This document shows positions 1 to 64,000 of a stretch of 64,000 nucleotides of DNA, one piece after another (the first letter of the stretch is position 1; each line of letters begins with the position of its first letter). This DNA is from Stenotrophomonas maltophilia (GTDB lineage: Bacteria; Pseudomonadota; Gammaproteobacteria; Xanthomonadales; Xanthomonadaceae). Under the pieces are notes generated by a model, which was given only the letters and a program-made list of their open reading frames with translations, did no database searches and was not told the DNA's origin. The stretch covers positions 1 to 64,000 of the forward strand of contig NZ_RXLZ01000017.1 in NCBI RefSeq assembly GCF_003970865.1. Direction: 5' to 3'. The position numbers and the translations under genes were made by a program.

Positions 1-145
1 CCACGACGCACTCTCCGTGTCACAAACACGTATGAGTGTGGAAGGCCTGTGTCGTTTGATAGGGTGTGGTTCGCAGGGGGGCGGTCACAACGGTTCCAAC
101 CGGGTAGGTCCGGTGGCAGCGTGAGAGGTTAATGACGCGCCGACC

Positions 146-865
146 GTGATGTATTTCACCTACCAGGTGGACGGCGATGGCGCGACCTCCTACGAGGTCC
201 AGAACGGCAGCGTGGCGACCTTCTGGTTCGGCCACACCTTCACCCTCGATGGCACCACGTATTACACGGGTTTCTCCTGGGATACCCGCGAGCACTACGG
301 CAAGCCGGGCGAGCAGACGCCGGCCGGTCCGGATGACCGCGCCAACCTCGCCGAGGCCACCTTCGTGCTGGCCGGCGCGGACGCCAGGAAGCCATGGAAG
401 TTCCGTGGCCAGGAATGGACCATCGGCGCACTGGGCGCGTACGACAAGGCCGACGATGTCGATACCCGGCGCAAGCCGCTTGAACATCGCACCGCCGACG
501 GTCGCCTGCTGCTGGCGGTGCCGACCAGCAGCTTCGACCGCGGCATCAGCAGTACTGGCTATGCACTGCTGCTGTTCAACCCCAAGCGCAGCGAAGACGA
601 CGTGGACAGCAAGGTCTGGCGCTATGTCGGTTCGGTGCGTACGGGCGAGGACAACAGCGCCGCCTGCGACGAAGGCAACGTGATGCCCTGCACCGACAGC
701 GATGGCGAACTGGCCTTCGCTGCCGACGGCAACGGCCTGCCGCGACTGACCGTGACCTTCAAGGGCACCACCATCGAAGGCCCCGGCAAGACCCGCGCAC
801 TGGGTGCCGGCGACGCCGTGCACTACACCTTCGACAGCGCGACCCAGCAGTACGTCGCGCCCTGA
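146..865 (+). CDS. Hypothetical protein, possibly 5'-truncated; candidate partner of the downstream effector
   Basis: The frame opens only after a TGA at 122-124. The first start codons are GTG at 146 and ATG at 149, giving about 239 residues. I recognise no family. The protein is rich in aromatic, Asp and Gly residues with strand-like stretches, and has two cysteines (C-D-E-G then M-P-C-T, near residues 173-180), which would suit an exported beta-rich protein. No signal peptide or lipobox lies in any frame upstream. The gene sits 111 bp before a peptidoglycan-attacking effector, where xanthomonad X-Tfe effectors often have their periplasmic immunity protein. An immunity role is inferred from position only, and the missing export signal argues for a lost 5' end or against that role. 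Bases 1-145 hold nothing I can name. Confidence 0.5.
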   Translation: MMYFTYQVDGDGATSYEVQNGSVATFWFGHTFTLDGTTYYTGFSWDTREHYGKPGEQTPAGPDDRANLAEATFVLAGADARKPWKFRGQEWTIGALGAYDKADDVDTRRKPLEHRTADGRLLLAVPTSSFDRGISSTGYALLLFNPKRSEDDVDSKVWRYVGSVRTGEDNSAACDEGNVMPCTDSDGELAFAADGNGLPRLTVTFKGTTIEGPGKTRALGAGDAVHYTFDSATQQYVAP

Positions 866-976
866 TAGCACCCGCCACGCGCGGGCTCCCTGTTGACCGA
901 CATGTTCTTGACTCACGGATGAGTCCGGTTGGCGATTCGCGGCATGCGCCGCTCCATCAACCCCGAGGAAAACGTC

Positions 977-2968
977 ATGGCACAGCATGACTACAGCAGA
1001 AAGGAAGTCCTGGACATCGTCGAGCAGGTCGCCCGGCAGAAAGGCATTCCGGTCGATGACTTCATGCGCTTCGCGCACATCGAGACTGGCGGCACCTTCA
1101 ACGAGCGCGCCCACAACACCTCATCCGGCGCCAAGGGCCTGTTCCAGTTCGTGCCCGGCTCCGCGCGCCAGTACCACCTGACCGGCCACGAGTTCGACCC
1201 CACCCGCAACACCGAAGCGGCCGCGCAGATGTACCAGGACAACCTGGACTCGATGGCGCGCCGCAACGAGCGCACCGGCAACCCCTACCTGTCCGGCGGC
1301 AGCACGCCCACCGGGCTGGACCTGTACCTGGCCCACCAGCAGGGCAGCGCCGGCTATGGCTCGGTACAGACCGCCATTGCCACCGGCACCTTCGGCGTGG
1401 TCCGCAACAGCCACGGCGAAGAGATCAACATGCGCCGCAACGTGCTGAACCAGATCGGTTCCGACGCGAAGGCGCTGACCGGCCACACCCTGGCCGAGAT
1501 GCGCGGCATGAACGATGGCGACCTGGCGCGGACGTTCTCCAGCTACTACATCCACAAGTACGCGGCGATCAGCATTCCGGAAAAGAACATCGAACCGCAG
1601 ACTGTGGCGCAGGGCCAGGGCCAGACCCCGACAGCGCCTGCACAGGCCAGCGCAGCCGTGGCGGCGGGTGCAGCCACGCTGGCGGCAACCGCAACGGCGG
1701 CCACCGCGCCGAAGCCGGGCATCGTACTGCAGGCCGCCTACGAGGCCGGCGTGAAGTACGACCACGTGAAGTACGCGATCAACATTCCGGGTCACGCGCT
1801 GTACGTACCGGGCAAGACCGGCAAGAACGTGGAGCAGGGTTACATCGATTGCTCCGGCTGGGTCGGCACGCTGCAGAACCGGACCATGGACGAGATCAAC
1901 CAGAAGGCCGGGCATGCGGTGTTCAGCAAGGCCGATCGCATCGACCTGGGCAACCTGGGTTCCGGCGGCATCGTGCGCAAGGCGTTCGACCAGTCCGGCG
2001 TGCTGCTGGACCGCGACGCGATCCTGAAGCCCGATGCGCTGAAGGAAGGCATGATCATCGGCCTGGATACGGCCAGGACCCGCCATGAGCACTGGAACGG
2101 CATCGACCACATCGTGATGGTGGTGCGCGACCCCAACACCGACAAGCTGCTGATCAGCCAGTCCACCGGCAGCAAGGGCGTGCACACCATGCCGGTCGAG
2201 GACTACCTCAAGCAGGTGAAGGACCACCCGAACTGGAAGCTGTACGCCTCCGATCCGCTGTCCAAGGCGCGCGACCTGCTGGAAAACCGCACCCAGTCGC
2301 ATGAGCAGACCCAGGGCAAGCCTGCCGCCGAGCACAAGGCCGCTGCCACCCCGCACGCCGAACTGTACAAGCAGGGCGCGCACAGCGAGGGCGTGCGCAA
2401 GGTGCAGGAGCAGCTGGGCCACCTCGGCTACGTCGGTGCCGACGGCAAGCCGCTGGTCGAGGATGGCCGCTTCGGCCGCAACACCGACGCGGCGGTGCGC
2501 CAGCTGCAGAAGGACAACGGCCTGGTGGCCGACGGCATTGTCGGGGTGAAGACGCTGGAGGCAATCAAGGAAGCCCGCGAGCGCCCGCTGCTGAACGACG
2601 AACGGCACCCGCGCAATCCGCTCTTCATCCAGGCCAGCAAGGGTCTGGAACTGATGCCGGCAGGCACCTTCAAGGATCGCCACGCGCTGGAAAGCGCCGC
2701 CGCGGCCCTGACCAGGGAGGCGCATGCCGCCGGCCTGCAGCGCATCGACACGGTGGTGCCGAGCCCGAACGGTGAGCGCCTGTTTGCCGTGCAGGGCACG
2801 ATCGGCGACCCCGCCGCCAGCCGCGTGGCGGTGGACACCCGTGCGGCCAGCGAGCAGAGCCTGGCGCTCAGCAGCGGTGCCGTGCAGGGCGCGCCGAACG
2901 TGCTGCACCAGCAGCAGGACGCCCAGCAGGAGCAGGCCCGGCAGGCACAGAAGGCGATGGGCGTCTAA
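977..2968 (+). CDS. Antibacterial T4SS effector (X-Tfe): lysozyme-like, NlpC/P60-like, PG-binding and XVIPCD domains
   Basis: The protein has 663 residues. The ATG at 977 is chosen because GAGG lies 8 bases upstream; an upstream TTG in frame lacks such a site. Domains in order: a lysozyme-like transglycosylase domain (residues about 1-200) with E36 in H-I-E-T-G-G and a G-A-K-G-L-F-Q-F motif at 51-58; an Ala/Pro linker (about 210-250); a cysteine-peptidase-like domain with C292 in D-C-S-G-W and H378 in I-D-H-I-V-M; a PG_binding_1 repeat (about 460-535); and a C-terminal region (about 540-663) with G-L-x-R-I-D-x-V-V, F-A-V-Q-G and a Gln-rich tail, the marks of the XVIPCD signal. Proteins with this signal are injected by the Xanthomonadales killing type IV system. 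It probably cuts both glycan and peptide bonds in a rival's wall. The second catalytic activity is inferred from motifs. Confidence 0.88.
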   Translation: MAQHDYSRKEVLDIVEQVARQKGIPVDDFMRFAHIETGGTFNERAHNTSSGAKGLFQFVPGSARQYHLTGHEFDPTRNTEAAAQMYQDNLDSMARRNERTGNPYLSGGSTPTGLDLYLAHQQGSAGYGSVQTAIATGTFGVVRNSHGEEINMRRNVLNQIGSDAKALTGHTLAEMRGMNDGDLARTFSSYYIHKYAAISIPEKNIEPQTVAQGQGQTPTAPAQASAAVAAGAATLAATATAATAPKPGIVLQAAYEAGVKYDHVKYAINIPGHALYVPGKTGKNVEQGYIDCSGWVGTLQNRTMDEINQKAGHAVFSKADRIDLGNLGSGGIVRKAFDQSGVLLDRDAILKPDALKEGMIIGLDTARTRHEHWNGIDHIVMVVRDPNTDKLLISQSTGSKGVHTMPVEDYLKQVKDHPNWKLYASDPLSKARDLLENRTQSHEQTQGKPAAEHKAAATPHAELYKQGAHSEGVRKVQEQLGHLGYVGADGKPLVEDGRFGRNTDAAVRQLQKDNGLVADGIVGVKTLEAIKEARERPLLNDERHPRNPLFIQASKGLELMPAGTFKDRHALESAAAALTREAHAAGLQRIDTVVPSPNGERLFAVQGTIGDPAASRVAVDTRAASEQSLALSSGAVQGAPNVLHQQQDAQQEQARQAQKAMGV

Positions 2969-2996
2969 GCCCGCAGCGCCTTGGCAGAGAAGGGAG

Positions 2997-3018
2997 GGCC
3001 ACGTCCGCGTGGCCTTTT
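2997..3018 (+). terminator. Rho-independent terminator after the effector gene
   Basis: A 7-bp perfect stem (GGCCACG/CGTGGCC) with a TCCG loop is followed by TTTT, 28 bases after the effector stop codon. Confidence 0.75.
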
Positions 3019-3214
3019 CCCTTTCTGCCAGCTGAGCGGCCGAGGCCGCTTTCAGCCTTGCTTCATGCCGCCTGCCGCTAGATGAATGCGCAAGCCGCAC
3101 GGTGGACCAGGCAATGTTCCGGCAATGTTGGAACGCCAGCGTGGACATCACGGCAGCCGGGGCGCCCCGCGCCCTCCCTGCCCAGCGTGGCATGCACCTC
3201 ACAGGAGAACGAAC

Positions 3215-3622
3215 ATGCTCAGTACTTCCGCACTCAGCTTCCGTGGTCTGGCGATGGCTCTGGCACTGGTGGCCGGTGTGGCCGTGGTCAGCGATGCCAG
3301 CGCGATGTCGAGGAAGGACAAGCGCACCCTGGTCGGCGCCGTGGTCGGTGGCGTGGCCGGCAACCTGCTCTCCAACGGCGATCCTGCTGCCACCGTCGGC
3401 GGCGCCGTGGCCGGCGGTGCGATCGGCAACCTGACCACCTCCGACCGCCGCGACCGCCGTTACTACGACAATCGTCGTTACGACGACCGCTACGATCGCC
3501 GTTACGACCGTGGCTACTACCGCAGCGGCTACTACGACCGTGGCAACGACCGTCGCTGGCAGCGCGAGCGCTACTACGACAACCGCTACTACCACGACCG
3601 CGGTCGCCATCGCGGCTGGTAA
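3215..3622 (+). CDS. Exported glycine-zipper 2TM-domain protein
   Basis: The start at 3215 follows an AGGAG site (3203-3207) and gives 135 residues. A signal peptide covers about residues 1-28 (hydrophobic L-A-M-A-L-A-L-V-A-G, cleavage near A-S-A). A glycine-zipper segment (about 33-65) follows, with G-A-V-V-G-G-V-A-G and G-G-A-V-A-G-G-A-I-G repeats of the kind found in Rick_17kDa/OmpA-like 2TM envelope proteins. The last 70 residues are an unusual Arg/Tyr/Asp-rich tail of R-Y-D-D-R-Y-type repeats. It is probably an outer-membrane-associated or periplasmic protein; its role is unknown. It stands alone, bounded by terminators on both sides. Confidence 0.7.
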   Translation: MLSTSALSFRGLAMALALVAGVAVVSDASAMSRKDKRTLVGAVVGGVAGNLLSNGDPAATVGGAVAGGAIGNLTTSDRRDRRYYDNRRYDDRYDRRYDRGYYRSGYYDRGNDRRWQRERYYDNRYYHDRGRHRGW

Positions 3623-3653
3623 GCAGCGCGGCATCTCCCATGCCGATGCACGG

Positions 3654-3680
3654 ACGGGCGGGCCGATGACCCGCCCGTTT
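3654..3680 (+). terminator. Rho-independent terminator
   Basis: A 9-bp stem (ACGGGCGGG/CCCGCCCGT) with a 7-base loop and a short T run lies 32 bases after the glycine-zipper gene. Confidence 0.65.
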
Positions 3681-3747
3681 GCGTTGGCCGCGTGCATGGC
3701 GTTGAATGCGCAGCCTTGGATGTGACTTTCCCCACTGGGGCTGCGGC

Positions 3748-4872
3748 ATGACTTCTTCCTCCCACCGCGTGCAGGGCCTCAACAACGACGAGGTTGCTGC
3801 CGACTGGCCACCTATCAGCGCGGCGGACATTGCGTGGCTGCGCCAGCGCTACCCTCAGCTGGACGAGCGCAGCCAACCGCGCTGGCACAGCCCACGGCCG
3901 CTGTCGGCCGCCGCCATCGTCAACGGCGTGGACGGCGCGGTGTTCATCAAGCGCCACCACCACAGCGTGCGCAGCGCGGCCTGCCTGGAAGAAGAACACC
4001 GCTTCATCACCCATCTCGCCGCAGCGGGCGTGCCGGTGGTGCAGGTGCTGCCAGCGACCGATGGCCACACTGCGATCGAACACGGCGAATGGACCTTCGA
4101 GCTGCATGCGATCGGCATCGGCGAGGATCTGTACCGCGATGCCGTGTCGTGGTCGCTGCTGACCGATGCCGCGCAGGCCCGCGAGGCTGGTCGCATGCTG
4201 GCCCGGTTACACCACGCCGCCGCCAGCTACCACGCGCCCCAGCGCAGCACCCATGTGCTGGTCGCGCGCGACGATCTGATCCGTGCCGACGATCCGATCG
4301 CGGCCATCAAGGCAGGACTGCACGAGCGCCCCGGGCTGGCCCGCTATCTCGCGCGCATTCCGTGGGAAGCGCAGCTGCAGCGTGACGTGCTGCCGTGGCA
4401 TGCCGGCCTGGCCGAGCGCCTGCGCGCTGAGCCACGGTTGTGGGCGCACAACGACTGGCACGTTTCCAACCTGCTGTGGCGCGATGGGCAGATCAGTACC
4501 GTGATGGATTTCGGCCTGGCCTCGCCCACCAGTGCGCTGTTCGACCTCGCCACGGCGATCGAGCGCAACGCGGTGGCGTGGCTGGAACTGGAGCGCGGCA
4601 TGGAGGCGGTGCGTATCGATATCGCGCTGGCCCTGCTCGACGGCTACCGCCAGGTGCTGCCGCTGTCGGCGGCACGCGTGCACCTGCTGGCCGACCTGCT
4701 GCCGATGGTCCATTTCGACTTCGCACTGTCCGAAGTGGAGTACTTCGAAGGCGTCACCGGCTCGACCGCCAATGCCGACGTAGCGTGGCAGCCCTTCATG
4801 CTGGGGCATCCGGCGTGGTTCCACAGCGCGCCGGGACAGGCACTGCTGCAGGCGCTGCACGCGGCAGCCTGA
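3748..4872 (+). CDS. Phosphotransferase (APH/choline kinase-like fold)
   Basis: The protein has 374 residues from the ATG at 3748. The kinase-like catalytic loop is H-N-D-W-H-V-S-N (H234, D236, N241) and the metal-binding loop is M-D-F-G with D254, as in the aminoglycoside phosphotransferase/thiamine kinase/choline kinase superfamily. The substrate cannot be read from sequence. The gene ends 48 bases before a TPP riboswitch that governs thiamin uptake genes, so a thiamine-kinase-like role is conceivable. It lies upstream of the riboswitch, however, and so is not controlled by it. A drug-resistance role is not supported by anything visible. The antisense strand is open over long stretches only because of GC-rich codons. 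Confidence 0.75.
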   Translation: MTSSSHRVQGLNNDEVAADWPPISAADIAWLRQRYPQLDERSQPRWHSPRPLSAAAIVNGVDGAVFIKRHHHSVRSAACLEEEHRFITHLAAAGVPVVQVLPATDGHTAIEHGEWTFELHAIGIGEDLYRDAVSWSLLTDAAQAREAGRMLARLHHAAASYHAPQRSTHVLVARDDLIRADDPIAAIKAGLHERPGLARYLARIPWEAQLQRDVLPWHAGLAERLRAEPRLWAHNDWHVSNLLWRDGQISTVMDFGLASPTSALFDLATAIERNAVAWLELERGMEAVRIDIALALLDGYRQVLPLSAARVHLLADLLPMVHFDFALSEVEYFEGVTGSTANADVAWQPFMLGHPAWFHSAPGQALLQALHAAA

Positions 4873-4920
4873 AGGGCACCGGCTCGCAAATCCGTACCAT
4901 TTGTAGTGAAATGGTCACCT

Positions 4921-4999
4921 GAAGCGGGGGTGCCTGGATCTGCCAGGCTGAGAGAGTCCCTTGGAACCTGATCCGGTTTGCACCGGCGTAGGGAGCTTT
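4921..4999 (+). promoter_or_regulatory. TPP (thiamin pyrophosphate) riboswitch
   Basis: The conserved THI-box core is present in order: GGGGTGCC, CTGAGA, ACCTGATCCGG, CACCGG and CGTAGGGA. P1 can pair AAGC (4922-4925) with GCTT (4995-4998). A CACCCCC at 5012-5018 is complementary to GGGGGTG at 4926-4932 inside the aptamer, so an alternative fold could form when ligand is absent. The next gene starts at 5082. High TPP should repress the receptor/permease operon. Confidence 0.93.
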
Positions 5000-5081
5000 G
5001 AGCCGCAGCCACACCCCCATCATGGGCCGGTGCACCTGCGCGCCGTCGCTTCGTCTCCCTTGTTGTCCGAAGACGAACCGA

Positions 5082-7271
5082 ATGAACCGCTGCCTGCGCC
5101 CCACCCTGCTCTCCCTCGCCCTCTGCGCCGCGCTGCCGCTGCACGCCAGCGAGGCCGAGGCGTCCCCTGATGCGGCTGCCACCGGCGCCGAACGCTCGCC
5201 GACCGAACTTGCGGCGGTGCGCGTGCAGGCCGGCAAACCGAAGACCGATACCTCACGCGTGAACGCCTTCGGTGGCGGCAGCTGGAAGGACACGCCGGCC
5301 TCGGTGAACGTGCTCGAGCGCGATTACCTCGACCGCCGCCAGGTACGTTCGCTGTCCGAGCTGGCCAGCAACGATGCCTCGCTGGGTGATGCCTATGCAC
5401 CGGTGGGCTACTACCAGAACATCGCCATCCGCGGCTTCGCGCTGGACGCGGCCACCGGCTACCGCTTCAACGGCCTGTCCATCGCCGGCGAACAGCGTCT
5501 GGCGCTGGAGAACATACAGTCGGTTGAGATCCTCAAGGGTGAAGCCGGTCTGGCCGCAGGCGTGATGGCGCCCGGCGGCATCATCAACTACATCGGCAAG
5601 CGCCCGGCCGAAGTGCGCACCGCCACGCTCGGCACCGACTCGGAAGGCTCGCGCTACGTCGCCGTCGATGTCGGCCACTGGATCACCCCGCGTTTCGGCC
5701 TGCGCCTGAATGCCGCCTGGGACTCCAGCAATTCCTATGTCGAGCACGCCGATGGCCGTCGCAACTTCTACTCGCTGGCCGCCGACTGGCTGATCGGCGA
5801 GCGCGGCAAGCTGGAAGTGGATGCCAACTACCAGACCAGTTCGCAGCGTTCGGTGTCCGGCTACCAGCTGCTGGGCGCGCGTGATCTGCCGCGCGGCGTC
5901 GATCGCGAGCACCTGCTCGGCTACCAGCCGTGGCAGCGCCCGGTGGACATCGCCAGCACCAACATCACCGCGCTGCATACCTACGACTTCAACGAGGCCT
6001 GGCAGTCGCGCGTCTCGGTCGGCCACAGCCGTTCGGTGATCGATGACAACGTCGCCTTCGCCTATGGCTGCTACTACGCCGTGCAGTGCGCCGATGGCAG
6101 CGTGCCGGGCAACTACTTCGCGCCCAACGGCGACTACGACGTCTACGACTACCGCAGCCCGGACGATACCCGCCGCAACCAGCAGGCCCGAGCCGAACTG
6201 CGTGGCCGCTTCGAGACCGGCAGCGTCGGCCATGAGCTGACCCTCGGCGCCGACTACTTCCGCCGCACCGTGGACAAGCGCCCGAGCGTCAACGAATACG
6301 TCGGCACCACCAACATCCACGACGCGCAGGTGCCGGTATTCGTGCCGTCGCCGAAGATGCCGGGACCGTCCGCACGTCGCCTGGACAGCCGCCAGACCGC
6401 GTTCTTCGCGCTGGACCGGATCAGCTTCGGCGATGACTGGCAGTGGCTGGCCGGTGGCCGCTTCGTGCGCCTGGACGAGCGCGCCTACGACAAGCGTGGC
6501 GTCCCGCAGCGGCACAGCCGCCTGTCGCGCTTCCTGCCGCAGACCGCGCTGGTGTGGAAGGCCACCGACCAGCTCAATGCCTATGCCAGCTACGTGCGCG
6601 GCATTTCGCTGGGCCAGGAGGCGCCGTTCTGGACCAGCAACGCCGACACCTTCCTGCCGTCGGTGCAGTCGCGGCAGCTGGAAGTAGGCGTGAAGTACGT
6701 GCCGGTCGAGGCGCTGACCCTGGGCGCGGCGGTGTTCCGCATTTCGCAGCCGTACCAGTACGCCAAGCCCGACAACAGCGACGTGGGCTACACCTTCATC
6801 GAAGAAGGCACGCAGACCCACACCGGCCTGGAGCTGACCGCCAACGGCCAGCTGACCGACGCGCTGCAGATCGTGGCCAGCGCCAGCGTGCTGCAGGCGC
6901 GCGCGCGCGACACCGGCACGCCGGCCTATGAAGGCCATCAGCTGGTGAACGTGCCGAAGGTGCGTGCCAGCGTGCACGTGGCCTACGCGCTGCCGTTCGT
7001 GCAGGGCCTGGATGTGACCGGCGGCTGGCGCTATGCCGGTGCCAACGTGGCACGCGCCGACGGTGGCGTACGCGCACCGGACTACTCGGTGTTCGATGCT
7101 GGCCTGCGCTTCCAGCATCGCCTGCACGAGCGTGCGGTGACCTGGAACCTGTCGGTGGACAACGTGTTCAACCGCTTCTACTGGCGCGATACCGGCAGCA
7201 GCGGCGGTGACTACTACCTGTTCCCCGGCGCACCGCGACAGGCCCGCCTGTCGGTGACGTTCGCGCTGTGA
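5082..7271 (+). CDS. TonB-dependent outer-membrane receptor, probably for thiamin
   Basis: The start at 5082 is chosen because it begins a clear signal peptide (residues 1-22, cleavage near H-A-S); mature TBDR features follow. A TonB-box-like segment (E-L-A-A-V-R-V-Q) is near residue 43, then a plug domain with I-A-I-R-G-F and V-E-I-L-K-G motifs, then a 22-strand-type barrel ending in an aromatic residue pattern (V-T-F-A-L). Length is 729 residues. The TPP riboswitch directly upstream and the overlapping PnuC-type permease gene identify thiamin or a thiamin precursor as the likely substrate. This matches the omr1-pnuT type of thi-box operon proposed for other proteobacteria. Substrate is inferred from context. 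Confidence 0.87.
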   Translation: MNRCLRPTLLSLALCAALPLHASEAEASPDAAATGAERSPTELAAVRVQAGKPKTDTSRVNAFGGGSWKDTPASVNVLERDYLDRRQVRSLSELASNDASLGDAYAPVGYYQNIAIRGFALDAATGYRFNGLSIAGEQRLALENIQSVEILKGEAGLAAGVMAPGGIINYIGKRPAEVRTATLGTDSEGSRYVAVDVGHWITPRFGLRLNAAWDSSNSYVEHADGRRNFYSLAADWLIGERGKLEVDANYQTSSQRSVSGYQLLGARDLPRGVDREHLLGYQPWQRPVDIASTNITALHTYDFNEAWQSRVSVGHSRSVIDDNVAFAYGCYYAVQCADGSVPGNYFAPNGDYDVYDYRSPDDTRRNQQARAELRGRFETGSVGHELTLGADYFRRTVDKRPSVNEYVGTTNIHDAQVPVFVPSPKMPGPSARRLDSRQTAFFALDRISFGDDWQWLAGGRFVRLDERAYDKRGVPQRHSRLSRFLPQTALVWKATDQLNAYASYVRGISLGQEAPFWTSNADTFLPSVQSRQLEVGVKYVPVEALTLGAAVFRISQPYQYAKPDNSDVGYTFIEEGTQTHTGLELTANGQLTDALQIVASASVLQARARDTGTPAYEGHQLVNVPKVRASVHVAYALPFVQGLDVTGGWRYAGANVARADGGVRAPDYSVFDAGLRFQHRLHERAVTWNLSVDNVFNRFYWRDTGSSGGDYYLFPGAPRQARLSVTFAL

Positions 7272-7849
7272 GCGGCGTCATGCTCGAGTGGACCGCCGCG
7301 CTGTGCAGCATCCTCGGCGTCTGGCTGATGGCCCGGCGCCGGCTGGCGGCGTGGCCGGTGGGCCTGCTGTCGGTGACGCTGTATGGCCTGGTGTTTGCCG
7401 AGGCCAAGCTGTACTCGGACACCCTGCTGCAGGTCGCCTTCGGTGGCTTCCTGGTCTATGGCTGGCTCAACTGGCGGCAGCATGCCGCCGACGAGGGCAG
7501 CATCCGCATCGTGCCGCTGGCGCGTAGCAAGCTGCTGCGCGACCTGGCCATCGGCCTGTGCGGTGGCGTGGCGCTGGGTGCGGGCATGCACACCTTCACT
7601 GATGCCGCACTGCCCTGGCTGGACGCGATGCTGACCGCGCTGAGCCTGGTCGGCCAGTGGTGGCAGGCGCGCCGCCACGTGGCCTGCTGGTGGGTGTGGA
7701 TCGCGGTGGACGTGGTCTATGTGGGTGCGTACCTGTTCAAGTCGCTGCACGTGACCGCCGCGCTGTACGTGTTCTTCCTCGGCCTGGCCGTGTTCGGCCT
7801 GCGCGCATGGAGCGCCGCCGCGCGTGAGCCACAGGTGGCAACGCAGTAG
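7268..7849 (+). CDS. pnuT: PnuC/PnuT-family inner-membrane permease, probable thiamin transporter
   Basis: The gene has 193 residues from GTG 7268, which overlaps the receptor stop by 4 bases; ATG at 7280 is an alternative. About seven hydrophobic segments are visible. A PnuC-like signature is present, with W-P-V-G-L-L-S-V near the second helix and later W-W-V-W-I-A-V-D-V-V-Y. PnuC proteins move nicotinamide riboside, and the PnuT branch moves thiamin. The riboswitch and the receptor make thiamin the likely cargo. The stop codon TAG is the TAG of the repeat element that begins at 7846. Confidence 0.83.
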   Translation: MSGVMLEWTAALCSILGVWLMARRRLAAWPVGLLSVTLYGLVFAEAKLYSDTLLQVAFGGFLVYGWLNWRQHAADEGSIRIVPLARSKLLRDLAIGLCGGVALGAGMHTFTDAALPWLDAMLTALSLVGQWWQARRHVACWWVWIAVDVVYVGAYLFKSLHVTAALYVFFLGLAVFGLRAWSAAAREPQVATQ

Positions 7850-7956
7850 AGCCACGCCATGCGTGGCTGGAGGCCACCGGTAGTCGCCAACCTTGGTTGG
7901 CGCGCCTGCCGACCACGGTCGGTTACCAGGCACATCCACGCATGGCGTGGATCTAC
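7846..7956. repeat. Cluster of SMAG/REP-type palindromes
   Basis: Four hairpins occur in a row. The outer pair (7846-7868 and 7933-7956) begin or end with GTAG/CTAC and share the stem around CCACGC-ATGCGTGG. Two inner stems are built on GCCAACC/GGTTGGC and CCGACC/GGTCGG. Both flanking convergent genes take their TAG stop from the element's own GTAG. Confidence 0.85.
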
Positions 7957-8369
7957 TGGGTAAGCAGCAAACCCAGCCGCAGCGGCTGCCGCATGTCGGC
8001 CGGTGGGGCCGCCTGCAACGGCGCGGCCTGCAGCGTCGCGCGCAGGTCGGCGTCGACCTGGGCATCACCCAGGCTGTCGAACTCCAGCTTCGAAATGCGA
8101 CCATCTGCCGCGATCCACACGCTCACCGGCAACGGCGTCGGCGCATCCGGATGTGCCTGCAGCCATTCCAGCACGCGCTGCGCCTGCGGGTCCTGCTCCT
8201 GCTGCAGGCGCTGCTGCAGCTGACCACCCACGGCGGCGGCGTAGGCCATCCAGTGCGGAGGGGCTTCCTGCGCGGACACCGCGGCGCTCCCCAGTGCCAG
8301 CGCACCGAACAATGCTGCCAGCCGCTTCCACCCGCGGCGTGCGCCGCTCCTGTTTCCGGTCATGGTCAT
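7953..8369 (-). CDS. Exported TonB-C-like protein
   Basis: The start at 8369 is preferred because GGAGG lies about 8 bases upstream. This gives 138 residues with a signal peptide (residues 1-33, A-V-S-A before Q-E-A). The rest reads like the C-terminal fold of TonB/STN proteins: V-W-I-A-A-D-G-R-I-S, then a V-D-A-D-L-R-A-T-L helix, then P-P-A-D-M-R-Q-P-L-R-L-G-L. No transmembrane anchor or proline-rich spacer is present apart from the signal, so it is not a full TonB. It may be a periplasmic accessory protein of a TonB system. The gene converges on the thiamin operon. Confidence 0.65.
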   Translation of the reverse strand: MTMTGNRSGARRGWKRLAALFGALALGSAAVSAQEAPPHWMAYAAAVGGQLQQRLQQEQDPQAQRVLEWLQAHPDAPTPLPVSVWIAADGRISKLEFDSLGDAQVDADLRATLQAAPLQAAPPADMRQPLRLGLLLTQ

Positions 8370-8439
8370 CGCCCGCCTCCTGCACTCCCATCCAGCACGA
8401 CATGGTCGGCGCGGTAGATGACAGGCAGATGGCGGCACA

Positions 8440-8506
8440 GTAGAACCACGTCATGCGTGGCTGCTACGGGCAACGTGTGCACCATCCACGCATGGCGTGG
8501 ATCTAC
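8440..8506. repeat. SMAG-type palindrome pair
   Basis: GTAGAACCACG-TCATGCGTGG at one end and CATCCACGC-ATGGCGTGGATCTAC at the other face each other across about 20 bases. Confidence 0.8.
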
Positions 8507-8550
8507 TGGAACAGATCGGCCAGTAGCATGCGCAAGGACGAGAGGCGCGA

Positions 8551-9525
8551 TCAGTCGCCCAGGTCGGCCAGCACCTTGCGCGAGGGCGCGAAGAAGGTCA
8601 CGCCGGTGGTGGCGGTGGAGAAATCAAGGATGCGGTCATGCAGCGGTGCGGGATTGCCGATGAACATGCGCTCGAGCATCGTCTCGATCACCCACAGGCG
8701 GCGCGTGTAGCCGATGAAGTAGGTGCCGTACTCGCCGCGGCCCGGGTTGGCGAACGGCATGTTGTCGCGCAGGATCTCGTGCTCGCCGTCGGCATCCTCG
8801 ATGGTGCACAGCGTCTTGTGCGACTTCTGCGCATCGGCCGGCGCATCGTCCAGCTCAATGTTGTCGTGCTTGGTGCGGCCGATGATCGCTTCCTGCGCTT
8901 CGGTCTTCTGTGCGCGCCAGGCATCAAGATTGTGCAGGTACTTCTGCACCACCACGTAGCTGCCGCCGGCATGCTCCGGGTCTTCCTCGCCCACGATGGT
9001 GGCTTCCGGCAGCGCCAGCCCTTCCGGGTTGGCGGTGCCATCGACGAAATCGAGCAGGTCGCGGCCATCGAAATAGCGGAAGCCGGCCACGTCATCGACC
9101 GTCTCCACCGCATCGCCAAAGGCCATCAGCAGGTTGCGCTCGAACGCCACGATCAGATCCATCGTGCGTGCACGGATGTGGTACAGCAGGTCACCGGGTG
9201 TGGACACGGCCGTGTGGGTCGCACCCTTGATCTCGCGGAACGGCTTCAGCTCGCGCGGCGGCGTGGTGCCCACCAGCGGCTGCCACACGCGGTGGCCGAT
9301 GGCCACGTTGCAGGTGAAGGTGCGCTCGATCTCGCGGATGGCAGTGTTCTTGATCAGGTCATCGGTGCTGGCCAGTACCTCGCGCGCCTTCGCGATCGAC
9401 GCCTCATCGTCCTTCACCTTCAGCACCAGGAACGCCGCCGAATGGGTCAGTGGCGCGGTGATCTGCTGCGGCTCGTTGTCGAGCGTGTGGTTGAGGGCGG
9501 TGATCGGTGCGGGCTGGGAGTTCAC
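8551..9525 (-). CDS. Dye-decolorizing (DyP-type) heme peroxidase
   Basis: The protein has 324 residues. The family signature is present: F-V-D-G-T-A-N-P (the G-x-x-D-G loop carrying the catalytic Asp) and a following G-G-S-Y-V-V-V-Q-K-Y segment. Near the C terminus G-E-Y-G-T-Y-F-I-G-Y-T-R-R-L-W is typical of the YfeX-like cytosolic subgroup. No Tat or Sec signal is seen. It probably oxidises porphyrins or phenolics with hydrogen peroxide, or acts in peroxide defence. It appears monocistronic and minus-strand, 123 bases upstream of a VOC protein's stop codon. Confidence 0.9.
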   Translation of the reverse strand: MNSQPAPITALNHTLDNEPQQITAPLTHSAAFLVLKVKDDEASIAKAREVLASTDDLIKNTAIREIERTFTCNVAIGHRVWQPLVGTTPPRELKPFREIKGATHTAVSTPGDLLYHIRARTMDLIVAFERNLLMAFGDAVETVDDVAGFRYFDGRDLLDFVDGTANPEGLALPEATIVGEEDPEHAGGSYVVVQKYLHNLDAWRAQKTEAQEAIIGRTKHDNIELDDAPADAQKSHKTLCTIEDADGEHEILRDNMPFANPGRGEYGTYFIGYTRRLWVIETMLERMFIGNPAPLHDRILDFSTATTGVTFFAPSRKVLADLGD

Positions 9526-9648
9526 GGCGGTTCCTGCTGGCTTGAGGCGGGCGCATCGCGTGTGGCGATGTGCGGGCGATCATAGCGGAACCGCCTGACC
9601 AGGGACGGAGCGGTTCTCGTTCCGTCCACCGGCGGTGGTACGAAGACC

Positions 9649-10017
9649 TCAATCCACATCACTCCAGACCGCCAGCTCATAGCCATCCAGATCGCGGAAG
9701 TGGAAGCGGCGGCCACCGGGGAAGGCGAACACCGCCTGTACGACTTCGCCACCGGCAGCGATTACACGCTGCTGTGCATCGGCCAGGTCCGCGCAGTAGA
9801 GGATCACCAGCGGCCCCCCATGGGCACGCACCGGCGCGTCGGCCACGAAGCCACCTTTCAGACGGCCGTCGTCGAACTCGGTGTAGGCCGTGCCGTAGTC
9901 CGTGAAATGCCAGCCGAACACCTCGCCGTAGAAGCGCTTGCTACGGGCAATGCCGGCGACGTTGAATTCGATGTTGTCGATGCGGCGTTCGGCATCGTGA
10001 GTAGCGGCATGGCTCAT
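9649..10017 (-). CDS. VOC-family (glyoxalase/bleomycin-resistance fold) protein
   Basis: A 122-residue single-domain protein with the paired beta-alpha-beta-beta-beta layout of the vicinal oxygen chelate fold. I-E-F-N-V-A-G-I-A-R-S-K-R-F-Y at the N terminus and F-H-F-R-D-L-D-G-Y-E-L-A-V-W at the C terminus carry typical metal-end residues. Substrate is unknown. It lies 67 bases downstream of the AraC-type regulator gene on the same strand and may be co-transcribed with it. Confidence 0.8.
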   Translation of the reverse strand: MSHAATHDAERRIDNIEFNVAGIARSKRFYGEVFGWHFTDYGTAYTEFDDGRLKGGFVADAPVRAHGGPLVILYCADLADAQQRVIAAGGEVVQAVFAFPGGRRFHFRDLDGYELAVWSDVD

Positions 10018-10084
10018 GGCGTGGCTCCTGGGTGGGAGCCCAGCTTCAGTCAGCGCGGCACCGCGGTCTTGAACGAAACGGCCA

Positions 10085-10852
10085 TCATTGGCCCCATTCC
10101 AGGCGCAGTTCGCGTGCGGTCATGCTGGCAAGCTCACGCGCCTCGCGGCTGAGATGGGCCTGGTCGGCATAGCCGGCCTCGGCGGCCAGCATCGCCAACG
10201 AGTGCTGCGGCAGCGCGCGGCTGTGGCGAAGAAAACGTTGCAGGCGCAGGATCCGCTCCAGCGTCTTGGCCCCGTAGCCGAACTGCGACTGGCTGAAACG
10301 CCGCAGGCTGCGCGGGCTCAGGTTCAGGTGCACCGCCAGCGTATCCAGCGTGGCGTCACCAGCGGCGAGCGCCCGGAACAGGACATGTGCGCGCTGCGCC
10401 GGGGTATCGAGCGCGGACGCACCCATATGCTGCTGCAGGCAGTGCGCCATCCGCTGCAGGCGCTGTGCAGGCGCGGTGTCGCCGATGGAGGCCGCAGCCT
10501 TCTTCGCCCATGCGCCCTTCAGATCAGCCAGTGGCACGGCCTGGCCGATGATCCCGGCCAAGGGCAGGCCCAGCGCGGCCAATGCCTGGCCGGGACGGAA
10601 GCGTGCGCCCAGCACCTGCGCACCGGGTGCCAGCGCCGGGTGCGCGGCCACGCGGTCCGGGCCGACCACGAACAACGCACCGTCGCGCCAGAGGATATCC
10701 ACGCAACCATCGGGCAATACGGTGATGTGCCCATCGGCATCGGCAGGAAGCTGGCTTTGCCACAACTGGCCAAAGTGGCCACGCAGCGGCGCAGGCGCCA
10801 GATGCTCCTGGTAGGCCGTGCCAGTACCTGCGAGGGAGTAAGGGTCGCCCAT
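10085..10852 (-). CDS. AraC-family transcriptional regulator
   Basis: From the ATG at about 10852 the protein has some 255 residues. An N-terminal sensor half of the DUF6597 type contains L-P-D-G-C-V-D-I-L-W and R-F-R-P-G-Q-A. A C-terminal double helix-turn-helix begins near L-A-V-H-L-N-L-S-P-R-S-L-R-R, and the second helix pair ends with A-A-E-A-G-Y-A-D-Q-A-H-L-S-R. A longer in-frame start exists, but it would run back through the hairpin terminator of the ax21 gene, so I reject it. Effector molecule and target are unknown; the VOC gene downstream is a plausible target. Confidence 0.82.
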   Translation of the reverse strand: MGDPYSLAGTGTAYQEHLAPAPLRGHFGQLWQSQLPADADGHITVLPDGCVDILWRDGALFVVGPDRVAAHPALAPGAQVLGARFRPGQALAALGLPLAGIIGQAVPLADLKGAWAKKAAASIGDTAPAQRLQRMAHCLQQHMGASALDTPAQRAHVLFRALAAGDATLDTLAVHLNLSPRSLRRFSQSQFGYGAKTLERILRLQRFLRHSRALPQHSLAMLAAEAGYADQAHLSREARELASMTARELRLEWGQ

Positions 10853-10877
10853 GCCGCATTGTGGCGCCACAGGGCCC

Positions 10878-10910
10878 ATAAAAGTGAAGCCCGGCGCGAG
10901 GCCGGGCTTC
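10878..10910 (-). terminator. Rho-independent terminator of the Ax21-family gene
   Basis: A perfect 10-bp stem (GAAGCCCGGC/GCCGGGCTTC) with a 5-base loop is followed on the minus strand by ACTTTT. Confidence 0.82.
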
Positions 10911-10977
10911 GGTTGGCGTGTGGGAGAGAGAGAGAGAGTCACACGCCAGCACAACACGCACTAACGACAGGCGTTTG

Positions 10978-11553
10978 TTACCAGGTGAAGCGCGGGCCCA
11001 CGAACCACTCGCGGTCGCCGGCCTTGGCCAGCTTCACTTCGCCGCTCAGGCCCCAGTTCTGGTTGAACTTGGCGGTGGCGCCGACACGGCCGTAGAACTC
11101 GCCGTCCGGGTTGTAACCGTGCTTCTTGCTGAAATCTTCGTAGCCGGCCATCACGTAGCCTTCCACGTACGGGTTGAATGCGGTGCGCACGCCCACTTCG
11201 GTGGAGTAGCCGTTGAAGTCCAGGCCGCGCTTCTCGTCGTACTTCTGGTACGCAACACGGGCCACCAGGTCGGTGTTCGGTGCGATGCCGTAGTTGTAGC
11301 CGACACCCAGGCGCCACTGGTCGACGTCATTCTTGAACTTGTCGGTTTCCTGGGAGCTGTAGTCGCCAAAGACGTGGAAGTTCGGGTGCACCGCAACGGA
11401 ACCCTTCACCTTCCAGCCGTCGGCGTCGCCGCCCTTGGCATCGGTGTTCACGTAGCCGCCTTCAACGTAGTTGTACGACAGGCCATCGGTTGCCGATGCA
11501 GCGAACGGCAGAGCAGCCAGAAGACCCAGGGCAAGCAGCGAATTCTTGTTCAT
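10978..11553 (-). CDS. Ax21-family outer-membrane beta-barrel protein
   Basis: A 191-residue protein with a signal peptide (residues 1-21, A-A-S-A before T-D-G) and alternating amphipathic strands ending in the aromatic F-T-W typical of outer-membrane barrels. The opening L-L-A-L-G-L-L-A-A-L-P-F-A-A-S-A and Y-N-Y-V-E-G-G-Y match the Ax21 family of Xanthomonas and Stenotrophomonas. These proteins are abundant in the outer membrane and vesicles; early claims of a quorum signal from Ax21 were withdrawn. A strong hairpin sits in its 5' leader (11585-11623). Confidence 0.8.
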   Translation of the reverse strand: MNKNSLLALGLLAALPFAASATDGLSYNYVEGGYVNTDAKGGDADGWKVKGSVAVHPNFHVFGDYSSQETDKFKNDVDQWRLGVGYNYGIAPNTDLVARVAYQKYDEKRGLDFNGYSTEVGVRTAFNPYVEGYVMAGYEDFSKKHGYNPDGEFYGRVGATAKFNQNWGLSGEVKLAKAGDREWFVGPRFTW

Positions 11554-11584
11554 CGGGACACACCTTTAATTATTTTGGTTTCGC

Positions 11585-11623
11585 CGACCGCCTCCCGGGA
11601 GGGGGAGAGAGAGGAGGCGGTCG
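11585..11623 (-). promoter_or_regulatory. Stable hairpin in the ax21 leader
   Basis: An 11-bp inverted repeat (CGACCGCCTCC/GGAGGCGGTCG) lies 32 bases before the ax21 start, just downstream of a GATAAT-like -10 box (11634-11639). It could stabilise the transcript or affect translation. No factor is suggested by the sequence. Confidence 0.5.
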
Positions 11624-11759
11624 ACAGGTGTGAATTATCCGTTAGGGGGTCTAATCAACCCTGAATATTGAACTGACTGGTGTATAAATAAGGCTCGCGT
11701 TCAGGGAACTCCGCATGGCATTGCTGTCGGCTTCTTACGTGCACCACGCTCGATGCCTG

Positions 11760-12710
11760 ATGCGGGCACTGATCCTGATCGCCTCGCCAGTCGCGCTGCT
11801 GCAGGCACAGGCGGCTGAGCGCATCGTTTCTGCCGGGCACATCGTCGTACAGACAGACGATGTCACGCGCTTCTTCAAGGTGCTGGACGCCAACCAAGGG
11901 CGCCCAAGCGCCGATGATCTGCAGCACGGCTATCTGGATGCGGGTACGGATGCCCTGCGCAGCTTCACCGACAGCCGTATCGGCTCGATGGAGCGGCTGG
12001 CCAGGGCCATCCAGGACAAGCCGGCATTGTTTGCGAAAGTGAGAACCTGCGCGACCGCATTGCCATCGATCCGCACGCGCGTCGCCGCTGCCGTCGATCA
12101 GCTGGGCGCCCTGTTGCCGTCTGCGCGCTTTCCTCCGGTCACCGTGCTGGTGGGCCGCGGCAACAGTGGTGGCGTGACCACCGAAGCAGGTGTGGTCATC
12201 GGACTGGAAGCGTTGTGCAATGCCGACTGGATGCAGGCCGATGTAAGCGACCGCTTCGTGCACCTGATCGCCCATGAGTACGTGCACGTGCAACAGCCCG
12301 GTGCACGCGTTGATGCCGAGCAGCCCACCCTGCTCTATCAGACGCTGCTGGAAGGCGGTGCCGAATACGTGGCCGAACGGATCTCCGGGCAACCGGCCAA
12401 CGCACATCTGCAGCGTTGGACGCAGGGTCGCGAGTGTGCGCTGGAGCGCGCGTTCCTGCAGGACAGCATGGGTACCGATCTTTCGAGGTGGCTGTACAAC
12501 GGCCCCGGCGACGACGCGCGCCGCGGAGATCTCGGCTACTGGATCGGCTACCGCATCGCCCATGCCTATGTTGCGCGCGCGCCCGACACGCACAACGCCA
12601 TCGCCGAACTGCTGGATGTCCAGCCTGGAAACGCTGCAGCGCTGCTGAAAGCAAGTGGATGGCAACCTGCGTGCGGAGCAGGCGAAAGCACGCAGACGCG
12701 CATGCCGTGA
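11760..12710 (+). CDS. Putative exported zinc metalloprotease (DUF2268-like, HExxH)
   Basis: From ATG 11760 the protein has 316 residues, opening with a signal peptide (M-R-A-L-I-L-I-A-S to Q-A-A). A zinc-binding H-E-Y-V-H motif is at 172-176, and L-L-E-G-G-A-E-Y-V-A-E about 25 residues later can supply the third ligand, as in gluzincin-type and DUF2268 proteases. An upstream ATG at 11715 would bury the signal peptide and is less likely. It is probably periplasmic or secreted; substrate is unknown. It is divergent from ax21. Confidence 0.7.
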   Translation: MRALILIASPVALLQAQAAERIVSAGHIVVQTDDVTRFFKVLDANQGRPSADDLQHGYLDAGTDALRSFTDSRIGSMERLARAIQDKPALFAKVRTCATALPSIRTRVAAAVDQLGALLPSARFPPVTVLVGRGNSGGVTTEAGVVIGLEALCNADWMQADVSDRFVHLIAHEYVHVQQPGARVDAEQPTLLYQTLLEGGAEYVAERISGQPANAHLQRWTQGRECALERAFLQDSMGTDLSRWLYNGPGDDARRGDLGYWIGYRIAHAYVARAPDTHNAIAELLDVQPGNAAALLKASGWQPACGAGESTQTRMP

Positions 12711-12922
12711 TGCCGGCTTCATGCAGGTGAATGGGTGATGTTTAACAGGCACAAGGCGATACGCCGATGCAGATCAGCTCGCTTGATCCCGCTTGTTAAG
12801 GTTTGTTGATTTGCAGGCCTTCACAGCCCATCCACGTACTCAAATTCCAGCTGAAAGCGCTTGGTAGCGCCGGGAACAAACGCCGCTATATTCCAGCTTC
12901 CCCAGACGAAGGAGGGAGTGGA

Positions 12923-13195
12923 ATGAAACTGACCTCGCAACACATGAAGATGGCCCGTGCACTCAGCGTGGCGCTCATCGCCACCGTGAGCCTTGGCGCT
13001 TGCGCCTCTTACAAGAACGAATTTGCAACGATCAACTCGCGTCTCGACCAGCTCGATGTAAAGGTGCAGGGCGCCGCCCAGAGTGCCGAGTCCGCCAACC
13101 AGTCGGCGCAGCAGGCCAACCAGCGTCTGGACCAGATCGAAGGCCGCGTGCAGCAGCTTGAAAGGGCCCCTGCCGGCCGCAAGCCGCGCGGTTAA
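12923..13195 (+). CDS. Lpp/OprI-like outer-membrane lipoprotein
   Basis: A 90-residue protein started at 12923, behind GGAGG. The lipobox S-L-G-A-C places the lipidated Cys at residue 27. The rest is a heptad-patterned coiled coil (N-S-R-L-D-Q-L-D to Q-R-L-D-Q-I-E-G-R-V-Q-Q-L-E) with an alanine-zipper stretch, like Braun's lipoprotein and OprI. The C terminus ends in K-P-R-G rather than the usual terminal Lys, so covalent attachment to peptidoglycan is doubtful. A TATATT box at 12887-12892 is a possible -10. An L,D-transpeptidase gene follows. Confidence 0.8.
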   Translation: MKLTSQHMKMARALSVALIATVSLGACASYKNEFATINSRLDQLDVKVQGAAQSAESANQSAQQANQRLDQIEGRVQQLERAPAGRKPRG

Positions 13196-13300
13196 TCGCT
13201 CCCTCACCGTTTGAATTGATCCACCTCTGTATCGGGAACCAGTGGCCTTCGCCGGCCACTGGCATCCTTCCACCAAGATTGCATTGCAAGGAGTCGTCCC

Positions 13301-14038
13301 ATTCGTACCTCCTCCTCCCCTGCACGCCGCACCCTCCATGCCGCACTGGCCATGGCACTGGTCGTTGCGTGCAGCGGCGTAGCCAATGCCAGGGACAAGG
13401 ACGCACCTGCACCTCCGGTGGCCGCAGTCGATGAACTTCCCACCGACCAGAGCGTCTCCGAGACGGTGATCGAACTGGCCGGCTGGGTGGTCGCCAGCAA
13501 GGACAACCAGGGTTATCCGTTCGCGATCATGGACAAGGCGGCTGCGCAGGTACTGGTCTTCGGTGGAGACGGCAAGCTGCGTGGCGCGGCACCGGCGCTG
13601 TTCGGTTCGGCCGTCGGCGATCACTCGGCCCCCGGCGTTGCCAAGCTCGCGCTGAGTGCGATTCCAGGCCATGACCGCACCACCCCGGCGGGCCGTTTCA
13701 TTGGTGGCTACGGCCCCTCCGACGATGCCGGTCGCGTGCTGTGGGTGGACTACGATTCCGCCGTCTCGATGCACCCGCTTCCGCCAGGCACCCCGAAAGA
13801 GAAGCGCGCCGAACGGCTGGCATCACCTTCGCCGGACGACAACCGCGTTACGCACGGCTGCATCAACGTCACGCCCGCGTTCTACGAGCAGATCGTGCAG
13901 TCCACGTTCGAGAAGGGTGGTGTGTTCTACATCCTGCCGGACAAGGATTCGATCGCGAAGACGTTCCCGGAGTTCGCGCAGAGCCGCGGGGATGCAAAGG
14001 ACGAAGACGAGAAAGGCGCGCGGCGCGCGAGCAAGTAG
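13301..14038 (+). CDS. L,D-transpeptidase (YkuD) with a probable ATT start
   Basis: The catalytic motif is H185-G-C187-I-N in a YkuD domain (residues about 45-225), preceded by the matching S-M-H-P-L-P-P loop. The first ATG in frame (13352) falls inside the hydrophobic core of a signal peptide. Reading back in frame gives I-R-T-S-S-S-P-A-R-R-T-L-H-A-A-L-A-M-A, a complete signal peptide that begins at ATT 13301, with AAGGAG 7 bases before it. I therefore place the start there. V-V-A-C could also act as a lipobox (Cys at 26). The enzyme would form 3-3 peptidoglycan cross-links or attach proteins to the wall. Length is 245 residues. Confidence 0.8.
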   Translation: MRTSSSPARRTLHAALAMALVVACSGVANARDKDAPAPPVAAVDELPTDQSVSETVIELAGWVVASKDNQGYPFAIMDKAAAQVLVFGGDGKLRGAAPALFGSAVGDHSAPGVAKLALSAIPGHDRTTPAGRFIGGYGPSDDAGRVLWVDYDSAVSMHPLPPGTPKEKRAERLASPSPDDNRVTHGCINVTPAFYEQIVQSTFEKGGVFYILPDKDSIAKTFPEFAQSRGDAKDEDEKGARRASK

Positions 14039-14243
14039 CGGACGCTTTGCCTGCGGCCGTGGCTGGTTGTGGTCGGGGTGCGACCAGGCCTGTTGACGAC
14101 GCGAGCCTGCGCTGCAGGCAGAGGTTCCCGGGCACGCTCCTGGCAGGCCCTACCTGGACCCCACTCATCGCGGACGTCCCGCCGTCGTCGTGGCGCTGCC
14201 CATATGGACCGGATATGGCATCGCGCTCCCACGACGTCAAAGA
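14039..14243. other. Intergenic stretch without a recognised gene
   Basis: Together with the operator array that follows, this leaves 432 bases between the transpeptidase and hipB. In the first 205 bases I see no convincing coding frame, RNA or terminator. Confidence 0.5.
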
Positions 14244-14411
14244 ATCCTTGAATTCATGAGGATTTTTTGCAGGCTGGACGCCTTTGCAAATAAATCCTTC
14301 TTCTAATGAGGATTTTCTTGCATCCAGCTCTTTTGCAAAGAAATCCTCAAGGACGAAAGGATTTTAAGTAATCTCGGGTTCTGCGCGAAAAATCCTCACT
14401 GTAGTGAGGAT
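14244..14411 (+). promoter_or_regulatory. Four-operator array controlling hipBA
   Basis: Four 20-bp sites of the form ATCCT-N10-AGGAT lie at 14244-14263, 14294-14313, 14343-14362 and 14392-14411. Their starts are 50, 49 and 49 bases apart, close to five helical turns. The first three spacers share TTTGCA/TTGCA motifs, so the sites look like tandem duplications. HipB of E. coli binds TATCC-N8-GGATA palindromes, so these are the expected autoregulatory operators. The last one overlaps a TATATGGTATAG that may be the -10 region. Confidence 0.87.
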
Positions 14412-14470
14412 TATATGGTATAGACGATGGGTCGAATCCAGAGCGTCAGGCTCTGCTGGGGGAGTTCCCA

Positions 14471-14734
14471 TTGAAGATCAGGCTTGAGAAGGCTGAGGCC
14501 TTGGGACCACTGGTGAGAGCCGCCCGCAAGCATCAGGGGCTACGCCAGGATGCAACCGCCGAAGGCATCGGGGTCAGCGAGAATTTCCTGGCCAAGGTCG
14601 AACGCGGCGGTACCACGGTGCAATGGGGCAAGTTGTTCACCGTGCTTGATGAGCTGGGGCTGCATGTCGAAATCGACGTGCCGGACGAAGCGATGGCCCT
14701 GCTGGCCAAACATGTCAACGGGAAGGTGCCATGA
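14471..14734 (+). CDS. hipB: HipB-type antitoxin (XRE helix-turn-helix)
   Basis: The protein has 87 residues from TTG 14471, which follows GGGGGAG; the only nearby ATG is out of frame and soon stops. An XRE-type helix-turn-helix spans residues about 11-65 (A-A-R-K-H-Q-G-L-R-Q-D to N-F-L-A-K-V-E-R-G). It would neutralise HipA and, with it, bind the four operators upstream. Its stop overlaps the hipA start by 4 bases, as expected for a translationally coupled pair. Confidence 0.9.
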   Translation: MKIRLEKAEALGPLVRAARKHQGLRQDATAEGIGVSENFLAKVERGGTTVQWGKLFTVLDELGLHVEIDVPDEAMALLAKHVNGKVP

Positions 14735-16113
14735 GCGCCCCCCCTATCGACCTCAAGGACGTCATTACAACGACCGTCCTGTCTGGACTGCACTATCCGC
14801 TTCCACCACGCGAACTGCAGGTCAGCATCGACGAAGCGCCGGTGGGCCGCCTGACCGAAGCAGCAAACCTGTGGCACTTCACCTATGCGCCGGAGTGGCT
14901 CGGCAGCGCACATCGGTTTCCACTGGCGCCTGCGTTGCCACTGCAAGACACCGCCATCCTCGATGGCTCCAGCCAACGGCCCGTGCAGTGGTACTTCGAC
15001 AATCTGCTGCCGGAAGAGCAGCAACGCACGCTGATGGCAACCGATGCCAGGGTGGATGGCGCGGACGCGTTCGCATTGCTGGCCACCTATGGCGCGGAAT
15101 CGGCAGGCTCATTGACGCTGCTGCCTCCAGGCGAGCGCCTGCCACCCGGCGGCAGAAAACCACTGCCCGATGCGGAACTCTCCACTCGTATCCAAGGCCT
15201 GCCACGCACGTCGCTTGCGGCGGGTGCCGCCAAGCGCATGTCACTGGCAGGTGCCCAGCACAAGCTGGCAATCATCGACACAGGGGGAGAACTCTATCAA
15301 CCTCTGGGCGCCGAGCCCTCGACCCACATTCTCAAGCCTGACAGCACCAGCAGCAGTTACCCGCACAGCGTGGCCAACGAATGGTTCGTGATGCGCCTTG
15401 CACAGCGCATGGGGCTGCAGGTGCCGAAGATCGAGCGCCGCTACGTACCGGAGCCGGTCTTCATCATCGAGCGCTTTGATCGCGAAATCACCGCCGACGC
15501 CATCCACCGACGGCACGCGATCGACGCCTGCCAGCTGCTCAACCTCGACCGGCAGTTCAAGTACACGCTCGGCAGCATCGACACCCTGAAGGTCATCGTC
15601 GAGCAATGCAGAAGCAAGCTCAAGACGCGCGTCCGCCTGTTCGACTGGTTGATCTTCAATGTACTCACCGGCAACAACGATGCGCACCTGAAGAACCTGA
15701 GCTTCCTGGTCGGCAGCAGGGGCATCGAACTGGCCCCCCACTACGACCTGCTGTCCACCGCATGTTACGAGACCCGCGCGTATGCCGACGAGGGCGCACG
15801 TTGGCCAGAACGCTCGGAACTGTCGTGGCCCATTCTCGGCGTCGCGCGCTTCCACGACCTTCGTTTCGAGCATCTGGTTTCTGCCGGTGAAGCGCTGGGC
15901 CTGGGAAGGCCGGCTGCCACCCGGCAGCTGCGCCATCAGATCGACCGCATCACGAGCGAAGCCCAGGCGCTTTACGCGCTGGTGCTACAGGAAAACCAGC
16001 AATGGTCGACCCGTTTCGACATCGGCCCAACCCTGGAAGGCGAGGTGCATTTCCTGAGAACACTGGTCCACGTGATCATCGCTGACATGGTGAGGCAGCT
16101 TTCACCTGCATGA
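14731..16113 (+). CDS. hipA: HipA-type serine/threonine kinase toxin
   Basis: A full-length 460-residue HipA. The N-terminal Couple_hipA domain (about 25-130) is followed by the kinase domain, with M-S-L-A-G-A-Q-H-K-L as the ATP-loop segment, the catalytic N-N-D-A-H-L-K-N (D317) and the metal-binding H-Y-D-L-L (D339). HipA of E. coli phosphorylates glutamyl-tRNA synthetase, halting translation and causing persistence. The target here is not shown by sequence. All key residues are intact, so the module looks active. Confidence 0.92.
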   Translation: MSAPPIDLKDVITTTVLSGLHYPLPPRELQVSIDEAPVGRLTEAANLWHFTYAPEWLGSAHRFPLAPALPLQDTAILDGSSQRPVQWYFDNLLPEEQQRTLMATDARVDGADAFALLATYGAESAGSLTLLPPGERLPPGGRKPLPDAELSTRIQGLPRTSLAAGAAKRMSLAGAQHKLAIIDTGGELYQPLGAEPSTHILKPDSTSSSYPHSVANEWFVMRLAQRMGLQVPKIERRYVPEPVFIIERFDREITADAIHRRHAIDACQLLNLDRQFKYTLGSIDTLKVIVEQCRSKLKTRVRLFDWLIFNVLTGNNDAHLKNLSFLVGSRGIELAPHYDLLSTACYETRAYADEGARWPERSELSWPILGVARFHDLRFEHLVSAGEALGLGRPAATRQLRHQIDRITSEAQALYALVLQENQQWSTRFDIGPTLEGEVHFLRTLVHVIIADMVRQLSPA

Positions 16114-16149
16114 TGCGGCCGCCGGAACATCATCCGGCGTCACCACCGA

Positions 16150-16815
16150 TTACTCGCAGGACTCGCCTTCTTCCTTCAGCATCGCTTTGTCCACCGGCTG
16201 CTCGCGCTCGATCAGCGCGCGCTGCTCGTCGCTCGGCTCGCCCAGCCACCACACACGGCAGCGCGCGGTAAGACGGCCGACCATCTTCGACTGATCGGGC
16301 GAATACAGCATCGCCAACGTGGTGCCGGGGCAGTCGTGGGCCTGGCAGGCGGTATAGAACCACCACGGCTCGCCCTGCAGCACCACCAGCTCGCCAGGTC
16401 CGCTGGGCCCGCTCAACAGGCGTTCGCGCAGCGACGGAATCTCCTTGTCGGCGGATTCGGCCGCGGCCGTGTTCTTCATCAGGGCGTTGAACGCGGCCAG
16501 CACCTTCGGGTCCTTGCGGCCGCAGTCGTCCACGGTGTTGCCGCCCACCAGAGTGAAGAAATGCGTCGCCAGCGGGTTGTCCGCACAGGTGAGTTCGCCG
16601 CCGGCGCTCGGGTCTTCCGGTTCGCCTTCGTTGTCCCACACCGAGGGGTCCACACCGTCTTCGATGGACGGTTCTTTTTCGACCACCGTCGCTGTGGCGG
16701 CCGGTGCTTCGGCGGTCGGTGCCGGCCCGGCCGGCGCTGCGGCCGGTGCCGGTGCCTGTCCGCAGGCCGCCAGCAGTGCGACCATCATCGCCATCCCTGT
16801 GACTCGAATCTTCAT
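16150..16815 (-). CDS. Lipoprotein with an Ivy-like C-H-D-C motif (possible lysozyme inhibitor)
   Basis: A 221-residue protein from the ATG at 16815, with lipobox L-L-A-A-C and a low-complexity Ala/Pro linker. The folded part contains C157-Q-A-H160-D161-C162 within a strand-turn context (F-Y-T-A-C, then T-T-L-A-M-L-Y-S) close to the C-K-P-H-D-C motif by which Ivy proteins plug the lysozyme active site. Further cysteines are likely disulphide-bonded. A lipid-anchored lysozyme inhibitor would guard against host lysozyme or rival lysozyme-like effectors. The homology is argued from the motif only. It converges with hipA. Confidence 0.6.
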   Translation of the reverse strand: MKIRVTGMAMMVALLAACGQAPAPAAAPAGPAPTAEAPAATATVVEKEPSIEDGVDPSVWDNEGEPEDPSAGGELTCADNPLATHFFTLVGGNTVDDCGRKDPKVLAAFNALMKNTAAAESADKEIPSLRERLLSGPSGPGELVVLQGEPWWFYTACQAHDCPGTTLAMLYSPDQSKMVGRLTARCRVWWLGEPSDEQRALIEREQPVDKAMLKEEGESCE

Positions 16816-16930
16816 TCCGTGTCCTTGTCTGATCTGCAGTGCATGCGCCACGCGGACGCCTGCGTGATTCTAACCAGCGGCGCGCTAGGATGCGTCCGTC
16901 GCCTTCCCATCATCGCCAGGGCCTGGACGC

Positions 16931-17407
16931 ATGCGCCGCACACGACTCGCCATGAACTTCTGCAGTGCCCTGCTGCTGGCATCGCCGGCAATTGCCCACG
17001 ATGCAGAAGGCGCGAAGCCTGCACAGCCTCTCCCGGATGCAGCCCTGCCCGCGCCGCTGGACCGTGTACTGCGCGACTACGAGCAGGCGTGGCGCACGGG
17101 TGATGCCAAGGCACTGGCTGCGCTGTTCGCCGAGGATGGCTTTGTGCTGCAGAGCAACCAGCCGCCGGTGCGCGGCCGCAGCGCAATCGAGGCCACGTAT
17201 GCCGGCCAGGGCAGCAGTCCATTGCGGCTGCGTGTCCTGGCGTATTCTGTGGAGGGGAACACGGGCTACATCATTGGTGCCTACCGCTACGGCAGCAACG
17301 TGGTGGACACCGGCAAGTTCACGCTCACGTTGAAGCGCGTGGATGATGGGCCGTGGCTGATCTTCTCGGACATGGACAACACCAGCGCGCCGCCACGGGC
17401 GCGGTGA
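16931..17407 (+). CDS. Exported SnoaL/DUF4440-like (NTF2-fold) protein
   Basis: A 158-residue protein with a signal peptide (residues 1-22, A-I-A before H-D-A). The body matches the SnoaL-like fold: L-R-D-Y-E-Q-A-W-R-T-G-D-A-K-A-L-A-A-L-F-A-E-D-G, then G-R-S-A-I-E, then Y-R-Y-G-S and a final W-L-I-F-S-D-M-D-N. It is probably periplasmic, with unknown ligand or activity. It stands alone between a divergent lipoprotein gene and a repeat cluster. Confidence 0.7.
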   Translation: MRRTRLAMNFCSALLLASPAIAHDAEGAKPAQPLPDAALPAPLDRVLRDYEQAWRTGDAKALAALFAEDGFVLQSNQPPVRGRSAIEATYAGQGSSPLRLRVLAYSVEGNTGYIIGAYRYGSNVVDTGKFTLTLKRVDDGPWLIFSDMDNTSAPPRAR

Positions 17408-17418
17408 TGAATGCCGGC

Positions 17419-17505
17419 GGGCATGGCCCGGCGCTACCGGGCGCCAACCAAGGTTGGCAGCTACCAGAAGCGGGTTCCGTCGTAGATCCACGCCATGCGT
17501 GGATG
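17419..17505. repeat. SMAG-type palindromes
   Basis: Three stems are present: one around GGCCCGG near 17425-17440, GCCAACCAAGGTTGGC ending in CTAC (about 17442-17464), and a GTAG-headed ATCCACGC/GCGTGGAT stem (17482-17505). Confidence 0.75.
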
Positions 17506-17514
17506 GGCCGCGCA

Positions 17515-17546
17515 CAAAAAAACCCCGGCACGTGGCCGGGGTTTTT
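17515..17546. terminator. Bidirectional terminator
   Basis: A perfect AAAAACCCCGGC/GCCGGGGTTTTT stem with a 5-base loop ends 4 bases before the gpsA stop codon and can serve gpsA and the convergent SnoaL-like gene. Confidence 0.88.
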
Positions 17547-17550
17547 CGAT

Positions 17551-18576
17551 TCACTTGAACAGCGTATCCGGATACTCCGGTTTCTGTTCCCGCGCCAGCA
17601 ATGCGCGCAGGCCTTCTTCAGGTGTCTGCTCACCGTGCAGCACGGCACGCACGCGGTCGGAGATCGGCAGGTCGATGCCATGGCGGCGCGCCTGTCGCAT
17701 CACTTCGTCGGCGGTCTGCACCGACTCGACCACCTGGCCGATTTCGCGCACGGCATCCTGCAGCGTCTGGCCACGGCCCAGGGCCAGGCCCAGGCGGCGG
17801 TTGCGCGACAGGTCGCCGGTGCAGGTCAGCACCAGATCGCCCAGGCCGGCCAGGCCCATCAGCGTTTCCGGCTTGGCACCGATGGCAGCGGCCAGGCGCA
17901 GCATCTCGTTGAGGCCACGAGTGATCAGGCCGGCACGGGCGTTGAGGCCCAGCTGCATGCCATCGGCCACGCCGGTGGCCACGGCCAGCACGTTCTTCAT
18001 CGCGCCGCCCAGCTCGGCACCGACCATGTCGTCACCGGTGTAGGCGCGGAACGCCGGGCCGTGCATCGCCTCGGCCACCGTCTGCGCGAACTCGGGCACG
18101 TCGCCGTGCACGGTGATCGCGGTCGGCAGGCCCTGAGTCACTTCCTTGGCGAACGACGGCCCGGTGACGACGGCCAGCGGCACGTCCTCACCCAGCACTT
18201 CGCGCGCCACTTCATGCAGGAAGCGGCCCGAACCGGGTTCGAAGCCCTTGGTGGCCCAGGCCACGCCGGCACCGGCAGGACGCAGCGGCGCCAGCGCACG
18301 CACGGTTTCACCGAAGGCATGCGACGGGGTCACCACCAGGATCCAGGCCGCGCCCTCCACCGCCGACGCCAGGTCGGTGGTGGCACGCAGGCTGTCCGGC
18401 AGCGGGATGCCCGGCAGGTAACGCGGATTCTCGTGGCGCTGGTCGATGGCTTCGACCACGGCAGCATCGCGCCCCCACAGCACGGTCGGGTGACCGTGCC
18501 GCGCGAGCAGGCTGGCCAGCGCGGTTCCCCAGGAACCGGCACCGAGCACGGCGATCTTGTCAGCGGGAGTGCTCAT
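17551..18576 (-). CDS. gpsA: NAD(P)-dependent glycerol-3-phosphate dehydrogenase
   Basis: A 341-residue full-length enzyme. The N-terminal dinucleotide-binding motif is G-A-G-S-W-G-T-A-L (near residue 12). A-T-K-G-F and the catalytic-lysine region [12 protein letters not shown] are present, then G-L-A-G-L-G-D-L. It makes sn-glycerol-3-phosphate from dihydroxyacetone phosphate for phospholipid synthesis in the cytosol. It follows secB by 20 bases on the same strand, so the two are probably co-transcribed. Confidence 0.96.
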
Positions 18577-18596
18577 CCGTGACGTCGCAGCAGGGA

Positions 18597-19115
18597 TCAG
18601 GCGTTGCCGGCCGGCTCGGAGTCAGCCAGCGACGGTGCGTCACCCTGCTCCTGGCGCTGGCGCAGGGTTTCTGCGTACAGGCCTTCGAAGTTGATCGGCT
18701 GCAGGAAGAACGGCGGGAAGCCGCCGGCCTGGATCAGGTCGCTGATCAGCTGGCGCACGTACGGGAACAGGATGTTCGGGCACTGGGTGCCGAGCAGCAC
18801 GTCGATCGACTGCGGGTCCAGGCCGACCAGGCCGAACACGCCGGCCTGCTTCACTTCGGCCACGTAGGCGGTGCGCTCACCGGCCTGGCAGGTCAGGGTC
18901 ACGGCCAGCACGACTTCGAAGGCGTTTTCACCCAGGCGCTGCACCTGCTGGTTCAGGTTCAGCTGCAGCTCCGGCTGCACCTGGTCATTGAAGATGGTCG
19001 GAGCGTTCGGCGACTCGAAGGAGACGTCCTTGACGTAGATCTTCTCGACGGTGAAAGCAGGGCCGGTAGCGGCATCGACCGGCGCAGCGGCGCCGTTGGT
19101 GATCTCTTCGGACAT
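18597..19115 (-). CDS. secB: Protein-export chaperone SecB
   Basis: A 172-residue protein from ATG 19115 (M-S-E-E-I-T-N-G). The core [19 protein letters not shown] and the central L-F-P-Y-V-R, G-G-F-P-P signature are those of SecB. It holds secretory precursors unfolded and passes them to SecA. The gene order rhodanese-secB-gpsA is common in gammaproteobacteria; a grxC gene often found between the first two is absent, leaving 99 bases that probably hold a promoter. Confidence 0.96.
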
Positions 19116-19214
19116 TTCCAGTAACTCCAATGAATGCAATGAAAACGATGGTCGAATTACTGCGATGGGGGCGGGATCAGGCCCATACAAGGCCGGATCC
19201 GCCACCTGCGGCAA

Positions 19215-19652
19215 TCAGTTGCGGCCCTTGACCAGCGGCAGCTCGGCCTGCTGCCAGGCGGGAATGCCGCCGTCGAGCACGTAAACCTTCTCGAAGCCGG
19301 CCTTCTTCAGCGCCTTGGCGGCGGTTTCCGAGGCGTTGCCGCTGCGGCACACCAGCACCACCGGCGACTGCTTGGCGTTGGCCACCAGCTTGTTGTCCGG
19401 GCCGAAGGCACTGGCCTGGGCATTGCGGCTGCCGGCAATGTGGCCCTTCTCGAAGTCACCGCTGGCGGACAGGTCGACCACCACCGTGCCACCCGCGTTC
19501 ATCAGCTGGGTCAGTTCGGCGGGCTTGATGCCCTTGAAGCCCCGGAACAGGCGGCGGATCTCGGTGACGATGATGGCCACGGTCAGGCCGACCAGGGCCG
19601 CGGACAGCATCGGGTTTCGGCCTGCAAAGGCCAGCAACTCTTCGTAATTCAC
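19215..19652 (-). CDS. Membrane-anchored rhodanese-like protein (YibN type)
   Basis: A 145-residue protein with one N-terminal transmembrane helix (about residues 15-35) and a single rhodanese domain. The active-site loop is C-R-S-G-N-A-S, so the catalytic Cys is intact. Proteins of this kind, encoded beside secB, are thought to act as sulphur carriers or redox helpers facing the cytosol, but no substrate is established. It lies first in the secB-gpsA group. Confidence 0.88.
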   Translation of the reverse strand: MNYEELLAFAGRNPMLSAALVGLTVAIIVTEIRRLFRGFKGIKPAELTQLMNAGGTVVVDLSASGDFEKGHIAGSRNAQASAFGPDNKLVANAKQSPVVLVCRSGNASETAAKALKKAGFEKVYVLDGGIPAWQQAELPLVKGRN

Positions 19653-19709
19653 TCAGGTCACGGGTCGATTAAGCGGGCGCCGATTGTCGCACAAGCCGGA
19701 CGCGGCCCG

Positions 19710-20135
19710 TCACTGCCCCTTCCACAGGTCCGGCAGGCCGGCGGTCTGCCACCAGCGCTTGGCCTCGGCATCCCAGCGCCAGCGCTCGACCACGACCACG
19801 GTGCGCTCGGCCTGGGTGTTCTGGTTGATCACCCCGATTTCGACCCGGCGCTCGACCAGGCCCCCGTCCAGCGCGGCGCTGCTGCGCTCGCGGTAGGACG
19901 ACACGCGCAGCTGCGCGTAGCGGTTGAGCTCGAACTCGGTGGGCGGTTTTTCCTTGCGCAGCTTGGGGTCCAGATAGCCGATCGCATCGTCCATGCTGCC
20001 CCAGCGGATGGTCGCGCCGTAGGCGATCTGGGTCTCTTCCAGCAGCTTACGCTGCTTGCGGCTCAGGTCGTCGGCCGAGGCCGCGGCGCTGACCAGCAGC
20101 AGGGAACACATCAGGAACTGGATGAGGCGGCGCAT
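19710..20135 (-). CDS. Conserved exported hypothetical protein
   Basis: A 141-residue protein with a signal peptide (residues 1-21, A-S-A before D-D-L). The body is a small alpha/beta domain with W-G-S-M-D-D-A-I, R-V-S-S-Y and a C-terminal tryptophan-rich run (E-R-W-R-W-D-A-E-A-K-R-W-W). I do not recognise a named family. The fold may be NTF2-like. It lies between the rhodanese and thioesterase genes on the same strand. Confidence 0.65.
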   Translation of the reverse strand: MRRLIQFLMCSLLLVSAAASADDLSRKQRKLLEETQIAYGATIRWGSMDDAIGYLDPKLRKEKPPTEFELNRYAQLRVSSYRERSSAALDGGLVERRVEIGVINQNTQAERTVVVVERWRWDAEAKRWWQTAGLPDLWKGQ

Positions 20136-20167
20136 CGGTGGTTTCCCCAGAACGTCAGCCTGCCATC

Positions 20168-20635
20168 CTACCCTTTGGCGAAGGCAACGAAGCGACCGCT
20201 GAACTCGGCGGCGGGCTTGCCATCGGCACCGGGCTGGGTGGCGATGATGCTGATGCGGGCCTTGCGGCGCTGGCGGAAGGTGTTCAGGAAGGCATCCCAG
20301 CCAGTGGCCTCGGCCGCTTCGGCATGGGCGTGCAGGTCTTCGTAGACCGGCGCCAGGTAGCGCAGGTTGCTGTCGGCCACGTAGACCTCGGCATCGTGGC
20401 CGGCCAGGCGCAGGCGCAGGCTGACCAGCGCCCAGCCGGACAGGGTCAGCACCGAGGCCAGGCTGCCACCAAAGGCGTTGCCCTTGTCGTTGACGTTGGC
20501 GGCCAGCGGCGCGGTGATGCGCAGCACGCCATCGGCATAGCCGTCGAGCTGGATCTGCATGGCGCGGACCGCCGGCATGCAGTCCAGCACGTCCTGCAGG
20601 GCGGCCAGCGAGGAAGTCAGAGCATCAACGGACAT
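20168..20635 (-). CDS. Hotdog-fold thioesterase (YiiD C-terminal type)
   Basis: A 155-residue protein from ATG 20635. G-N-A-F-G-G-S-L-A-S-V-L-T-L-S-G-W is the central hotdog helix of the YiiD_C family, followed by the long strands L-R-Y-L-A-P-V and F-S-G-R-F-V-A-F. It probably hydrolyses an acyl thioester; the substrate is unknown. It is divergent from hemD with about 35 bases between the starts. Confidence 0.75.
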   Translation of the reverse strand: MSVDALTSSLAALQDVLDCMPAVRAMQIQLDGYADGVLRITAPLAANVNDKGNAFGGSLASVLTLSGWALVSLRLRLAGHDAEVYVADSNLRYLAPVYEDLHAHAEAAEATGWDAFLNTFRQRRKARISIIATQPGADGKPAAEFSGRFVAFAKG

Positions 20636-20670
20636 CGGAGCAGAGACCACGACAACGAAGGGCCCGCATA

Positions 20671-21480
20671 ATGCAGGCAATGGCCGACCATACGATACCC
20701 ACTGGCGCCGCCGGTTCCGAGCCGGGCTGGACCTTCATTTCGCTGCGACCGCAGGGCCAGAATTCCGCGCTGCGCCGCGCCGTTGCTGGGCTGGGCGGGC
20801 ATGTGGTGGCCCTGCCACCCTGGCGCCTGCAGCGCCTGAACGGCACGCCAGTGGTGCGTCAGCTGCAACGCGCGCTGAACTGCGATCGGGTGGTGTTCAC
20901 CAGCCCGGCCGCCGTTACCGCGGCCGCCACCCTGCTGCCACTGGCCGAGGCACAACGCTGCCCGTGGCTGACCGTGGGCGAAGGCACCGCGCGCGCGCTG
21001 CGGGCGCAGGGCGTCGCCGAGGTGCATGCACCGCAGCGGATGGACAGCGAGGGCCTGCTGGCGCTGCCGGTGCTGGCCGAGGTGCAGGGCCTGCGCATCG
21101 GACTGGTCACCGCCCCCGGCGGACGCGGCCTGATTGCTGCACACCTGCAGGCTGCTGGCGCCACGATCGAACGTGCCGATGTCTATCAGCGTCGCCTGCT
21201 GCGCCTGTCGCCCCGCACACTGGCTCGATTGGCGCATTCAGCGTATCCGTGGGTGCTGGCGGTCAGCAGTGGTGAGGCGTTGCTGCATTTCTGGCAGCAG
21301 CTTCCGCCGGCATTGCAGCAACGCCTTCAGGCTCATGCCACCGTCGTCGTGGCCAGCGAGCGACTGGGCGATCAGGTGCACGCACTGGGGCTGCAGCGTG
21401 TGGTGCGCGCGGCCGGGCCCACCACGGCACAACTGGTGGCCGCTGCACACGCCACGCTCACCGTCCCGGCAGCGAACTGA
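20671..21480 (+). CDS. hemD: Uroporphyrinogen-III synthase
   Basis: A 269-residue protein (266 from the alternative ATG at 20680, which has AGG 5 bases upstream). It has the two-domain HemD layout, with V-V-F-T-S-P-A-A-V at the first domain hinge and W-V-L-A-V-S-S-G-E-A at the second. Overall conservation is low, as is usual for this family; hemX and hemY downstream confirm the call. It closes hydroxymethylbilane to uroporphyrinogen III in heme and siroheme synthesis. Confidence 0.88.
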   Translation: MQAMADHTIPTGAAGSEPGWTFISLRPQGQNSALRRAVAGLGGHVVALPPWRLQRLNGTPVVRQLQRALNCDRVVFTSPAAVTAAATLLPLAEAQRCPWLTVGEGTARALRAQGVAEVHAPQRMDSEGLLALPVLAEVQGLRIGLVTAPGGRGLIAAHLQAAGATIERADVYQRRLLRLSPRTLARLAHSAYPWVLAVSSGEALLHFWQQLPPALQQRLQAHATVVVASERLGDQVHALGLQRVVRAAGPTTAQLVAAAHATLTVPAAN

Positions 21481-21584
21481 ACAGGGACGTGGGTCACGCT
21501 TGCCGCTGTGGTCGGCAACAGTGATGCTGTGCACAACGCGGCCTGCCGGAACCTGACCGGCGACGTTGCCGACAAGGAAGCCCC

Positions 21585-22562
21585 ATGAACGAGACTCCGC
21601 CCGTTTCCCCGCCCCGTCGACCCGTGCGCTGGCTGCTGCCGCTGGCCGGGGTGGTCGTGCTTGGCGTGGGCGGCTATGCCGGCTGGTACGTCTGGCAGCA
21701 GCAACAGCACGAACAGGAAGCGCAGGCACAGACCACGGCCGTGCAGCTGCAGGGCCTGCAGGCGACGCTGGATGCATTGCGCCGCGACCAGCGCGCGACC
21801 AGCCAGCGCCTGCAGGATGCGGCGACCACCAACCGCGTGCTGCGCGACGAGATGCTGGGCCTTTCGCAGCGCAGTGCGCTGCTGGAAGAGAATCTGGCCA
21901 AGCTGGCCGACAGCGCCAATCAGGGCCGCCAGGCGGTACAGCGCGATGAGGCCGAACTGCTGCTGACCCAGGCGGCGCAACGCCTGAACTACGCCGACGA
22001 CGTGGAAGGCGCGCGCCGCCTGTATGCACAGGCCGCCACCGCGCTGGCCGACCTGCCCGACAGCGATGGCCTGAACCTTCGCCAGGCCCTGGTGCAGGAG
22101 CGCGATGCACTGGATGCGCTTGGCACCGGCCCGCGCACGCAATCGCTGCAGCGCCTGGATAACCTGGCCAAAGCCCTGCAGGGCCTGCCCTCGCAGGTGG
22201 CAGGCGGCAGCGCACCCGGCGCCGGCAAGCCCTGGTGGCAGGCCACGCTGGCACCGTTCGTGGACATCAGCCCCAGCCGCCAGAACGGTCCGCTGACCGC
22301 CGCCGAACGCCGCAATGCCGACGATGCACTGCAACTGGAACTGACCCTGGCGCGTGCCGCCATCGAACGTGGCGACCGCACCGGTCGCGATACCGCGTTG
22401 GCGCGCGTGGAACACTGGGCACAGCGGCGTTGGCCGGATTCACCGGCCCTGCGCGCGCAACGTGCTGAACTGAAGGCCTTGCGCGAGCTTCCGCTGCAGG
22501 CCAGCAACACCGTGCTTGGCAGCACCCTGCAGCAACTGCGCACCCAGACCGACCGGAGGTAA
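21585..22562 (+). CDS. hemX: HemX-family membrane protein
   Basis: A 325-residue protein with one N-terminal transmembrane helix (residues about 12-35), a long coiled coil (about 36-110, Q-Q-Q-Q-H-E-Q-E to L-A-K-L-A-D) and a helical periplasmic domain. HemX is often mislabelled uroporphyrin-III C-methyltransferase but has no SAM-binding motif. It lies 104 bases after hemD and 6 before hemY. Confidence 0.9.
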   Translation: MNETPPVSPPRRPVRWLLPLAGVVVLGVGGYAGWYVWQQQQHEQEAQAQTTAVQLQGLQATLDALRRDQRATSQRLQDAATTNRVLRDEMLGLSQRSALLEENLAKLADSANQGRQAVQRDEAELLLTQAAQRLNYADDVEGARRLYAQAATALADLPDSDGLNLRQALVQERDALDALGTGPRTQSLQRLDNLAKALQGLPSQVAGGSAPGAGKPWWQATLAPFVDISPSRQNGPLTAAERRNADDALQLELTLARAAIERGDRTGRDTALARVEHWAQRRWPDSPALRAQRAELKALRELPLQASNTVLGSTLQQLRTQTDRR

Positions 22563-22568
22563 TCCCGC

Positions 22569-23864
22569 ATGAAACCCCTGCAATCCCTGGTCGTGCTGTT
22601 GCTGGCCGTGGCCATCGGCGTGGTTGCCGCGCAATGGCTCGGCGCCGATGACCTCAACCGCTTCGGCGAAGTAACGCTGCGCTACGGCGGCTACGACTAC
22701 CACAGCAATCTGCCCAAGGTGGCGCTGCTGTCGGTAATCGCAGTGCTGGTGCTGTGGCTGCTGTGGAGCCTGATTGCCGCACCGTTCCGTGCCTGGGGCC
22801 GCTACCGCCGCAAGCAGGGCCGGGTGCGCCTGATCGACGGCCTGCAGGCCTATGAGCACGGCCAGTGGCAGCGTGCCGAGAAGCTGCTGGACGGCGCTGC
22901 CAAGGACCCGGAGGTGAGCGCGGTGGCGCTGGCCAATGCCGTGCGCAGTGCACAGGCGCGTGCCGATGGCCCCGCGGGCGAGGCGCTGCTGCAGCGCCTG
23001 GGCGAGAGCGATGCCACCCTGCAGGCTCTGCTGCGTGCAGAACAGCTGCTGGCGCGCGATCTGCCGGTGGATGCGATCAACGCGCTGGACGTAGCGGCAA
23101 TCCAGCCGCTGCCGCCGCGCGGCCTGTGGCTGCGTACCGAAGCGCTGGCACAGGCCGGCCGCGCCCACGAGGCGTATGGCCAGCTGGGTGCGCTGCGCCA
23201 GAGCAAGGTGCTGCCGGCCGACGCGAACAGCGAACTGGAAGCACGCCTGGCCGCACATGCGCTGCTGGAAGCGGCCGACGTCAACGCACTGGCCGCACAG
23301 TGGGAAGCCACGCCGAAGGCGCTGCGGCCGACCCCGGATGTGGTGGGTGCCTATGCCAGCCGTGCGGTGGCCCTGAACTGGGATGAGCCGGCGCTGCTGG
23401 CGCTGGAACAGGCGCTGGACCAGCGCTGGGACGACGAACTGGTGGCGCTGTACGGCCGCCTGCCGGCCGAGCGCCTGGCCACCCGCCAGGCCAACCTGGC
23501 GCGCTGGCGCAATGTGCATGATGGCTCGGCCGCACTGCATCTGGCGCAGGGCCGCGTGGCCCTGGGTCAGCAGCAGTGGGATGCCGCAGATACGTTCCTG
23601 CACGAGGCCATCGCCGCGGGTGCCGGTGCCCCGGCGTGGGAGGCATTGGGTGAGCTGTTCGCACAGCGTGGCGAGCACGCGCTGGCCGCGCAGTGCCTGG
23701 CCAATGCGCTGCGACTGCAGCGTGGCGAGGACAGCGTGGAACTGATGCGCGGCACCGAGACGCCGCTGCGTGCCACGGTGGAAGAGCAGCCGATCGCGGT
23801 GCAACCGCCGGTGTATGACGCCAACGAAGAGCGCGACGAATTCGGCAACCCGCGGTTGCCGTGA
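22569..23864 (+). CDS. hemY: HemY-family TPR membrane protein
   Basis: A 431-residue protein with two N-terminal transmembrane helices (about 5-25 and 45-65) bracketing the conserved HemY_N segment (R-Y-G-G-Y-D-Y). TPR-like helical pairs follow to the C terminus. It belongs to the porphyrin-operon HemY of proteobacteria, not the oxygen-dependent protoporphyrinogen oxidase of the same name. It probably scaffolds late heme or envelope functions. Confidence 0.9.
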   Translation: MKPLQSLVVLLLAVAIGVVAAQWLGADDLNRFGEVTLRYGGYDYHSNLPKVALLSVIAVLVLWLLWSLIAAPFRAWGRYRRKQGRVRLIDGLQAYEHGQWQRAEKLLDGAAKDPEVSAVALANAVRSAQARADGPAGEALLQRLGESDATLQALLRAEQLLARDLPVDAINALDVAAIQPLPPRGLWLRTEALAQAGRAHEAYGQLGALRQSKVLPADANSELEARLAAHALLEAADVNALAAQWEATPKALRPTPDVVGAYASRAVALNWDEPALLALEQALDQRWDDELVALYGRLPAERLATRQANLARWRNVHDGSAALHLAQGRVALGQQQWDAADTFLHEAIAAGAGAPAWEALGELFAQRGEHALAAQCLANALRLQRGEDSVELMRGTETPLRATVEEQPIAVQPPVYDANEERDEFGNPRLP

Positions 23865-23867
23865 AGC

Positions 23868-23969
23868 GTGCCGACCAACGGTCGGCACCCACCGGAGCAA
23901 CAAAAAAACGCCGCCCATTGGGCGGCGTTTTCATGTGTGGAACCCGGTAGTCGCCAACCTTGGTTGGCG
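23868..23969. repeat. SMAG-type palindromes flanking a bidirectional terminator
   Basis: Hairpin GTGCCGACC/GGTCGGCAC is at 23868-23888. A terminator stem AACGCCGCCC/GGGCGGCGTT with T run is at 23903-23931. A GTAG-headed GCCAACC/GGTTGGC stem is at 23947-23969. The terminator serves hemY and the convergent thiolase gene. Confidence 0.8.
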
Positions 23970-23983
23970 TGCGGTCGCAACAA

Positions 23984-25264
23984 TCAGCGTTCGACGATCG
24001 CCACCACGCCCATGCCGCCGGCGGTGCAGATCGACACCAGCGCGCGGCCACCGCCGCGCTCGGCCAGCTGCTTGGCTGCGGTAGCGATCACGCGGGCGCC
24101 GGTGGCGGCGAACGGATGGCCGGTGGCCAGCGACGAGCCCAGCAGGTTGATCTTGTCCGGGTCGATGCGGCCCAGCGGCGCGTCCAGGCCCAGGCGGTTG
24201 CGGCAGTAATCCTCGCTCTCCCACGCACGCAGGGTGCACAGCACCTGTGCAGCGAAGGCCTCGTGGATCTCGTAGATGTCGAAGTCCTGCAGGGTCAGCC
24301 CATTGCGCTTGAGCATCTCCGGCACGGCCACGGTCGGTGCCATCAGCAGGCCTTCGCCATGCACGAAGTCCACCGCAGAGACGTGCGCATCGCGCAGGTA
24401 CGCCTGCGGCTCATGGCCGTGCGCACGCGCCCACTCTTCGCTGGCCAGCAGCACCGCGGCGGCACCGTCGGTCAGCGGCGTCGAGTTGGCAGCCGTGAGC
24501 GTGCCACGGCCGGAGACCCTGTCGAATGCCGGCTTCAGCGTCGCCAGCTTCTCCAGCGAGGTATCCGGGCGCAGGATGTTGTCACGCTCAACGCCACGGA
24601 ACGGTGCGATCAGGTCGTTGAAGAAGCCACGCTCATAGGCGGCAGCCAGCTTCTTGTGCGACGACACCGCCCACTCGTCCTGCGAGTCGCGCGAGATGTT
24701 CCATTCCTTGGCCATGTCCTCGCAGTGATCGCCCATGCTCTTGCCGGTGCGCGGCTCGGCCACGCCCGGGAACTCGGGCTTGAGCTCGGAGAACTTGAAG
24801 CCGGCGGTGAGCGCGCGGATCTTGTCGCCGGTGCTCTTGGCACGGTTGGCGGCCAGCAGGCGCGCGCGCAGCTTCTTGCCGTAGACGATCGGCACGTCGG
24901 AGGTGGTGTCCGAACCGCCGCCGATGCCCGATTCAATCTGGCCCAGCGCGATCTTGTTGGCGACAGTGATGATGCTGTCCAGCGAAGTGCCGCAGGCGCG
25001 CTGCAGGGTGATGCCCGGGGTCAACGGCGACAGGCCGGAGGACAGCGTGGCTTCGCGGCCCAGGTTCCAGTCGCTGGAGTGCTTGATCACCGCACCCATT
25101 GCCACTTCACCCAGCTGCTGGCCGTGCAGGCCGAAACGTTCGACCAGCGCGCCCAGCGTACGGACCGACATGCCGAGATTGCCGACATCCGAATACGCGG
25201 TGTTCTGGCGGCAGAACGGAATGCGGACGCCACCGAGGATGGCGACGGGACGAGCGTTGGGCAT
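23984..25264 (-). CDS. fadI: Acetyl-CoA acyltransferase (thiolase, FadI type)
   Basis: A 426-residue protein from ATG 25264; ATGs at 25279 and 25300 are in frame and possible. The catalytic Cys is in Q-R-A-C-G-T-S, the His in E-I-H-E-A-F-A, the second Cys in C-T-A-G-G-M-G. The opening A-I-L-G-G-V-R-I-P-F-C-R-Q-N-T-A-Y is the FadI mark. It cleaves 3-ketoacyl-CoA in fatty-acid beta-oxidation. No hydratase/dehydrogenase partner gene lies beside it in this window. Confidence 0.92.
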   Translation of the reverse strand: MPNARPVAILGGVRIPFCRQNTAYSDVGNLGMSVRTLGALVERFGLHGQQLGEVAMGAVIKHSSDWNLGREATLSSGLSPLTPGITLQRACGTSLDSIITVANKIALGQIESGIGGGSDTTSDVPIVYGKKLRARLLAANRAKSTGDKIRALTAGFKFSELKPEFPGVAEPRTGKSMGDHCEDMAKEWNISRDSQDEWAVSSHKKLAAAYERGFFNDLIAPFRGVERDNILRPDTSLEKLATLKPAFDRVSGRGTLTAANSTPLTDGAAAVLLASEEWARAHGHEPQAYLRDAHVSAVDFVHGEGLLMAPTVAVPEMLKRNGLTLQDFDIYEIHEAFAAQVLCTLRAWESEDYCRNRLGLDAPLGRIDPDKINLLGSSLATGHPFAATGARVIATAAKQLAERGGGRALVSICTAGGMGVVAIVER

Positions 25265-25372
25265 GGAGATACCTGGCATGGATGAGGGTGTCTGCAACAT
25301 GGCCTGCACGGCGGAGCAGGCATAATGGAGCCAAGTGTAGCTGCCGCCCTGTGATGGGCCAACCGTGGAACC

Positions 25373-26260
25373 ATGAGCAAACCCGACCCCGCGATGAATG
25401 CCCTTGGCGTGCTGGCCCTGGAACTGGCCGGCGGCGAAATCCCCCGCCAGGCGGTGCTCAGCGCCGAACAGGCCGGTGAACTGGCCGAACGCGTCGGCCG
25501 TGACCTGTCCAAGCTGGTGCCGCAGGTGGCCGAGCTGGACCTGGTGTTCGCCGCCGCCCATTTCGACCCGGCCGAAGTACTGCGCCCGGGCTGGCCGATC
25601 CACCGCCGCCTGGAAGAACTGCAGATGCGTGCGCCGGGCCGCAACCAGGGTCCGCGCCTGCTGGCGTTCGGCACCGACGCCAACGGTGATGTACCGCTGC
25701 CGTTCCAGGCCGATGCCACCCTGGTGGGCGGTGGCCTGCGCGTGGTGCCGTTCCTGCTGACCGGCAGCGACGTGGCGACGACCAATGCAGTGGCCGAGGC
25801 GCTGGAAGACACACTGCTGGCCAACGGCATGGCCCATGCCGACACCGCGTTGATGGCGCAGAACACCTTCGGCGCGCGCATCGAGCATGCGCGCTATTTC
25901 ACCGTGAACGACCTGGCCGCGATGATGTCGATGCAGTACGACAACCAGGGCCTGGCCGCGCTGTGGCCGCTGATCGAGACCGCGATCATGGCCCCGGGCG
26001 AAGACGAATGGCTCAACGCCGCGCCCGAGCCGCTGCTGCGCTACACGCATGGCGAAGCACGCATGGCGCTGTTCGACCCGGCCGGCTGGTGCGCGCACTA
26101 CGATCACGGCAAGAACGACTGCGACCGCCTGCAGGGCATCTACGAGCAGTTCCTGATGCGCCAGCGGCAGATGGCCGCAGTGCTGGAAGCGCATGGCGTG
26201 CCGGTGCTGTTCGTGCACTGCGAGGCCGGCCAGGACGCGCGCGAGCTGCTGGCGCGCTGA
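25373..26260 (+). CDS. Conserved hypothetical protein
   Basis: A 295-residue soluble protein with codon use like its housekeeping neighbours and no signal peptide. It appears to be two alpha/beta halves (L-D-L-V-F-A-A-A-H-F-D-P-A-E-V and L-R-V-V-P-F-L-L-T-G), ending in V-L-F-V-H-C-E-A-G. I recognise no catalytic motif. It is divergent from fadI with about 100 bases between starts. Function is unknown. Confidence 0.7.
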   Translation: MSKPDPAMNALGVLALELAGGEIPRQAVLSAEQAGELAERVGRDLSKLVPQVAELDLVFAAAHFDPAEVLRPGWPIHRRLEELQMRAPGRNQGPRLLAFGTDANGDVPLPFQADATLVGGGLRVVPFLLTGSDVATTNAVAEALEDTLLANGMAHADTALMAQNTFGARIEHARYFTVNDLAAMMSMQYDNQGLAALWPLIETAIMAPGEDEWLNAAPEPLLRYTHGEARMALFDPAGWCAHYDHGKNDCDRLQGIYEQFLMRQRQMAAVLEAHGVPVLFVHCEAGQDARELLAR

Positions 26261-26276
26261 TCCGGGTGATCTGTGG

Positions 26277-26374
26277 GTAGTGCCGGCCGCTGGCCGGCAA
26301 CCTCCGGATTCGCGATTGCCGGCCAGCGGCCGGCACTACCAATCAAGAGAAACGCCGGCTTGCGCCGGCGTTTT
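26277..26374. repeat. SMAG-type palindrome pair plus bidirectional terminator
   Basis: Facing copies of GTAG-TGCCGGCCGCTGGCCGGCA (26277-26299) and its reverse (to CTAC at 26339) are followed by the AACGCCGGC/GCCGGCGTT stem with T run (26351-26374). Confidence 0.82.
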
Positions 26375-26382
26375 CTGATGGC

Positions 26383-27009
26383 TTACTGCGCCTTCTGGAT
26401 CACCGCACACGCCAGGCGCGCGCCGGCGTTGCCGGTCGGCTGGGTCTTGTAGTCGTCCGCATCGGCGTGGACGATCAGGCCACGGCCGATGATGTCGAAG
26501 TCATCACCCTTGCCGATGTTGACGTTGCTCGACACCGGGCCGTCGATGGTGGCCACGCCCTTGTCGTCGGCCTTGATGTTGGGCATGTCGCCGCCGTGGT
26601 GCGGATCGGCGGCCACGCTGCCGTGGTCCTGCTTGCCCGGGTTGAAGTGGCCACCGGCGCTCATGCCGTCCGGGGCGCTGCAGTCGCCCTTCTCGTGGAT
26701 GTGGAAGCCGTGTTCGCTACCCGGCTTCAGGCCACTGATCTGGCCGGTCACGTGGACCTTGCCGTCAACCAGCTTGAAGGTGACGCTGCCCTTGGTCTCG
26801 TTGCCCTGGGTCGGTGCCAGCTCGGCCGTGGCCGAGGCATCGGCAACCGGTGCAGCCGCCGGGGCCGGCGTTGCAGCCGGTTCGGTGGTGGCGCCGTCGG
26901 CCGGAGCGGCCGGCGGGGTTTCAGCCTGCGGCGCGGCCGGCTGCTGGTTGCAGGCCGCCAGGCCCAGAGCAGCAATGGCTGCGAACAGCGAAGTGTGGAT
27001 CAAACGCAT
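26383..27009 (-). CDS. sodC: Cu,Zn superoxide dismutase lipoprotein (first of a tandem pair)
   Basis: A 208-residue protein from ATG 27009. Lipobox L-A-A-C is followed by a long Ala/Pro/Thr linker. The SodC core has copper/zinc ligands in G-F-H-I-H-E-K-G-D-C, G-G-H-F-N-P, H-H-G-G-D-M and V-H-A-D-A-D-D, and the C-terminal partner cysteine is in L-A-C-A-V. It dismutates superoxide in the periplasm. The second sodC lies 31 bases upstream on the same strand, so the pair is probably one transcript. Confidence 0.93.
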   Translation of the reverse strand: MRLIHTSLFAAIAALGLAACNQQPAAPQAETPPAAPADGATTEPAATPAPAAAPVADASATAELAPTQGNETKGSVTFKLVDGKVHVTGQISGLKPGSEHGFHIHEKGDCSAPDGMSAGGHFNPGKQDHGSVAADPHHGGDMPNIKADDKGVATIDGPVSSNVNIGKGDDFDIIGRGLIVHADADDYKTQPTGNAGARLACAVIQKAQ

Positions 27010-27040
27010 GGAATCTCTCCCTGGATGGTGCCTGCAGTGA

Positions 27041-27610
27041 TCAGCGGACAACCCGGATCACGCCACAGGCGATGCGGACGCCGGCATTGCCGGCGGGCTG
27101 GCTGCGATAGTCGTCGGCGTTGGCATGCACGACCAGTGCACGTCCGGCGATATCGGTGGCGGCGCCTCCGCCAAGGGTAACGCCCTTGAGGTGGATATCG
27201 ACGTTGGCGCGGCCCTGAGCGTCGGCACGCAGATTGTCCATGTCGCCCAGGTGGTGCTTGCCGGTGCCGGCGCGACCATGCGCAGCGCCACCGGGATTGA
27301 AGTGATTGCCGGCACTGCTGGCATCCACCGCGCTGCAGTCGCCGCGCTCGTGGATGTGGAAGCCGGCCTGCTGCATCGGCTGCAGGCCACCGATCAGGCC
27401 AGTGATGTGGATGCCACCGGGCTCCACCATCAGCGCGATGCGGCCACTGACGATGCTGGCCGAGGCCGGCGACAGATTGGCCTCGCCCTGTTTCGCGGCG
27501 CTGACCACGGTCGGCGGTGGCGGGGTGGGCTCGGCCTTCTTCGGCGCACTGCCACAGGCAGACAGCAGCACGGCGGCGGACAACGGCAGGATGGCAAAGG
27601 ACAGACGCAT
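27041..27610 (-). CDS. sodC: Cu,Zn superoxide dismutase lipoprotein (second of a tandem pair)
   Basis: A 189-residue protein from ATG 27610, with lipobox L-L-S-A-C and a short proline-rich linker. All ligand motifs are intact (F-H-I-H-E-R-G-D-C, N-H-F-N-P, H-H-L-G-D-M, V-H-A-N-A-D-D). It is clearly diverged from its neighbour in linker and loop (A-A-H-G-R-A-G-T-G-K), so the duplication is old rather than recent. It is the upstream member of the pair. Confidence 0.92.
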   Translation of the reverse strand: MRLSFAILPLSAAVLLSACGSAPKKAEPTPPPPTVVSAAKQGEANLSPASASIVSGRIALMVEPGGIHITGLIGGLQPMQQAGFHIHERGDCSAVDASSAGNHFNPGGAAHGRAGTGKHHLGDMDNLRADAQGRANVDIHLKGVTLGGGAATDIAGRALVVHANADDYRSQPAGNAGVRIACGVIRVVR

Positions 27611-27703
27611 CGAAGACTCCTTGCAGGTGACACTACGGACGGCATCGTCCATGAACGATCAACGGTTCGGCAAGCGGGCGCGAGGATCGCGTGCAGGGAC
27701 CGT

Positions 27704-29144
<1,441 letters not shown>

Positions 29145-29152
<8 letters not shown>

Positions 29153-30224
29153 CGCGCGGGGCCTCCTCGGCCGGGGCGGCGCCGCTGACGATCGGCAGCA
29201 GCAGGGTGAACACGGTATGGCCCGGGCGCGAGCGATAGGTCAGCGTGCCGCGATGCTCACGCGCCACCTGCTGGGCCAGCGCCAGGCCCAGGCCAGTGCC
29301 TTCGGCGCGGCCACTGACCAGCGGCAGGAACAGGTGCTCGGCCAGCTCCTCAGGCACGCCACGGCCGTCGTCGGCGATCTCCAGGCGCAACGCCAAGGTG
29401 TGCAGCTGCTCGGCGATGCGCACGCCATGCTCCACGCGGGTGCGCAGGGTGATGCTGCCGGCGCCGGCCTGGATCGCGTTGCGCACCAGGTTCCAGACCG
29501 CCTGGGTGAGGCGGTCGGCGTCGCCATGGAATTCGGGAATGCTGGGGTCGTAGTCGCGCTGCAGGCGTACCGCCCAGCCGGCCTCGTTCTCGGCCAGGCG
29601 CAGCACGCGTTCCAGCGCGGCATGGATGTTCAGTTCGGCATGCGGCGCGGCCGGGGCCGGCGACAGCAGCTGGTCGAGCAGGCCGTTGAGGCGCTCGATC
29701 TCCGAGCCGATCAGTTCGATCAGCTCGCGTTCGCTGGCGTCGCGCTGGGCCGCGCGGCGGGCCAGCAGCTGGGCCGCGCCCTTCAGCCCGGCCAACGGGT
29801 TGCGCAGCTCGTGGGCCAGCCCCTTCAGCGCCGCACTGAGCGCGCTGGGCAGGGCCTGGGTCGGGTCGAGCCCGGGGAATTCGTCGACCGGATGCGCCTC
29901 CAGCAGCCAGCCGCCATCGTCGCGGCGGCTCATCCAGCCCTCGGCGAAGCGCGGGGCCTCGCCGGGCACCGCCAGCGCCAGTCGGTTCAGACGCAGGCTG
30001 TCGCGCTCATCGCGGGCCAGGAAATGGGCCAGTGCCTCGCCCTGCACTTCCAGTGCGGCCAGCGGCCGGCCCAGCAGGCGCCGGGCGCTGACGCCCAGCC
30101 AGCGGGCGAAGGCGGGATTGCAGCCGGCAATGCAGCCATCGGCCCCGGCCCAGGCCAGCGGCGTGCCCAGGGCATCGAGGGACGGCGGGGGTGCGGGGTC
30201 GGACATTGCACCAATGTAGTGCAA
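29145..30224 (-). CDS. ntrB: Nitrogen-sensing histidine kinase NtrB
   Basis: A 359-residue soluble kinase with an N-terminal PAS domain (about 10-110), the phospho-acceptor box L-A-H-E-L-R-N-P-L-A-G, and an ATPase domain with D-D-G-R-G-V and G-T-G-L-G-L-A-L-A. There is no transmembrane helix, as expected. It phosphorylates or dephosphorylates NtrC under control of PII/GlnK. It forms an overlapping pair with ntrC, but is separated by about 16 kb from glnA-glnK-amtB. Confidence 0.95.
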
Positions 30225-30229
30225 AACGC

Positions 30230-30282
30230 GGATCCGGAGTCGGATCCCTTTCCGTCAGGAAAGGGCTCTGACCCCGGCGGGG
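30230..30282. repeat. Palindromic stretch upstream of ntrB
   Basis: GGATCCGGAGTCGGATCC and CCTTTCC-GTCA-GGAAAGG form two hairpins, followed by CCCCGGCGGGG. They look like a dispersed palindrome of a type other than GTAG. Confidence 0.5.
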
Positions 30283-30287
30283 CAGCG

Positions 30288-30602
30288 TTACACTGGGTAG
30301 CCGGTGGCTTCCCGGGCCTTCTTCCAGGCGCTTTCGAATTCGCGCGCGCTGATCTCGTCATCTTCGTCGAAATCCAGGAACGACACCGGCTGGTCGGCCA
30401 GCAGGAAGCGGTCGTCGCTGTGGGCGTGCTCGTCGGCCCAGACCATCTTGGTGCCGTAGATTTCCACCTGGCGCACGATCTTCTCGCCGCGCGCTTCCAT
30501 CAGCACGTTGCCCTTGCCCAGGCCCGATTCGGCCCAGTGCTTGTAGTACTTCTTTGCGGCGGATTTCGCGCCGGGTTTTGCGTTGTGCTTTGCGTAGGTC
30601 AT
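30288..30602 (-). CDS. Conserved hypothetical protein
   Basis: A 104-residue soluble protein from ATG 30602 (M-T-Y-A-K-H-N-A-K). The N-terminal 25 residues are basic. The body has E-A-R-G-E-K-I-V-R-Q-V-E-I-Y-G and an acidic loop D-F-D-E-D-D-E-I-S. I do not recognise a family. It is 63 bases upstream of ntrB's start in the opposite sense of reading order (on the same strand, downstream of ntrB's promoter region would be shared), and downstream of mltA's divergent neighbourhood no operon is evident. Confidence 0.6.
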   Translation of the reverse strand: MTYAKHNAKPGAKSAAKKYYKHWAESGLGKGNVLMEARGEKIVRQVEIYGTKMVWADEHAHSDDRFLLADQPVSFLDFDEDDEISAREFESAWKKAREATGYPV

Positions 30603-30674
30603 TGCAGAGGTCCTGGCCGCAGGCGCGGCCGGAAAGTTCGGAATGGCGCCATTATCAGGCATCCGGGGGCCAAC

Positions 30675-31832
30675 CTACTGCGGCAGCGCCACGCCCTTCG
30701 GCCACAGCATCCAGATATTGCCCTTCTGCTTCATGTCGCCGGCCAGCTTGCCGGCGGCATCGCCGCTGCCCCAGTACAGGTCGGCGCGCACTTCACCGGC
30801 AATGGCACCGCCGGTGTCCTGTGCGGCGACCGGGCGCACCACCGGGCTGCCGTCCGGGCGTGTGGTGGACAGCCACAGCAGGCTGCCCAGCGGCACCACG
30901 GTGCGGTCCACCGCCACGCTGTAACCGGCGGTCAGCGGCACGTTCAGTGAACCGCGCGGGCCTTCCGGGCTGTCCGGGTTGCGCACGAAGAACACGTAGC
31001 TGGGATTGCTGCGCAGCAGTTCCGGCACGCGCGCGGGATTGGCCCGGGCCCAGGCGCGGATCGCGTCCATGGTGACGTCTTCCTTCTTCAGCTGGCCCTG
31101 GTCCACCAGCCAGCGGCCGATGGCGCGATAGGGGTGGCCGTTCTGTTCCGCATAGGCCAGCCGCACCTGCTTGCCATCGGCCAGGCGCACGCGGCCGGAC
31201 CCCTGGATCTGCAGCAACTGCAGGTCCATCGGGTCGGTCAGCCAGGCCAGCACCGTCGCCTTGGCGCCCTTGGTCGCGATGGTGCCGGCATCGTCATAGG
31301 GCTTGAGCACCTTGCCTTCGACGCGCCCGCGCAGGCGCTTGCCCTTCAGCTCCGGGTAGAGGCTCTCCAGCTGCACCACCACCAGATCATCCGGCGTGCC
31401 GTAGACCGGCACCGTGGCCTTGGCGGTACGGGTGAGGCTGCCGGGGTAGATCGGTTCGTAGTAGCCGGTAATGAGCCCGTCGGCCTGGTGGCCGCCGGCA
31501 CGCAGCGCGTAGACATCGAGGTCGCGCTGCAGGAACTGGCGGATCGCGGCCGGGTCCTTGTCCGCCACCGTCGCGGCGGTGGCGCAGGGTTTGGCCCAGA
31601 CCGCATCGTTCTTCAGGCGGGTGCAGCTGCTGCGCCAGGCAACGAAGCCGGCCTGCAGGTCGCTGTCGGAGACCGGCGGCAATGCGCTCCATGCGGCCTT
31701 GGCGTAGGTGGCCGTGGGCTTCGGTACTGCCGGGCCTTCAGGGCGGGTGCCCGTGGTGGAGCAGCCGGCGAGCACGGCCAGCGCAAGAAGGCTCAAGCTC
31801 GTGCGGTTCAGGGGGGCGATGATGTCTTTCAT
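30675..31832 (-). CDS. mltA: Membrane-bound lytic murein transglycosylase A
   Basis: A 385-residue protein from ATG 31832, chosen because it begins a signal peptide with lipobox V-L-A-G-C. The MltA domain includes T-G-Y-Y-E-P and Y-R-A-I-G-R. The C-terminal 3D domain carries A-A-Q-D-T-G-G-A-I, with the catalytic Asp, and D-L-Y-W-G. It cleaves glycan strands with formation of 1,6-anhydro-muramyl ends, in the outer membrane's inner leaflet. The muropeptides so made are substrates for AmpD-type amidases such as the one at 36 kb. Confidence 0.94.
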   Translation of the reverse strand: MKDIIAPLNRTSLSLLALAVLAGCSTTGTRPEGPAVPKPTATYAKAAWSALPPVSDSDLQAGFVAWRSSCTRLKNDAVWAKPCATAATVADKDPAAIRQFLQRDLDVYALRAGGHQADGLITGYYEPIYPGSLTRTAKATVPVYGTPDDLVVVQLESLYPELKGKRLRGRVEGKVLKPYDDAGTIATKGAKATVLAWLTDPMDLQLLQIQGSGRVRLADGKQVRLAYAEQNGHPYRAIGRWLVDQGQLKKEDVTMDAIRAWARANPARVPELLRSNPSYVFFVRNPDSPEGPRGSLNVPLTAGYSVAVDRTVVPLGSLLWLSTTRPDGSPVVRPVAAQDTGGAIAGEVRADLYWGSGDAAGKLAGDMKQKGNIWMLWPKGVALPQ

Positions 31833-31896
31833 TACCCCAATGTAGAGGAAATGGCTCAGCGCCGGACCGTCGGGGATCCGGCGCCACGCTCTCCCT

Positions 31897-33408
31897 TCAG
31901 CGTCCGCCGCCTCCCAGCAGGCCACTGTTGCTGGTGGCGAACACCGGCGGCGGCACGTCCAGCACGGCATCGTTCACGGCGCGGCCGGCCAGGAAGTCGA
32001 CGATGCTGCGTGCAATGGCAGGATTGCCCACCCACAGCTCGTGATGATGGCTGGCATTGCGTACCAGCAGCGAGCGGCCGTTGCTGAAACCGGGACGCAG
32101 CGCGTCGGCATTGGCTGGCGGCGTGCGCCCATCCAGAGTTCCGCTGATGAACAGCACCGGCACGTCGCTGCGCAGCGGCCCGCGGAAGGATTCGCCCAGA
32201 TCGGCCAGGCCCAGGCCGTTGCCGATGGCGGGGAACGGGAAGTTCAGGGCGTTGCCGAACAGGCTTTCGCGCGCCTGCGCCTCTACCCGTGCCAGGCGTT
32301 GCGGGCTCTGCCCGGAGGCCACATCCATGGCCAGCCCCATCGCCGGGTACTGGGCGAACTGCGCACGCACGATCAGTACCAGGTCGGCCATCGGATCGTA
32401 ATTGCCGCGCTCGGCCTCGCGCAGGACCAGCGGCAGCCACTGCTGGGTATGCCGTTGGCCAAGGGCATTGGCCATCAGGATCTGCGCATCGAATTCACCG
32501 ATGGTCACCTGGCGACCGTCATGCATGCGGCTGCGACCCTGTCGCGGCTGCTCATGCAATGCCTGCAGCACACGCTTTGCCGATCCGGCCAGATCGTCGA
32601 AGCCGTCCTTGCGGGCCAGTGGCGCCAGTTCCTGCAGCAAGGCATCGCTGCTGAGCGGCAGCTTCAACGTGTCATCGGGGCCTTCGGTGCCCATCAGCAC
32701 CACGCGTTCCAGGCCCTTGCCGTGCAGGCGCACCGTCGCAAGCGCCAGGTGGGTGCCGTAACTCATGCCCCACACGCTGATCCTGGGCACACCCAGTGCG
32801 CGCCGCAGATCATCCAGGTCATCGGCACTCTCTGCGGTGGTATAGGCGCCCAGATCGACGCCCGCCTGGCGCCAGAACGCCACGCACTTGGCAGCCGTCG
32901 CCTGCAATGCGGCCAGGGCCGCATCGTGCTGCAGCGGTTGGCCATCGTCGAAGCGGGTTTCATGCGGACACTCCGGCGGCGGTTCAGACAGGCCGGCACC
33001 ACGCTGATCGAGCAGCAGCACGTCGGCTTCGCGCCGGACCTGGTCGAACACCGGCCAGCGCGGACCGCGCGCGGTATCGATGCCGGAACCACCCGGACCA
33101 CCGGCCAGATAGACCACGGGGGCGCTTCGGCCAGTGCTGCCGGTTGCACGCAGGCGTACCACTTTCAGCCGCATGCGCGGCCCATCCGGCTCGCTGTGCC
33201 GGCGCGGCACATCCAGCACGGCGATCTCTGCAGGGATGGCGCCATGTGCTTTGGTCTGCAGTGTGTACGGCTCGAACGCCAATGCCGTAGGCGTGGCCTG
33301 CACCGGCATGACCGCCGCGAACGCCAGGCAGAACGTGGCCGCCGTGGCGATCAAGGCAGAGCGACGAGGAGGGTGACTGCTGGACGATGTGCAGGCGTTG
33401 CGGCTCAT
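31897..33408 (-). CDS. Exported alpha/beta hydrolase, prolyl/tripeptidyl aminopeptidase type (S33, TAP-like C terminus)
   Basis: A 503-residue protein. The start at 33408 has GGAG 7 bases upstream and begins a twin-arginine-free Sec signal (P-R-R-S-A-L-I-A-T to V-Q-A). The oxyanion region is Y-L-A-G-G-P-G-G-S, followed by L-L-D-Q-R-G-A-G-L-S, the nucleophile elbow G-M-S-Y-G-T-H, a late D-G-R-T-P and a His-rich S-H-H-H-E-L-W. It is probably a periplasmic peptidase. It is divergent from the LytS-type kinase, with 118 bases between starts, so the two may share a control region. Confidence 0.82.
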   Translation of the reverse strand: MSRNACTSSSSHPPRRSALIATAATFCLAFAAVMPVQATPTALAFEPYTLQTKAHGAIPAEIAVLDVPRRHSEPDGPRMRLKVVRLRATGSTGRSAPVVYLAGGPGGSGIDTARGPRWPVFDQVRREADVLLLDQRGAGLSEPPPECPHETRFDDGQPLQHDAALAALQATAAKCVAFWRQAGVDLGAYTTAESADDLDDLRRALGVPRISVWGMSYGTHLALATVRLHGKGLERVVLMGTEGPDDTLKLPLSSDALLQELAPLARKDGFDDLAGSAKRVLQALHEQPRQGRSRMHDGRQVTIGEFDAQILMANALGQRHTQQWLPLVLREAERGNYDPMADLVLIVRAQFAQYPAMGLAMDVASGQSPQRLARVEAQARESLFGNALNFPFPAIGNGLGLADLGESFRGPLRSDVPVLFISGTLDGRTPPANADALRPGFSNGRSLLVRNASHHHELWVGNPAIARSIVDFLAGRAVNDAVLDVPPPVFATSNSGLLGGGGR

Positions 33409-33526
33409 GGTGGGCTCCAAAGGAAGGACGTGCGTGGCCAGCATCGGGTCGATCGCGGGGCTGCCGAGGCGCCCGCCTGCCGAACGTCTCCAGAAGGCGG
33501 TCCAATGGCTCCACGCAACCGATACG

Positions 33527-35245
33527 ATGGCCACCATGCAGATCACACGAACCCTGGCTGTCCTTGCTGTCCTGCTTGCGGCCGTGGCGGCGTGGCTGAT
33601 CGTGTCGACACCCCCCGCCTGCGTGATGTTCGTGCAGGGGGCGCAGATGGCACCTGCGGACGCCGGGGCGTCCAGCACCCTGCCTGCGCGGCCGCCGCAG
33701 GACCTGGACTGGCGGCCGCTGGACCAGCAGCGGCTGGCGCAGTGGCGCGGCCCGTACTGGCTGCGCTGGCAGGTGCCGGCGTCAAGCGGCACCGACGATC
33801 ATGGCCGTACGTTGCGGCTGTCACTGCGCGCTGCCAGCCAGCTGTACTGGAACGGCACGCCCTGGATCAGTAATGGCGTCGTGGGCCGCACCGCTGAAGA
33901 AGAACAACCGGGACGTATCGACCTTGTCCACGTGCTTCCCCCCGCTTCTGGCAATGCCACCGATGAGCTGGTCGTGCTTGCATCCAGCCAGCGACAACAT
34001 TTCACCCTGCACGGCGCCGACGCGATGGCGCTGATCGCGCCCGCCGCCGTGCTGTATGGCCAGATCATCCTGCCGTGGTTGATCGCTGCTTTCGCCACGG
34101 GAGCATTGGCGGCGGCGTGCCTGTATTTCCTGGCGGTCCTGCGCGGCCAGACCCGCACGCCCGGCACGCGCCTGCTGTTGGCACTGGGCGTGGTGGGGCT
34201 GGCGTTGCCGGTGGTGGAAGCGTGGCGCTCCCTGCTGGGCTATGACTACCCGTGGCATGGCCCGCGCCTGATTGCACTGCTGGCGTTGCACGTAGCCGCG
34301 GCGGCACTGCTGCCAGCCTATCTGGCGCGGCGGTTCCAGGTGATGGTGCCGCGTGCCGCGAGCTTCGCTTATCTGTCAGTGATCGTGGCGCTCGCCATCA
34401 TCCTGCCCGGCTTCGATACGCGCTCGGCCGCAGTGCTGTTGCTGAGCCTGCTCGCTTCAGTGTGGCTGCTGTTGCGTGCGCGCGGCGACACAGAGGATCG
34501 ATGGCCGATCCTGGCCCTGCTGCTGGTCGGCCTGCTGGCGTTGCTGGTCGCGCGCGGCGCTTTCCTTGACGGGCCGTACTTCCTGCTGCTGGCGGTGCTG
34601 ATGGTGTTCCTGCTGCTGCGTCACGCGGCACAGCTGCAGGCATTGGACCGGCACAACGCGTTGCTGCGTGAAGAGCGCGCACGGCTTTCATTGCAGTTGC
34701 TGCAGCGAGGCATCCAGCCACATTGGCTGATGAACACCCTTACAAGCCTGCAGGAACTGATCGAACAGGCACCACAGCGCGCGAGCCGCCTGGTGGAATC
34801 GCTGGCCGATCAGTTCGATCGCCTGCGCGACAGCAGCAGCCGACAGAGCATTCCCCTGCAGGACGAGTTGGCCCTGTGCCGCAGCCATCTGGACATCGTT
34901 GGCCAGTCGCTGGGCCAGCCGCTGCTGCTGGAGGTGGAGGGCGAAGACGCGCCGCTATCGCTGCCACCCGGCATCCTGCATGCGCAGGTGGAGAACGCGC
35001 TGACCCACGCCGGCGCGCTGGCGTGCGTGCAGCACCCGTTCCGTCTGCGCGTGCAACGCGACGATGACCGTTGGGTGCTGGAACTGCACAGCGCGCGCGG
35101 CTCATCCTCGCACCGCGGTCGCGGCACGGGCACGCGTTACATCGAAGCCAGCCTGGCTGCTGCAAGTCCCGACGGATGGAACTTCGTGCAGGGCATCGAC
35201 GGCAACCAGTGGTGCGGACGGATCGAGCTGACATGCGCATCCTGA
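33527..35245 (+). CDS. LytS/YehU-type membrane histidine kinase
   Basis: A 572-residue protein from ATG 33527 (ATG 33536 is possible). An N-terminal anchor is followed by a periplasmic beta-rich 7TMR-DISM-like sensor (about 40-165), then seven to eight transmembrane helices (about 170-370). The His_kinase box is I-Q-P-H-W-L-M-N-T-L with H399. The ATPase part keeps Q-V-E-N-A-L-T-H, while the G boxes are weak (R-G-T-G-T-R-Y). It is paired with the LytTR regulator that overlaps its end by 13 bases. Confidence 0.85.
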   Translation: MATMQITRTLAVLAVLLAAVAAWLIVSTPPACVMFVQGAQMAPADAGASSTLPARPPQDLDWRPLDQQRLAQWRGPYWLRWQVPASSGTDDHGRTLRLSLRAASQLYWNGTPWISNGVVGRTAEEEQPGRIDLVHVLPPASGNATDELVVLASSQRQHFTLHGADAMALIAPAAVLYGQIILPWLIAAFATGALAAACLYFLAVLRGQTRTPGTRLLLALGVVGLALPVVEAWRSLLGYDYPWHGPRLIALLALHVAAAALLPAYLARRFQVMVPRAASFAYLSVIVALAIILPGFDTRSAAVLLLSLLASVWLLLRARGDTEDRWPILALLLVGLLALLVARGAFLDGPYFLLLAVLMVFLLLRHAAQLQALDRHNALLREERARLSLQLLQRGIQPHWLMNTLTSLQELIEQAPQRASRLVESLADQFDRLRDSSSRQSIPLQDELALCRSHLDIVGQSLGQPLLLEVEGEDAPLSLPPGILHAQVENALTHAGALACVQHPFRLRVQRDDDRWVLELHSARGSSSHRGRGTGTRYIEASLAAASPDGWNFVQGIDGNQWCGRIELTCAS

Positions 35246-35934
35246 TCGTCGAGGACGAACCGCTGGTACGCCAGCGCCTGCAGCGGCTGTGCGCCGAGCT
35301 GGCAGGTACGCGCGCGCGCTTCGATGCCGTGGCCGATCTGGAGGCAGCCGGCGACCGCTTGCAGCGCAATGTCTATGACGGCCTGCTGCTGGACCTCAAC
35401 CTTGGGGGCGAGGACGGTTTCGAACTGCTGCGGCGTGCGGTAGCCGGCCGCTACCAGTGCATAGTGGTGTCGGCCCACCGTGATCGTGCGCTGCAGGCGT
35501 TTGAACACGGTGTACTCGACTTCGTTCCCAAGCCGTTTTCGCGCGAACGCCTTGGCCAGGCGCTGGAACGCTTGTTGGGTATCGGCGGTACGCGTTCAGG
35601 CAGGGCACGTTACCTGGGCATCTGGCGCGCGCAGGGAACGGCAACCGTCGAGCTCTCGGAGGTGATGTGGATCGCGGCGGACGGCGACTACAGCCAGGTG
35701 CGCATGCGCGATGGCCGCAGCGAACTACATGACAAATCGCTGGCCGCGCTGGCCAACGTGCTGCCTGCGGATTTCGTCCGCTGCCATCGATCGCATCTGG
35801 TCAACCTGCGGCACGTGCGTACGCTGCATGCCGGTTCCGGCAGCCGCTACTGGCTGGTGTTGAGCGATGGCAGCGAGCTGGCCGTGGGCCGCGCGCATGT
35901 CGTGGCGCTACGCGATGCGCTGGGACTGGGGTGA
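35233..35934 (+). CDS. LytTR-family response regulator
   Basis: A 233-residue protein from ATG 35233, inside the last codons of the kinase gene. The receiver has D54 in L-L-L-D-L-N and K-P-F near residue 105. The C-terminal LytTR DNA-binding domain contains V-M-W-I-A-A-D-G-D-Y and F-V-R-C-H-R-S-H-L-V-N. Regulators of this class control peptidase, autolysis or nutrient-transport genes. The divergent peptidase gene at 31897-33408 is a candidate target. Confidence 0.9.
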   Translation: MRILIVEDEPLVRQRLQRLCAELAGTRARFDAVADLEAAGDRLQRNVYDGLLLDLNLGGEDGFELLRRAVAGRYQCIVVSAHRDRALQAFEHGVLDFVPKPFSRERLGQALERLLGIGGTRSGRARYLGIWRAQGTATVELSEVMWIAADGDYSQVRMRDGRSELHDKSLAALANVLPADFVRCHRSHLVNLRHVRTLHAGSGSRYWLVLSDGSELAVGRAHVVALRDALGLG

Positions 35935-35946
35935 TCGCCGGAGGAT

Positions 35947-35968
35947 GCCAGGCATGGCCTGGCGCTAC
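35947..35968. repeat. SMAG-type palindrome
   Basis: GCCAGGC/GCCTGGC stem ending in CTAC, between the convergent LytTR and amidase genes. Confidence 0.7.
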
Positions 35969-36022
35969 TGGGGGGCGGGAACCACATGGAAATGACTGCA
36001 CTGCGATCGCGCTGGGCGTGGG

Positions 36023-36769
36023 TCAGGGCGTCTGCAGCAGCAGCGAGTGCAGGATGCGGGCGTCCTCGGCATCCAGCGTCTTCGGCAGGTCGTCGCGGCC
36101 ACGGAAGCGGCGATGGAACGCGGCGATGGTGGCCTCGCGGTTGTCCAGCGGATAACCGAGGCGGGCCAGCGCATTCCACGCATCGAAGCCTTCCGGTGCA
36201 GCACCATCGGCCGCGCGCGGCCAGACGCCGAACCCGGCCTCGGCCAGCTGCTGCCACGGGAAAAACCGGCTCGGATCCTGCTTGCGCGTCGGCGCCAGGT
36301 CGGCATGGCCGATCACCTGTCGCGGCGGAATGTTCAGGCGCGTGGTGAGATCGCGCAGCAGCACGATCAGCGATTCGATCTGCGCCGCACTGAACGGGCT
36401 GCGGCCATCGTTGTCGAGCTCGATGCCGATCGAGGCGGAGTTGAGATCGGTGATGGTGCCCCAGCGCCCGGCACCGGCGTGCCACGCACGGCGCTCATCA
36501 GCGACCAGCTGGTAACGATGGCCATCGGCGCCGATCAGGTAGTGCGCACTGACCGGTCCACCACTGTTGGCGGTACGCAACGTATGCAGGCTCTGCTGCA
36601 CCGATTTCTGCTCGGTGTGGTGGATGACGATGATGACCGGGGTGCGCGCGTTCTGGTTGGGTGACGGCACCCAGGTGGCGAGCGGGTTGTGCTGCACGGG
36701 CGCGGTGGCGGTGCAGGCCGAAAGGGCAAGCGCCAACAGTGTGGAAGCCAGAACGCGGGGGCTGATCAT
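36023..36769 (-). CDS. N-acetylmuramoyl-L-alanine amidase lipoprotein (AmpD/Amidase_2 type)
   Basis: A 248-residue protein from ATG 36769 with lipobox L-S-A-C (C19). The Amidase_2 domain spans about 45-180. Zinc ligands can be assigned to H50/H51 in V-I-H-H-T-E, H155 in G-H-A-D and D165 in K-Q-D-P-S. A helical C-terminal tail follows, as in AmpDh-type proteins. It would cut the MurNAc-L-Ala bond of peptidoglycan or anhydro-muropeptides in the periplasm. This is the only complete copy; its 5' part recurs at 38855-39256 and 43588-43701 among toxin remnants. It is the most downstream gene of the same-strand accessory array. Confidence 0.92.
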   Translation of the reverse strand: MISPRVLASTLLALALSACTATAPVQHNPLATWVPSPNQNARTPVIIVIHHTEQKSVQQSLHTLRTANSGGPVSAHYLIGADGHRYQLVADERRAWHAGAGRWGTITDLNSASIGIELDNDGRSPFSAAQIESLIVLLRDLTTRLNIPPRQVIGHADLAPTRKQDPSRFFPWQQLAEAGFGVWPRAADGAAPEGFDAWNALARLGYPLDNREATIAAFHRRFRGRDDLPKTLDAEDARILHSLLLQTP

Positions 36770-36910
36770 GGGCAGATTGTAACCATGGACCGCAGCCGTG
36801 GTTCGACGCAGCGTACCGATCGACATCGCCAGTGGCTCCGCAGTCCGCGTGCTGATCGCTGTGCCTGATCATGAAGATGTAGCGGATCACATCAAAAGAG
36901 CGAAGCGGCA

Positions 36911-37303
36911 CTATGGGGCAGCAGGGTCCGGAAAGATCAGATCCTGCTCAAATCTTGCGGCATAGATGCTCTCGAACTGGAAGGAAAGCACGAAGCGCGA
37001 TTCACATACCGCAGCATAGCGCTTGATGAAACGGCAAATTTCCTCCCAAGCGCATTCAAATCCACTTGCGCGGAAATGGAACGAACCCAGCAACCCCATA
37101 CGCCACTCGGCCTCCAGCCCTTCCGCGACGACAGCCTCCGACGGTTCAACGATGCGGAAACCGAATCCCGTGTTGGACGCTGGGAGATACCCCTGCAGCT
37201 TGTCCAGATCATCGGAGTACGCGACCTGGATAGAATCCAAGGCTTGTAGCACGGCCTCGAAGCTGGAACCGACCTCGACTTCGAGAAACAGCGAAATGCT
37301 CAT
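36911..37303 (-). CDS. Probable immunity protein, unknown family
   Basis: A 130-residue soluble protein without signal peptide, with an opening M-S-I-S-L-F-L-E-V-E-V-G strand and W-E-E-I-C-R-F-I-K-R-Y. I recognise no family. Its ATG overlaps the stop codon of a 33-residue toxin-like tail (37300-37401) by 4 bases, the usual layout of a polymorphic toxin and its immunity gene. Function is inferred from this layout. Confidence 0.6.
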   Translation of the reverse strand: MSISLFLEVEVGSSFEAVLQALDSIQVAYSDDLDKLQGYLPASNTGFGFRIVEPSEAVVAEGLEAEWRMGLLGSFHFRASGFECAWEEICRFIKRYAAVCESRFVLSFQFESIYAARFEQDLIFPDPAAP

Positions 37304-37401
37304 CGTCGAATCTCTACAGCGGCGTCATAATCAAAGGTCATGTGCTGCGGCAGAGCGCTCTCATCCGCGTATCGGGCATGCGGATGTAGTGATCCTTTCA
37401 T
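37300..37401 (-). pseudogene. Orphan toxin tail (33 residues)
   Basis: The frame M-K-G-S-L-H-P-H-A-R-Y to A-V-E-I-R-R is linked by ATGA overlaps at both ends: its first codon overlaps the stop of 37398-37859, and its stop overlaps the next immunity gene's start. The protein-like composition and position suggest the last exon-sized piece of a toxin whose body was lost by recombination. Confidence 0.5.
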
Positions 37402-37859
37402 CCCCTGATCCTACCCATGAAATCCGCAATCAGCACCCGATCCGAATCATTCTTTCCAGCCCGATCCAGAACTGGACCAATATGGTAGGCAAGAAGGTCA
37501 CGATAGACACCGGCCTCTGGAATGAAAGCATCAAGACAACCCAGGAATGACCTCACCGACATAAACGAAAGAAACACCTCATAGGGATATGAACTCGCAA
37601 AAGGAACGCCGTGCAAATAGTAGCTTGCCAGCTTCTTCTGCTCTGCCCTTGACCAAGAGCGGCACTTCATCAGAACAAATGCATCCCGATAATTGTCCGA
37701 CTTCAATGGCGCGTAACTCATCAGCCACTCTGATGCGGCCGTAGCGTCCATTGCAGACATCTCACCGCAGAGCTTTCTAATTCTTTCATCCATAGTTCTG
37801 CAGCCCGACCTGATGATTACCTCGTTGTAGATTGCTTCATTCCCCGGCTTCGGCATCAA
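37398..37859 (-). CDS. Hypothetical protein, probable immunity gene
   Basis: A 153-residue soluble, helix-rich protein (C-R-S-W-S-R-A-E-Q-K-K-L-A-S-Y-Y-L-H-G) with clearly lower GC and rarer codons than the housekeeping genes nearby, a sign of transfer. The family is not recognised. It lies in the middle of the immunity series and is coupled to the next frame by a 4-base overlap. Confidence 0.55.
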   Translation of the reverse strand: MMPKPGNEAIYNEVIIRSGCRTMDERIRKLCGEMSAMDATAASEWLMSYAPLKSDNYRDAFVLMKCRSWSRAEQKKLASYYLHGVPFASSYPYEVFLSFMSVRSFLGCLDAFIPEAGVYRDLLAYHIGPVLDRAGKNDSDRVLIADFMGRIRG

Positions 37860-37958
37860 CTGCTATTTGTGCCCCCTACTTTGTGAGGGCGCCCAACAGC
37901 GCATGTGGATAGCAATCATCCTTCGACAGTAGATACATACACCACCCGGCGACTTAGA

Positions 37959-38045
37959 TCACCGCGCCATCGCGATCCGGAATCCTGAAAAGTCACTCGC
38001 GAGAGCGGACTTTAGCTTCAAAACACTACCCCCGCCTTTGTTCAC
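37959..38045 (-). pseudogene. Possible toxin tail remnant
   Basis: A 28-residue frame from GTG 38045 (V-N-K-G-G-G-S-V-L-K-L-K-S-A-L, ending R-I-A-M-A-R). It is too short to name. It is listed because it fits the pattern of toxin ends in this array. The rest of 37860-38094 is AT-rich and shows nothing else. Confidence 0.25.
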
Positions 38046-38094
38046 GCCAAGCGAGTTGATTCAAGGGCTGTATCCGATGAAGTCCACGCTCAAA

Positions 38095-38442
38095 TCAGGT
38101 CCAGACGTCTCCCTCAGGCGTGATCCAAACCAATCCAAACGGAGCATCCGTAAGAAACCATAATCCATCCTCATCGAGATCTTCCTGATCTCTTGTAGCA
38201 GGCCAAGCGTGACGCAGAACACCCAATTGCGCATCGATATCGCCATCGGCGAAGACACCATCCGAGGCAAGCTTCAGCTTCCCTTCCTCCATCAACATCC
38301 TAAGCATCGAGAAGAACTCTTCCGTCTGCTGCCCAAAACTGATATCGCCCCCCTCAAATTCCATATTCATATTTCTCCATAGGACTCCCATGGAGTATCC
38401 ATAGGAGTAATGAAGAACATCCCTGATCGCGTCAGACATCAC
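38095..38442 (-). CDS. DUF596-like probable immunity protein
   Basis: A 115-residue protein: an N-terminal helix (S-D-A-I-R-D-V-L-H-Y-S-Y-G-Y), F-F-S-M-L-R-M-L-M-E-E-G-K-L-K-L, then W-F-L-T-D-A-P-F-G-L-V-W-I-T-P-E-G-D-V-W-T at the end. This reads as the DUF596 family, found next to polymorphic toxins in Neisseria and others. Its start overlaps the stop of the toxin domain at 38439-38858 by ATGA. It is the best-supported toxin/immunity pair here. Confidence 0.7.
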   Translation of the reverse strand: MMSDAIRDVLHYSYGYSMGVLWRNMNMEFEGGDISFGQQTEEFFSMLRMLMEEGKLKLASDGVFADGDIDAQLGVLRHAWPATRDQEDLDEDGLWFLTDAPFGLVWITPEGDVWT

Positions 38443-38858
38443 TTGAACTTGATCTCCACAATTCCATTATTGCTAATCAGAGGATGCCTGATTTCAATAG
38501 TCCACACTGCGCCTGCCTGCTGGGCTGATGAAGAGAAGCTTCGCAGATTAACCTTTGAACCGTCAGGCCGAGTTGCAACGTAGACATTACCTTTGCCGGG
38601 AATAGCCTTGACAGTCGGCATCGCATCCATTCCAGCAAACTCCTTGTAATACCCCATGACTTCCGGCGTCGACGCGCCGGGGAACACAGGTGCACCGACA
38701 CTCACGGTCTGATCAGCCTTCAAGGTTCTTCCATTTACCACAACATCGAAATCTCGAGGATGGATTGAACTTGTATTGAATAGACCTTCCAATCTTGTCA
38801 TTTCCGCATCTGAAACTCTTGTTCGTTCCGCTTGAGCGACACGCGGATCCGGTTTCAC
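38439..38858 (-). CDS. Polymorphic toxin C-terminal domain (CdiA-type), orphaned
   Basis: A 139-residue frame from GTG 38858. D-F-D-V-V-V-N-G-R-T-L-K-A-D-Q, V-G-A-P-V-F-P-G-A-S-T-P-E-V-M and N-L-R-S-F-S-S-S form the toxin end known from hemagglutinin/CdiA-like proteins of many proteobacteria. The activity is not established to my knowledge. The frame continues upstream for a few codons (D-R-P-V-K-P-D-P-R) into the truncated amidase copy, which is in another frame. It therefore has no secretion or delivery part of its own. Confidence 0.65.
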   Translation of the reverse strand: MKPDPRVAQAERTRVSDAEMTRLEGLFNTSSIHPRDFDVVVNGRTLKADQTVSVGAPVFPGASTPEVMGYYKEFAGMDAMPTVKAIPGKGNVYVATRPDGSKVNLRSFSSSAQQAGAVWTIEIRHPLISNNGIVEIKFK

Positions 38859-39256
38859 CGGTCGATCTGCGCCGCACTGAACGGGCTGCGTCCATCGTTG
38901 TCGAGTTCGATGCCGATCGAGGCCGAGTTGAGATCGGTGATGGTGCCCCAGCGTCCGGCACCGGCGTGCCAGGCACGGCGCTCATCGGCGACCAGCTGGT
39001 AGCGATGGCCATCGGCACCGATCAGGTAGTGCGCACTGACCCGGCCACCGCTGTTGGCGGTACGCAGCGTGTGCAGGCTCTGCTGCACCGATTTCTGCTC
39101 GGTGTGGTGGATGACAATGATGACCGGCGTGCGCGCGTTCCGCTTCGGCGATGGCACCCAGGTGGCGAGTGGGTTGTGCCGCACGGGCACGGTGGCGATG
39201 CAGGCCGTCAAGGCCAGCGCCAGCAGTGTGGAAGCCAGGAGGTGGGGGCTGATCAT
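38855..39256 (-). pseudogene. Truncated copy of the AmpD-type amidase gene (first 131 codons)
   Basis: The product would match residues 1-131 of the intact amidase at 36023-36769 with few changes (lipobox L-T-A-C, H-H-T-E kept), then end with D-R and TGA. H155 and D165 are missing, so it cannot bind zinc properly. Similarity ends at CAGATCGA, where the sequence passes directly into the toxin gene. The upstream flank shared with the intact copy is about 20 bases. Confidence 0.85.
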
Positions 39257-39537
39257 GGGCAGACTGTATCCATCCTCGCAATCGCGCCGCCTGCCAGGTT
39301 CACGTGGCCGGCACCGACGCAGTAACCGCCATTGTCAGCGAACAGGCCGCTCTGCTGGCCAACGCCCTGATAGCTGCGGTTGGCCTTGACTGCACTGGCG
39401 AAGACGTCTGCATTCTCGATAGTGCCGAATGACACCTGCACGTATTGATCGCGGCAGCGCGGCCTCAACATTCTCGGCGCGAACATCCAGTTCAGTTTGG
39501 GCGGATTCAACAAGCCCGCGCAGACTGCAATCATCAA
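39253..39537 (-). pseudogene. Filamentous-hemagglutinin/CdiA repeat-region remnant
   Basis: The frame contains V-K-A-N-R-S-Y-Q-G-V and Q-Q-S-G-L-F-A-D-N-G-G-Y with V-N-L-A-G-G-A-I-A, the motif by which FhaB/CdiA proteins end their second repeat region (usually Q-S-G-I-x-A-G-x-G-G-F and L-x-G-G-A-I-A-S). It stops inside the ATG of the truncated amidase copy. It is a piece of a large two-partner-secretion exoprotein; no cdiB gene is in the window. Confidence 0.7.
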
Positions 39538-40013
39538 CAGCGGCGTAGTTGCTCGAGAACCGCCTCCCGAGTGGGAAGACGTGAAATGTACTCACCATCA
39601 ATCTCAGAAAGCCCATCACGCCACTGGAAAACTCTACTGCCCGGCATGAAAACCGACACAAGATGGGCCAATAGAATCTCGTCAATCTCACCACCACCAT
39701 CGTCCATCTCAATGCTGAGCAACTCCTCCCCTACCCCTACCACCAATGAAAATCCCTGCGCCGCCAGATACTCTGTGACTACTCCACTCCTCAATATTTC
39801 AATTCTGATCCACGGCTCAATATCCGACTTCCGACTCCACTCAGCATTGACTTCCCACTTATTGACCTTCAAATCCAGAAAAATACTTTCATTCAAACTT
39901 CCGTGATCTTGAAAGTATGAAAACGGAACTTCACCCCACGCCTGATAGACCAGGGAGTTTCTCTCAGGAAGCGCCTCTCCAGCGACCAGCACAACCACGT
40001 ATCTAGTTCCCAT
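39534..40013 (-). CDS. Probable immunity protein fused in frame to a CdiA remnant
   Basis: A 159-residue protein counted from ATG 40013: strand-rich start (R-Y-V-V-V-L-V-A-G-E), then W-I-R-I-E-I-L-R-S-G and an acidic D-D-G-G-G-E-I-D-E. It is AT-richer than the flanks. The same frame continues upstream into a CdiA pre-toxin segment without a stop, so either the immunity gene starts internally or the two were fused by deletion of the toxin. The family is not recognised. Confidence 0.5.
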   Translation of the reverse strand: MGTRYVVVLVAGEALPERNSLVYQAWGEVPFSYFQDHGSLNESIFLDLKVNKWEVNAEWSRKSDIEPWIRIEILRSGVVTEYLAAQGFSLVVGVGEELLSIEMDDGGGEIDEILLAHLVSVFMPGSRVFQWRDGLSEIDGEYISRLPTREAVLEQLRRC

Positions 40014-40361
40014 CACATATTTCCCGTTCCCTGAAGACGTCGCAGCCCCTTTTTCGGCGTTCTTAACCAACTGATCCCTCGCTGATTGCGGCAATCGTTC
40101 GAATTCCTTGTCTATCTGAGGGGCTAGCGGCAATGAAAGGCCTGGACGGAAGTCTACGATTGAGTCTTTACCCCCACCGGATTGTATTTGAAGCTTACTA
40201 TTGGGCGCGATGTCGACCCGCAGCAACCTCTTTCGGCCACCAATAACAGCCTCAACTGGCTGGCCAATGGTCTCACTCGCTTTGATTACACCCTTGGCTC
40301 CAGAAACAGCCGAGCCCATGCCCGGGCTTTTGATGCCCCAATTGCCCCGCAATGCTCCCAA
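40014..40361 (-). pseudogene. CdiA/hemagglutinin pre-toxin remnant
   Basis: About 116 codons in frame with 39534-40013. G-A-L-R-G-N-W-G-I-K, V-S-G-A-K-G-V-I-K-A-S-E, then L-P-L-A-P-Q-I-D and L-P-Q-S-A-R-D-Q-L-V-K-N-A-E-K-G match the linker that precedes the toxin in many xanthomonad CdiA-like proteins. The toxin itself is missing. Confidence 0.55.
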
Positions 40362-40395
40362 TTCCCTATCTGCCCCTCGTGACAGGATCGCAAGG

Positions 40396-40734
40396 TTAAG
40401 CAGCCATCTCTTCGGTCTTCGTAATGACCGACGATTGATCGATAGCACCCTGCCTGTAGATGTCAGGATGAGGAGATGATACATAGCCCCGCATCAAGCT
40501 CAACGTCGAAGAGAGACCCTCCAATGCTGCCTCGAGGATTCGCTGACTTTTATCCATAAACCATCTATCGAGAACCTTGTCCATTATCTCTCCGACGGCT
40601 GTCATACCTGAAGCGAGGGCGCCATTTTTAAGCTGACGATAAGCAAATGCTGCATCCGCGCCCGGGGTGGAACCAGCGACCCTGTCCACAACGCCCCGCC
40701 CGACAATAGCCACAGCCCCACCCTCCAATAACAA
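40396..40734 (-). pseudogene. Hemagglutinin/CdiA C-terminal-region remnant
   Basis: A 112-residue frame (G-R-G-V-V-D-R-V-A-G-S-T-P-G-A-D, then G-M-T-A-V-G-E-I-M-D-K-V-L-D-R-W-F-M-D-K). It is probably the tail of a hemagglutinin-like protein before its toxin; the frame differs from the remnant that follows. It starts and ends without clear signals. The 71 bases upstream are AT-rich and empty. Confidence 0.4.
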
Positions 40735-40805
40735 CCAAAATAATCAAAAACCCACAACCTCAATCAGATCACAAAGTACCAATCAATACCCACAAACAAC
40801 TGACA

Positions 40806-41243
40806 TTAAACTATCACTTCAAACACCAATTCATCCCTAAAAAGCGTAAGCCTTGAAACTTCCGCAATGGACGCAAGATCTCTTCGGGTCGTCGCTTCGC
40901 GAACTACTCCCGAGATGAGGACCTCATCAAGGTATGAGGCAACACCACCAACCCATCCTCCCACTGCCTCATCAAGCAATCTTTCGAGACCAGGTGAACT
41001 CACCTCCACCCTAAGATCAGAAAATTGATGATCACGACCATCCACCAGAAAGCATTCCCTACCACGAACAACCAGAAAAGCCCTCAACGAAACAATATTT
41101 CCATACAGAGCCGGAAAATCAATGCAGGAGAATTTTTCGAAAACATCAGACATTAGAAGCAGCCACTCACTTACCAGTAATAATTTCTTCGCCAGAGAAT
41201 TTTTTCCAAACCCTTCATCGCAGCGCTTCAGAACTGCCTGCAT
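40806..41243 (-). CDS. Probable immunity protein, unknown family
   Basis: A 145-residue soluble protein: helix K-K-L-L-L-V-S-E-W-L-L-L-M-S-D-V, R-A-F-L-V-V-R-G-R-E-C-F, V-S-S-P-G-L-E-R-L-L. AT-rich codons. Its ATG lies 26 bases inside the end of a toxin-like frame (41215-41451), the expected toxin/immunity overlap. Confidence 0.55.
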   Translation of the reverse strand: MQAVLKRCDEGFGKNSLAKKLLLVSEWLLLMSDVFEKFSCIDFPALYGNIVSLRAFLVVRGRECFLVDGRDHQFSDLRVEVSSPGLERLLDEAVGGWVGGVASYLDEVLISGVVREATTRRDLASIAEVSRLTLFRDELVFEVIV

Positions 41244-41451
41244 TCGCGCCCTTCCCGAGGCCTCCGTTCCCTTCGATTATGGTAACAGCGCCATATTTTC
41301 GAAGCAGTACCTTCGCAAGTCCAAGCCCCAGCTCAGCTGACGATTTCTTCGAGAAGAGGCCGTACTGATCGATCGTCCTTTCAAGATTGCCGGCCCACTC
41401 CGCCAGTGCAGCTACAGTGTATTCCTGAGGCAGGATATAGAGAGGAAATAC
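41215..41451 (-). pseudogene. Toxin C-terminal fragment without start codon
   Basis: An open frame from after a TAG at 41452-41454 to TGA at 41215-41217: L-P-Q-E-Y-T-V-A-A-L-A-E-W-A-G, F-S-K-K-S-S-A-E-L-G-L, L-L-R-K-Y-G-A-V-T-I-I-E-G. No ATG, GTG or TTG begins it. It reads as the end of a toxin cut off from its body and overlaps the immunity gene that follows. Confidence 0.5.
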
Positions 41452-41457
41452 CTAGCA

Positions 41458-41646
41458 TCAAGCGTCATCACCGAAATAGAACAGCACGCACTTTCCTTCA
41501 TCTTTCCCAACCAAGCTTATCGGCCGAACGGTATCACCACCATCAACTGAAATCTCTACATACATTCCCTGATCTTCGAAAGTCGTAAGCTCCTCAATTA
41601 AATCTCGGATCGTCTTACCACGAACCACCCAAGAAGACCCGCTCAA
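41458..41646 (-). CDS. Small probable immunity protein
   Basis: A 62-residue protein from TTG 41646, overlapping the preceding CdiA fragment's stop by 4 bases (TTGA). D-L-I-E-E-L-T-T-F-E-D-Q-G-M-Y-V-E-I-S-V-D-G-G is a compact alpha/beta pattern. The family is not recognised. The role is inferred from the overlap. Confidence 0.5.
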   Translation of the reverse strand: MSGSSWVVRGKTIRDLIEELTTFEDQGMYVEISVDGGDTVRPISLVGKDEGKCVLFYFGDDA

Positions 41647-41900
41647 AATTCACCCCCTATCTTCTTCAAATTGGAATCAAACGTACCAAGCCGGGCATCT
41701 TGGCTACCCAGCGCTTTTACCGACTTCGCCGCCTTGGGATCGCTGCCGTGGTTCGGGTCCAGCTTGCTGCCGATGAAGTAAGCGGCATAGGCCGCCAGTG
41801 CATTGGACGCGACCTGACCAGCGCCCTGTCCCGCCACACCACCCACCAGCGCCGTCGTCACTGCGTTCAGTGCACGGTTGTACTCATCGAGGCGCCCCAC
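41643..41900 (-). pseudogene. CdiA C-terminal remnant with toxin tail
   Basis: An 85-residue frame (GTG 41900). V-A-G-Q-G-A-G-Q-V-A-S-N-A-L-A-A-Y-A-A-Y and I-G-S-K-L-D-P-N-H-G-S-D-P are marks of the region before the toxin in CdiA proteins. The last 25 residues (D-A-R-L-G-T-F-D-S-N-L-K-K-I-G) would be the tail of a toxin whose middle is lost. Confidence 0.7.
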
Positions 41901-41978
41901 TTCCCCGCGCCGCTGTATGCCTGGCTATTTGCCGCCGCCACCTTGCTGCGCACAGGCCCCCGATTCCATCGCCCTCAG

Positions 41979-42428
41979 TCACAAGGCCGTGTTGACCTTC
42001 ATCATTCGTCCAATCCGCGGCCAGATCAACATGTAGAAGGCGCCCACGGCCAACCCGATGAAAAGCATGATGCCAGCGCGCCTGGGAGCCCACCCAAACC
42101 AAAAGGAAGGACTGGTCCAGACCTTTATCCAAGCACCAGGAGAGAACGCACCCTCGAACGCGAGCCACGCCAACAAGGCACAGATTGGTGCAGCTACAAC
42201 ATGACGAGCTTTGAACCGCGGAAGAAATTTATCCACAAGCATAACCCCGGGCACACCGAAGATGAGGCCCAACACAGCGGCTATGGCGCAAACCAGCGAT
42301 GTGAAAATTGCAGCCTGCGAAAAGCTGCCTATCCGAGAACTCAGCGGAATGCCTATGAATAGAGCCGCTCCAAGCACGGAACTGGCAATCACGGACACAA
42401 TCTTTGCCCCCAACTCACGCTCACTCAC
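41979..42428 (-). CDS. Four-helix membrane protein, probable immunity protein
   Basis: A 149-residue protein with four transmembrane segments (about residues 8-28, 36-60, 72-92, 112-135). It starts at ATG 42428, overlapping the stop of the toxin-like frame 42425-42748 by ATGA. A membrane immunity protein would suit a toxin that acts on, or enters through, the inner membrane. No named family is recognised. Confidence 0.6.
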   Translation of the reverse strand: MSERELGAKIVSVIASSVLGAALFIGIPLSSRIGSFSQAAIFTSLVCAIAAVLGLIFGVPGVMLVDKFLPRFKARHVVAAPICALLAWLAFEGAFSPGAWIKVWTSPSFWFGWAPRRAGIMLFIGLAVGAFYMLIWPRIGRMMKVNTAL

Positions 42429-42748
42429 TGGCAGACCTCCACCATCTTTCCATCAGGGCCCCGGTAGCTCATGCATTTCTGCCTTGAGGGAAAAGTACTC
42501 CAAGGCCACTGCAACTTGCCAACTTCGCTACCAATATCGCGCGTATTGGAACTCCACACTTGTCTATCGGCCCACGGATTCGAGTTGAACATTGGACTCG
42601 AACCCGTACCCCAGCCTCTGGTTGAGACAGAGAATCCACCGAATCCATCCGGAAGCACCTGTCGGATCACAAAGCCCGGATCCGATGCATGTGCTCCAGG
42701 CACCGTGATGTTGATCAGACTGCTGGTGCTCGGATCGACGAGGTGCAT
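42425..42748 (-). CDS. Toxin-domain fragment
   Basis: A 107-residue frame: I-N-I-T-V-P-G-A-H-A-S-D-P-G-F-V-I-R-Q-V, then F-S-V-S-T-R-G-W-G-T-G and W-A-D-R-Q-V-W. The frame runs further upstream (D-P-T-G-Y-V-M-H-L) without a start, so it is the C-terminal end of a larger effector. It is followed by the membrane protein that overlaps its stop. Activity is unknown. Confidence 0.5.
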   Translation of the reverse strand: MHLVDPSTSSLINITVPGAHASDPGFVIRQVLPDGFGGFSVSTRGWGTGSSPMFNSNPWADRQVWSSNTRDIGSEVGKLQWPWSTFPSRQKCMSYRGPDGKMVEVCQ

Positions 42749-42784
42749 TACGTAACCAGTCGGGTCATCCCGTCACGCTCCGGA

Positions 42785-43498
42785 CTACTGCAAACCCAGA
42801 AGCGCTTTTGCGCGGCGATTGAACTCCAGATACTCCTCATAGGAAAGATCAACCTTGTCACTCAGGAGAATGTAGACACCACTGTCTGTCAGTTCCACCT
42901 TATCAACCTTGCCTTCAAGGCGGGAGAAAACCTCCTCGGGTCCAAATCCAAGCGCGTCGCTGCAAAGCCGGGCATCCCAGAACTGGGCAGGGTACATCGT
43001 CAGGATGTTCTTCCTCCCGTCGACATCCTTGACTCCAGCCGCTTTCAGATCCTCAAGGGTTGGCCCCTCTCGGCCCACACCGTCCTGATAGTCCATCGAA
43101 TACATGCCGTACGTGACCTTCACTCTGTACGCACCGAACGCCTCGGCAACAGAAGCGACGCCGTTCCTCAGAACGCTCGGATAGTCCAGTGCCTTGTTGC
43201 TGCTTCTGAACCCATACAGAATGATCTCGTCCAACGCAGCCACATCCGCGTACTCGTACCCGGGCCCCCTGAAAGCGTATGTACCGATGATCGACAGACC
43301 TTTCAGTCCAGTCTTGATCTCATAGCTTGCCAGCAATTCTTCTCCACAGTCGGGTACAGGCGGCAGCTCGAGACCATGGAATCCCAATGGGCACTCGATT
43401 GCCGACATCCTATCCATGACATTGAGATGCCTCTCGGCAATCGAGATGGATCTGTCAGGCCGTGCCTGAAGATGGATTGCAATGCGCTCAGTGCTCAC
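42785..43498 (-). CDS. Probable immunity protein (237 residues), unknown family
   Basis: It starts at GTG 43498, which overlaps the stop of the amidase/toxin-tail chimera. It is a soluble protein with L-K-G-L-S-I-I-G-T-Y-A-F-R-G-P-G-Y-E-Y and a C-terminal helix Y-E-E-Y-L-E-F-N-R-R-A-K. GC is intermediate. The family is not recognised; the role is inferred from the overlap and from neighbours. Confidence 0.6.
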   Translation of the reverse strand: MSTERIAIHLQARPDRSISIAERHLNVMDRMSAIECPLGFHGLELPPVPDCGEELLASYEIKTGLKGLSIIGTYAFRGPGYEYADVAALDEIILYGFRSSNKALDYPSVLRNGVASVAEAFGAYRVKVTYGMYSMDYQDGVGREGPTLEDLKAAGVKDVDGRKNILTMYPAQFWDARLCSDALGFGPEEVFSRLEGKVDKVELTDSGVYILLSDKVDLSYEEYLEFNRRAKALLGLQ

Positions 43499-43701
43499 TG
43501 ATTTCTGATCCTCACAGAAATCACATCGTCCATACCACTTTGTCGGATGAAGTAGTGAGCTTCGGCCACAACCTTGATGGCCGGCGTGCGCGCGTTCTGG
43601 TTGGGCGACGGCGCCCAGATGGCGAGCGGGTTGTGCTGCGCGGTGGCGGTGCAGGCCGTCAGCACCAGCAGTGCGGAAACCAGAAGGCGGGGGCTGATCA
43701 T
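43495..43701 (-). pseudogene. In-frame chimera: amidase N terminus joined to a toxin tail
   Basis: A 68-residue frame. The first 43 or so residues repeat the start of the intact amidase lipoprotein, with a small deletion (lipobox L-T-A-C, N-P-L-A-I-W-A-P-S-P-N-Q-N-A-R-T-P). After T-P-A-I-K the sequence changes to H-Y-F-I-R-Q-S-G-M-D-D-V-I-S-V-R-I-R-N-Q, a toxin-like end that overlaps the following immunity gene. The upstream flank TGATCATGGGCAGATTGTAA is also shared with the intact gene, so its translation signals may be intact. Confidence 0.8.
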
Positions 43702-43766
43702 GGGCAGATTGTAACCATGGACCGCGGAGCCTGGTCAGGCCGACGCTCGGCCAGCTGGCATGCCGC

Positions 43767-44075
43767 TCAGCTTCTAAAGAACGACAGGTTGTACAGGAAA
43801 AGGCCCCAGACCGCGATCGCGAGTGGGATCTCGTAGAACGCGGAACGGTGCCGCAATGCCATCCGGATGAACATCACCACGGTCAGCATGGGCTGCCCGA
43901 AGAAGCAGACCCAGAAGAGCGTGTCTACACCCGGCACAGTGGACAGCTCGTAAATGCCGAGGGAGTTGTCGGTGTTCCGATTGAAAGTGACCGCCCCCCA
44001 AAGGGCGAGCAGGAAAAGCCAGGCCAGTGCGCTGGCGCTTGATAGAAGCAAGGTCCACCTATCTGCGCTACTCAT
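43767..44075 (-). CDS. Three-helix membrane protein, possible immunity protein
   Basis: A 102-residue protein with three hydrophobic segments (about 8-32, 51-72, 82-100) and no known motif. Its ATG overlaps the end of the small frame 44068-44298 by 8 bases. It is probably in the inner membrane. Role inferred from layout. Confidence 0.55.
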   Translation of the reverse strand: MSSADRWTLLLSSASALAWLFLLALWGAVTFNRNTDNSLGIYELSTVPGVDTLFWVCFFGQPMLTVVMFIRMALRHRSAFYEIPLAIAVWGLFLYNLSFFRS

Positions 44076-44298
44076 TCCCGTCTCCGTTCGAGTTGACTGA
44101 ACCCGTACCGATCAATGACCGATGCATATGCTGCCCGGGGCAGATTTCCGCGATCCACGCCTCATGCCCGCCATGCCATTCCTTCGTGCAGCGCACGTGC
44201 GCGGGTGTACCGGGGGCCAGAGCCACATGGCTTTCGCTCAGTACTCCGGTCCAGCATCCATCTCCGGGTCGAAGCAGCCCCCGGCCTGTGTGACCCAT
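44068..44298 (-). CDS. Small frame, possible toxin tail
   Basis: Up to 76 codons; the plausible part is A-P-G-T-P-A-H-V-R-C-T-K-E-W-H-G-G-H-E to G-D-G-N-E. It overlaps the 3' end of 44238-44744 by 61 bases and the start of 43767-44075 by 8. This resembles a toxin end coupled to an immunity gene, but it could be a chance frame. Confidence 0.35.
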   Translation of the reverse strand: MGHTGRGLLRPGDGCWTGVLSESHVALAPGTPAHVRCTKEWHGGHEAWIAEICPGQHMHRSLIGTGSVNSNGDGNE

Positions 44299-44744
44299 CG
44301 GATCGCCTCTTCACCCTCGGCCTCGTACTCGATGGCGAACGGCATCGGCGGACGATGCATCTTTCGCGGATTCATGCTTCGAAACGCGGCATAGCCCTCA
44401 AGCACAGCCAGTATCTGAGGCCGCGTCAACAAGACAACGTCCTGGGGGTTCCATCGCGAGTACACCAAGAAGAAATCGGCTACCCGAAGGACAGCATGTC
44501 CCTCTCCACAATGGACGCACGTGCTGCCCTCGCCACCATTTGTAGGCGCGGCGAAGGCGCTCCGGGTCCGCAGTTCGCTGTCGCGGCCGAGATGGCCGAA
44601 GTCTCCATCCAGCCACGCTGCGATTTCACCGACACCCCGTCCCTGCCCATGGCGGACGACCGGCGCGTCACCGATCTTCTCTTCACTGGAAGGAACGTGG
44701 CAATCGCCAGTCCAGTAGGGAAAAAGAACTGCCTGGATGGTCAT
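44238..44744 (-). CDS. Hypothetical protein of the immunity series
   Basis: A 168-residue protein from ATG 44744 (GTG 44768 also in frame). It has Y-W-T-G-D-C-H-V, C-V-H-C-G-E-G-H-A-V and W-N-P-Q-D-V-V-L-L-T. The C-x-x-C pair suggests a small zinc site. No family is recognised. It lies 51 bases downstream of the Imm11 gene. Confidence 0.55.
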   Translation of the reverse strand: MTIQAVLFPYWTGDCHVPSSEEKIGDAPVVRHGQGRGVGEIAAWLDGDFGHLGRDSELRTRSAFAAPTNGGEGSTCVHCGEGHAVLRVADFFLVYSRWNPQDVVLLTRPQILAVLEGYAAFRSMNPRKMHRPPMPFAIEYEAEGEEAIRWVTQAGGCFDPEMDAGPEY

Positions 44745-44795
44745 TCGAAACCCATTCACTGTCTCCACAACGGAAACCCTTGTCCCACTTCCGGT

Positions 44796-45371
44796 CTACC
44801 CGACCTGCTCAAAGATCACGTCAGTCACGCCAGCCCGCTCAAGGCGTGACTTCACTTCCTCACTGACGATCAGCGCAGCACCGAATCCGCCAAGCCGGAA
44901 GATATGCCACGAACCCACTTTCCCGCCATCCAGAACCAACTTCGCAAACGCGCGATACTGCCCTGCAAGATCAGGTCTCACTGGGTCATCCCGCTCGAAC
45001 TTCTCGAATGCGGAGCGCGATTCGTCGACGCAATCGACGCAGGTTTCGACAATCAGTACAAAGTAGCTTCCCCGCGCGCGCTGGCCTTCAATCACGACAG
45101 GTTCCATCACGGTGTTCGCATGGGGTTCGTCGACTTCTGGCAGACCTTCCAATGCGTTACGGAACCGGGCACTCACGATGGGAACGCTGGCATAGCCAGC
45201 AAGCGAAAAATCCCTCTGTGCGCCGTCATGCTTCACCTGCAGGCTGTAGCGCCCCGGCTCCATGAAATTCACTGGTGGTTGGATGAACAGCCAGTTGTCC
45301 ACGTGATCCACATCGCCCAGCACCCATTTGTTACCAACGCCGATGCATGGTCTGAGTCTGAAATAGTTCAC
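44796..45371 (-). CDS. Imm11 (DUF1629)-family immunity protein
   Basis: A 191-residue protein from GTG 45371, behind AAGGAG. The family pattern is visible: Y-F-R-L start, W-L-F-I-Q-P-P, R-D-F-S-L-A-G-Y-A-S-V-P-I-V-S-A-R, V-D-E-S-R-S near the middle, and a final I-F-R-L-G-G-F-G-A-A-L-I-V-S-E-E-V-K-S-R-L-E-R-A-G. Imm11 proteins protect against polymorphic toxins in diverse proteobacteria. No cognate toxin is intact next to it. Confidence 0.78.
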   Translation of the reverse strand: MNYFRLRPCIGVGNKWVLGDVDHVDNWLFIQPPVNFMEPGRYSLQVKHDGAQRDFSLAGYASVPIVSARFRNALEGLPEVDEPHANTVMEPVVIEGQRARGSYFVLIVETCVDCVDESRSAFEKFERDDPVRPDLAGQYRAFAKLVLDGGKVGSWHIFRLGGFGAALIVSEEVKSRLERAGVTDVIFEQVG

Positions 45372-45419
45372 GCCTGCTCCTTGCGCGCTGGTCGTCGTTG
45401 AGAACCTGGAGCGACACCC

Positions 45420-45435
45420 GTCCCGGTAACGGGAC
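45420..45435. other. Short perfect hairpin
   Basis: GTCCCG-GTAA-CGGGAC, 50 bases before the Imm11 start codon, without a T run. Confidence 0.35.
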
Positions 45436-45508
45436 AGGACATCCTGATCCGGATCATAGCTTGAAGGAAAAAGGCATCTCCTACGAGCAGCCGTTCCCCA
45501 AAGGCGCT

Positions 45509-46024
45509 TCAGCCGATGGGGAATACCGGCCCACGGCTCCAGGCCACGCCGGCATCGGAAAACATCCGTTCGATCTCATCCTGGAATCCTGGATGAAATG
45601 TCACCTCAACGCTCGACTGCGAACGCAGGTAACGCGAGACCAGATCCAGGCACAGCTCCGTCGCTTCCATGTAGGTATCCAGCCACAGCACCTGCCCCTC
45701 GTCGGAAAGCTGATCCGGACGGACAACCGAGAGCTTGTGGCAGAAGGCATCGATGCTGGAAAGCCCCAGCTCCGCAGGCAGGCCGTAGGAGAGCCGCCAC
45801 AGACCGGAGGAAAGGCAGCGATAGGTGAGCTCCACCGCGAAGCTCCAGTGTTCTCGATCTGCTGCGCCGGCCACACTACCCACCAGCGCATGCGGACTGT
45901 AGTCGTCCAGGGTCAGCAGGTAGACATACCATTCGATGTCTTCCATCACTGCTGCGGAAGTCGCCTGAATCACGCCTACTCCGTTCTGTAGTCCATCGAA
46001 GTCGTTGGTGGCGCGTACACGCAC
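45509..46024 (-). CDS. Hypothetical protein whose 5' end meets a repeat cluster
   Basis: From GTG 46024 the protein has about 171 residues (V-R-V-R-A-T-N-D-F-D-G-L-Q, W-Y-V-Y-L-L-T-L-D-D-Y, W-R-L-S-Y-G-L-P-A-E-L-G-L). The frame stays open upstream to 46150, but that part is the translation of SMAG palindromes and cannot be original coding sequence. The true start was probably lost or moved when the repeat arrived. It is the most upstream member of the immunity series; the family is not recognised. Confidence 0.5.
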   Translation of the reverse strand: MRVRATNDFDGLQNGVGVIQATSAAVMEDIEWYVYLLTLDDYSPHALVGSVAGAADREHWSFAVELTYRCLSSGLWRLSYGLPAELGLSSIDAFCHKLSVVRPDQLSDEGQVLWLDTYMEATELCLDLVSRYLRSQSSVEVTFHPGFQDEIERMFSDAGVAWSRGPVFPIG

Positions 46025-46051
46025 ACCTGCGGACAACCATTGAAGCAGGAA

Positions 46052-46150
46052 CGGTAGAGCCACGCCATGCGTGGCTGAGTCGCCGACAGTGCCAAGCAAG
46101 CTTGGCACCCAGCAGAACAGTAGAAGTGCCGACCAACGGTCGGCACCCAC
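46052..46150. repeat. SMAG-type palindrome cluster
   Basis: GTAG-headed AGCCACGC/GCGTGGCT stem at 46053-46077, GTGCCAAGC/GCTTGGCAC at about 46089-46110, and GTAG with GTGCCGACC/GGTCGGCAC at about 46120-46148. It marks the edge between the accessory region and amtB. Confidence 0.82.
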
Positions 46151-46179
46151 AACATCAATGCAGTAGCTCCACCGCTACT

Positions 46180-47610
46180 TCAGGCCTCGTAGGCGGACTC
46201 GCCGTGCGAGGTCACATCCAGGCCGGTGCGCTCTGCTTCCTCGGTCACGCGCAGGCCGACCACGCTGCGCACCACCAGCAGGATCAGCGTGGTCACCACC
46301 GCCGACCACACCACAGTGAGGCCGACGCTGACCACCTGCACCCAGACCTGATGGGCGATATCCAGATCGGCCTTGGTGCCACCCAGCGACTGTGCACTGA
46401 ACACACCGGTGAGAATCGCGCCGACGATGCCGCCGACACCATGCACACCGAACACGTCGGCGGTGTCATCCACCTTCAACAGGCGCTTCAGGCCGGTCAC
46501 GCCCCACACGCAGACCATACCGGCGACGAAGCCAATGACGATCGCACCCAGCGGGCCGACGGTGCCGCAGGCCGGAGTGATGCCGACCAGGCCCGCCACT
46601 GCACCCGAGGCCGCGCCCAGTGCCGACGGCTTGCCCTTGCCGATTGCTTCCACCAGGGTCCAGCCGAGTACGGCGGCAGCAGTGGCCAGCACGGTGTTGA
46701 GGAAGGCCAGCGAGGCCACGGTATCGGCGGCGGCGGCCGAACCGGCGTTGAAGCCGAACCAGCCCACCCACAGCAGCATCGCGCCGATATAGGTAAACGG
46801 CACGTTGTGCGGCTTCAGCGCAGTCTGGCCATAGCCCAGGCGCTTGCCGACGAACCACGCGGCGACCAGGCCGGCCACGCCCGCGTTGATGTGCACTACG
46901 GTGCCACCGGCGAAATCGATCGCGCCCATCTCACCCAGGTAGCCGCCGCCCCAGACGATGTGGGCCATCGGAATGTAGCTGAGGGTGAACCACAGCGCCG
47001 AGAACAGCAGCACCGCACGGAACTTGATGCGCTCGGCGAAGGCACCGACGATCAGCGCAGTGGTGATGCCGGCGAAGGTCGACTGGAAGGCGACGAACAG
47101 GTAGTCCGGCAGGCCCTTGATCGGGGTGTTGCCGACCGACTCGGGGGTGAAACCCTTGAGGAAGGCGAATTCGGTGAACGAGCCGAAGAACGGATTGCCC
47201 GCGCTGAACACCGCGCTGTAACCATAGGCCACCCACAGCAGCAGCACCAGCGAGAACACCACCAGGATCTGGCTGAGCACCGACAGCACGTTCTTCGAAC
47301 GCACCAGGCCGCCGTAGAACAGGGCCAGACCTGGCACCACCATCAGCAGCACCAGCAGCGTGGAAGTGAGCATCCAGGCCACATCACCATGATCATAGGC
47401 GGCCGCCGCTTCGGCCACGGCCGGCGCAGCCGCTGCGGCAACCGGATCCTGCAGTGGTTCAACCGCCACGCTCTCGCTCGGCAGCGGCGACACCTGCACC
47501 TGGGCATGGGCACTGCCCGGCCAGGCACCGGCAGCCAGCGCGCTGAGCAGCATCAACAGGCACACCAGATGGAACCGGGCTTGCCACCCGGTGAGAAGGC
47601 GCATCTTCAT
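46180..47610 (-). CDS. amtB: Ammonium transporter AmtB
   Basis: A 476-residue protein with a signal peptide (about 1-38, S-A-H-A) and eleven transmembrane helices. The family marks W-F-G-F-N-A-G-S, D-F-A-G-G-T-V-V-H and G-V-H-G-V-G-G, with the twin pore histidines, are intact. It imports ammonium and is blocked by GlnK when nitrogen is plentiful. It follows glnK by 21 bases. Confidence 0.96.
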   Translation of the reverse strand: MKMRLLTGWQARFHLVCLLMLLSALAAGAWPGSAHAQVQVSPLPSESVAVEPLQDPVAAAAAPAVAEAAAAYDHGDVAWMLTSTLLVLLMVVPGLALFYGGLVRSKNVLSVLSQILVVFSLVLLLWVAYGYSAVFSAGNPFFGSFTEFAFLKGFTPESVGNTPIKGLPDYLFVAFQSTFAGITTALIVGAFAERIKFRAVLLFSALWFTLSYIPMAHIVWGGGYLGEMGAIDFAGGTVVHINAGVAGLVAAWFVGKRLGYGQTALKPHNVPFTYIGAMLLWVGWFGFNAGSAAAADTVASLAFLNTVLATAAAVLGWTLVEAIGKGKPSALGAASGAVAGLVGITPACGTVGPLGAIVIGFVAGMVCVWGVTGLKRLLKVDDTADVFGVHGVGGIVGAILTGVFSAQSLGGTKADLDIAHQVWVQVVSVGLTVVWSAVVTTLILLVVRSVVGLRVTEEAERTGLDVTSHGESAYEA

Positions 47611-47631
47611 GGGGGAGTCTCCGGAAGGGGG

Positions 47632-49724
<2,093 letters not shown>

Positions 49725-49764
49725 CGGTACGACCTCGGATGGGGATGAATGCCTGCTGAGGTAC

Positions 49765-49780
49765 AGCAACGACCGTGCCA
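49765..49780 (-). promoter_or_regulatory. Sigma-54 (-24/-12) promoter of glnA
   Basis: On the minus strand the sequence TGGCACG-GTCG-TTGCT matches the consensus TGGCACG-N4-TTGCW at every fixed position. It lies 41 bases before the glnA start codon. Confidence 0.93.
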
Positions 49781-49843
49781 ACTTTTATCAGGCTGCAAGT
49801 CATTGATTTGAAAAAGACCGCCCCGCGTCGGTGCAGAACGGAG

Positions 49844-49888
49844 CGCACCAAACAGGTGCATCGATCACCAGACGCACCCGTTTGGTGC
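49844..49888. promoter_or_regulatory. Two NtrC-binding sites (enhancer) for glnA
   Basis: Two GCACC-N5-GGTGC palindromes lie at 49845-49859 and 49874-49888, 29 bases centre to centre (about three helical turns), roughly 100-130 bases upstream of the sigma-54 transcription start. Both match the NtrC consensus perfectly. The sites lie between glnA and divergent uppP. Confidence 0.92.
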
Positions 49889-49948
49889 GGCGGTGATCGT
49901 CTATCCTCTCGACCTTCTTCCTTCCTGCCGCGCGTGCCCGCACCGTCC

Positions 49949-50743
49949 ATGTCCGACCTGCTCTCCGCCCTGCTGCTGGGCATCCTCGAAGGCTTGACCG
50001 AGTTCCTGCCGATCTCCAGCACCGGCCACCTGCTCATCGCCCAGCACTGGCTGGGTGCCCGTTCGGACTTCTTCAACATCGTCATCCAGGCCGGTGCGAT
50101 CGTGGCGGTGGTACTGGTGTTCCGCCAGCGCCTGCTGCAGCTGGCCACCGGCTTCAACCAGCGCGAGAACCGCGAGTACGTGTTCAAGCTGGGCGCCGCC
50201 TTCCTGGTCACTGCCGTGGTCGGCCTGGTGGTGCGCAAGGCCGGCTGGTCGCTGCCGGAGACGGTCAGCCCGGTGGCCTGGGCGCTGATCATCGGTGGCG
50301 TCTGGATGCTGCTGGTGGAGGCCTATACCGCGCGCCTGCCCGACCGCGACCAGGTGACCTGGACAGTGGCGATCGGCGTCGGCCTGGCGCAAGTGGTGGC
50401 CGGCGTGTTCCCCGGCACCTCGCGCTCGGCCTCGGCCATCTTCCTGGCCATGCTGCTGGGCCTGAGCCGCCGCGCCGCCGCCGCCGAGTTCGTGTTCCTG
50501 GTCGGCATTCCCACCATGTTCGCCGCCAGCGCCTACACCTTCCTGGAGATGGCCAAGGCCGGGCAGCTGGGCAGCGAAGACTGGGCGGACGTGGGCGTGG
50601 CCTTCCTTGCCGCGGCCGTCACCGGCTTCGTCGTAGTGAAGTGGCTGATGGGCTACATCAAGTCGCACAAGTTCACCGCCTTCGCCATCTACCGCATCGC
50701 GCTGGGCGCAGCACTGCTGCTGTGGTTGCCGTCCGGCAGCTGA
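49949..50743 (+). CDS. uppP: Undecaprenyl-diphosphatase
   Basis: A 264-residue integral membrane protein from ATG 49949. The catalytic segments are E-G-L-T-E-F-L-P-I-S-S-T-G-H and P-G-T-S-R-S-A-S-A-I; about eight helices. It recycles undecaprenyl pyrophosphate for peptidoglycan synthesis (bacitracin-resistance protein family). It shares its upstream region with glnA. Confidence 0.95.
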   Translation: MSDLLSALLLGILEGLTEFLPISSTGHLLIAQHWLGARSDFFNIVIQAGAIVAVVLVFRQRLLQLATGFNQRENREYVFKLGAAFLVTAVVGLVVRKAGWSLPETVSPVAWALIIGGVWMLLVEAYTARLPDRDQVTWTVAIGVGLAQVVAGVFPGTSRSASAIFLAMLLGLSRRAAAAEFVFLVGIPTMFAASAYTFLEMAKAGQLGSEDWADVGVAFLAAAVTGFVVVKWLMGYIKSHKFTAFAIYRIALGAALLLWLPSGS

Positions 50744-50768
50744 ACAGCGCCGGGGCACGGTAACCCCG

Positions 50769-51500
50769 TTGCCGGCCGCGGCCAAGGCAGCAGACCAGCA
50801 GACGCTGGCGCACCTGGACGCGCAGCGCCTGCAGAGCCAGCACTGGCTGCTGCAGCAGGCCACCGGCGCCGACGGCAAGCGCATCGACGCGCTGTTCGCC
50901 CGCGAAGACAAGCCGGTCACCCTGGACTTCGCTGATGGCCGCCTGTCGGTCAGCAACGCCTGCAACCACATGGGTGGCGGCTACACCCTGGCCGACGGCA
51001 AGCTGACGGTCAGTGCGATGGCCTCGACCATGATGGCCTGCACCGACAAGGCGCTGATGGCGCTGGACGAAGCCGTGTCGAGCCGCCTGCAGGGCGAGCT
51101 GAAGGCCGAACAGGATGCCGACGGCAAGCTGACCCTGACCACCGCCAAGGGCGACAAGCTGGTCTTCAACCCGGAACCGACCGCTGAAACCCGCTACGGC
51201 GGCGCCGGTGAAACCGTGTTCCTGGAAGTGGCCGCCAAGACCGAGAAGTGCTCGCACCCGCTGATCCCGGACTACCAGTGCCTGCAGGTGCGTGAGGTCA
51301 AGTTCGACGACAAGGGCCTGAAGCAGGGTGAGCCGGGCAAGTTCGAGAACTTCTACGGCAACATCGAGGGCTACACCCACGAAGACGGCGTGCGCAACGT
51401 GGTGCGCGTGAAGCGCTACGAAGTGAAGAACCCGCCGGCCGATGGGTCGTCGCAGGCGTACGTGCTGGACATGGTGGTCGAGTCGGCCATCGAGAAGTGA
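50769..51500 (+). CDS. META/DUF4377-domain protein lacking its signal peptide (probably 5'-truncated)
   Basis: From TTG 50769 the frame has 243 residues. A META/HslJ-type domain (W-L-L-Q-Q-A-T-G-A-D-G-K-R-I, N-A-C-N-H-M-G-G-G-Y, M-A-S-T-M-M-A-C) is followed by a DUF4377 domain (T-E-K-C-S-H-P-L-I-P-D-Y-Q-C-L-Q-V-R-E-V). Such proteins are exported and disulphide-bonded, often lipoproteins. Here no signal peptide is encoded. The frame runs back, open, through the end of uppP, with no ATG. A deletion of the 5' end fits best. If expressed, it would stay in the cytosol. Confidence 0.75.
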   Translation: MPAAAKAADQQTLAHLDAQRLQSQHWLLQQATGADGKRIDALFAREDKPVTLDFADGRLSVSNACNHMGGGYTLADGKLTVSAMASTMMACTDKALMALDEAVSSRLQGELKAEQDADGKLTLTTAKGDKLVFNPEPTAETRYGGAGETVFLEVAAKTEKCSHPLIPDYQCLQVREVKFDDKGLKQGEPGKFENFYGNIEGYTHEDGVRNVVRVKRYEVKNPPADGSSQAYVLDMVVESAIEK

Positions 51501-51501
51501 T

Positions 51502-51645
51502 GTAGAGCCGACTGCTGGTCGGCTGGCACTTGAAGGGCGGCCGAAAGGCCGCCCTTCTTCGTTGTGGGTAGAGCCGGCCGCTGGCCGGCTGCCCTGCGGA
51601 GCACCGCCAACACACGGATGTTGCCGGCCAGCGGCCGGCACTACC
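51502..51645. repeat. SMAG palindromes with an internal bidirectional terminator
   Basis: GTAG with AGCCGAC/GTCGGCT (51502-51526), terminator stem AAGGGCGGCC/GGCCGCCCTT (about 51533-51558), then facing GTAG-AGCCGGCCGCTGGCCGGC and its reverse ending in CTAC (51568-51645). Confidence 0.82.
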
Positions 51646-51655
51646 GGAGTTGCGG

Positions 51656-52264
51656 TTACAGCGCCGGGTTCAGCGTGTAGGTGCCGTGCAGCGCCGCTTC
51701 GGCCAGCACGTGGCCGTGCATGGCGCGATACGCGTCTGCGGCGGTGAAGCGTGCCGGAAGCTCCAACGAGGCCACGTCCAGTGCAAACACGCGGAAGAAA
51801 TAGCGGTGCACGCGCTCGTCGTTGAACGGCGGATACGGGCCGTCATAGCCCAGGTAATCGCCGGCCATGTCCGGGTTGCCCGCAAACCAGCCGGTGAAGT
51901 CGTTCAGGCCCTGGCGGCTGCCGGCCGGACCCGCAGGCGCGGGCTTGCCCTTCACCACGAAGCCATCGCTGCAGCTGCCGGCGGCGATCTCCTGCACCGA
52001 GGCCGGAATATCGGCCATCACCCAGTGCACGAAGTCGCAGCGCGGCTGGTCGCGCGGCACGGTCATGTCGCTGCGGCCGACCGTTTCCGCAACGGTCGGC
52101 ACATCCGGGTCCACGCACACCAGCAGGAACGAACGCGTGCCTTCCGGTGCGCCGTTCCAGGCCAGGTGCGGATTGCGGTCCGGCGCGAAACCGGCGGCGT
52201 CGCCGGCGGCGAACTCGCGGTCGATCGGCGCGCCGTTGGTCAGGCTGTGGCTGCTCAGTTGCAT
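51656..52264 (-). CDS. YbhB/YbcL (PEBP, Raf kinase inhibitor-like) protein
   Basis: A 202-residue protein from ATG 52264. P-H-L-A-W-N-G-A-P-E-G-T-R-S-F, V-D-P-D-V-P, H-W-V-M-A-D-I-P and Y-D-G-P-Y-P-P match the bacterial PEBP family with its anion-binding pocket. There is no signal peptide. Physiological role unknown. It ends the minus-strand series that runs from 59.9 kb. Confidence 0.88.
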   Translation of the reverse strand: MQLSSHSLTNGAPIDREFAAGDAAGFAPDRNPHLAWNGAPEGTRSFLLVCVDPDVPTVAETVGRSDMTVPRDQPRCDFVHWVMADIPASVQEIAAGSCSDGFVVKGKPAPAGPAGSRQGLNDFTGWFAGNPDMAGDYLGYDGPYPPFNDERVHRYFFRVFALDVASLELPARFTAADAYRAMHGHVLAEAALHGTYTLNPAL

Positions 52265-52274
52265 CGGCTTCTCC

Positions 52275-54344
52275 TTACTCTTCCGGGTAACCCAAGCGCA
52301 CCGCAATCGGGGTGAGCTTGGCAAAGGCGGCGCTCATCACGTCGCGGTAGTTGCGCCAGTGGCCCGGCGGGAAGCGCGGTGCGCCCAGCTGTGCGGCCGG
52401 CGGCATCTGCCGCTCGAACAGGCGTCCCAGCAGCTCGGCCATCGCGTGCGGATCGTTGCCGATCTGGTCGATGCGCAGCAGCACGTGCGGGTACAGCTCT
52501 TCCTCATGCAGGGTGGCAACCTGGGCCAGCGCGCGCGCCAGCCATTCGCTGGCTTCAGCCAGCGAGGTCATCGCCAGCGGAGCGGCAGCGCCGTAGGCCA
52601 CCCAGTCCAGCAGCATGTCGCGCGGATCACGCAGCACGAGCACCAGTCGTCCCTGCGGCAGCTGCGGGCGCAGCGCCCACAGCAGGGCGTTGTCCCACCA
52701 CAGCAGCCAGTCGATGACGGCATCGCCCTGCAGGCCGCGCGCCGGCAGCTGCTCGCGCCAGCGCTGCACCAGCCGCTCCGGAGTCAGCACGCCGGAGGCG
52801 AGATCCTGCAGCGTGTGGTAGTTCTGGAATGCATCATCCGGCGGATTGCTGGTGTAGCGGTCGCTGCGCAGCACCGGGCTGGCGGCCGCCAGGCCGGTCG
52901 CAACCCGCTCCACACCCGAACCCGGCGCACCCCACAGGAAGATCGGCGCGGAGCTGGCATCGCTGTCGATCTCGCCCTTCTCCGGCCAGCTCGGCGGCGC
53001 CTTGGCCTGCGGCGGCAGCGGCAGGCGCTGCGGCGCCTGGTCGGCCTGCAGCGCCATCCACGTCTGCAGCGCCTGTTCCGGCTGGCCAGCGCGATCCTGG
53101 ATTTCACCCAGCCAGGTACGCAGGTCGGCGCGATGGCCGTCCGGCGCCCTGTCGATCAGCGCCTGCACGCGCGCGATCGCGGCAACCGGATCACGCTGCA
53201 GCAGGCCTTCGACCAGACGGGTTTCGCCGCTGACGCGGCCCGGTTCAAGGCTGACGATACGCTCGGCGATGGCTTCGGCCTGTTCGTGTTCACCCACCAT
53301 GTCATGCAGGCGCAGGCGTGCTTCCAGTGCCGGCAGATGACCCGGCATCGCGTCCATCCAGCGCTCCACGGTCGCCGCGGCAGTCGGACTGCCGACTTCT
53401 TCCACGGCCAGGCGCGCCAGCCACAGGTCGTGCAGCTGCGGATGCTGCTCCAGGGCGGCGTCCAGGCGCGCGCGGGCCTCGTCTTCGCGGCCCAGGCGCT
53501 GCCAGGACATCAGCAGCAGCTGCAGCACCTGGCGGTCGTCGGGGATCGATTCCAGCAACGGCAGCAGATGGTCCAGCGCCTGCAGCGGCTGGCCACCGCG
53601 CAGCGACAGCTCACCGGCCAGGCGGCGCATCGACGGCGTATCCATGCCTTCCTGCTGCAAAGCGATCTGCATCGCTTCGGCAGCGGCCTCCACGTTGCCC
53701 TGGCGCAACGCCAGCTGCACCACCAGGCCATGCAGCGAGCTGATGGCCGGGTTCAATTCCAGCACGCGGCGGAACGCCTGCTCGGCGAAGGCCAGCATGT
53801 CCTTGCCCAGGTAGGCGAAGCCCAGTGCGTACAGCACGCGGGTGTCGTTGGGCTGCGCCTGGTTGGCCGCCGACAGCAGCGTCAGCGCACGATCCGGGTC
53901 GTCACGGCGCAGCGCGATCATGCCGTCGATGGTCAGCAGTTCCGGGTGATCCGGCTCAACGCGCGAAGCCAGCGTGGACAGGCGCTGGGCTTCATCGAAG
54001 TCGTTGCGGCCGATGGCCAGGTGCGCCTGCATCAGGTAGGCGGAGAAGGAGTTCGGGTCGAGCCCGGTGGTGCGCGCCAGCGCTTGGTCGGCGCCTTCGT
54101 ACTGGCGCAGGGCCAGCAGCAGGCCGGCATGCTGCAGGTGCAGCTGGGCGTCGTCCGGTGCCAGCTGCAACGCCTGCTGCAGGGCTTCCATGGCGTCTTC
54201 GGCCTTGCCCTGCTGCTGCAGCGCAAGCGCCAGCCAGCGGTGGGCTTCGGCCTGGCCGGGTTCATCACGGGTCCACGCCTGGGCCAGCTGCACGGCCTGG
54301 TCGGCCTGGTTCTGGCGCAACGCTTGGATGATCTGGTCTTGCAT
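52275..54344 (-). CDS. TPR protein with C-terminal sulfotransferase-like domain
   Basis: A 689-residue protein from ATG 54344. About ten TPR units span residues 5-430 (A-E-A-H-R-W-L-A-L-A-L-Q-Q-Q-G, L-L-A-L-R-Q-Y-E-G-A-D). The C-terminal 230 residues carry F-L-W-G-A-P-G-S-G-V-E-R, like the 5'-PSB loop, and V-L-V-L-R-D-P-R-D-M, like the 3'-phosphate loop, of PAPS sulfotransferases. A sulphated target is not known. The stop is 10 bases from the PEBP start, so the genes are probably co-transcribed. Confidence 0.8.
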   Translation of the reverse strand: MQDQIIQALRQNQADQAVQLAQAWTRDEPGQAEAHRWLALALQQQGKAEDAMEALQQALQLAPDDAQLHLQHAGLLLALRQYEGADQALARTTGLDPNSFSAYLMQAHLAIGRNDFDEAQRLSTLASRVEPDHPELLTIDGMIALRRDDPDRALTLLSAANQAQPNDTRVLYALGFAYLGKDMLAFAEQAFRRVLELNPAISSLHGLVVQLALRQGNVEAAAEAMQIALQQEGMDTPSMRRLAGELSLRGGQPLQALDHLLPLLESIPDDRQVLQLLLMSWQRLGREDEARARLDAALEQHPQLHDLWLARLAVEEVGSPTAAATVERWMDAMPGHLPALEARLRLHDMVGEHEQAEAIAERIVSLEPGRVSGETRLVEGLLQRDPVAAIARVQALIDRAPDGHRADLRTWLGEIQDRAGQPEQALQTWMALQADQAPQRLPLPPQAKAPPSWPEKGEIDSDASSAPIFLWGAPGSGVERVATGLAAASPVLRSDRYTSNPPDDAFQNYHTLQDLASGVLTPERLVQRWREQLPARGLQGDAVIDWLLWWDNALLWALRPQLPQGRLVLVLRDPRDMLLDWVAYGAAAPLAMTSLAEASEWLARALAQVATLHEEELYPHVLLRIDQIGNDPHAMAELLGRLFERQMPPAAQLGAPRFPPGHWRNYRDVMSAAFAKLTPIAVRLGYPEE

Positions 54345-54400
54345 GGCGGTCCGGTTCAAGTGCAAACCCGCATTGTAGCGGTCCACGCACCGGTGCCGGT

Positions 54401-55435
54401 TCAGCCCGCCAGTACCCGCTGCAGGCGCTGCGCCACCCAGCGCTCGGAGAAGCCGTCACCCCGCCAGTTTTCCAGGAAGCCGCAGTGGCCTCCCCAGCAG
54501 GCGGTTTCCAGGTGCGCCTGGCGCGGCAGCTGCCAATCGCTGAAGGTCGCGTACGGGATCACCGGGTCGTCCTGCGCCATCAGGATGTCGGCCGGCACCT
54601 GCAGGGTGGACAGGCGGTCACCGGCAATCGAGTAGCCATCGAAATAGGCCTGCAGCGAGCCGAAGGTGGTGTGCCGTTCGACCAGCCAGGCGGTCAGTGC
54701 ACGGATGTCCAGCTTCAGCACACGGTCGTCGCAGTCGCTCAGCTCGGGGAACAGATCGCGCTTGCGGCGCAGCGAGCCGGCCCATTTGCGGCGGAAGTAC
54801 CAGTCGTACATCGCCGGGCCGTTCTCGATGCTCTCCATCGTCAGCCCCGGGTCCAGCACCGGGCACACCGAGGCCACGCGCAGCAACGGCACGCCGGCAG
54901 CCGGCGCACGCAGGGCCAGGCGCAGCACGAAGTTGCCACCCAGCGAATAGCCAGCGGCCACCAGCGGCAGCTGCGGCCAGCGCTGGGCGATATCACCCGC
55001 GGCATGCACCACTTCATCGATGAGATTGGAGTGGAAGATGCCGGGATTGAGATGATGGGTGTTGCCATGGTCGCGGAAGTTCAGCCGCACCACGTCGAAG
55101 CCCTGCTCGATCATGCGCGCGGCGGCCATGCGCATGTAGCTGGATTCGGCACTGCCTTCCCAGCCATGCAACAGCAGCGCGACGCCCTTTGGCTCGCGGC
55201 CTTCGACATGGCTGTGCCAGCCCTGCAGGCGCACGCCATCGCCACCATCGAGGATCAGCTCTTCGCTGACTGCACCGGTGGCCGCCAGCAGCAGCAGGCC
55301 GCGCTGCAGGCGCATGCGGCTGGAACTGAGCATCGACTGCAGGTGCGGATTGCGCAGCCAGCGCGGCGGCTGATAGTCAGCCGCATGCAGCGTCGCCGTA
55401 CCGGCGTCCAGGACAGGTGGCGGTATCAGGGCCAC
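54401..55435 (-). CDS. YheT-family alpha/beta hydrolase
   Basis: A 344-residue protein. P-P-R-W-L-R-N-P-H-L-Q-S is the YheT opening, the nucleophile elbow is G-Y-S-L-G-G-N, and the charge-relay residues are in Q-D-D-P-V-I-P and G-G-H-C-G-F. Cytosolic esterase of unknown substrate. It lies 56 bases upstream of the TPR gene and 7 bases after the acyltransferase stop. Confidence 0.88.
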   Translation of the reverse strand: MALIPPPVLDAGTATLHAADYQPPRWLRNPHLQSMLSSSRMRLQRGLLLLAATGAVSEELILDGGDGVRLQGWHSHVEGREPKGVALLLHGWEGSAESSYMRMAAARMIEQGFDVVRLNFRDHGNTHHLNPGIFHSNLIDEVVHAAGDIAQRWPQLPLVAAGYSLGGNFVLRLALRAPAAGVPLLRVASVCPVLDPGLTMESIENGPAMYDWYFRRKWAGSLRRKRDLFPELSDCDDRVLKLDIRALTAWLVERHTTFGSLQAYFDGYSIAGDRLSTLQVPADILMAQDDPVIPYATFSDWQLPRQAHLETACWGGHCGFLENWRGDGFSERWVAQRLQRVLAG

Positions 55436-55442
55436 CGCACCC

Positions 55443-56234
55443 TCACTGCGTGCTCATGGCCGCCACGATGCGCGCGCGCGAGGTTTCCGCGATGCGTCGA
55501 CGGCCTTCCAGGTCCTGGGTACCGATCGGCTCCAGGAAATGCACTTCGGTATGCCGCGCCGGCTCACCCAGCAGGCGCAGGAAATTGGCGGCGAAACTCT
55601 CGCCCGGGCCGAACGCGACGATGGTCTGTGCGTCGCCCTTCATCCCGTACACCAGCGCCACCGGCTGCACCGGCACGCCGGTTTCAACCGCGGCCTGGAA
55701 GATGCGGGCATGGAACGGCCCCACTTCATGGCCACCGCGGGTGCGGCCTTCAGGGAACACGCCCACTGCCTTGCCGGCACGCAGGCGATCGGCCATCACC
55801 TGCATCACCCCACCGAGCGATTCGGTGTTGCCACGCTGATGGAAAATGGTCTGGCCGCGCGCGGCGAGCCAACCCACCAACGGCCAGCTGGCGATCTCGC
55901 GCTTGGCAACGAAGCCCATCATGCGCTGGCTGTGCAGGATGCTGATATCGACCCAGCTGACGTGGTTGGCGACGAACAGCACGGCGCCCGGCAGCGGCTG
56001 GCCCACCCGTGACAGGCGGAAGCCGAAGATCCACATCAGGCCACCCTGCCACCAGTTCACCACTTTCGCCCCGAAGGTATCCTCGCCCACGCGCAGCTCG
56101 CCCCACGGCGGAAGCATGCCGATCAGGATCAGCGGCAGGAACACGGTGATGTGGACCAACAGCAGCGGTACGCGGTACAGGTAACGGCACACACGCGCCA
56201 CGCCGCCACGGGGGGCCGGAGTGGGGGAAGTCAT
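55443..56234 (-). CDS. PlsC-type 1-acyl-glycerophosphate acyltransferase
   Basis: A 263-residue membrane protein with one or two N-terminal hydrophobic helices. The acyltransferase blocks are N-H-V-S-W-V-D (block I) and F-P-E-G-R-T-R-G (block II, with R before T rather than the usual T-R). It probably acylates lysophosphatidic acid or ornithine-lipid precursors. It is near genes for lipid and phosphodiester enzymes. Confidence 0.85.
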   Translation of the reverse strand: MTSPTPAPRGGVARVCRYLYRVPLLLVHITVFLPLILIGMLPPWGELRVGEDTFGAKVVNWWQGGLMWIFGFRLSRVGQPLPGAVLFVANHVSWVDISILHSQRMMGFVAKREIASWPLVGWLAARGQTIFHQRGNTESLGGVMQVMADRLRAGKAVGVFPEGRTRGGHEVGPFHARIFQAAVETGVPVQPVALVYGMKGDAQTIVAFGPGESFAANFLRLLGEPARHTEVHFLEPIGTQDLEGRRRIAETSRARIVAAMSTQ

Positions 56235-56354
56235 CCGCGCACGATACCGGAGCGCCGCAGCAGCTGCCAGCCGATTTAGGCCATAACCGCCATTGACCGG
56301 GGCAATCGGCGGGGAACGCTGGGTTCTGCCGCCGTCAACACGCCCGCCGGGGGC

Positions 56355-56789
56355 TCAACCGTGGCCGGCGGCCACCACCGCCAGGGTCAGCCGCGAGATG
56401 CACACCAGCCGGCCCTGCTCGTCCTCGACGCGGATTTCCCACAGCTGGGTGCTGCGGCCCACGTGCAGCGCGCGCGCGGTGCCGGTGACCGTCCCCGAGC
56501 GCACCGCACGCACATGGTTGGCGTTGATTTCCAGGCCCACGCAGATCTGCTTTGCGGTATCCACGCACAGGTTGCCGGCGCTGCTGCCCAGGGTCTCGGC
56601 CAGCACCACCGAGGCGCCGCCGTGCAGGATGCCGTAGGGCTGCCGGGTGCGCTCGTCCACCGGCATGGTGGCCTGCAGCCAGTCTTCGCCCGCGGCGCTG
56701 AAGACGATGCCCAGCGACTCGATCGCCGTGTTGCGGCTGAGCGCATTGAGCTGCTCGATGGAAACGGCTTCGCGGAACACCTGAGTCAT
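56355..56789 (-). CDS. PaaI/MenI-type hotdog thioesterase
   Basis: A 144-residue protein from ATG 56789. I-L-H-G-G-A-S-V-V-L-A-E-T-L-G-S is the active-site helix with the catalytic Glu, followed by E-I-N-A-N-H-V. It resembles the YdiI/MenI branch (DHNA-CoA or general acyl-CoA thioesterases). It starts 11 bases after the phospholipase D-like gene stop. Confidence 0.85.
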   Translation of the reverse strand: MTQVFREAVSIEQLNALSRNTAIESLGIVFSAAGEDWLQATMPVDERTRQPYGILHGGASVVLAETLGSSAGNLCVDTAKQICVGLEINANHVRAVRSGTVTGTARALHVGRSTQLWEIRVEDEQGRLVCISRLTLAVVAAGHG

Positions 56790-56799
56790 GCGGGCACCT

Positions 56800-58851
56800 T
56801 CAGAGAATGGGAACGAGGCCGGCACCGAATGCGGTCAGCATGCGCACCAGCAGCCACTTCGGGCCGACGTTGACTTCGGGGAAGTCGCCGACGGCGACGT
56901 AGCAGCGATGGAAATCCGGGTCCTGCCGTGGCAGCGGCTGCGGGCAGTCCGGGCCGGGCTTGAACTCGTAGTCGGTGGCATAGCGCCACGGCCAGAAGTC
57001 GAGGATCGGCAGCGCTTCGGAGGCTTTGCCGACGCTGTAGTTCAGGCCCGACAGCACCGGCGGCTTGGCCCGCGGCGCCACCGTCCACGAGTTCTGCGGA
57101 TGGGTATCGCGCAGGATGCTCTCGGCCAGCTGCTCGGCAAACACCGGATCGTCGATGATCACCGCGCCTTCGGTGTTGTAGTTCTCGCTGCGCGGATCGA
57201 AGTTGTGGGTGCCGACCACGCCGATGCGGCGATCGACCACCAGCGACTTGGCGTGCAGGCCCATGCGGGCGCCCTTGCGGGTGACCGGCAACGGCTTGTT
57301 GACCGCTTTGCTGCCCAGGAACGACGGACGCGTCTCGGTGCGCAGCAGCCGCGTTTCCACCTCGCTGCCGGCGGCGCGGCGACGTTCGCGCGCGTTCTGG
57401 TAGGCACTGCCGGTACGCGGATGATGCACCGTCGCCTGCTTGCGGGTCGCGGCCAGATCCCCGCCACTGCCACCGCCGGCATTGCTGCCAGCGGCGCTGC
57501 CGCCGATCAGCGGATTGCGCCCACCGTCGTCGTCGCCTCCGGGCGCGGCGATCGGATCAGGCAGCAGGTTGCGGTAGTCGACCGGTGCATCCAGCGGGAA
57601 CGGCTTGTATTCGAAGATGTTGAAGCCCAGTTCGCGCATGTTGCGCCGCTTGTACTTGTACGACAGCGCATACACGATCGGGTTGTCGGTAGCCGCCAGG
57701 CTGTTGCTGGACACCACCACGCGCGGCGGCTGCGGGCGCTTGCGCAGCTCGCGGAACAGCTTCTGCGCCGGCTTGGACAGCACCAGGTACGGCGTCTGCA
57801 GGATCACTTCCTTCTGCGCACCGGCAATGAGTGCATCCAGCTGTGGCTCGGTCACGTGCTGGCCGGCCAGCGGGGCATCGGCCTTCTCGCGGCGGTGCTT
57901 GCGCGGCAGGTCGGCGACGTAGCGCACCGAGGCCACCGGCAGCGCGGTATCCACGAAGGACCGGCTGACGAAGTCCATGTCATTGGCTTCAGCGCTGACC
58001 CGCTGCACCCGCTCCGGGCGGCGGAAAGTGGCCGGTGGCAGCACCGGCACGCCCTCGCGCAGCAGGGTGCGGCCCACGTCATTCAGGCGCTCGGCCGGCA
58101 CGCTGCGCTTGGCGCGCCAGAACGCATCGAAGTTGGCGGCCATCGCCCGCGCTTCCGGACCGGCGATCATGACGTCGCGATCGCGGAAGTTGTACTCGCG
58201 ATCCCAGTCGTAATAGTCGTCCTGGTAGTTGCGGCCGCCGACCACGCCGATCGCATCGTCGATCACCAGCAGCTTGTTGTGCATGCGCTGGTTGAAGCGA
58301 CGGAAGCAGCACAGCACGCTGCCGGCGTAGTCGAAGTAGTTCAGCCGGGCCTTGCCGAAGGTCGGGTTGTAGACCCGCAGCTGGAAGTTCTGGTGGGCGC
58401 CGGACAACGCACCGAGGATCTGCAGGTCGGAAATCGCCGAGAGCTGGTCGATCAGCACCCGCACCTTCACCCCGCGCCGCGATGCGGCCAGCAGTTCGTC
58501 GATGACCAGCCGCGCGCTGTCGTCCTTGTCGAAGATGTAGGTCTGCAGGTCGATGCTGCGGGTGGCACTGCGCAGCAGGTTCAGGCGCGCCACCAGGGCG
58601 CCCTCCCCCTCGTCCAGCAGGGTGGCGTAGTGCCGCGGCTGCTCCGGGGTGGATTCGGTGAACGCCCGGCCCGCCAGCGCCCGCAGCGGCGAGTCCTGTG
58701 CGCAGCGGTCGGCGCGCTGGCAGTCGACCTGGGTCGAGCGCGCCTGCACGGCAATCGCTTCGGCACGGTCGCGCTCGGCATTGGACAGCGATGCACAACC
58801 GCTGCCCAGCAACACGGTTGCCAGCGCCAGTACACGCAGCAGGAGGTTCAC
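56800..58851 (-). CDS. Phospholipase D-family lipoprotein (cardiolipin synthase-like)
   Basis: A 683-residue protein with lipobox G-S-G-C (C19). Two HKD motifs are visible: H-N-K-L-L-V-I-D-D in the first half and H-A-K-S-L-V-V-D in the second, each followed by a G-x-x-N or similar segment (G-G-R-N-Y, G-T-H-N-F). A Gly/Ser-rich insert (about 440-480) separates the halves. The lipid anchor and length differ from ClsA; it resembles the ClsC/YmdC-like periplasmic branch. It probably transfers phosphatidyl groups. The stop of yceI overlaps its start by 4 bases. Confidence 0.85.
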   Translation of the reverse strand: MNLLLRVLALATVLLGSGCASLSNAERDRAEAIAVQARSTQVDCQRADRCAQDSPLRALAGRAFTESTPEQPRHYATLLDEGEGALVARLNLLRSATRSIDLQTYIFDKDDSARLVIDELLAASRRGVKVRVLIDQLSAISDLQILGALSGAHQNFQLRVYNPTFGKARLNYFDYAGSVLCCFRRFNQRMHNKLLVIDDAIGVVGGRNYQDDYYDWDREYNFRDRDVMIAGPEARAMAANFDAFWRAKRSVPAERLNDVGRTLLREGVPVLPPATFRRPERVQRVSAEANDMDFVSRSFVDTALPVASVRYVADLPRKHRREKADAPLAGQHVTEPQLDALIAGAQKEVILQTPYLVLSKPAQKLFRELRKRPQPPRVVVSSNSLAATDNPIVYALSYKYKRRNMRELGFNIFEYKPFPLDAPVDYRNLLPDPIAAPGGDDDGGRNPLIGGSAAGSNAGGGSGGDLAATRKQATVHHPRTGSAYQNARERRRAAGSEVETRLLRTETRPSFLGSKAVNKPLPVTRKGARMGLHAKSLVVDRRIGVVGTHNFDPRSENYNTEGAVIIDDPVFAEQLAESILRDTHPQNSWTVAPRAKPPVLSGLNYSVGKASEALPILDFWPWRYATDYEFKPGPDCPQPLPRQDPDFHRCYVAVGDFPEVNVGPKWLLVRMLTAFGAGLVPIL

Positions 58852-59465
58852 GGTTTCGGCGCCTCGCTCAGGCGCGCTCGCAATACGAAGGTCACTCGGT
58901 CACTCAAGGCAAGCTGCCAGCTGTCCATGCCATACCGGCCTCGCTGCACGGTACCGCGGCTGACGACGTCGCAATCATAGCCGGGTCGGGCGCAATCCGC
59001 CTTCTCGACCTTCAGCGTCTCGGGGTGGCTGATCCCGCGCAGGGTCAGCCGCCCGTTGATGTCGCCCCCGTCTTCCACGGTCTCCGGCCAGTACGGCAGC
59101 GAGTCGAACTCGACCACCGGGTGGCGGCCCGCGTCGAAGAACTCCTCGCCGCGCATCCAGCCGGTGTAGCGCGCCTTGCCGGGAATCTCGACCGAGCGCG
59201 TGAACATCTTCAGGTGCACCTGGTGGCGGCCATCGGAGAGGATCTCGATGCGACCTTCGAAGTGCGGGAACAGGCCCTCGATGCGCTGCCCGAAGCGGGT
59301 GCGCACCTCGAAACCGATCTGCGACCGTTGGGTATCCAGGTGCAGGACCCGGTGCGCTTCGGCAACCACCGGCGGCAGCGGCGTTGGCGGTGGCGCGACA
59401 GCCCAGGCCGCGCCGGAAGCCAGCAGCGCGGGCAGCAGAAAGCGGCTGCGCCGCGCCAGGCTCAT
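58848..59465 (-). CDS. YceI-family periplasmic lipocalin-like protein
   Basis: A 205-residue protein with a signal peptide (about 1-22, A-W-A). The YceI barrel shows S-Q-I-G-F-E-V-R-T-R-F-G, G-W-M-R-G-E-E-F-F-D and P-V-V-E-F-D-S. These proteins bind isoprenoid-type lipids. It overlaps the phospholipase D-like gene by 4 bases, so the two are translationally coupled, which hints at a shared envelope-lipid role. Confidence 0.85.
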   Translation of the reverse strand: MSLARRSRFLLPALLASGAAWAVAPPPTPLPPVVAEAHRVLHLDTQRSQIGFEVRTRFGQRIEGLFPHFEGRIEILSDGRHQVHLKMFTRSVEIPGKARYTGWMRGEEFFDAGRHPVVEFDSLPYWPETVEDGGDINGRLTLRGISHPETLKVEKADCARPGYDCDVVSRGTVQRGRYGMDSWQLALSDRVTFVLRARLSEAPKP

Positions 59466-59469
59466 TGGA

Positions 59470-59946
59470 TCACGGCCACCAGAACGCGTTCAGGCTGGCC
59501 ACGCCCGGCTCGATCGAGGCCTCGCGCGGGAAGCCGAGCACGGCAATGCCGGCCGGCGGCATGCCGCGATAATCGCTGCTGGTGCCTTCCGTCATCAACG
59601 CCACCAGGCGCTCCAGGCCGGGGTTGTGGCCGACGATCAGCACCCGGTCGAGGTCACGGCGGTCGTCCACCAGCGCGGCGAGGGTGCCGGGGGTGGCCTC
59701 GTAGATGCGGTCTTCCAGGCGCTTCTCGACGTAGCCGATGGTGCCGAGCACGGCTTCCAGGGTCTCCCGGGTGCGCCGCGCCGGTGAGCACAGCACGCAG
59801 TCCGGCAGCAGGTTGTTCTCCTTCAGCCACTTTCCGGCGGCTTCGGCTTCGGCGAGCCCCACCGGCGACAACGGCCGGTCGAGGTCGGCCTGGCCGGGGG
59901 TAGCCGGTTCGGCATGGGCATGGCGCAGCAGGATCAATTCACGCAT
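59470..59946 (-). CDS. sixA: SixA-type phosphohistidine phosphatase
   Basis: A 158-residue protein opening with the phosphoglycerate-mutase-like motif L-L-R-H-A-H-A-E and carrying the second His in V-G-H-N-P-G-L. SixA removes phosphate from histidine-phosphotransfer domains such as the nitrogen PTS. It lies 4 bases before yceI. Confidence 0.88.
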   Translation of the reverse strand: MRELILLRHAHAEPATPGQADLDRPLSPVGLAEAEAAGKWLKENNLLPDCVLCSPARRTRETLEAVLGTIGYVEKRLEDRIYEATPGTLAALVDDRRDLDRVLIVGHNPGLERLVALMTEGTSSDYRGMPPAGIAVLGFPREASIEPGVASLNAFWWP

Positions 59947-59995
59947 CGCGGGTTTCCATGAAGAAGAGGATGCAGCAGAAAGAGTGAGGCAGGCA

Positions 59996-62233
<2,238 letters not shown>

Positions 62234-62308
62234 GGTTTCCCGCGAACGGCGCAGCCCCTCGTGGCGGCTGGTTGGCTGTGAACATCAAAAGCCGCGCTTG
62301 GCCGGGCG

Positions 62309-62572
62309 GGATGGATTCGCGGGGGACGTCGTGAACCCCCAGACCGGCCCAGCCGCTGGCGGCTGGGCGTTCGGGCGCTTGCGAAGCACTGCTTCGCAAG
62401 CAAAGCGCCCTCACCCATGGGGGCTTGGCCGCGGCTTGCACGTGTGCGCTGTCCTGCGCACACGGCAAGACCGGGGTTGGGCGTCCTGCCCAACCCGTCG
62501 GGCGCATGCGCCCGACCCATGCCGCGGACACCCCCGCGAACCCACCCCGCTCGGCCTCTGACAATTTCCGAG
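62309..62572 (+). repeat. Palindrome-rich element, copy 1
   Basis: About 265 bp holding stems CAGCCGC/GCGGCTG, GCGAAGCA/TGCTTCGC, GTGTGCGC/GCGCACAC, GTTGGGC/GCCCAAC and GGGCGCATGCGCCC. A second copy lies inverted at 62757-63030, with roughly 85 per cent of positions alike by eye. No coding frame is convincing within 62234-63113. Confidence 0.75.
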
Positions 62573-62696
62573 TGCGTCCGCCACGGAAAAGAAAAAAGAA
62601 AAGCAGAAGCGCTTGGCTGGCTGCTTTTTGTCGAGCCGAGCCCACGCTCGGCTGCCTTTCGATCAGATATCGAATACTCGATTCCGATGCAGATTC

Positions 62697-62747
62697 ATCC
62701 ACGCATGGCGTGGATCTACCGTGTCGACCAAGGTCGACACCTACCAA
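62697..62747. repeat. SMAG-type palindromes between the inverted elements
   Basis: CATCCACGC-ATGGCGTGGATCTAC, then GTGTCGACC/GGTCGACAC and CTACC. Confidence 0.78.
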
Positions 62748-62756
62748 CAGCAGCGT

Positions 62757-63030
62757 CGAACCGTCAGAGGTGGGGCGGTGTGGGTTGGCAGGACCGTTGG
62801 CGCCATGGGCCCGAGGCATGCCTCGGGCGGGTTGGGCAGGACGCCCAACCCCGGCCCTGCCGTGTGCGCAGGACAGCGCACACGAGCAAGGCGCCATCGA
62901 GCCCCCAGGGGTGAGGGCGCTTTGCTTGCGAAGCAGTGCTTCGTAAGCGCCCGAACGCCCAGCCGCCAGCGGCTGGGCCGGCCTGGGGGTTTACGGCGTG
63001 TCCTGCCAACCCACACCGCACCGCCATCCC
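62757..63030 (-). repeat. Palindrome-rich element, copy 2, inverted, with terminal repeats
   Basis: Its ends are inverted repeats of about 19 bp (CGGTGTGGGTTGGCAGGAC near 62772 and its complement near 62999-63021), as in a miniature inverted-repeat element. Internal stems match copy 1. Confidence 0.75.
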
Positions 63031-63041
63031 GCGGATTGCCC

Positions 63042-63073
<32 letters not shown>

Positions 63074-63113
63074 CTCTGCGGGTGCCGGGTGCAACCCGGC
63101 CGAACCCCCTCCC

Positions 63114-63749
63114 TCAGGGCCAGGCAGGCGGCGCGGCAACCCACGCCTGCTGCACCTCGGCCAGCGACGCGCGCTCATCCTCACGCCACTGCGGCAGCAG
63201 CTGCCCATAGTTGGCCGTGGTATTCCACTGCGTCGGCTCGGTGCGTACCGCAGCCGCATACCACTGCACCGCCTCCTGCTTCTGCCCCATCCGCCACAAT
63301 GCCAGCGCATAGGTCGGTGGCACCCAGGTGGGCCTCGTACGGGCGTTGCTGGCCGATACCAGCCACTGCTCCAGCGCCGCCTCTGCCTTGCCCTGCCGGA
63401 GCAGGTCCCAGCCGTAGTTCCAGCGCACGCTGCGGCCGCTGCTGCTCTGCGCCGGGGCTTCTTTCAGGGCTTCGCCGTACAACTGTTCGGCCAGTTCACC
63501 GCGACCCTGCGCCCCGGCCACCGATGCCAGCTGTACCGTCGCCTCGACCGCGCGGCGGCCGCGTTCACGCAGCTTGACCAGCTGGGCCACCAGGTCATCG
63601 CCCTCGCCCTGCACCGCCACCATCGGCGTGGCCGCCGGGTCGTTGTCGAAGTAGAACTCCTGTGGTGCCGGCACGGCCGGCGCGGCCCACGCAGTAGCCA
63701 CTCCCGAGGCCAGCAGCACGCTGGCCAGGATCTTTCCTGGAACTGACAT
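63114..63749 (-). CDS. Exported TPR-like protein
   Basis: A 211-residue protein from ATG 63749, behind GAGAAGG. A signal peptide (about 1-22, A-W-A-A) is followed by helical repeats (L-A-E-Q-L-Y-G-E-A-L-K-E-A-P, Y-A-L-A-L-W-R-M-G-Q-K-Q-E-A-V-Q-W-Y). It is probably periplasmic; the partner is unknown. Upstream frames extend the ORF, but the signal peptide fixes the start. Confidence 0.75.
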   Translation of the reverse strand: MSVPGKILASVLLASGVATAWAAPAVPAPQEFYFDNDPAATPMVAVQGEGDDLVAQLVKLRERGRRAVEATVQLASVAGAQGRGELAEQLYGEALKEAPAQSSSGRSVRWNYGWDLLRQGKAEAALEQWLVSASNARTRPTWVPPTYALALWRMGQKQEAVQWYAAAVRTEPTQWNTTANYGQLLPQWREDERASLAEVQQAWVAAPPAWP

Positions 63750-63918
63750 CCCTTCTCCCCAGGCCGCAACTGCAGCCTCCCTCTCTCTCCCCGATCCTAA
63801 CCCCAGCACCGCCACGGGCGCGAGTGCCGGGGCCTGCGCGGCCCCGCTGCTACAATTCGCGCCTTTCCCGCTGCGTGCCTGCACGCGGCCGGTGCCAGCC
63901 GATCCTACCGGGCCAGCC

Positions 63919-64000
63919 ATGACCAGTACCGCGCAACTCACTTCGCCCTCTTCCGCCGACCTGCTCGACCGTGATTACACGCTCGACCACAAGTACACCC
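63919..64000 (+). CDS. Start of a probable indolepyruvate ferredoxin oxidoreductase gene (cut by window end)
   Basis: Only the first 27 codons are inside the window. L-L-D-R-D-Y-T-L-D-H-K-Y-T resembles the opening of xanthomonad indolepyruvate ferredoxin oxidoreductase-family proteins. A TACAAT box at 63851-63856 may be its -10 element. The call rests on this short match. Confidence 0.5.
   Translation, partial: MTSTAQLTSPSSADLLDRDYTLDHKYT

Follow-up and report, generated by a model that had tools for sequence, protein, structure and literature searches.

The two inverted copies that face each other near one end of the window (a 64,000-nt stretch of Stenotrophomonas maltophilia, positions 1 to 64,000 of contig NZ_RXLZ01000017.1) are probably enlarged members of a TwoAYGGAY-type RNA element dispersed across the class, in which an inserted segment, module B, supplies replacement GGA hairpins. 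On balance we favour regarding the dispersed repeat as a collection of candidate dual CsrA (RsmA) sites, that is, as predicted decoys. This reading was built from sequence: from the existence of the family, its anatomy and copy number, covariation in its stems, a wobble bias of the strand that bears the GGA loops (termed R), and the location of the copies at gene ends in the host genome. If it is right, an abundant Stenotrophomonas repeat would be a predicted RsmA target in more than 100 copies, repeat copy number would be tied to global regulation, and CsrA (RsmA), one of the main regulators of a bacterium, may face many decoys built into the genome. No RsmA-sequestering RNA of Stenotrophomonas was found in the partial listings obtained from a literature search.

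Anatomy and surroundings of the inverted pair

The preliminary description of this DNA had placed here two inverted copies of a palindrome-rich element, the first starting at 62309. Both copies were recovered, at 62299-62562 (copy 1) and 62763-63026 (copy 2), as arms of 264 nt that are 84% complementary and lie 200 nt apart; the earlier start was about 10 nt too late, as the arm begins at 62299. Copy 1 (R on the minus strand) was identified from the inverted-repeat search, host-genome matches, folding and the reading of its loops, and copy 2 (R on the plus strand) from the inverted-repeat search, folding and loop reading. Both folded far better than shuffled sequences (z of -10.2 for copy 1 and -10.9 for copy 2), with none of 200 shuffles as good in either case. 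Terminal inverted repeats of about 19 bp had been ascribed to copy 2; they exist there and also in copy 1, and measure 26 nt in each. The paired segments, which are the arms of the stem termed P1 below, are 62300-62325 and 62531-62556 in copy 1 (88% complementary), and 62769-62794 and 63000-63025 in copy 2 (92%).

Each copy contains five hairpins in identical order, in agreement with the preliminary description, and four of the five were matched between the copies by repeat comparison. Named after the modules to which they belong, these four are module A hairpin 1 (62347-62368 in copy 1, 62957-62978 in copy 2), module A hairpin 2 (62377-62401 and 62924-62948), module B hairpin 1 (62441-62464 on the minus strand and 62861-62884 on the plus strand, with the loop AGGACA on R) and module B hairpin 2 (62474-62496, minus, and 62829-62851, plus, with the loop AGGAC on R). 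The fifth, module B hairpin 3, is a palindrome at 62497-62516 in copy 1 and at 62809-62828 in copy 2, where it was also supported by the fold. This hairpin and the two of module A have no GGA loop in the window copies.

An ATPase-like gene (60722-62233, plus strand; function assigned by eye) lies on one side of the pair; on the other side an open frame of the minus strand ends at 63114, so that the two flanking frames converge on the pair. Between the facing copies, as had been described, are GTAG-type palindromes, two in number (approximately 62696-62719 and 62721-62744), which are neighbours outside the element and which we take to be SMAG-like. A GCTGTT/AACAGC repeat at 63042-63071, between copy 2 and the adjoining gene, varies in length among orthologues, and its gene-sense strand consists of A-rich triplets that, we presume, recall Hfq ARN motifs. 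The segments CGTGGCGG (62260-62267) and CCGCCACG (62578-62585) could form an extra outer stem around copy 1, and their counterparts differ among orthologues (by eye). An Rfam scan of the window gave no relevant match.

A modular repeat family and its distribution

Searches of the host genome and of its relatives bore out the view that the element is dispersed, non-coding and distinct from SMAG, and confined neither to this locus nor to the untranslated region of a single gene. A blastn search with copy 1 gave 80 matches in the host genome, among which a modular family was recognised, with a minimal core of approximately 104-114 nt that occurs with or without module A and with or without module B. 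A covariance model built from 27 minimal cores (R1) gave 136 matches in this genome at E ≤ 1, among the best 150 of 4583 candidates scored. The R1 rows with E no higher than 3.5e-4, combined with 24 blastn rows, yielded 125 distinct sites, and other genomes of the genus were also positive. Several copies (e.g. in L005, L014, L016 and L018) lie at contig ends of the 185-contig host assembly; the repeat thus seems to break the assembly, and the real copy number may exceed 125. Adjacent sites less than 450 bp apart formed 31 pairs, and all 21 among the pairs listed were oriented plus then minus.

The core comprises a P1 stem of about 25 bp and of free sequence, enclosing two hairpins (P2 and P3) in a three-way junction. 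In P2, a 5-nt bulge and an inner stem of 3 bp lead up to a hexaloop. P3 was represented in the 136 minimal copies by 25 different stem-and-loop sequences, in which pairing is almost complete, and its tip read C-ATCCAT-G in 131 of the 136. When the window copies were aligned with minimal copies, the hexaloop of P3 proved to contain module B, and that of P2 module A; both canonical hexaloops are interrupted, and the window is without any intact double-loop core. On R, module B gives two GGA hairpins in both window copies. Across copies its first loop reads AGGACA (17), AGGACT (3) or AGGAAA (1) and its second AGGAC (18), AGGAT (2) or AGGCC (1), the AGGA being kept in all copies except one and the adjoining loop bases being variable. 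Some other module A copies carry a further hairpin with a GGA triloop, the stem of which comes in two versions.

R1 matched 32 of 61 genomes, including 28 of the 37 from the host genus, and, at the level of the family, 53 of 198 genomes from 16 of 54 genera. A second model, built from 39 diverse R-strand sequences (R2), matched 67 of the 369 genomes sampled from the class, in 59 of 271 genera, and 32 of 398 genomes in a sample of the phylum, every one of them in the same class or nearer; absences in these figures are soft, as most genome searches scored the best candidates per genome. A scan with a core pattern returned at least 118 stretches. The 80 listed are from Gammaproteobacteria or unplaced Proteobacteria and include Stenotrophomonas, Xanthomonas, Pectobacterium, Shewanella, Halopseudomonas, Marinobacter, Microbulbifer, Oceanisphaera, Ectothiorhodospira and others. 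The pattern was also present in four IMG/VR contigs (L493-L496), which are candidate phage copies, and a plasmid search with copy 2 gave no match. At L274:1130-2200, an array of alternating elements with a period of about 293 lies upstream of kdpF/kdpA-like genes (named by eye). No element was parsed in L277 or L288, nor in 8 of the 46 loci of the class-wide flank reading, and conservation of a GACA tail in one element set is by construction, the search having demanded that tail.

The preliminary description had suggested a MITE. Terminal inverted repeats, lack of coding capacity and high copy number are as expected of a classical MITE, the deletion derivative of an insertion sequence with a DDE transposase, and so are near-identical copies, 14 of 41 being identical to the subfamily consensus. 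P1 sequences, however, are wholly different between lineages yet still paired, and a stem whose sequence is free while its pairing is kept is unlike an end recognised by a transposase. Orthologous loci also speak against insertion of this kind. At the window site, the left element was intact in 19 of 30 loci (window genome included), cut off in one, and missing or broken in 10 (by eye; six loci, L118, L119, L138, L140, L141 and L143, yielded no right-hand gene). At a second site, the element was found in 13 of 23 loci (host included), cut by a contig end in two and missing in eight, and no clean empty site, against which a target duplication might be read, was seen by eye among the 30 and 23 loci. 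Nor did a target duplication or, in an unsystematic look, a parent transposase come to light. For these reasons a MITE in the usual sense is not supported, and we consider it highly improbable.

In the same loci, core types swap within a shared P1 and losses are ragged, which suggests that copies have exchanged sequence with one another rather than inserted anew at a high rate. Among the 30 loci of the window site, the left copy carries A and B in the window genome alone (by eye; L118 is cut off) and the right copy does so in L117 (window), L121, L122 and L124 (by eye), so modules have been gained or lost at a fixed site.

Covariation, wobble bias and gene context

Pairing was assessed in alignments A1 (27 of 30 loci, leaving out L050, L055 and L056), A2 (41 of 44 stretches, leaving out L035, L047 and L108) and A3 (39 sequences, with L104 and L271 also left out relative to A2). 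In A3, whose 39 sequences are distinct, 97.8% of cells were paired and two-sided changes occurred in 25 of 32 pairs. The covariation score was 0.680 against 0.167 in shuffles, with none of 500 shuffles as high, and on the pair-type measure two of 500 were as high. When the partners were slid by 1-3 columns, paired cells fell to 36-44%.

If pairing is needed in a single strand, wobble pairs survive in that strand and appear as A.C on the opposite one. On the gene-sense strand, P1 mismatches were A.C and G.U in a ratio of 142:20 in 267 elements, mostly of the host genus (57:18 in unique contexts and 37:16 in contexts seen once). The ratio was 71:7 in a set of 55 elements, 30:9 in a set of 40, and 196:23 in 130 elements from the pattern scan. 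P1 mismatches are thus wobble-compatible on R, which marks R as the strand in which pairing is constrained. In loci L294-L341, G.U on R is favoured by the construction of R2, a model made from the R strand with R pairs; R1, derived from the gene-sense strand, has the opposite tendency; and the 130-element set, drawn with a 26-base pattern outside P1, is neutral for P1 wobble. The elements are related, the 55/40-, 130- and 216-element sets overlap, and p-values are nominal. In 109 copies of the commonest subfamily, changed P1 pairs were 36 Watson-Crick, 16 A.C, 5 G.U and 8 other, and single-base changes in P1 were about balanced, with 13 G>A in the 5′ arm and 10 C>T in the 3′ arm. The non-P1 middle of these copies, a rough control in that it contains both hairpins, was unbiased (G>A 24, C>T 22).

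An upstream gene was called for 77 elements of the host genome, of which 57 come after that gene on its own strand, 50 of these at 24-147 nt from the stop (gene calls here, in the class sets and in the 216 elements below were from home-made ORF scoring, and 11 of 88 host elements had no called upstream gene). In convergent pairs, the read-through transcript of each gene would therefore carry the R strand of the partner element. This location, and the presence of the left element after the same gene in the 19 genomes in which it is intact (by eye), would suit a host 3′ untranslated structure on the gene-sense strand, such as a bidirectional terminator or a stabiliser of mRNA 3′ ends. The wobble bias, however, lies on the opposite strand, and it is the same whatever the direction of the neighbouring genes. 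In 216 elements, G.U:A.C on R was 57:4 in convergent contexts, 53:6 in tandem contexts with R sense, 54:9 in tandem contexts with R antisense, 25:2 in divergent contexts, 24:5 inside called ORFs and 72:12 in uncertain contexts. Tandem orientation was moreover near random (13 vs 10 in the host genome; 16 vs 9 and 10 vs 13 in the class), and no T-run after the stem was seen by eye in the gene-sense direction. A host 3′ structure is accordingly a distinctly unlikely explanation. The independence of the bias from gene direction speaks against an mRNA element that simply acts in cis, and in favour of selection on the element itself, be it as RNA or as single-stranded DNA; from the effect size we infer that RNA, in which G.U is stable, is favoured.

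Gene context also bears on the decoy reading. Tandem contexts among the 216 elements placed R antisense in 46 cases and sense in 42, which counts against CsrA decoys, as many copies would be without R transcription from the flanking gene. Elements are few in divergent regions, which account for 3 of 37 and 8 of 48 elements whose two neighbouring genes were both called (raw counts in two class sets), and 23 of the 216 lie inside a called ORF, a call that we doubt in these cases. At L328:533-1417, a GIY-YIG-like gene lies between two inverted elements (by eye). It was considered as an autonomous unit and set aside, since it sits between rimO-like and cyaY-like genes (named by eye).

The double GGA loop and its relation to known systems

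In three sets of minimal elements, both R loops read C-ANGGAN-G in 48 of 55, 35 of 40 and 104 of 130, giving ANGGAN in both loops of 187 of the 225 elements pooled. A spacing of 21 nt between the two GGAs was found in 43 of 48, 34 of 35 and 89 of 104 double-loop elements, respectively. The N positions of the loops vary, and A and GGA are fixed with few exceptions. Among the 104 double-loop elements of the 130-element set, strict AYGGAY occurred in 68 first loops and 50 second loops; in the window copies these loops are interrupted. In 40 host stretches (192,164 nt) picked for holding elements, the double-loop arrangement occurred 37 times, whereas 20 simple shuffles gave a mean of 0.0.

These features follow the published rules of CsrA binding. 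In the excerpts of PMC7652899 available, the CsrA SELEX site is RUACARGGAUGU, usually in a six-base loop with AC pairing to GU, the RsmE loop is ANGGAN, the CsrB repeat is CAGGA(U/A/C)G, and CsrA bridges two sites 10-63 nt apart with an optimum above 18. Minimal copies present GGA in an ANGGAN hexaloop on a covarying stem, as expected of a CsrA site, whereas the window copies carry AGGAC and AGGACA instead, and the hairpin GUACAGGGAUGU of L115 fits the SELEX consensus at all positions. CsrA of X. citri binds GGA motifs, according to the available part of PMC7286519, which makes CsrA a plausible partner in this bacterial family. A single csrA was found in the host genome, and csrA in 58 of 61 genomes searched. 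The three genomes without csrA are also without the element, yet some csrA-bearing genomes lack it too, and nine genomes of the host genus with csrA and no R1 match count against the decoy reading.

In the mechanism that we propose, R would be transcribed, and R RNA would fold to a three-way junction closed by P1, in which one CsrA (RsmA) dimer could clamp both loops in keeping with the published rules. As a weaker proposal, many copies together might titrate CsrA or tag the 3′ ends of read-through transcripts for it. The element's own folded R strand would be what spread and upkeep act on, as suggested by a wobble bias that is independent of neighbouring gene direction. By eye, nothing like a conserved promoter was apparent in the class-wide flanks upstream of R. 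A bolder proposal, which we hold tentatively and as rather less probable than its converse, is that of a selfish class-wide repeat at the level of RNA (or single-stranded DNA), in which folded R is copied and set down close to genes in both orientations, the dual CsrA clamp is part of spread or control, and some Gammaproteobacteria carry at least 100 dispersed decoys whose copy number tunes the Csr network.

The strand bias could also belong to a REP-like element that lives as single-stranded DNA, its R strand being recognised by an HUH transposase (RAYT-type or other), with the loops serving that protein and the CsrA likeness coincidental. A bias independent of gene direction fits such a single-stranded life of the element, and the 31 adjacent pairs and the alternating arrays (L274) resemble REP dimers and BIMEs. 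The position after genes is also that of REPs, at least in the excerpts of PMC3733652. Against this, the variable N within fixed A and GGA obeys the CsrA rule, no GTAG/CGTC tetranucleotide tag was seen by eye at the element ends, and no transposase gene framed by elements was seen in an incidental, not systematic, look. Nor was there a replication-strand bias, 25 of the 62 copies listed for five genomes being co-directional (p 0.16, on the assumption of an origin at base 1 and a terminus at half), and the idea of HUH action on the lagging strand was demoted for that reason. We judge a REP-like element unlikely, and retain RNA with dual CsrA sites as the preferred reading.

TwoAYGGAY (RF01731) has the same outer stem around two GGA-hexaloop hairpins, in the same order and on the same strand. 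The excerpts consulted list it as probably RNA, from human gut, gamma-Proteobacteria and Clostridiales (Weinberg 2010, PMC2864571), and propose it as a CsrA-binding RNA (PMC4333381). The RF01731 model gave six sub-threshold matches in the host genome (E 2.2e-4 to 0.0115; best 150 of 263 candidates scored), all six on the R strand of elements, with a best score of 38.9 bits and none above the cut-off of 43. In control genomes, a sub-cut-off match at E ≤ 10 occurred in 1 of 14, and the window region gave no match at E ≤ 10. Two stretches among 12 distant loci exceeded the cut-off: the element of L315, which scored 44.0 against 43 on R, and L336 1706-1763, which lies apart from the R2 match of that locus. 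In the 369-genome class sample, RF01731 matched 30 genomes (15 above cut-off) and R2 67, with 8 common to both; at most the 7 best candidates per genome were scored for RF01731, and the L315 genome was missed.

The present elements differ from TwoAYGGAY in that their second hairpin carries a 5-nt bulge and a short inner stem, the GGA spacing is nearly always 21 nt, copies are many, modules are grafted on, and loops are ANGGAN rather than strictly AYGGAY; the host matches, too, are under the cut-off. We therefore treat the family as a sister form of the TwoAYGGAY architecture and not as a certified member. The parts of the TwoAYGGAY literature available contain no account of it as a high-copy dispersed repeat, a literature search for six core sequences returned no paper, and no description of the present element was recognised among the papers listed by wider searches. 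If our reading is right, TwoAYGGAY gains a genomic context, and the proposal in the available part of PMC4333381 becomes directly testable in a laboratory-tractable host.

GGA in hairpin loops with predicted CsrA/RsmA titration is shared with CsrB/RsmZ-type RNAs and with RsmU, which the excerpts of PMC7694677 derive from a 3′ UTR and describe as limited to Xanthomonas. Those RNAs come from one or few genes, whereas the present repeat, a predicted decoy, occupies more than 100 sites. With REP/BIME sequences (GTAG), including SMAG, the repeat shares dispersal, palindromes, location at gene ends, dimers and arrays, as far as these are described in the excerpts of PMC3733652; it differs in being much larger, in having a three-way junction with covarying stems, and in the lack of a visible GTAG tag or a known linked transposase. 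The same excerpts describe S. maltophilia repeats tied to tyrosine transposases, the TIRs of TIRYTs, which share their species with the present repeat, and report that some TIRYT-linked TIRs share GGGGWSAS. Compared through this motif description, GGGGTCAGATCC palindromes near some copies may be the TIRYT TIRs of S. maltophilia. Palindromes of the GGGGTCAGATCCGTTTTCC type recur beside elements (in the flanks of L006, L045 and others) and fit the GGGGWSAS motif as given there.
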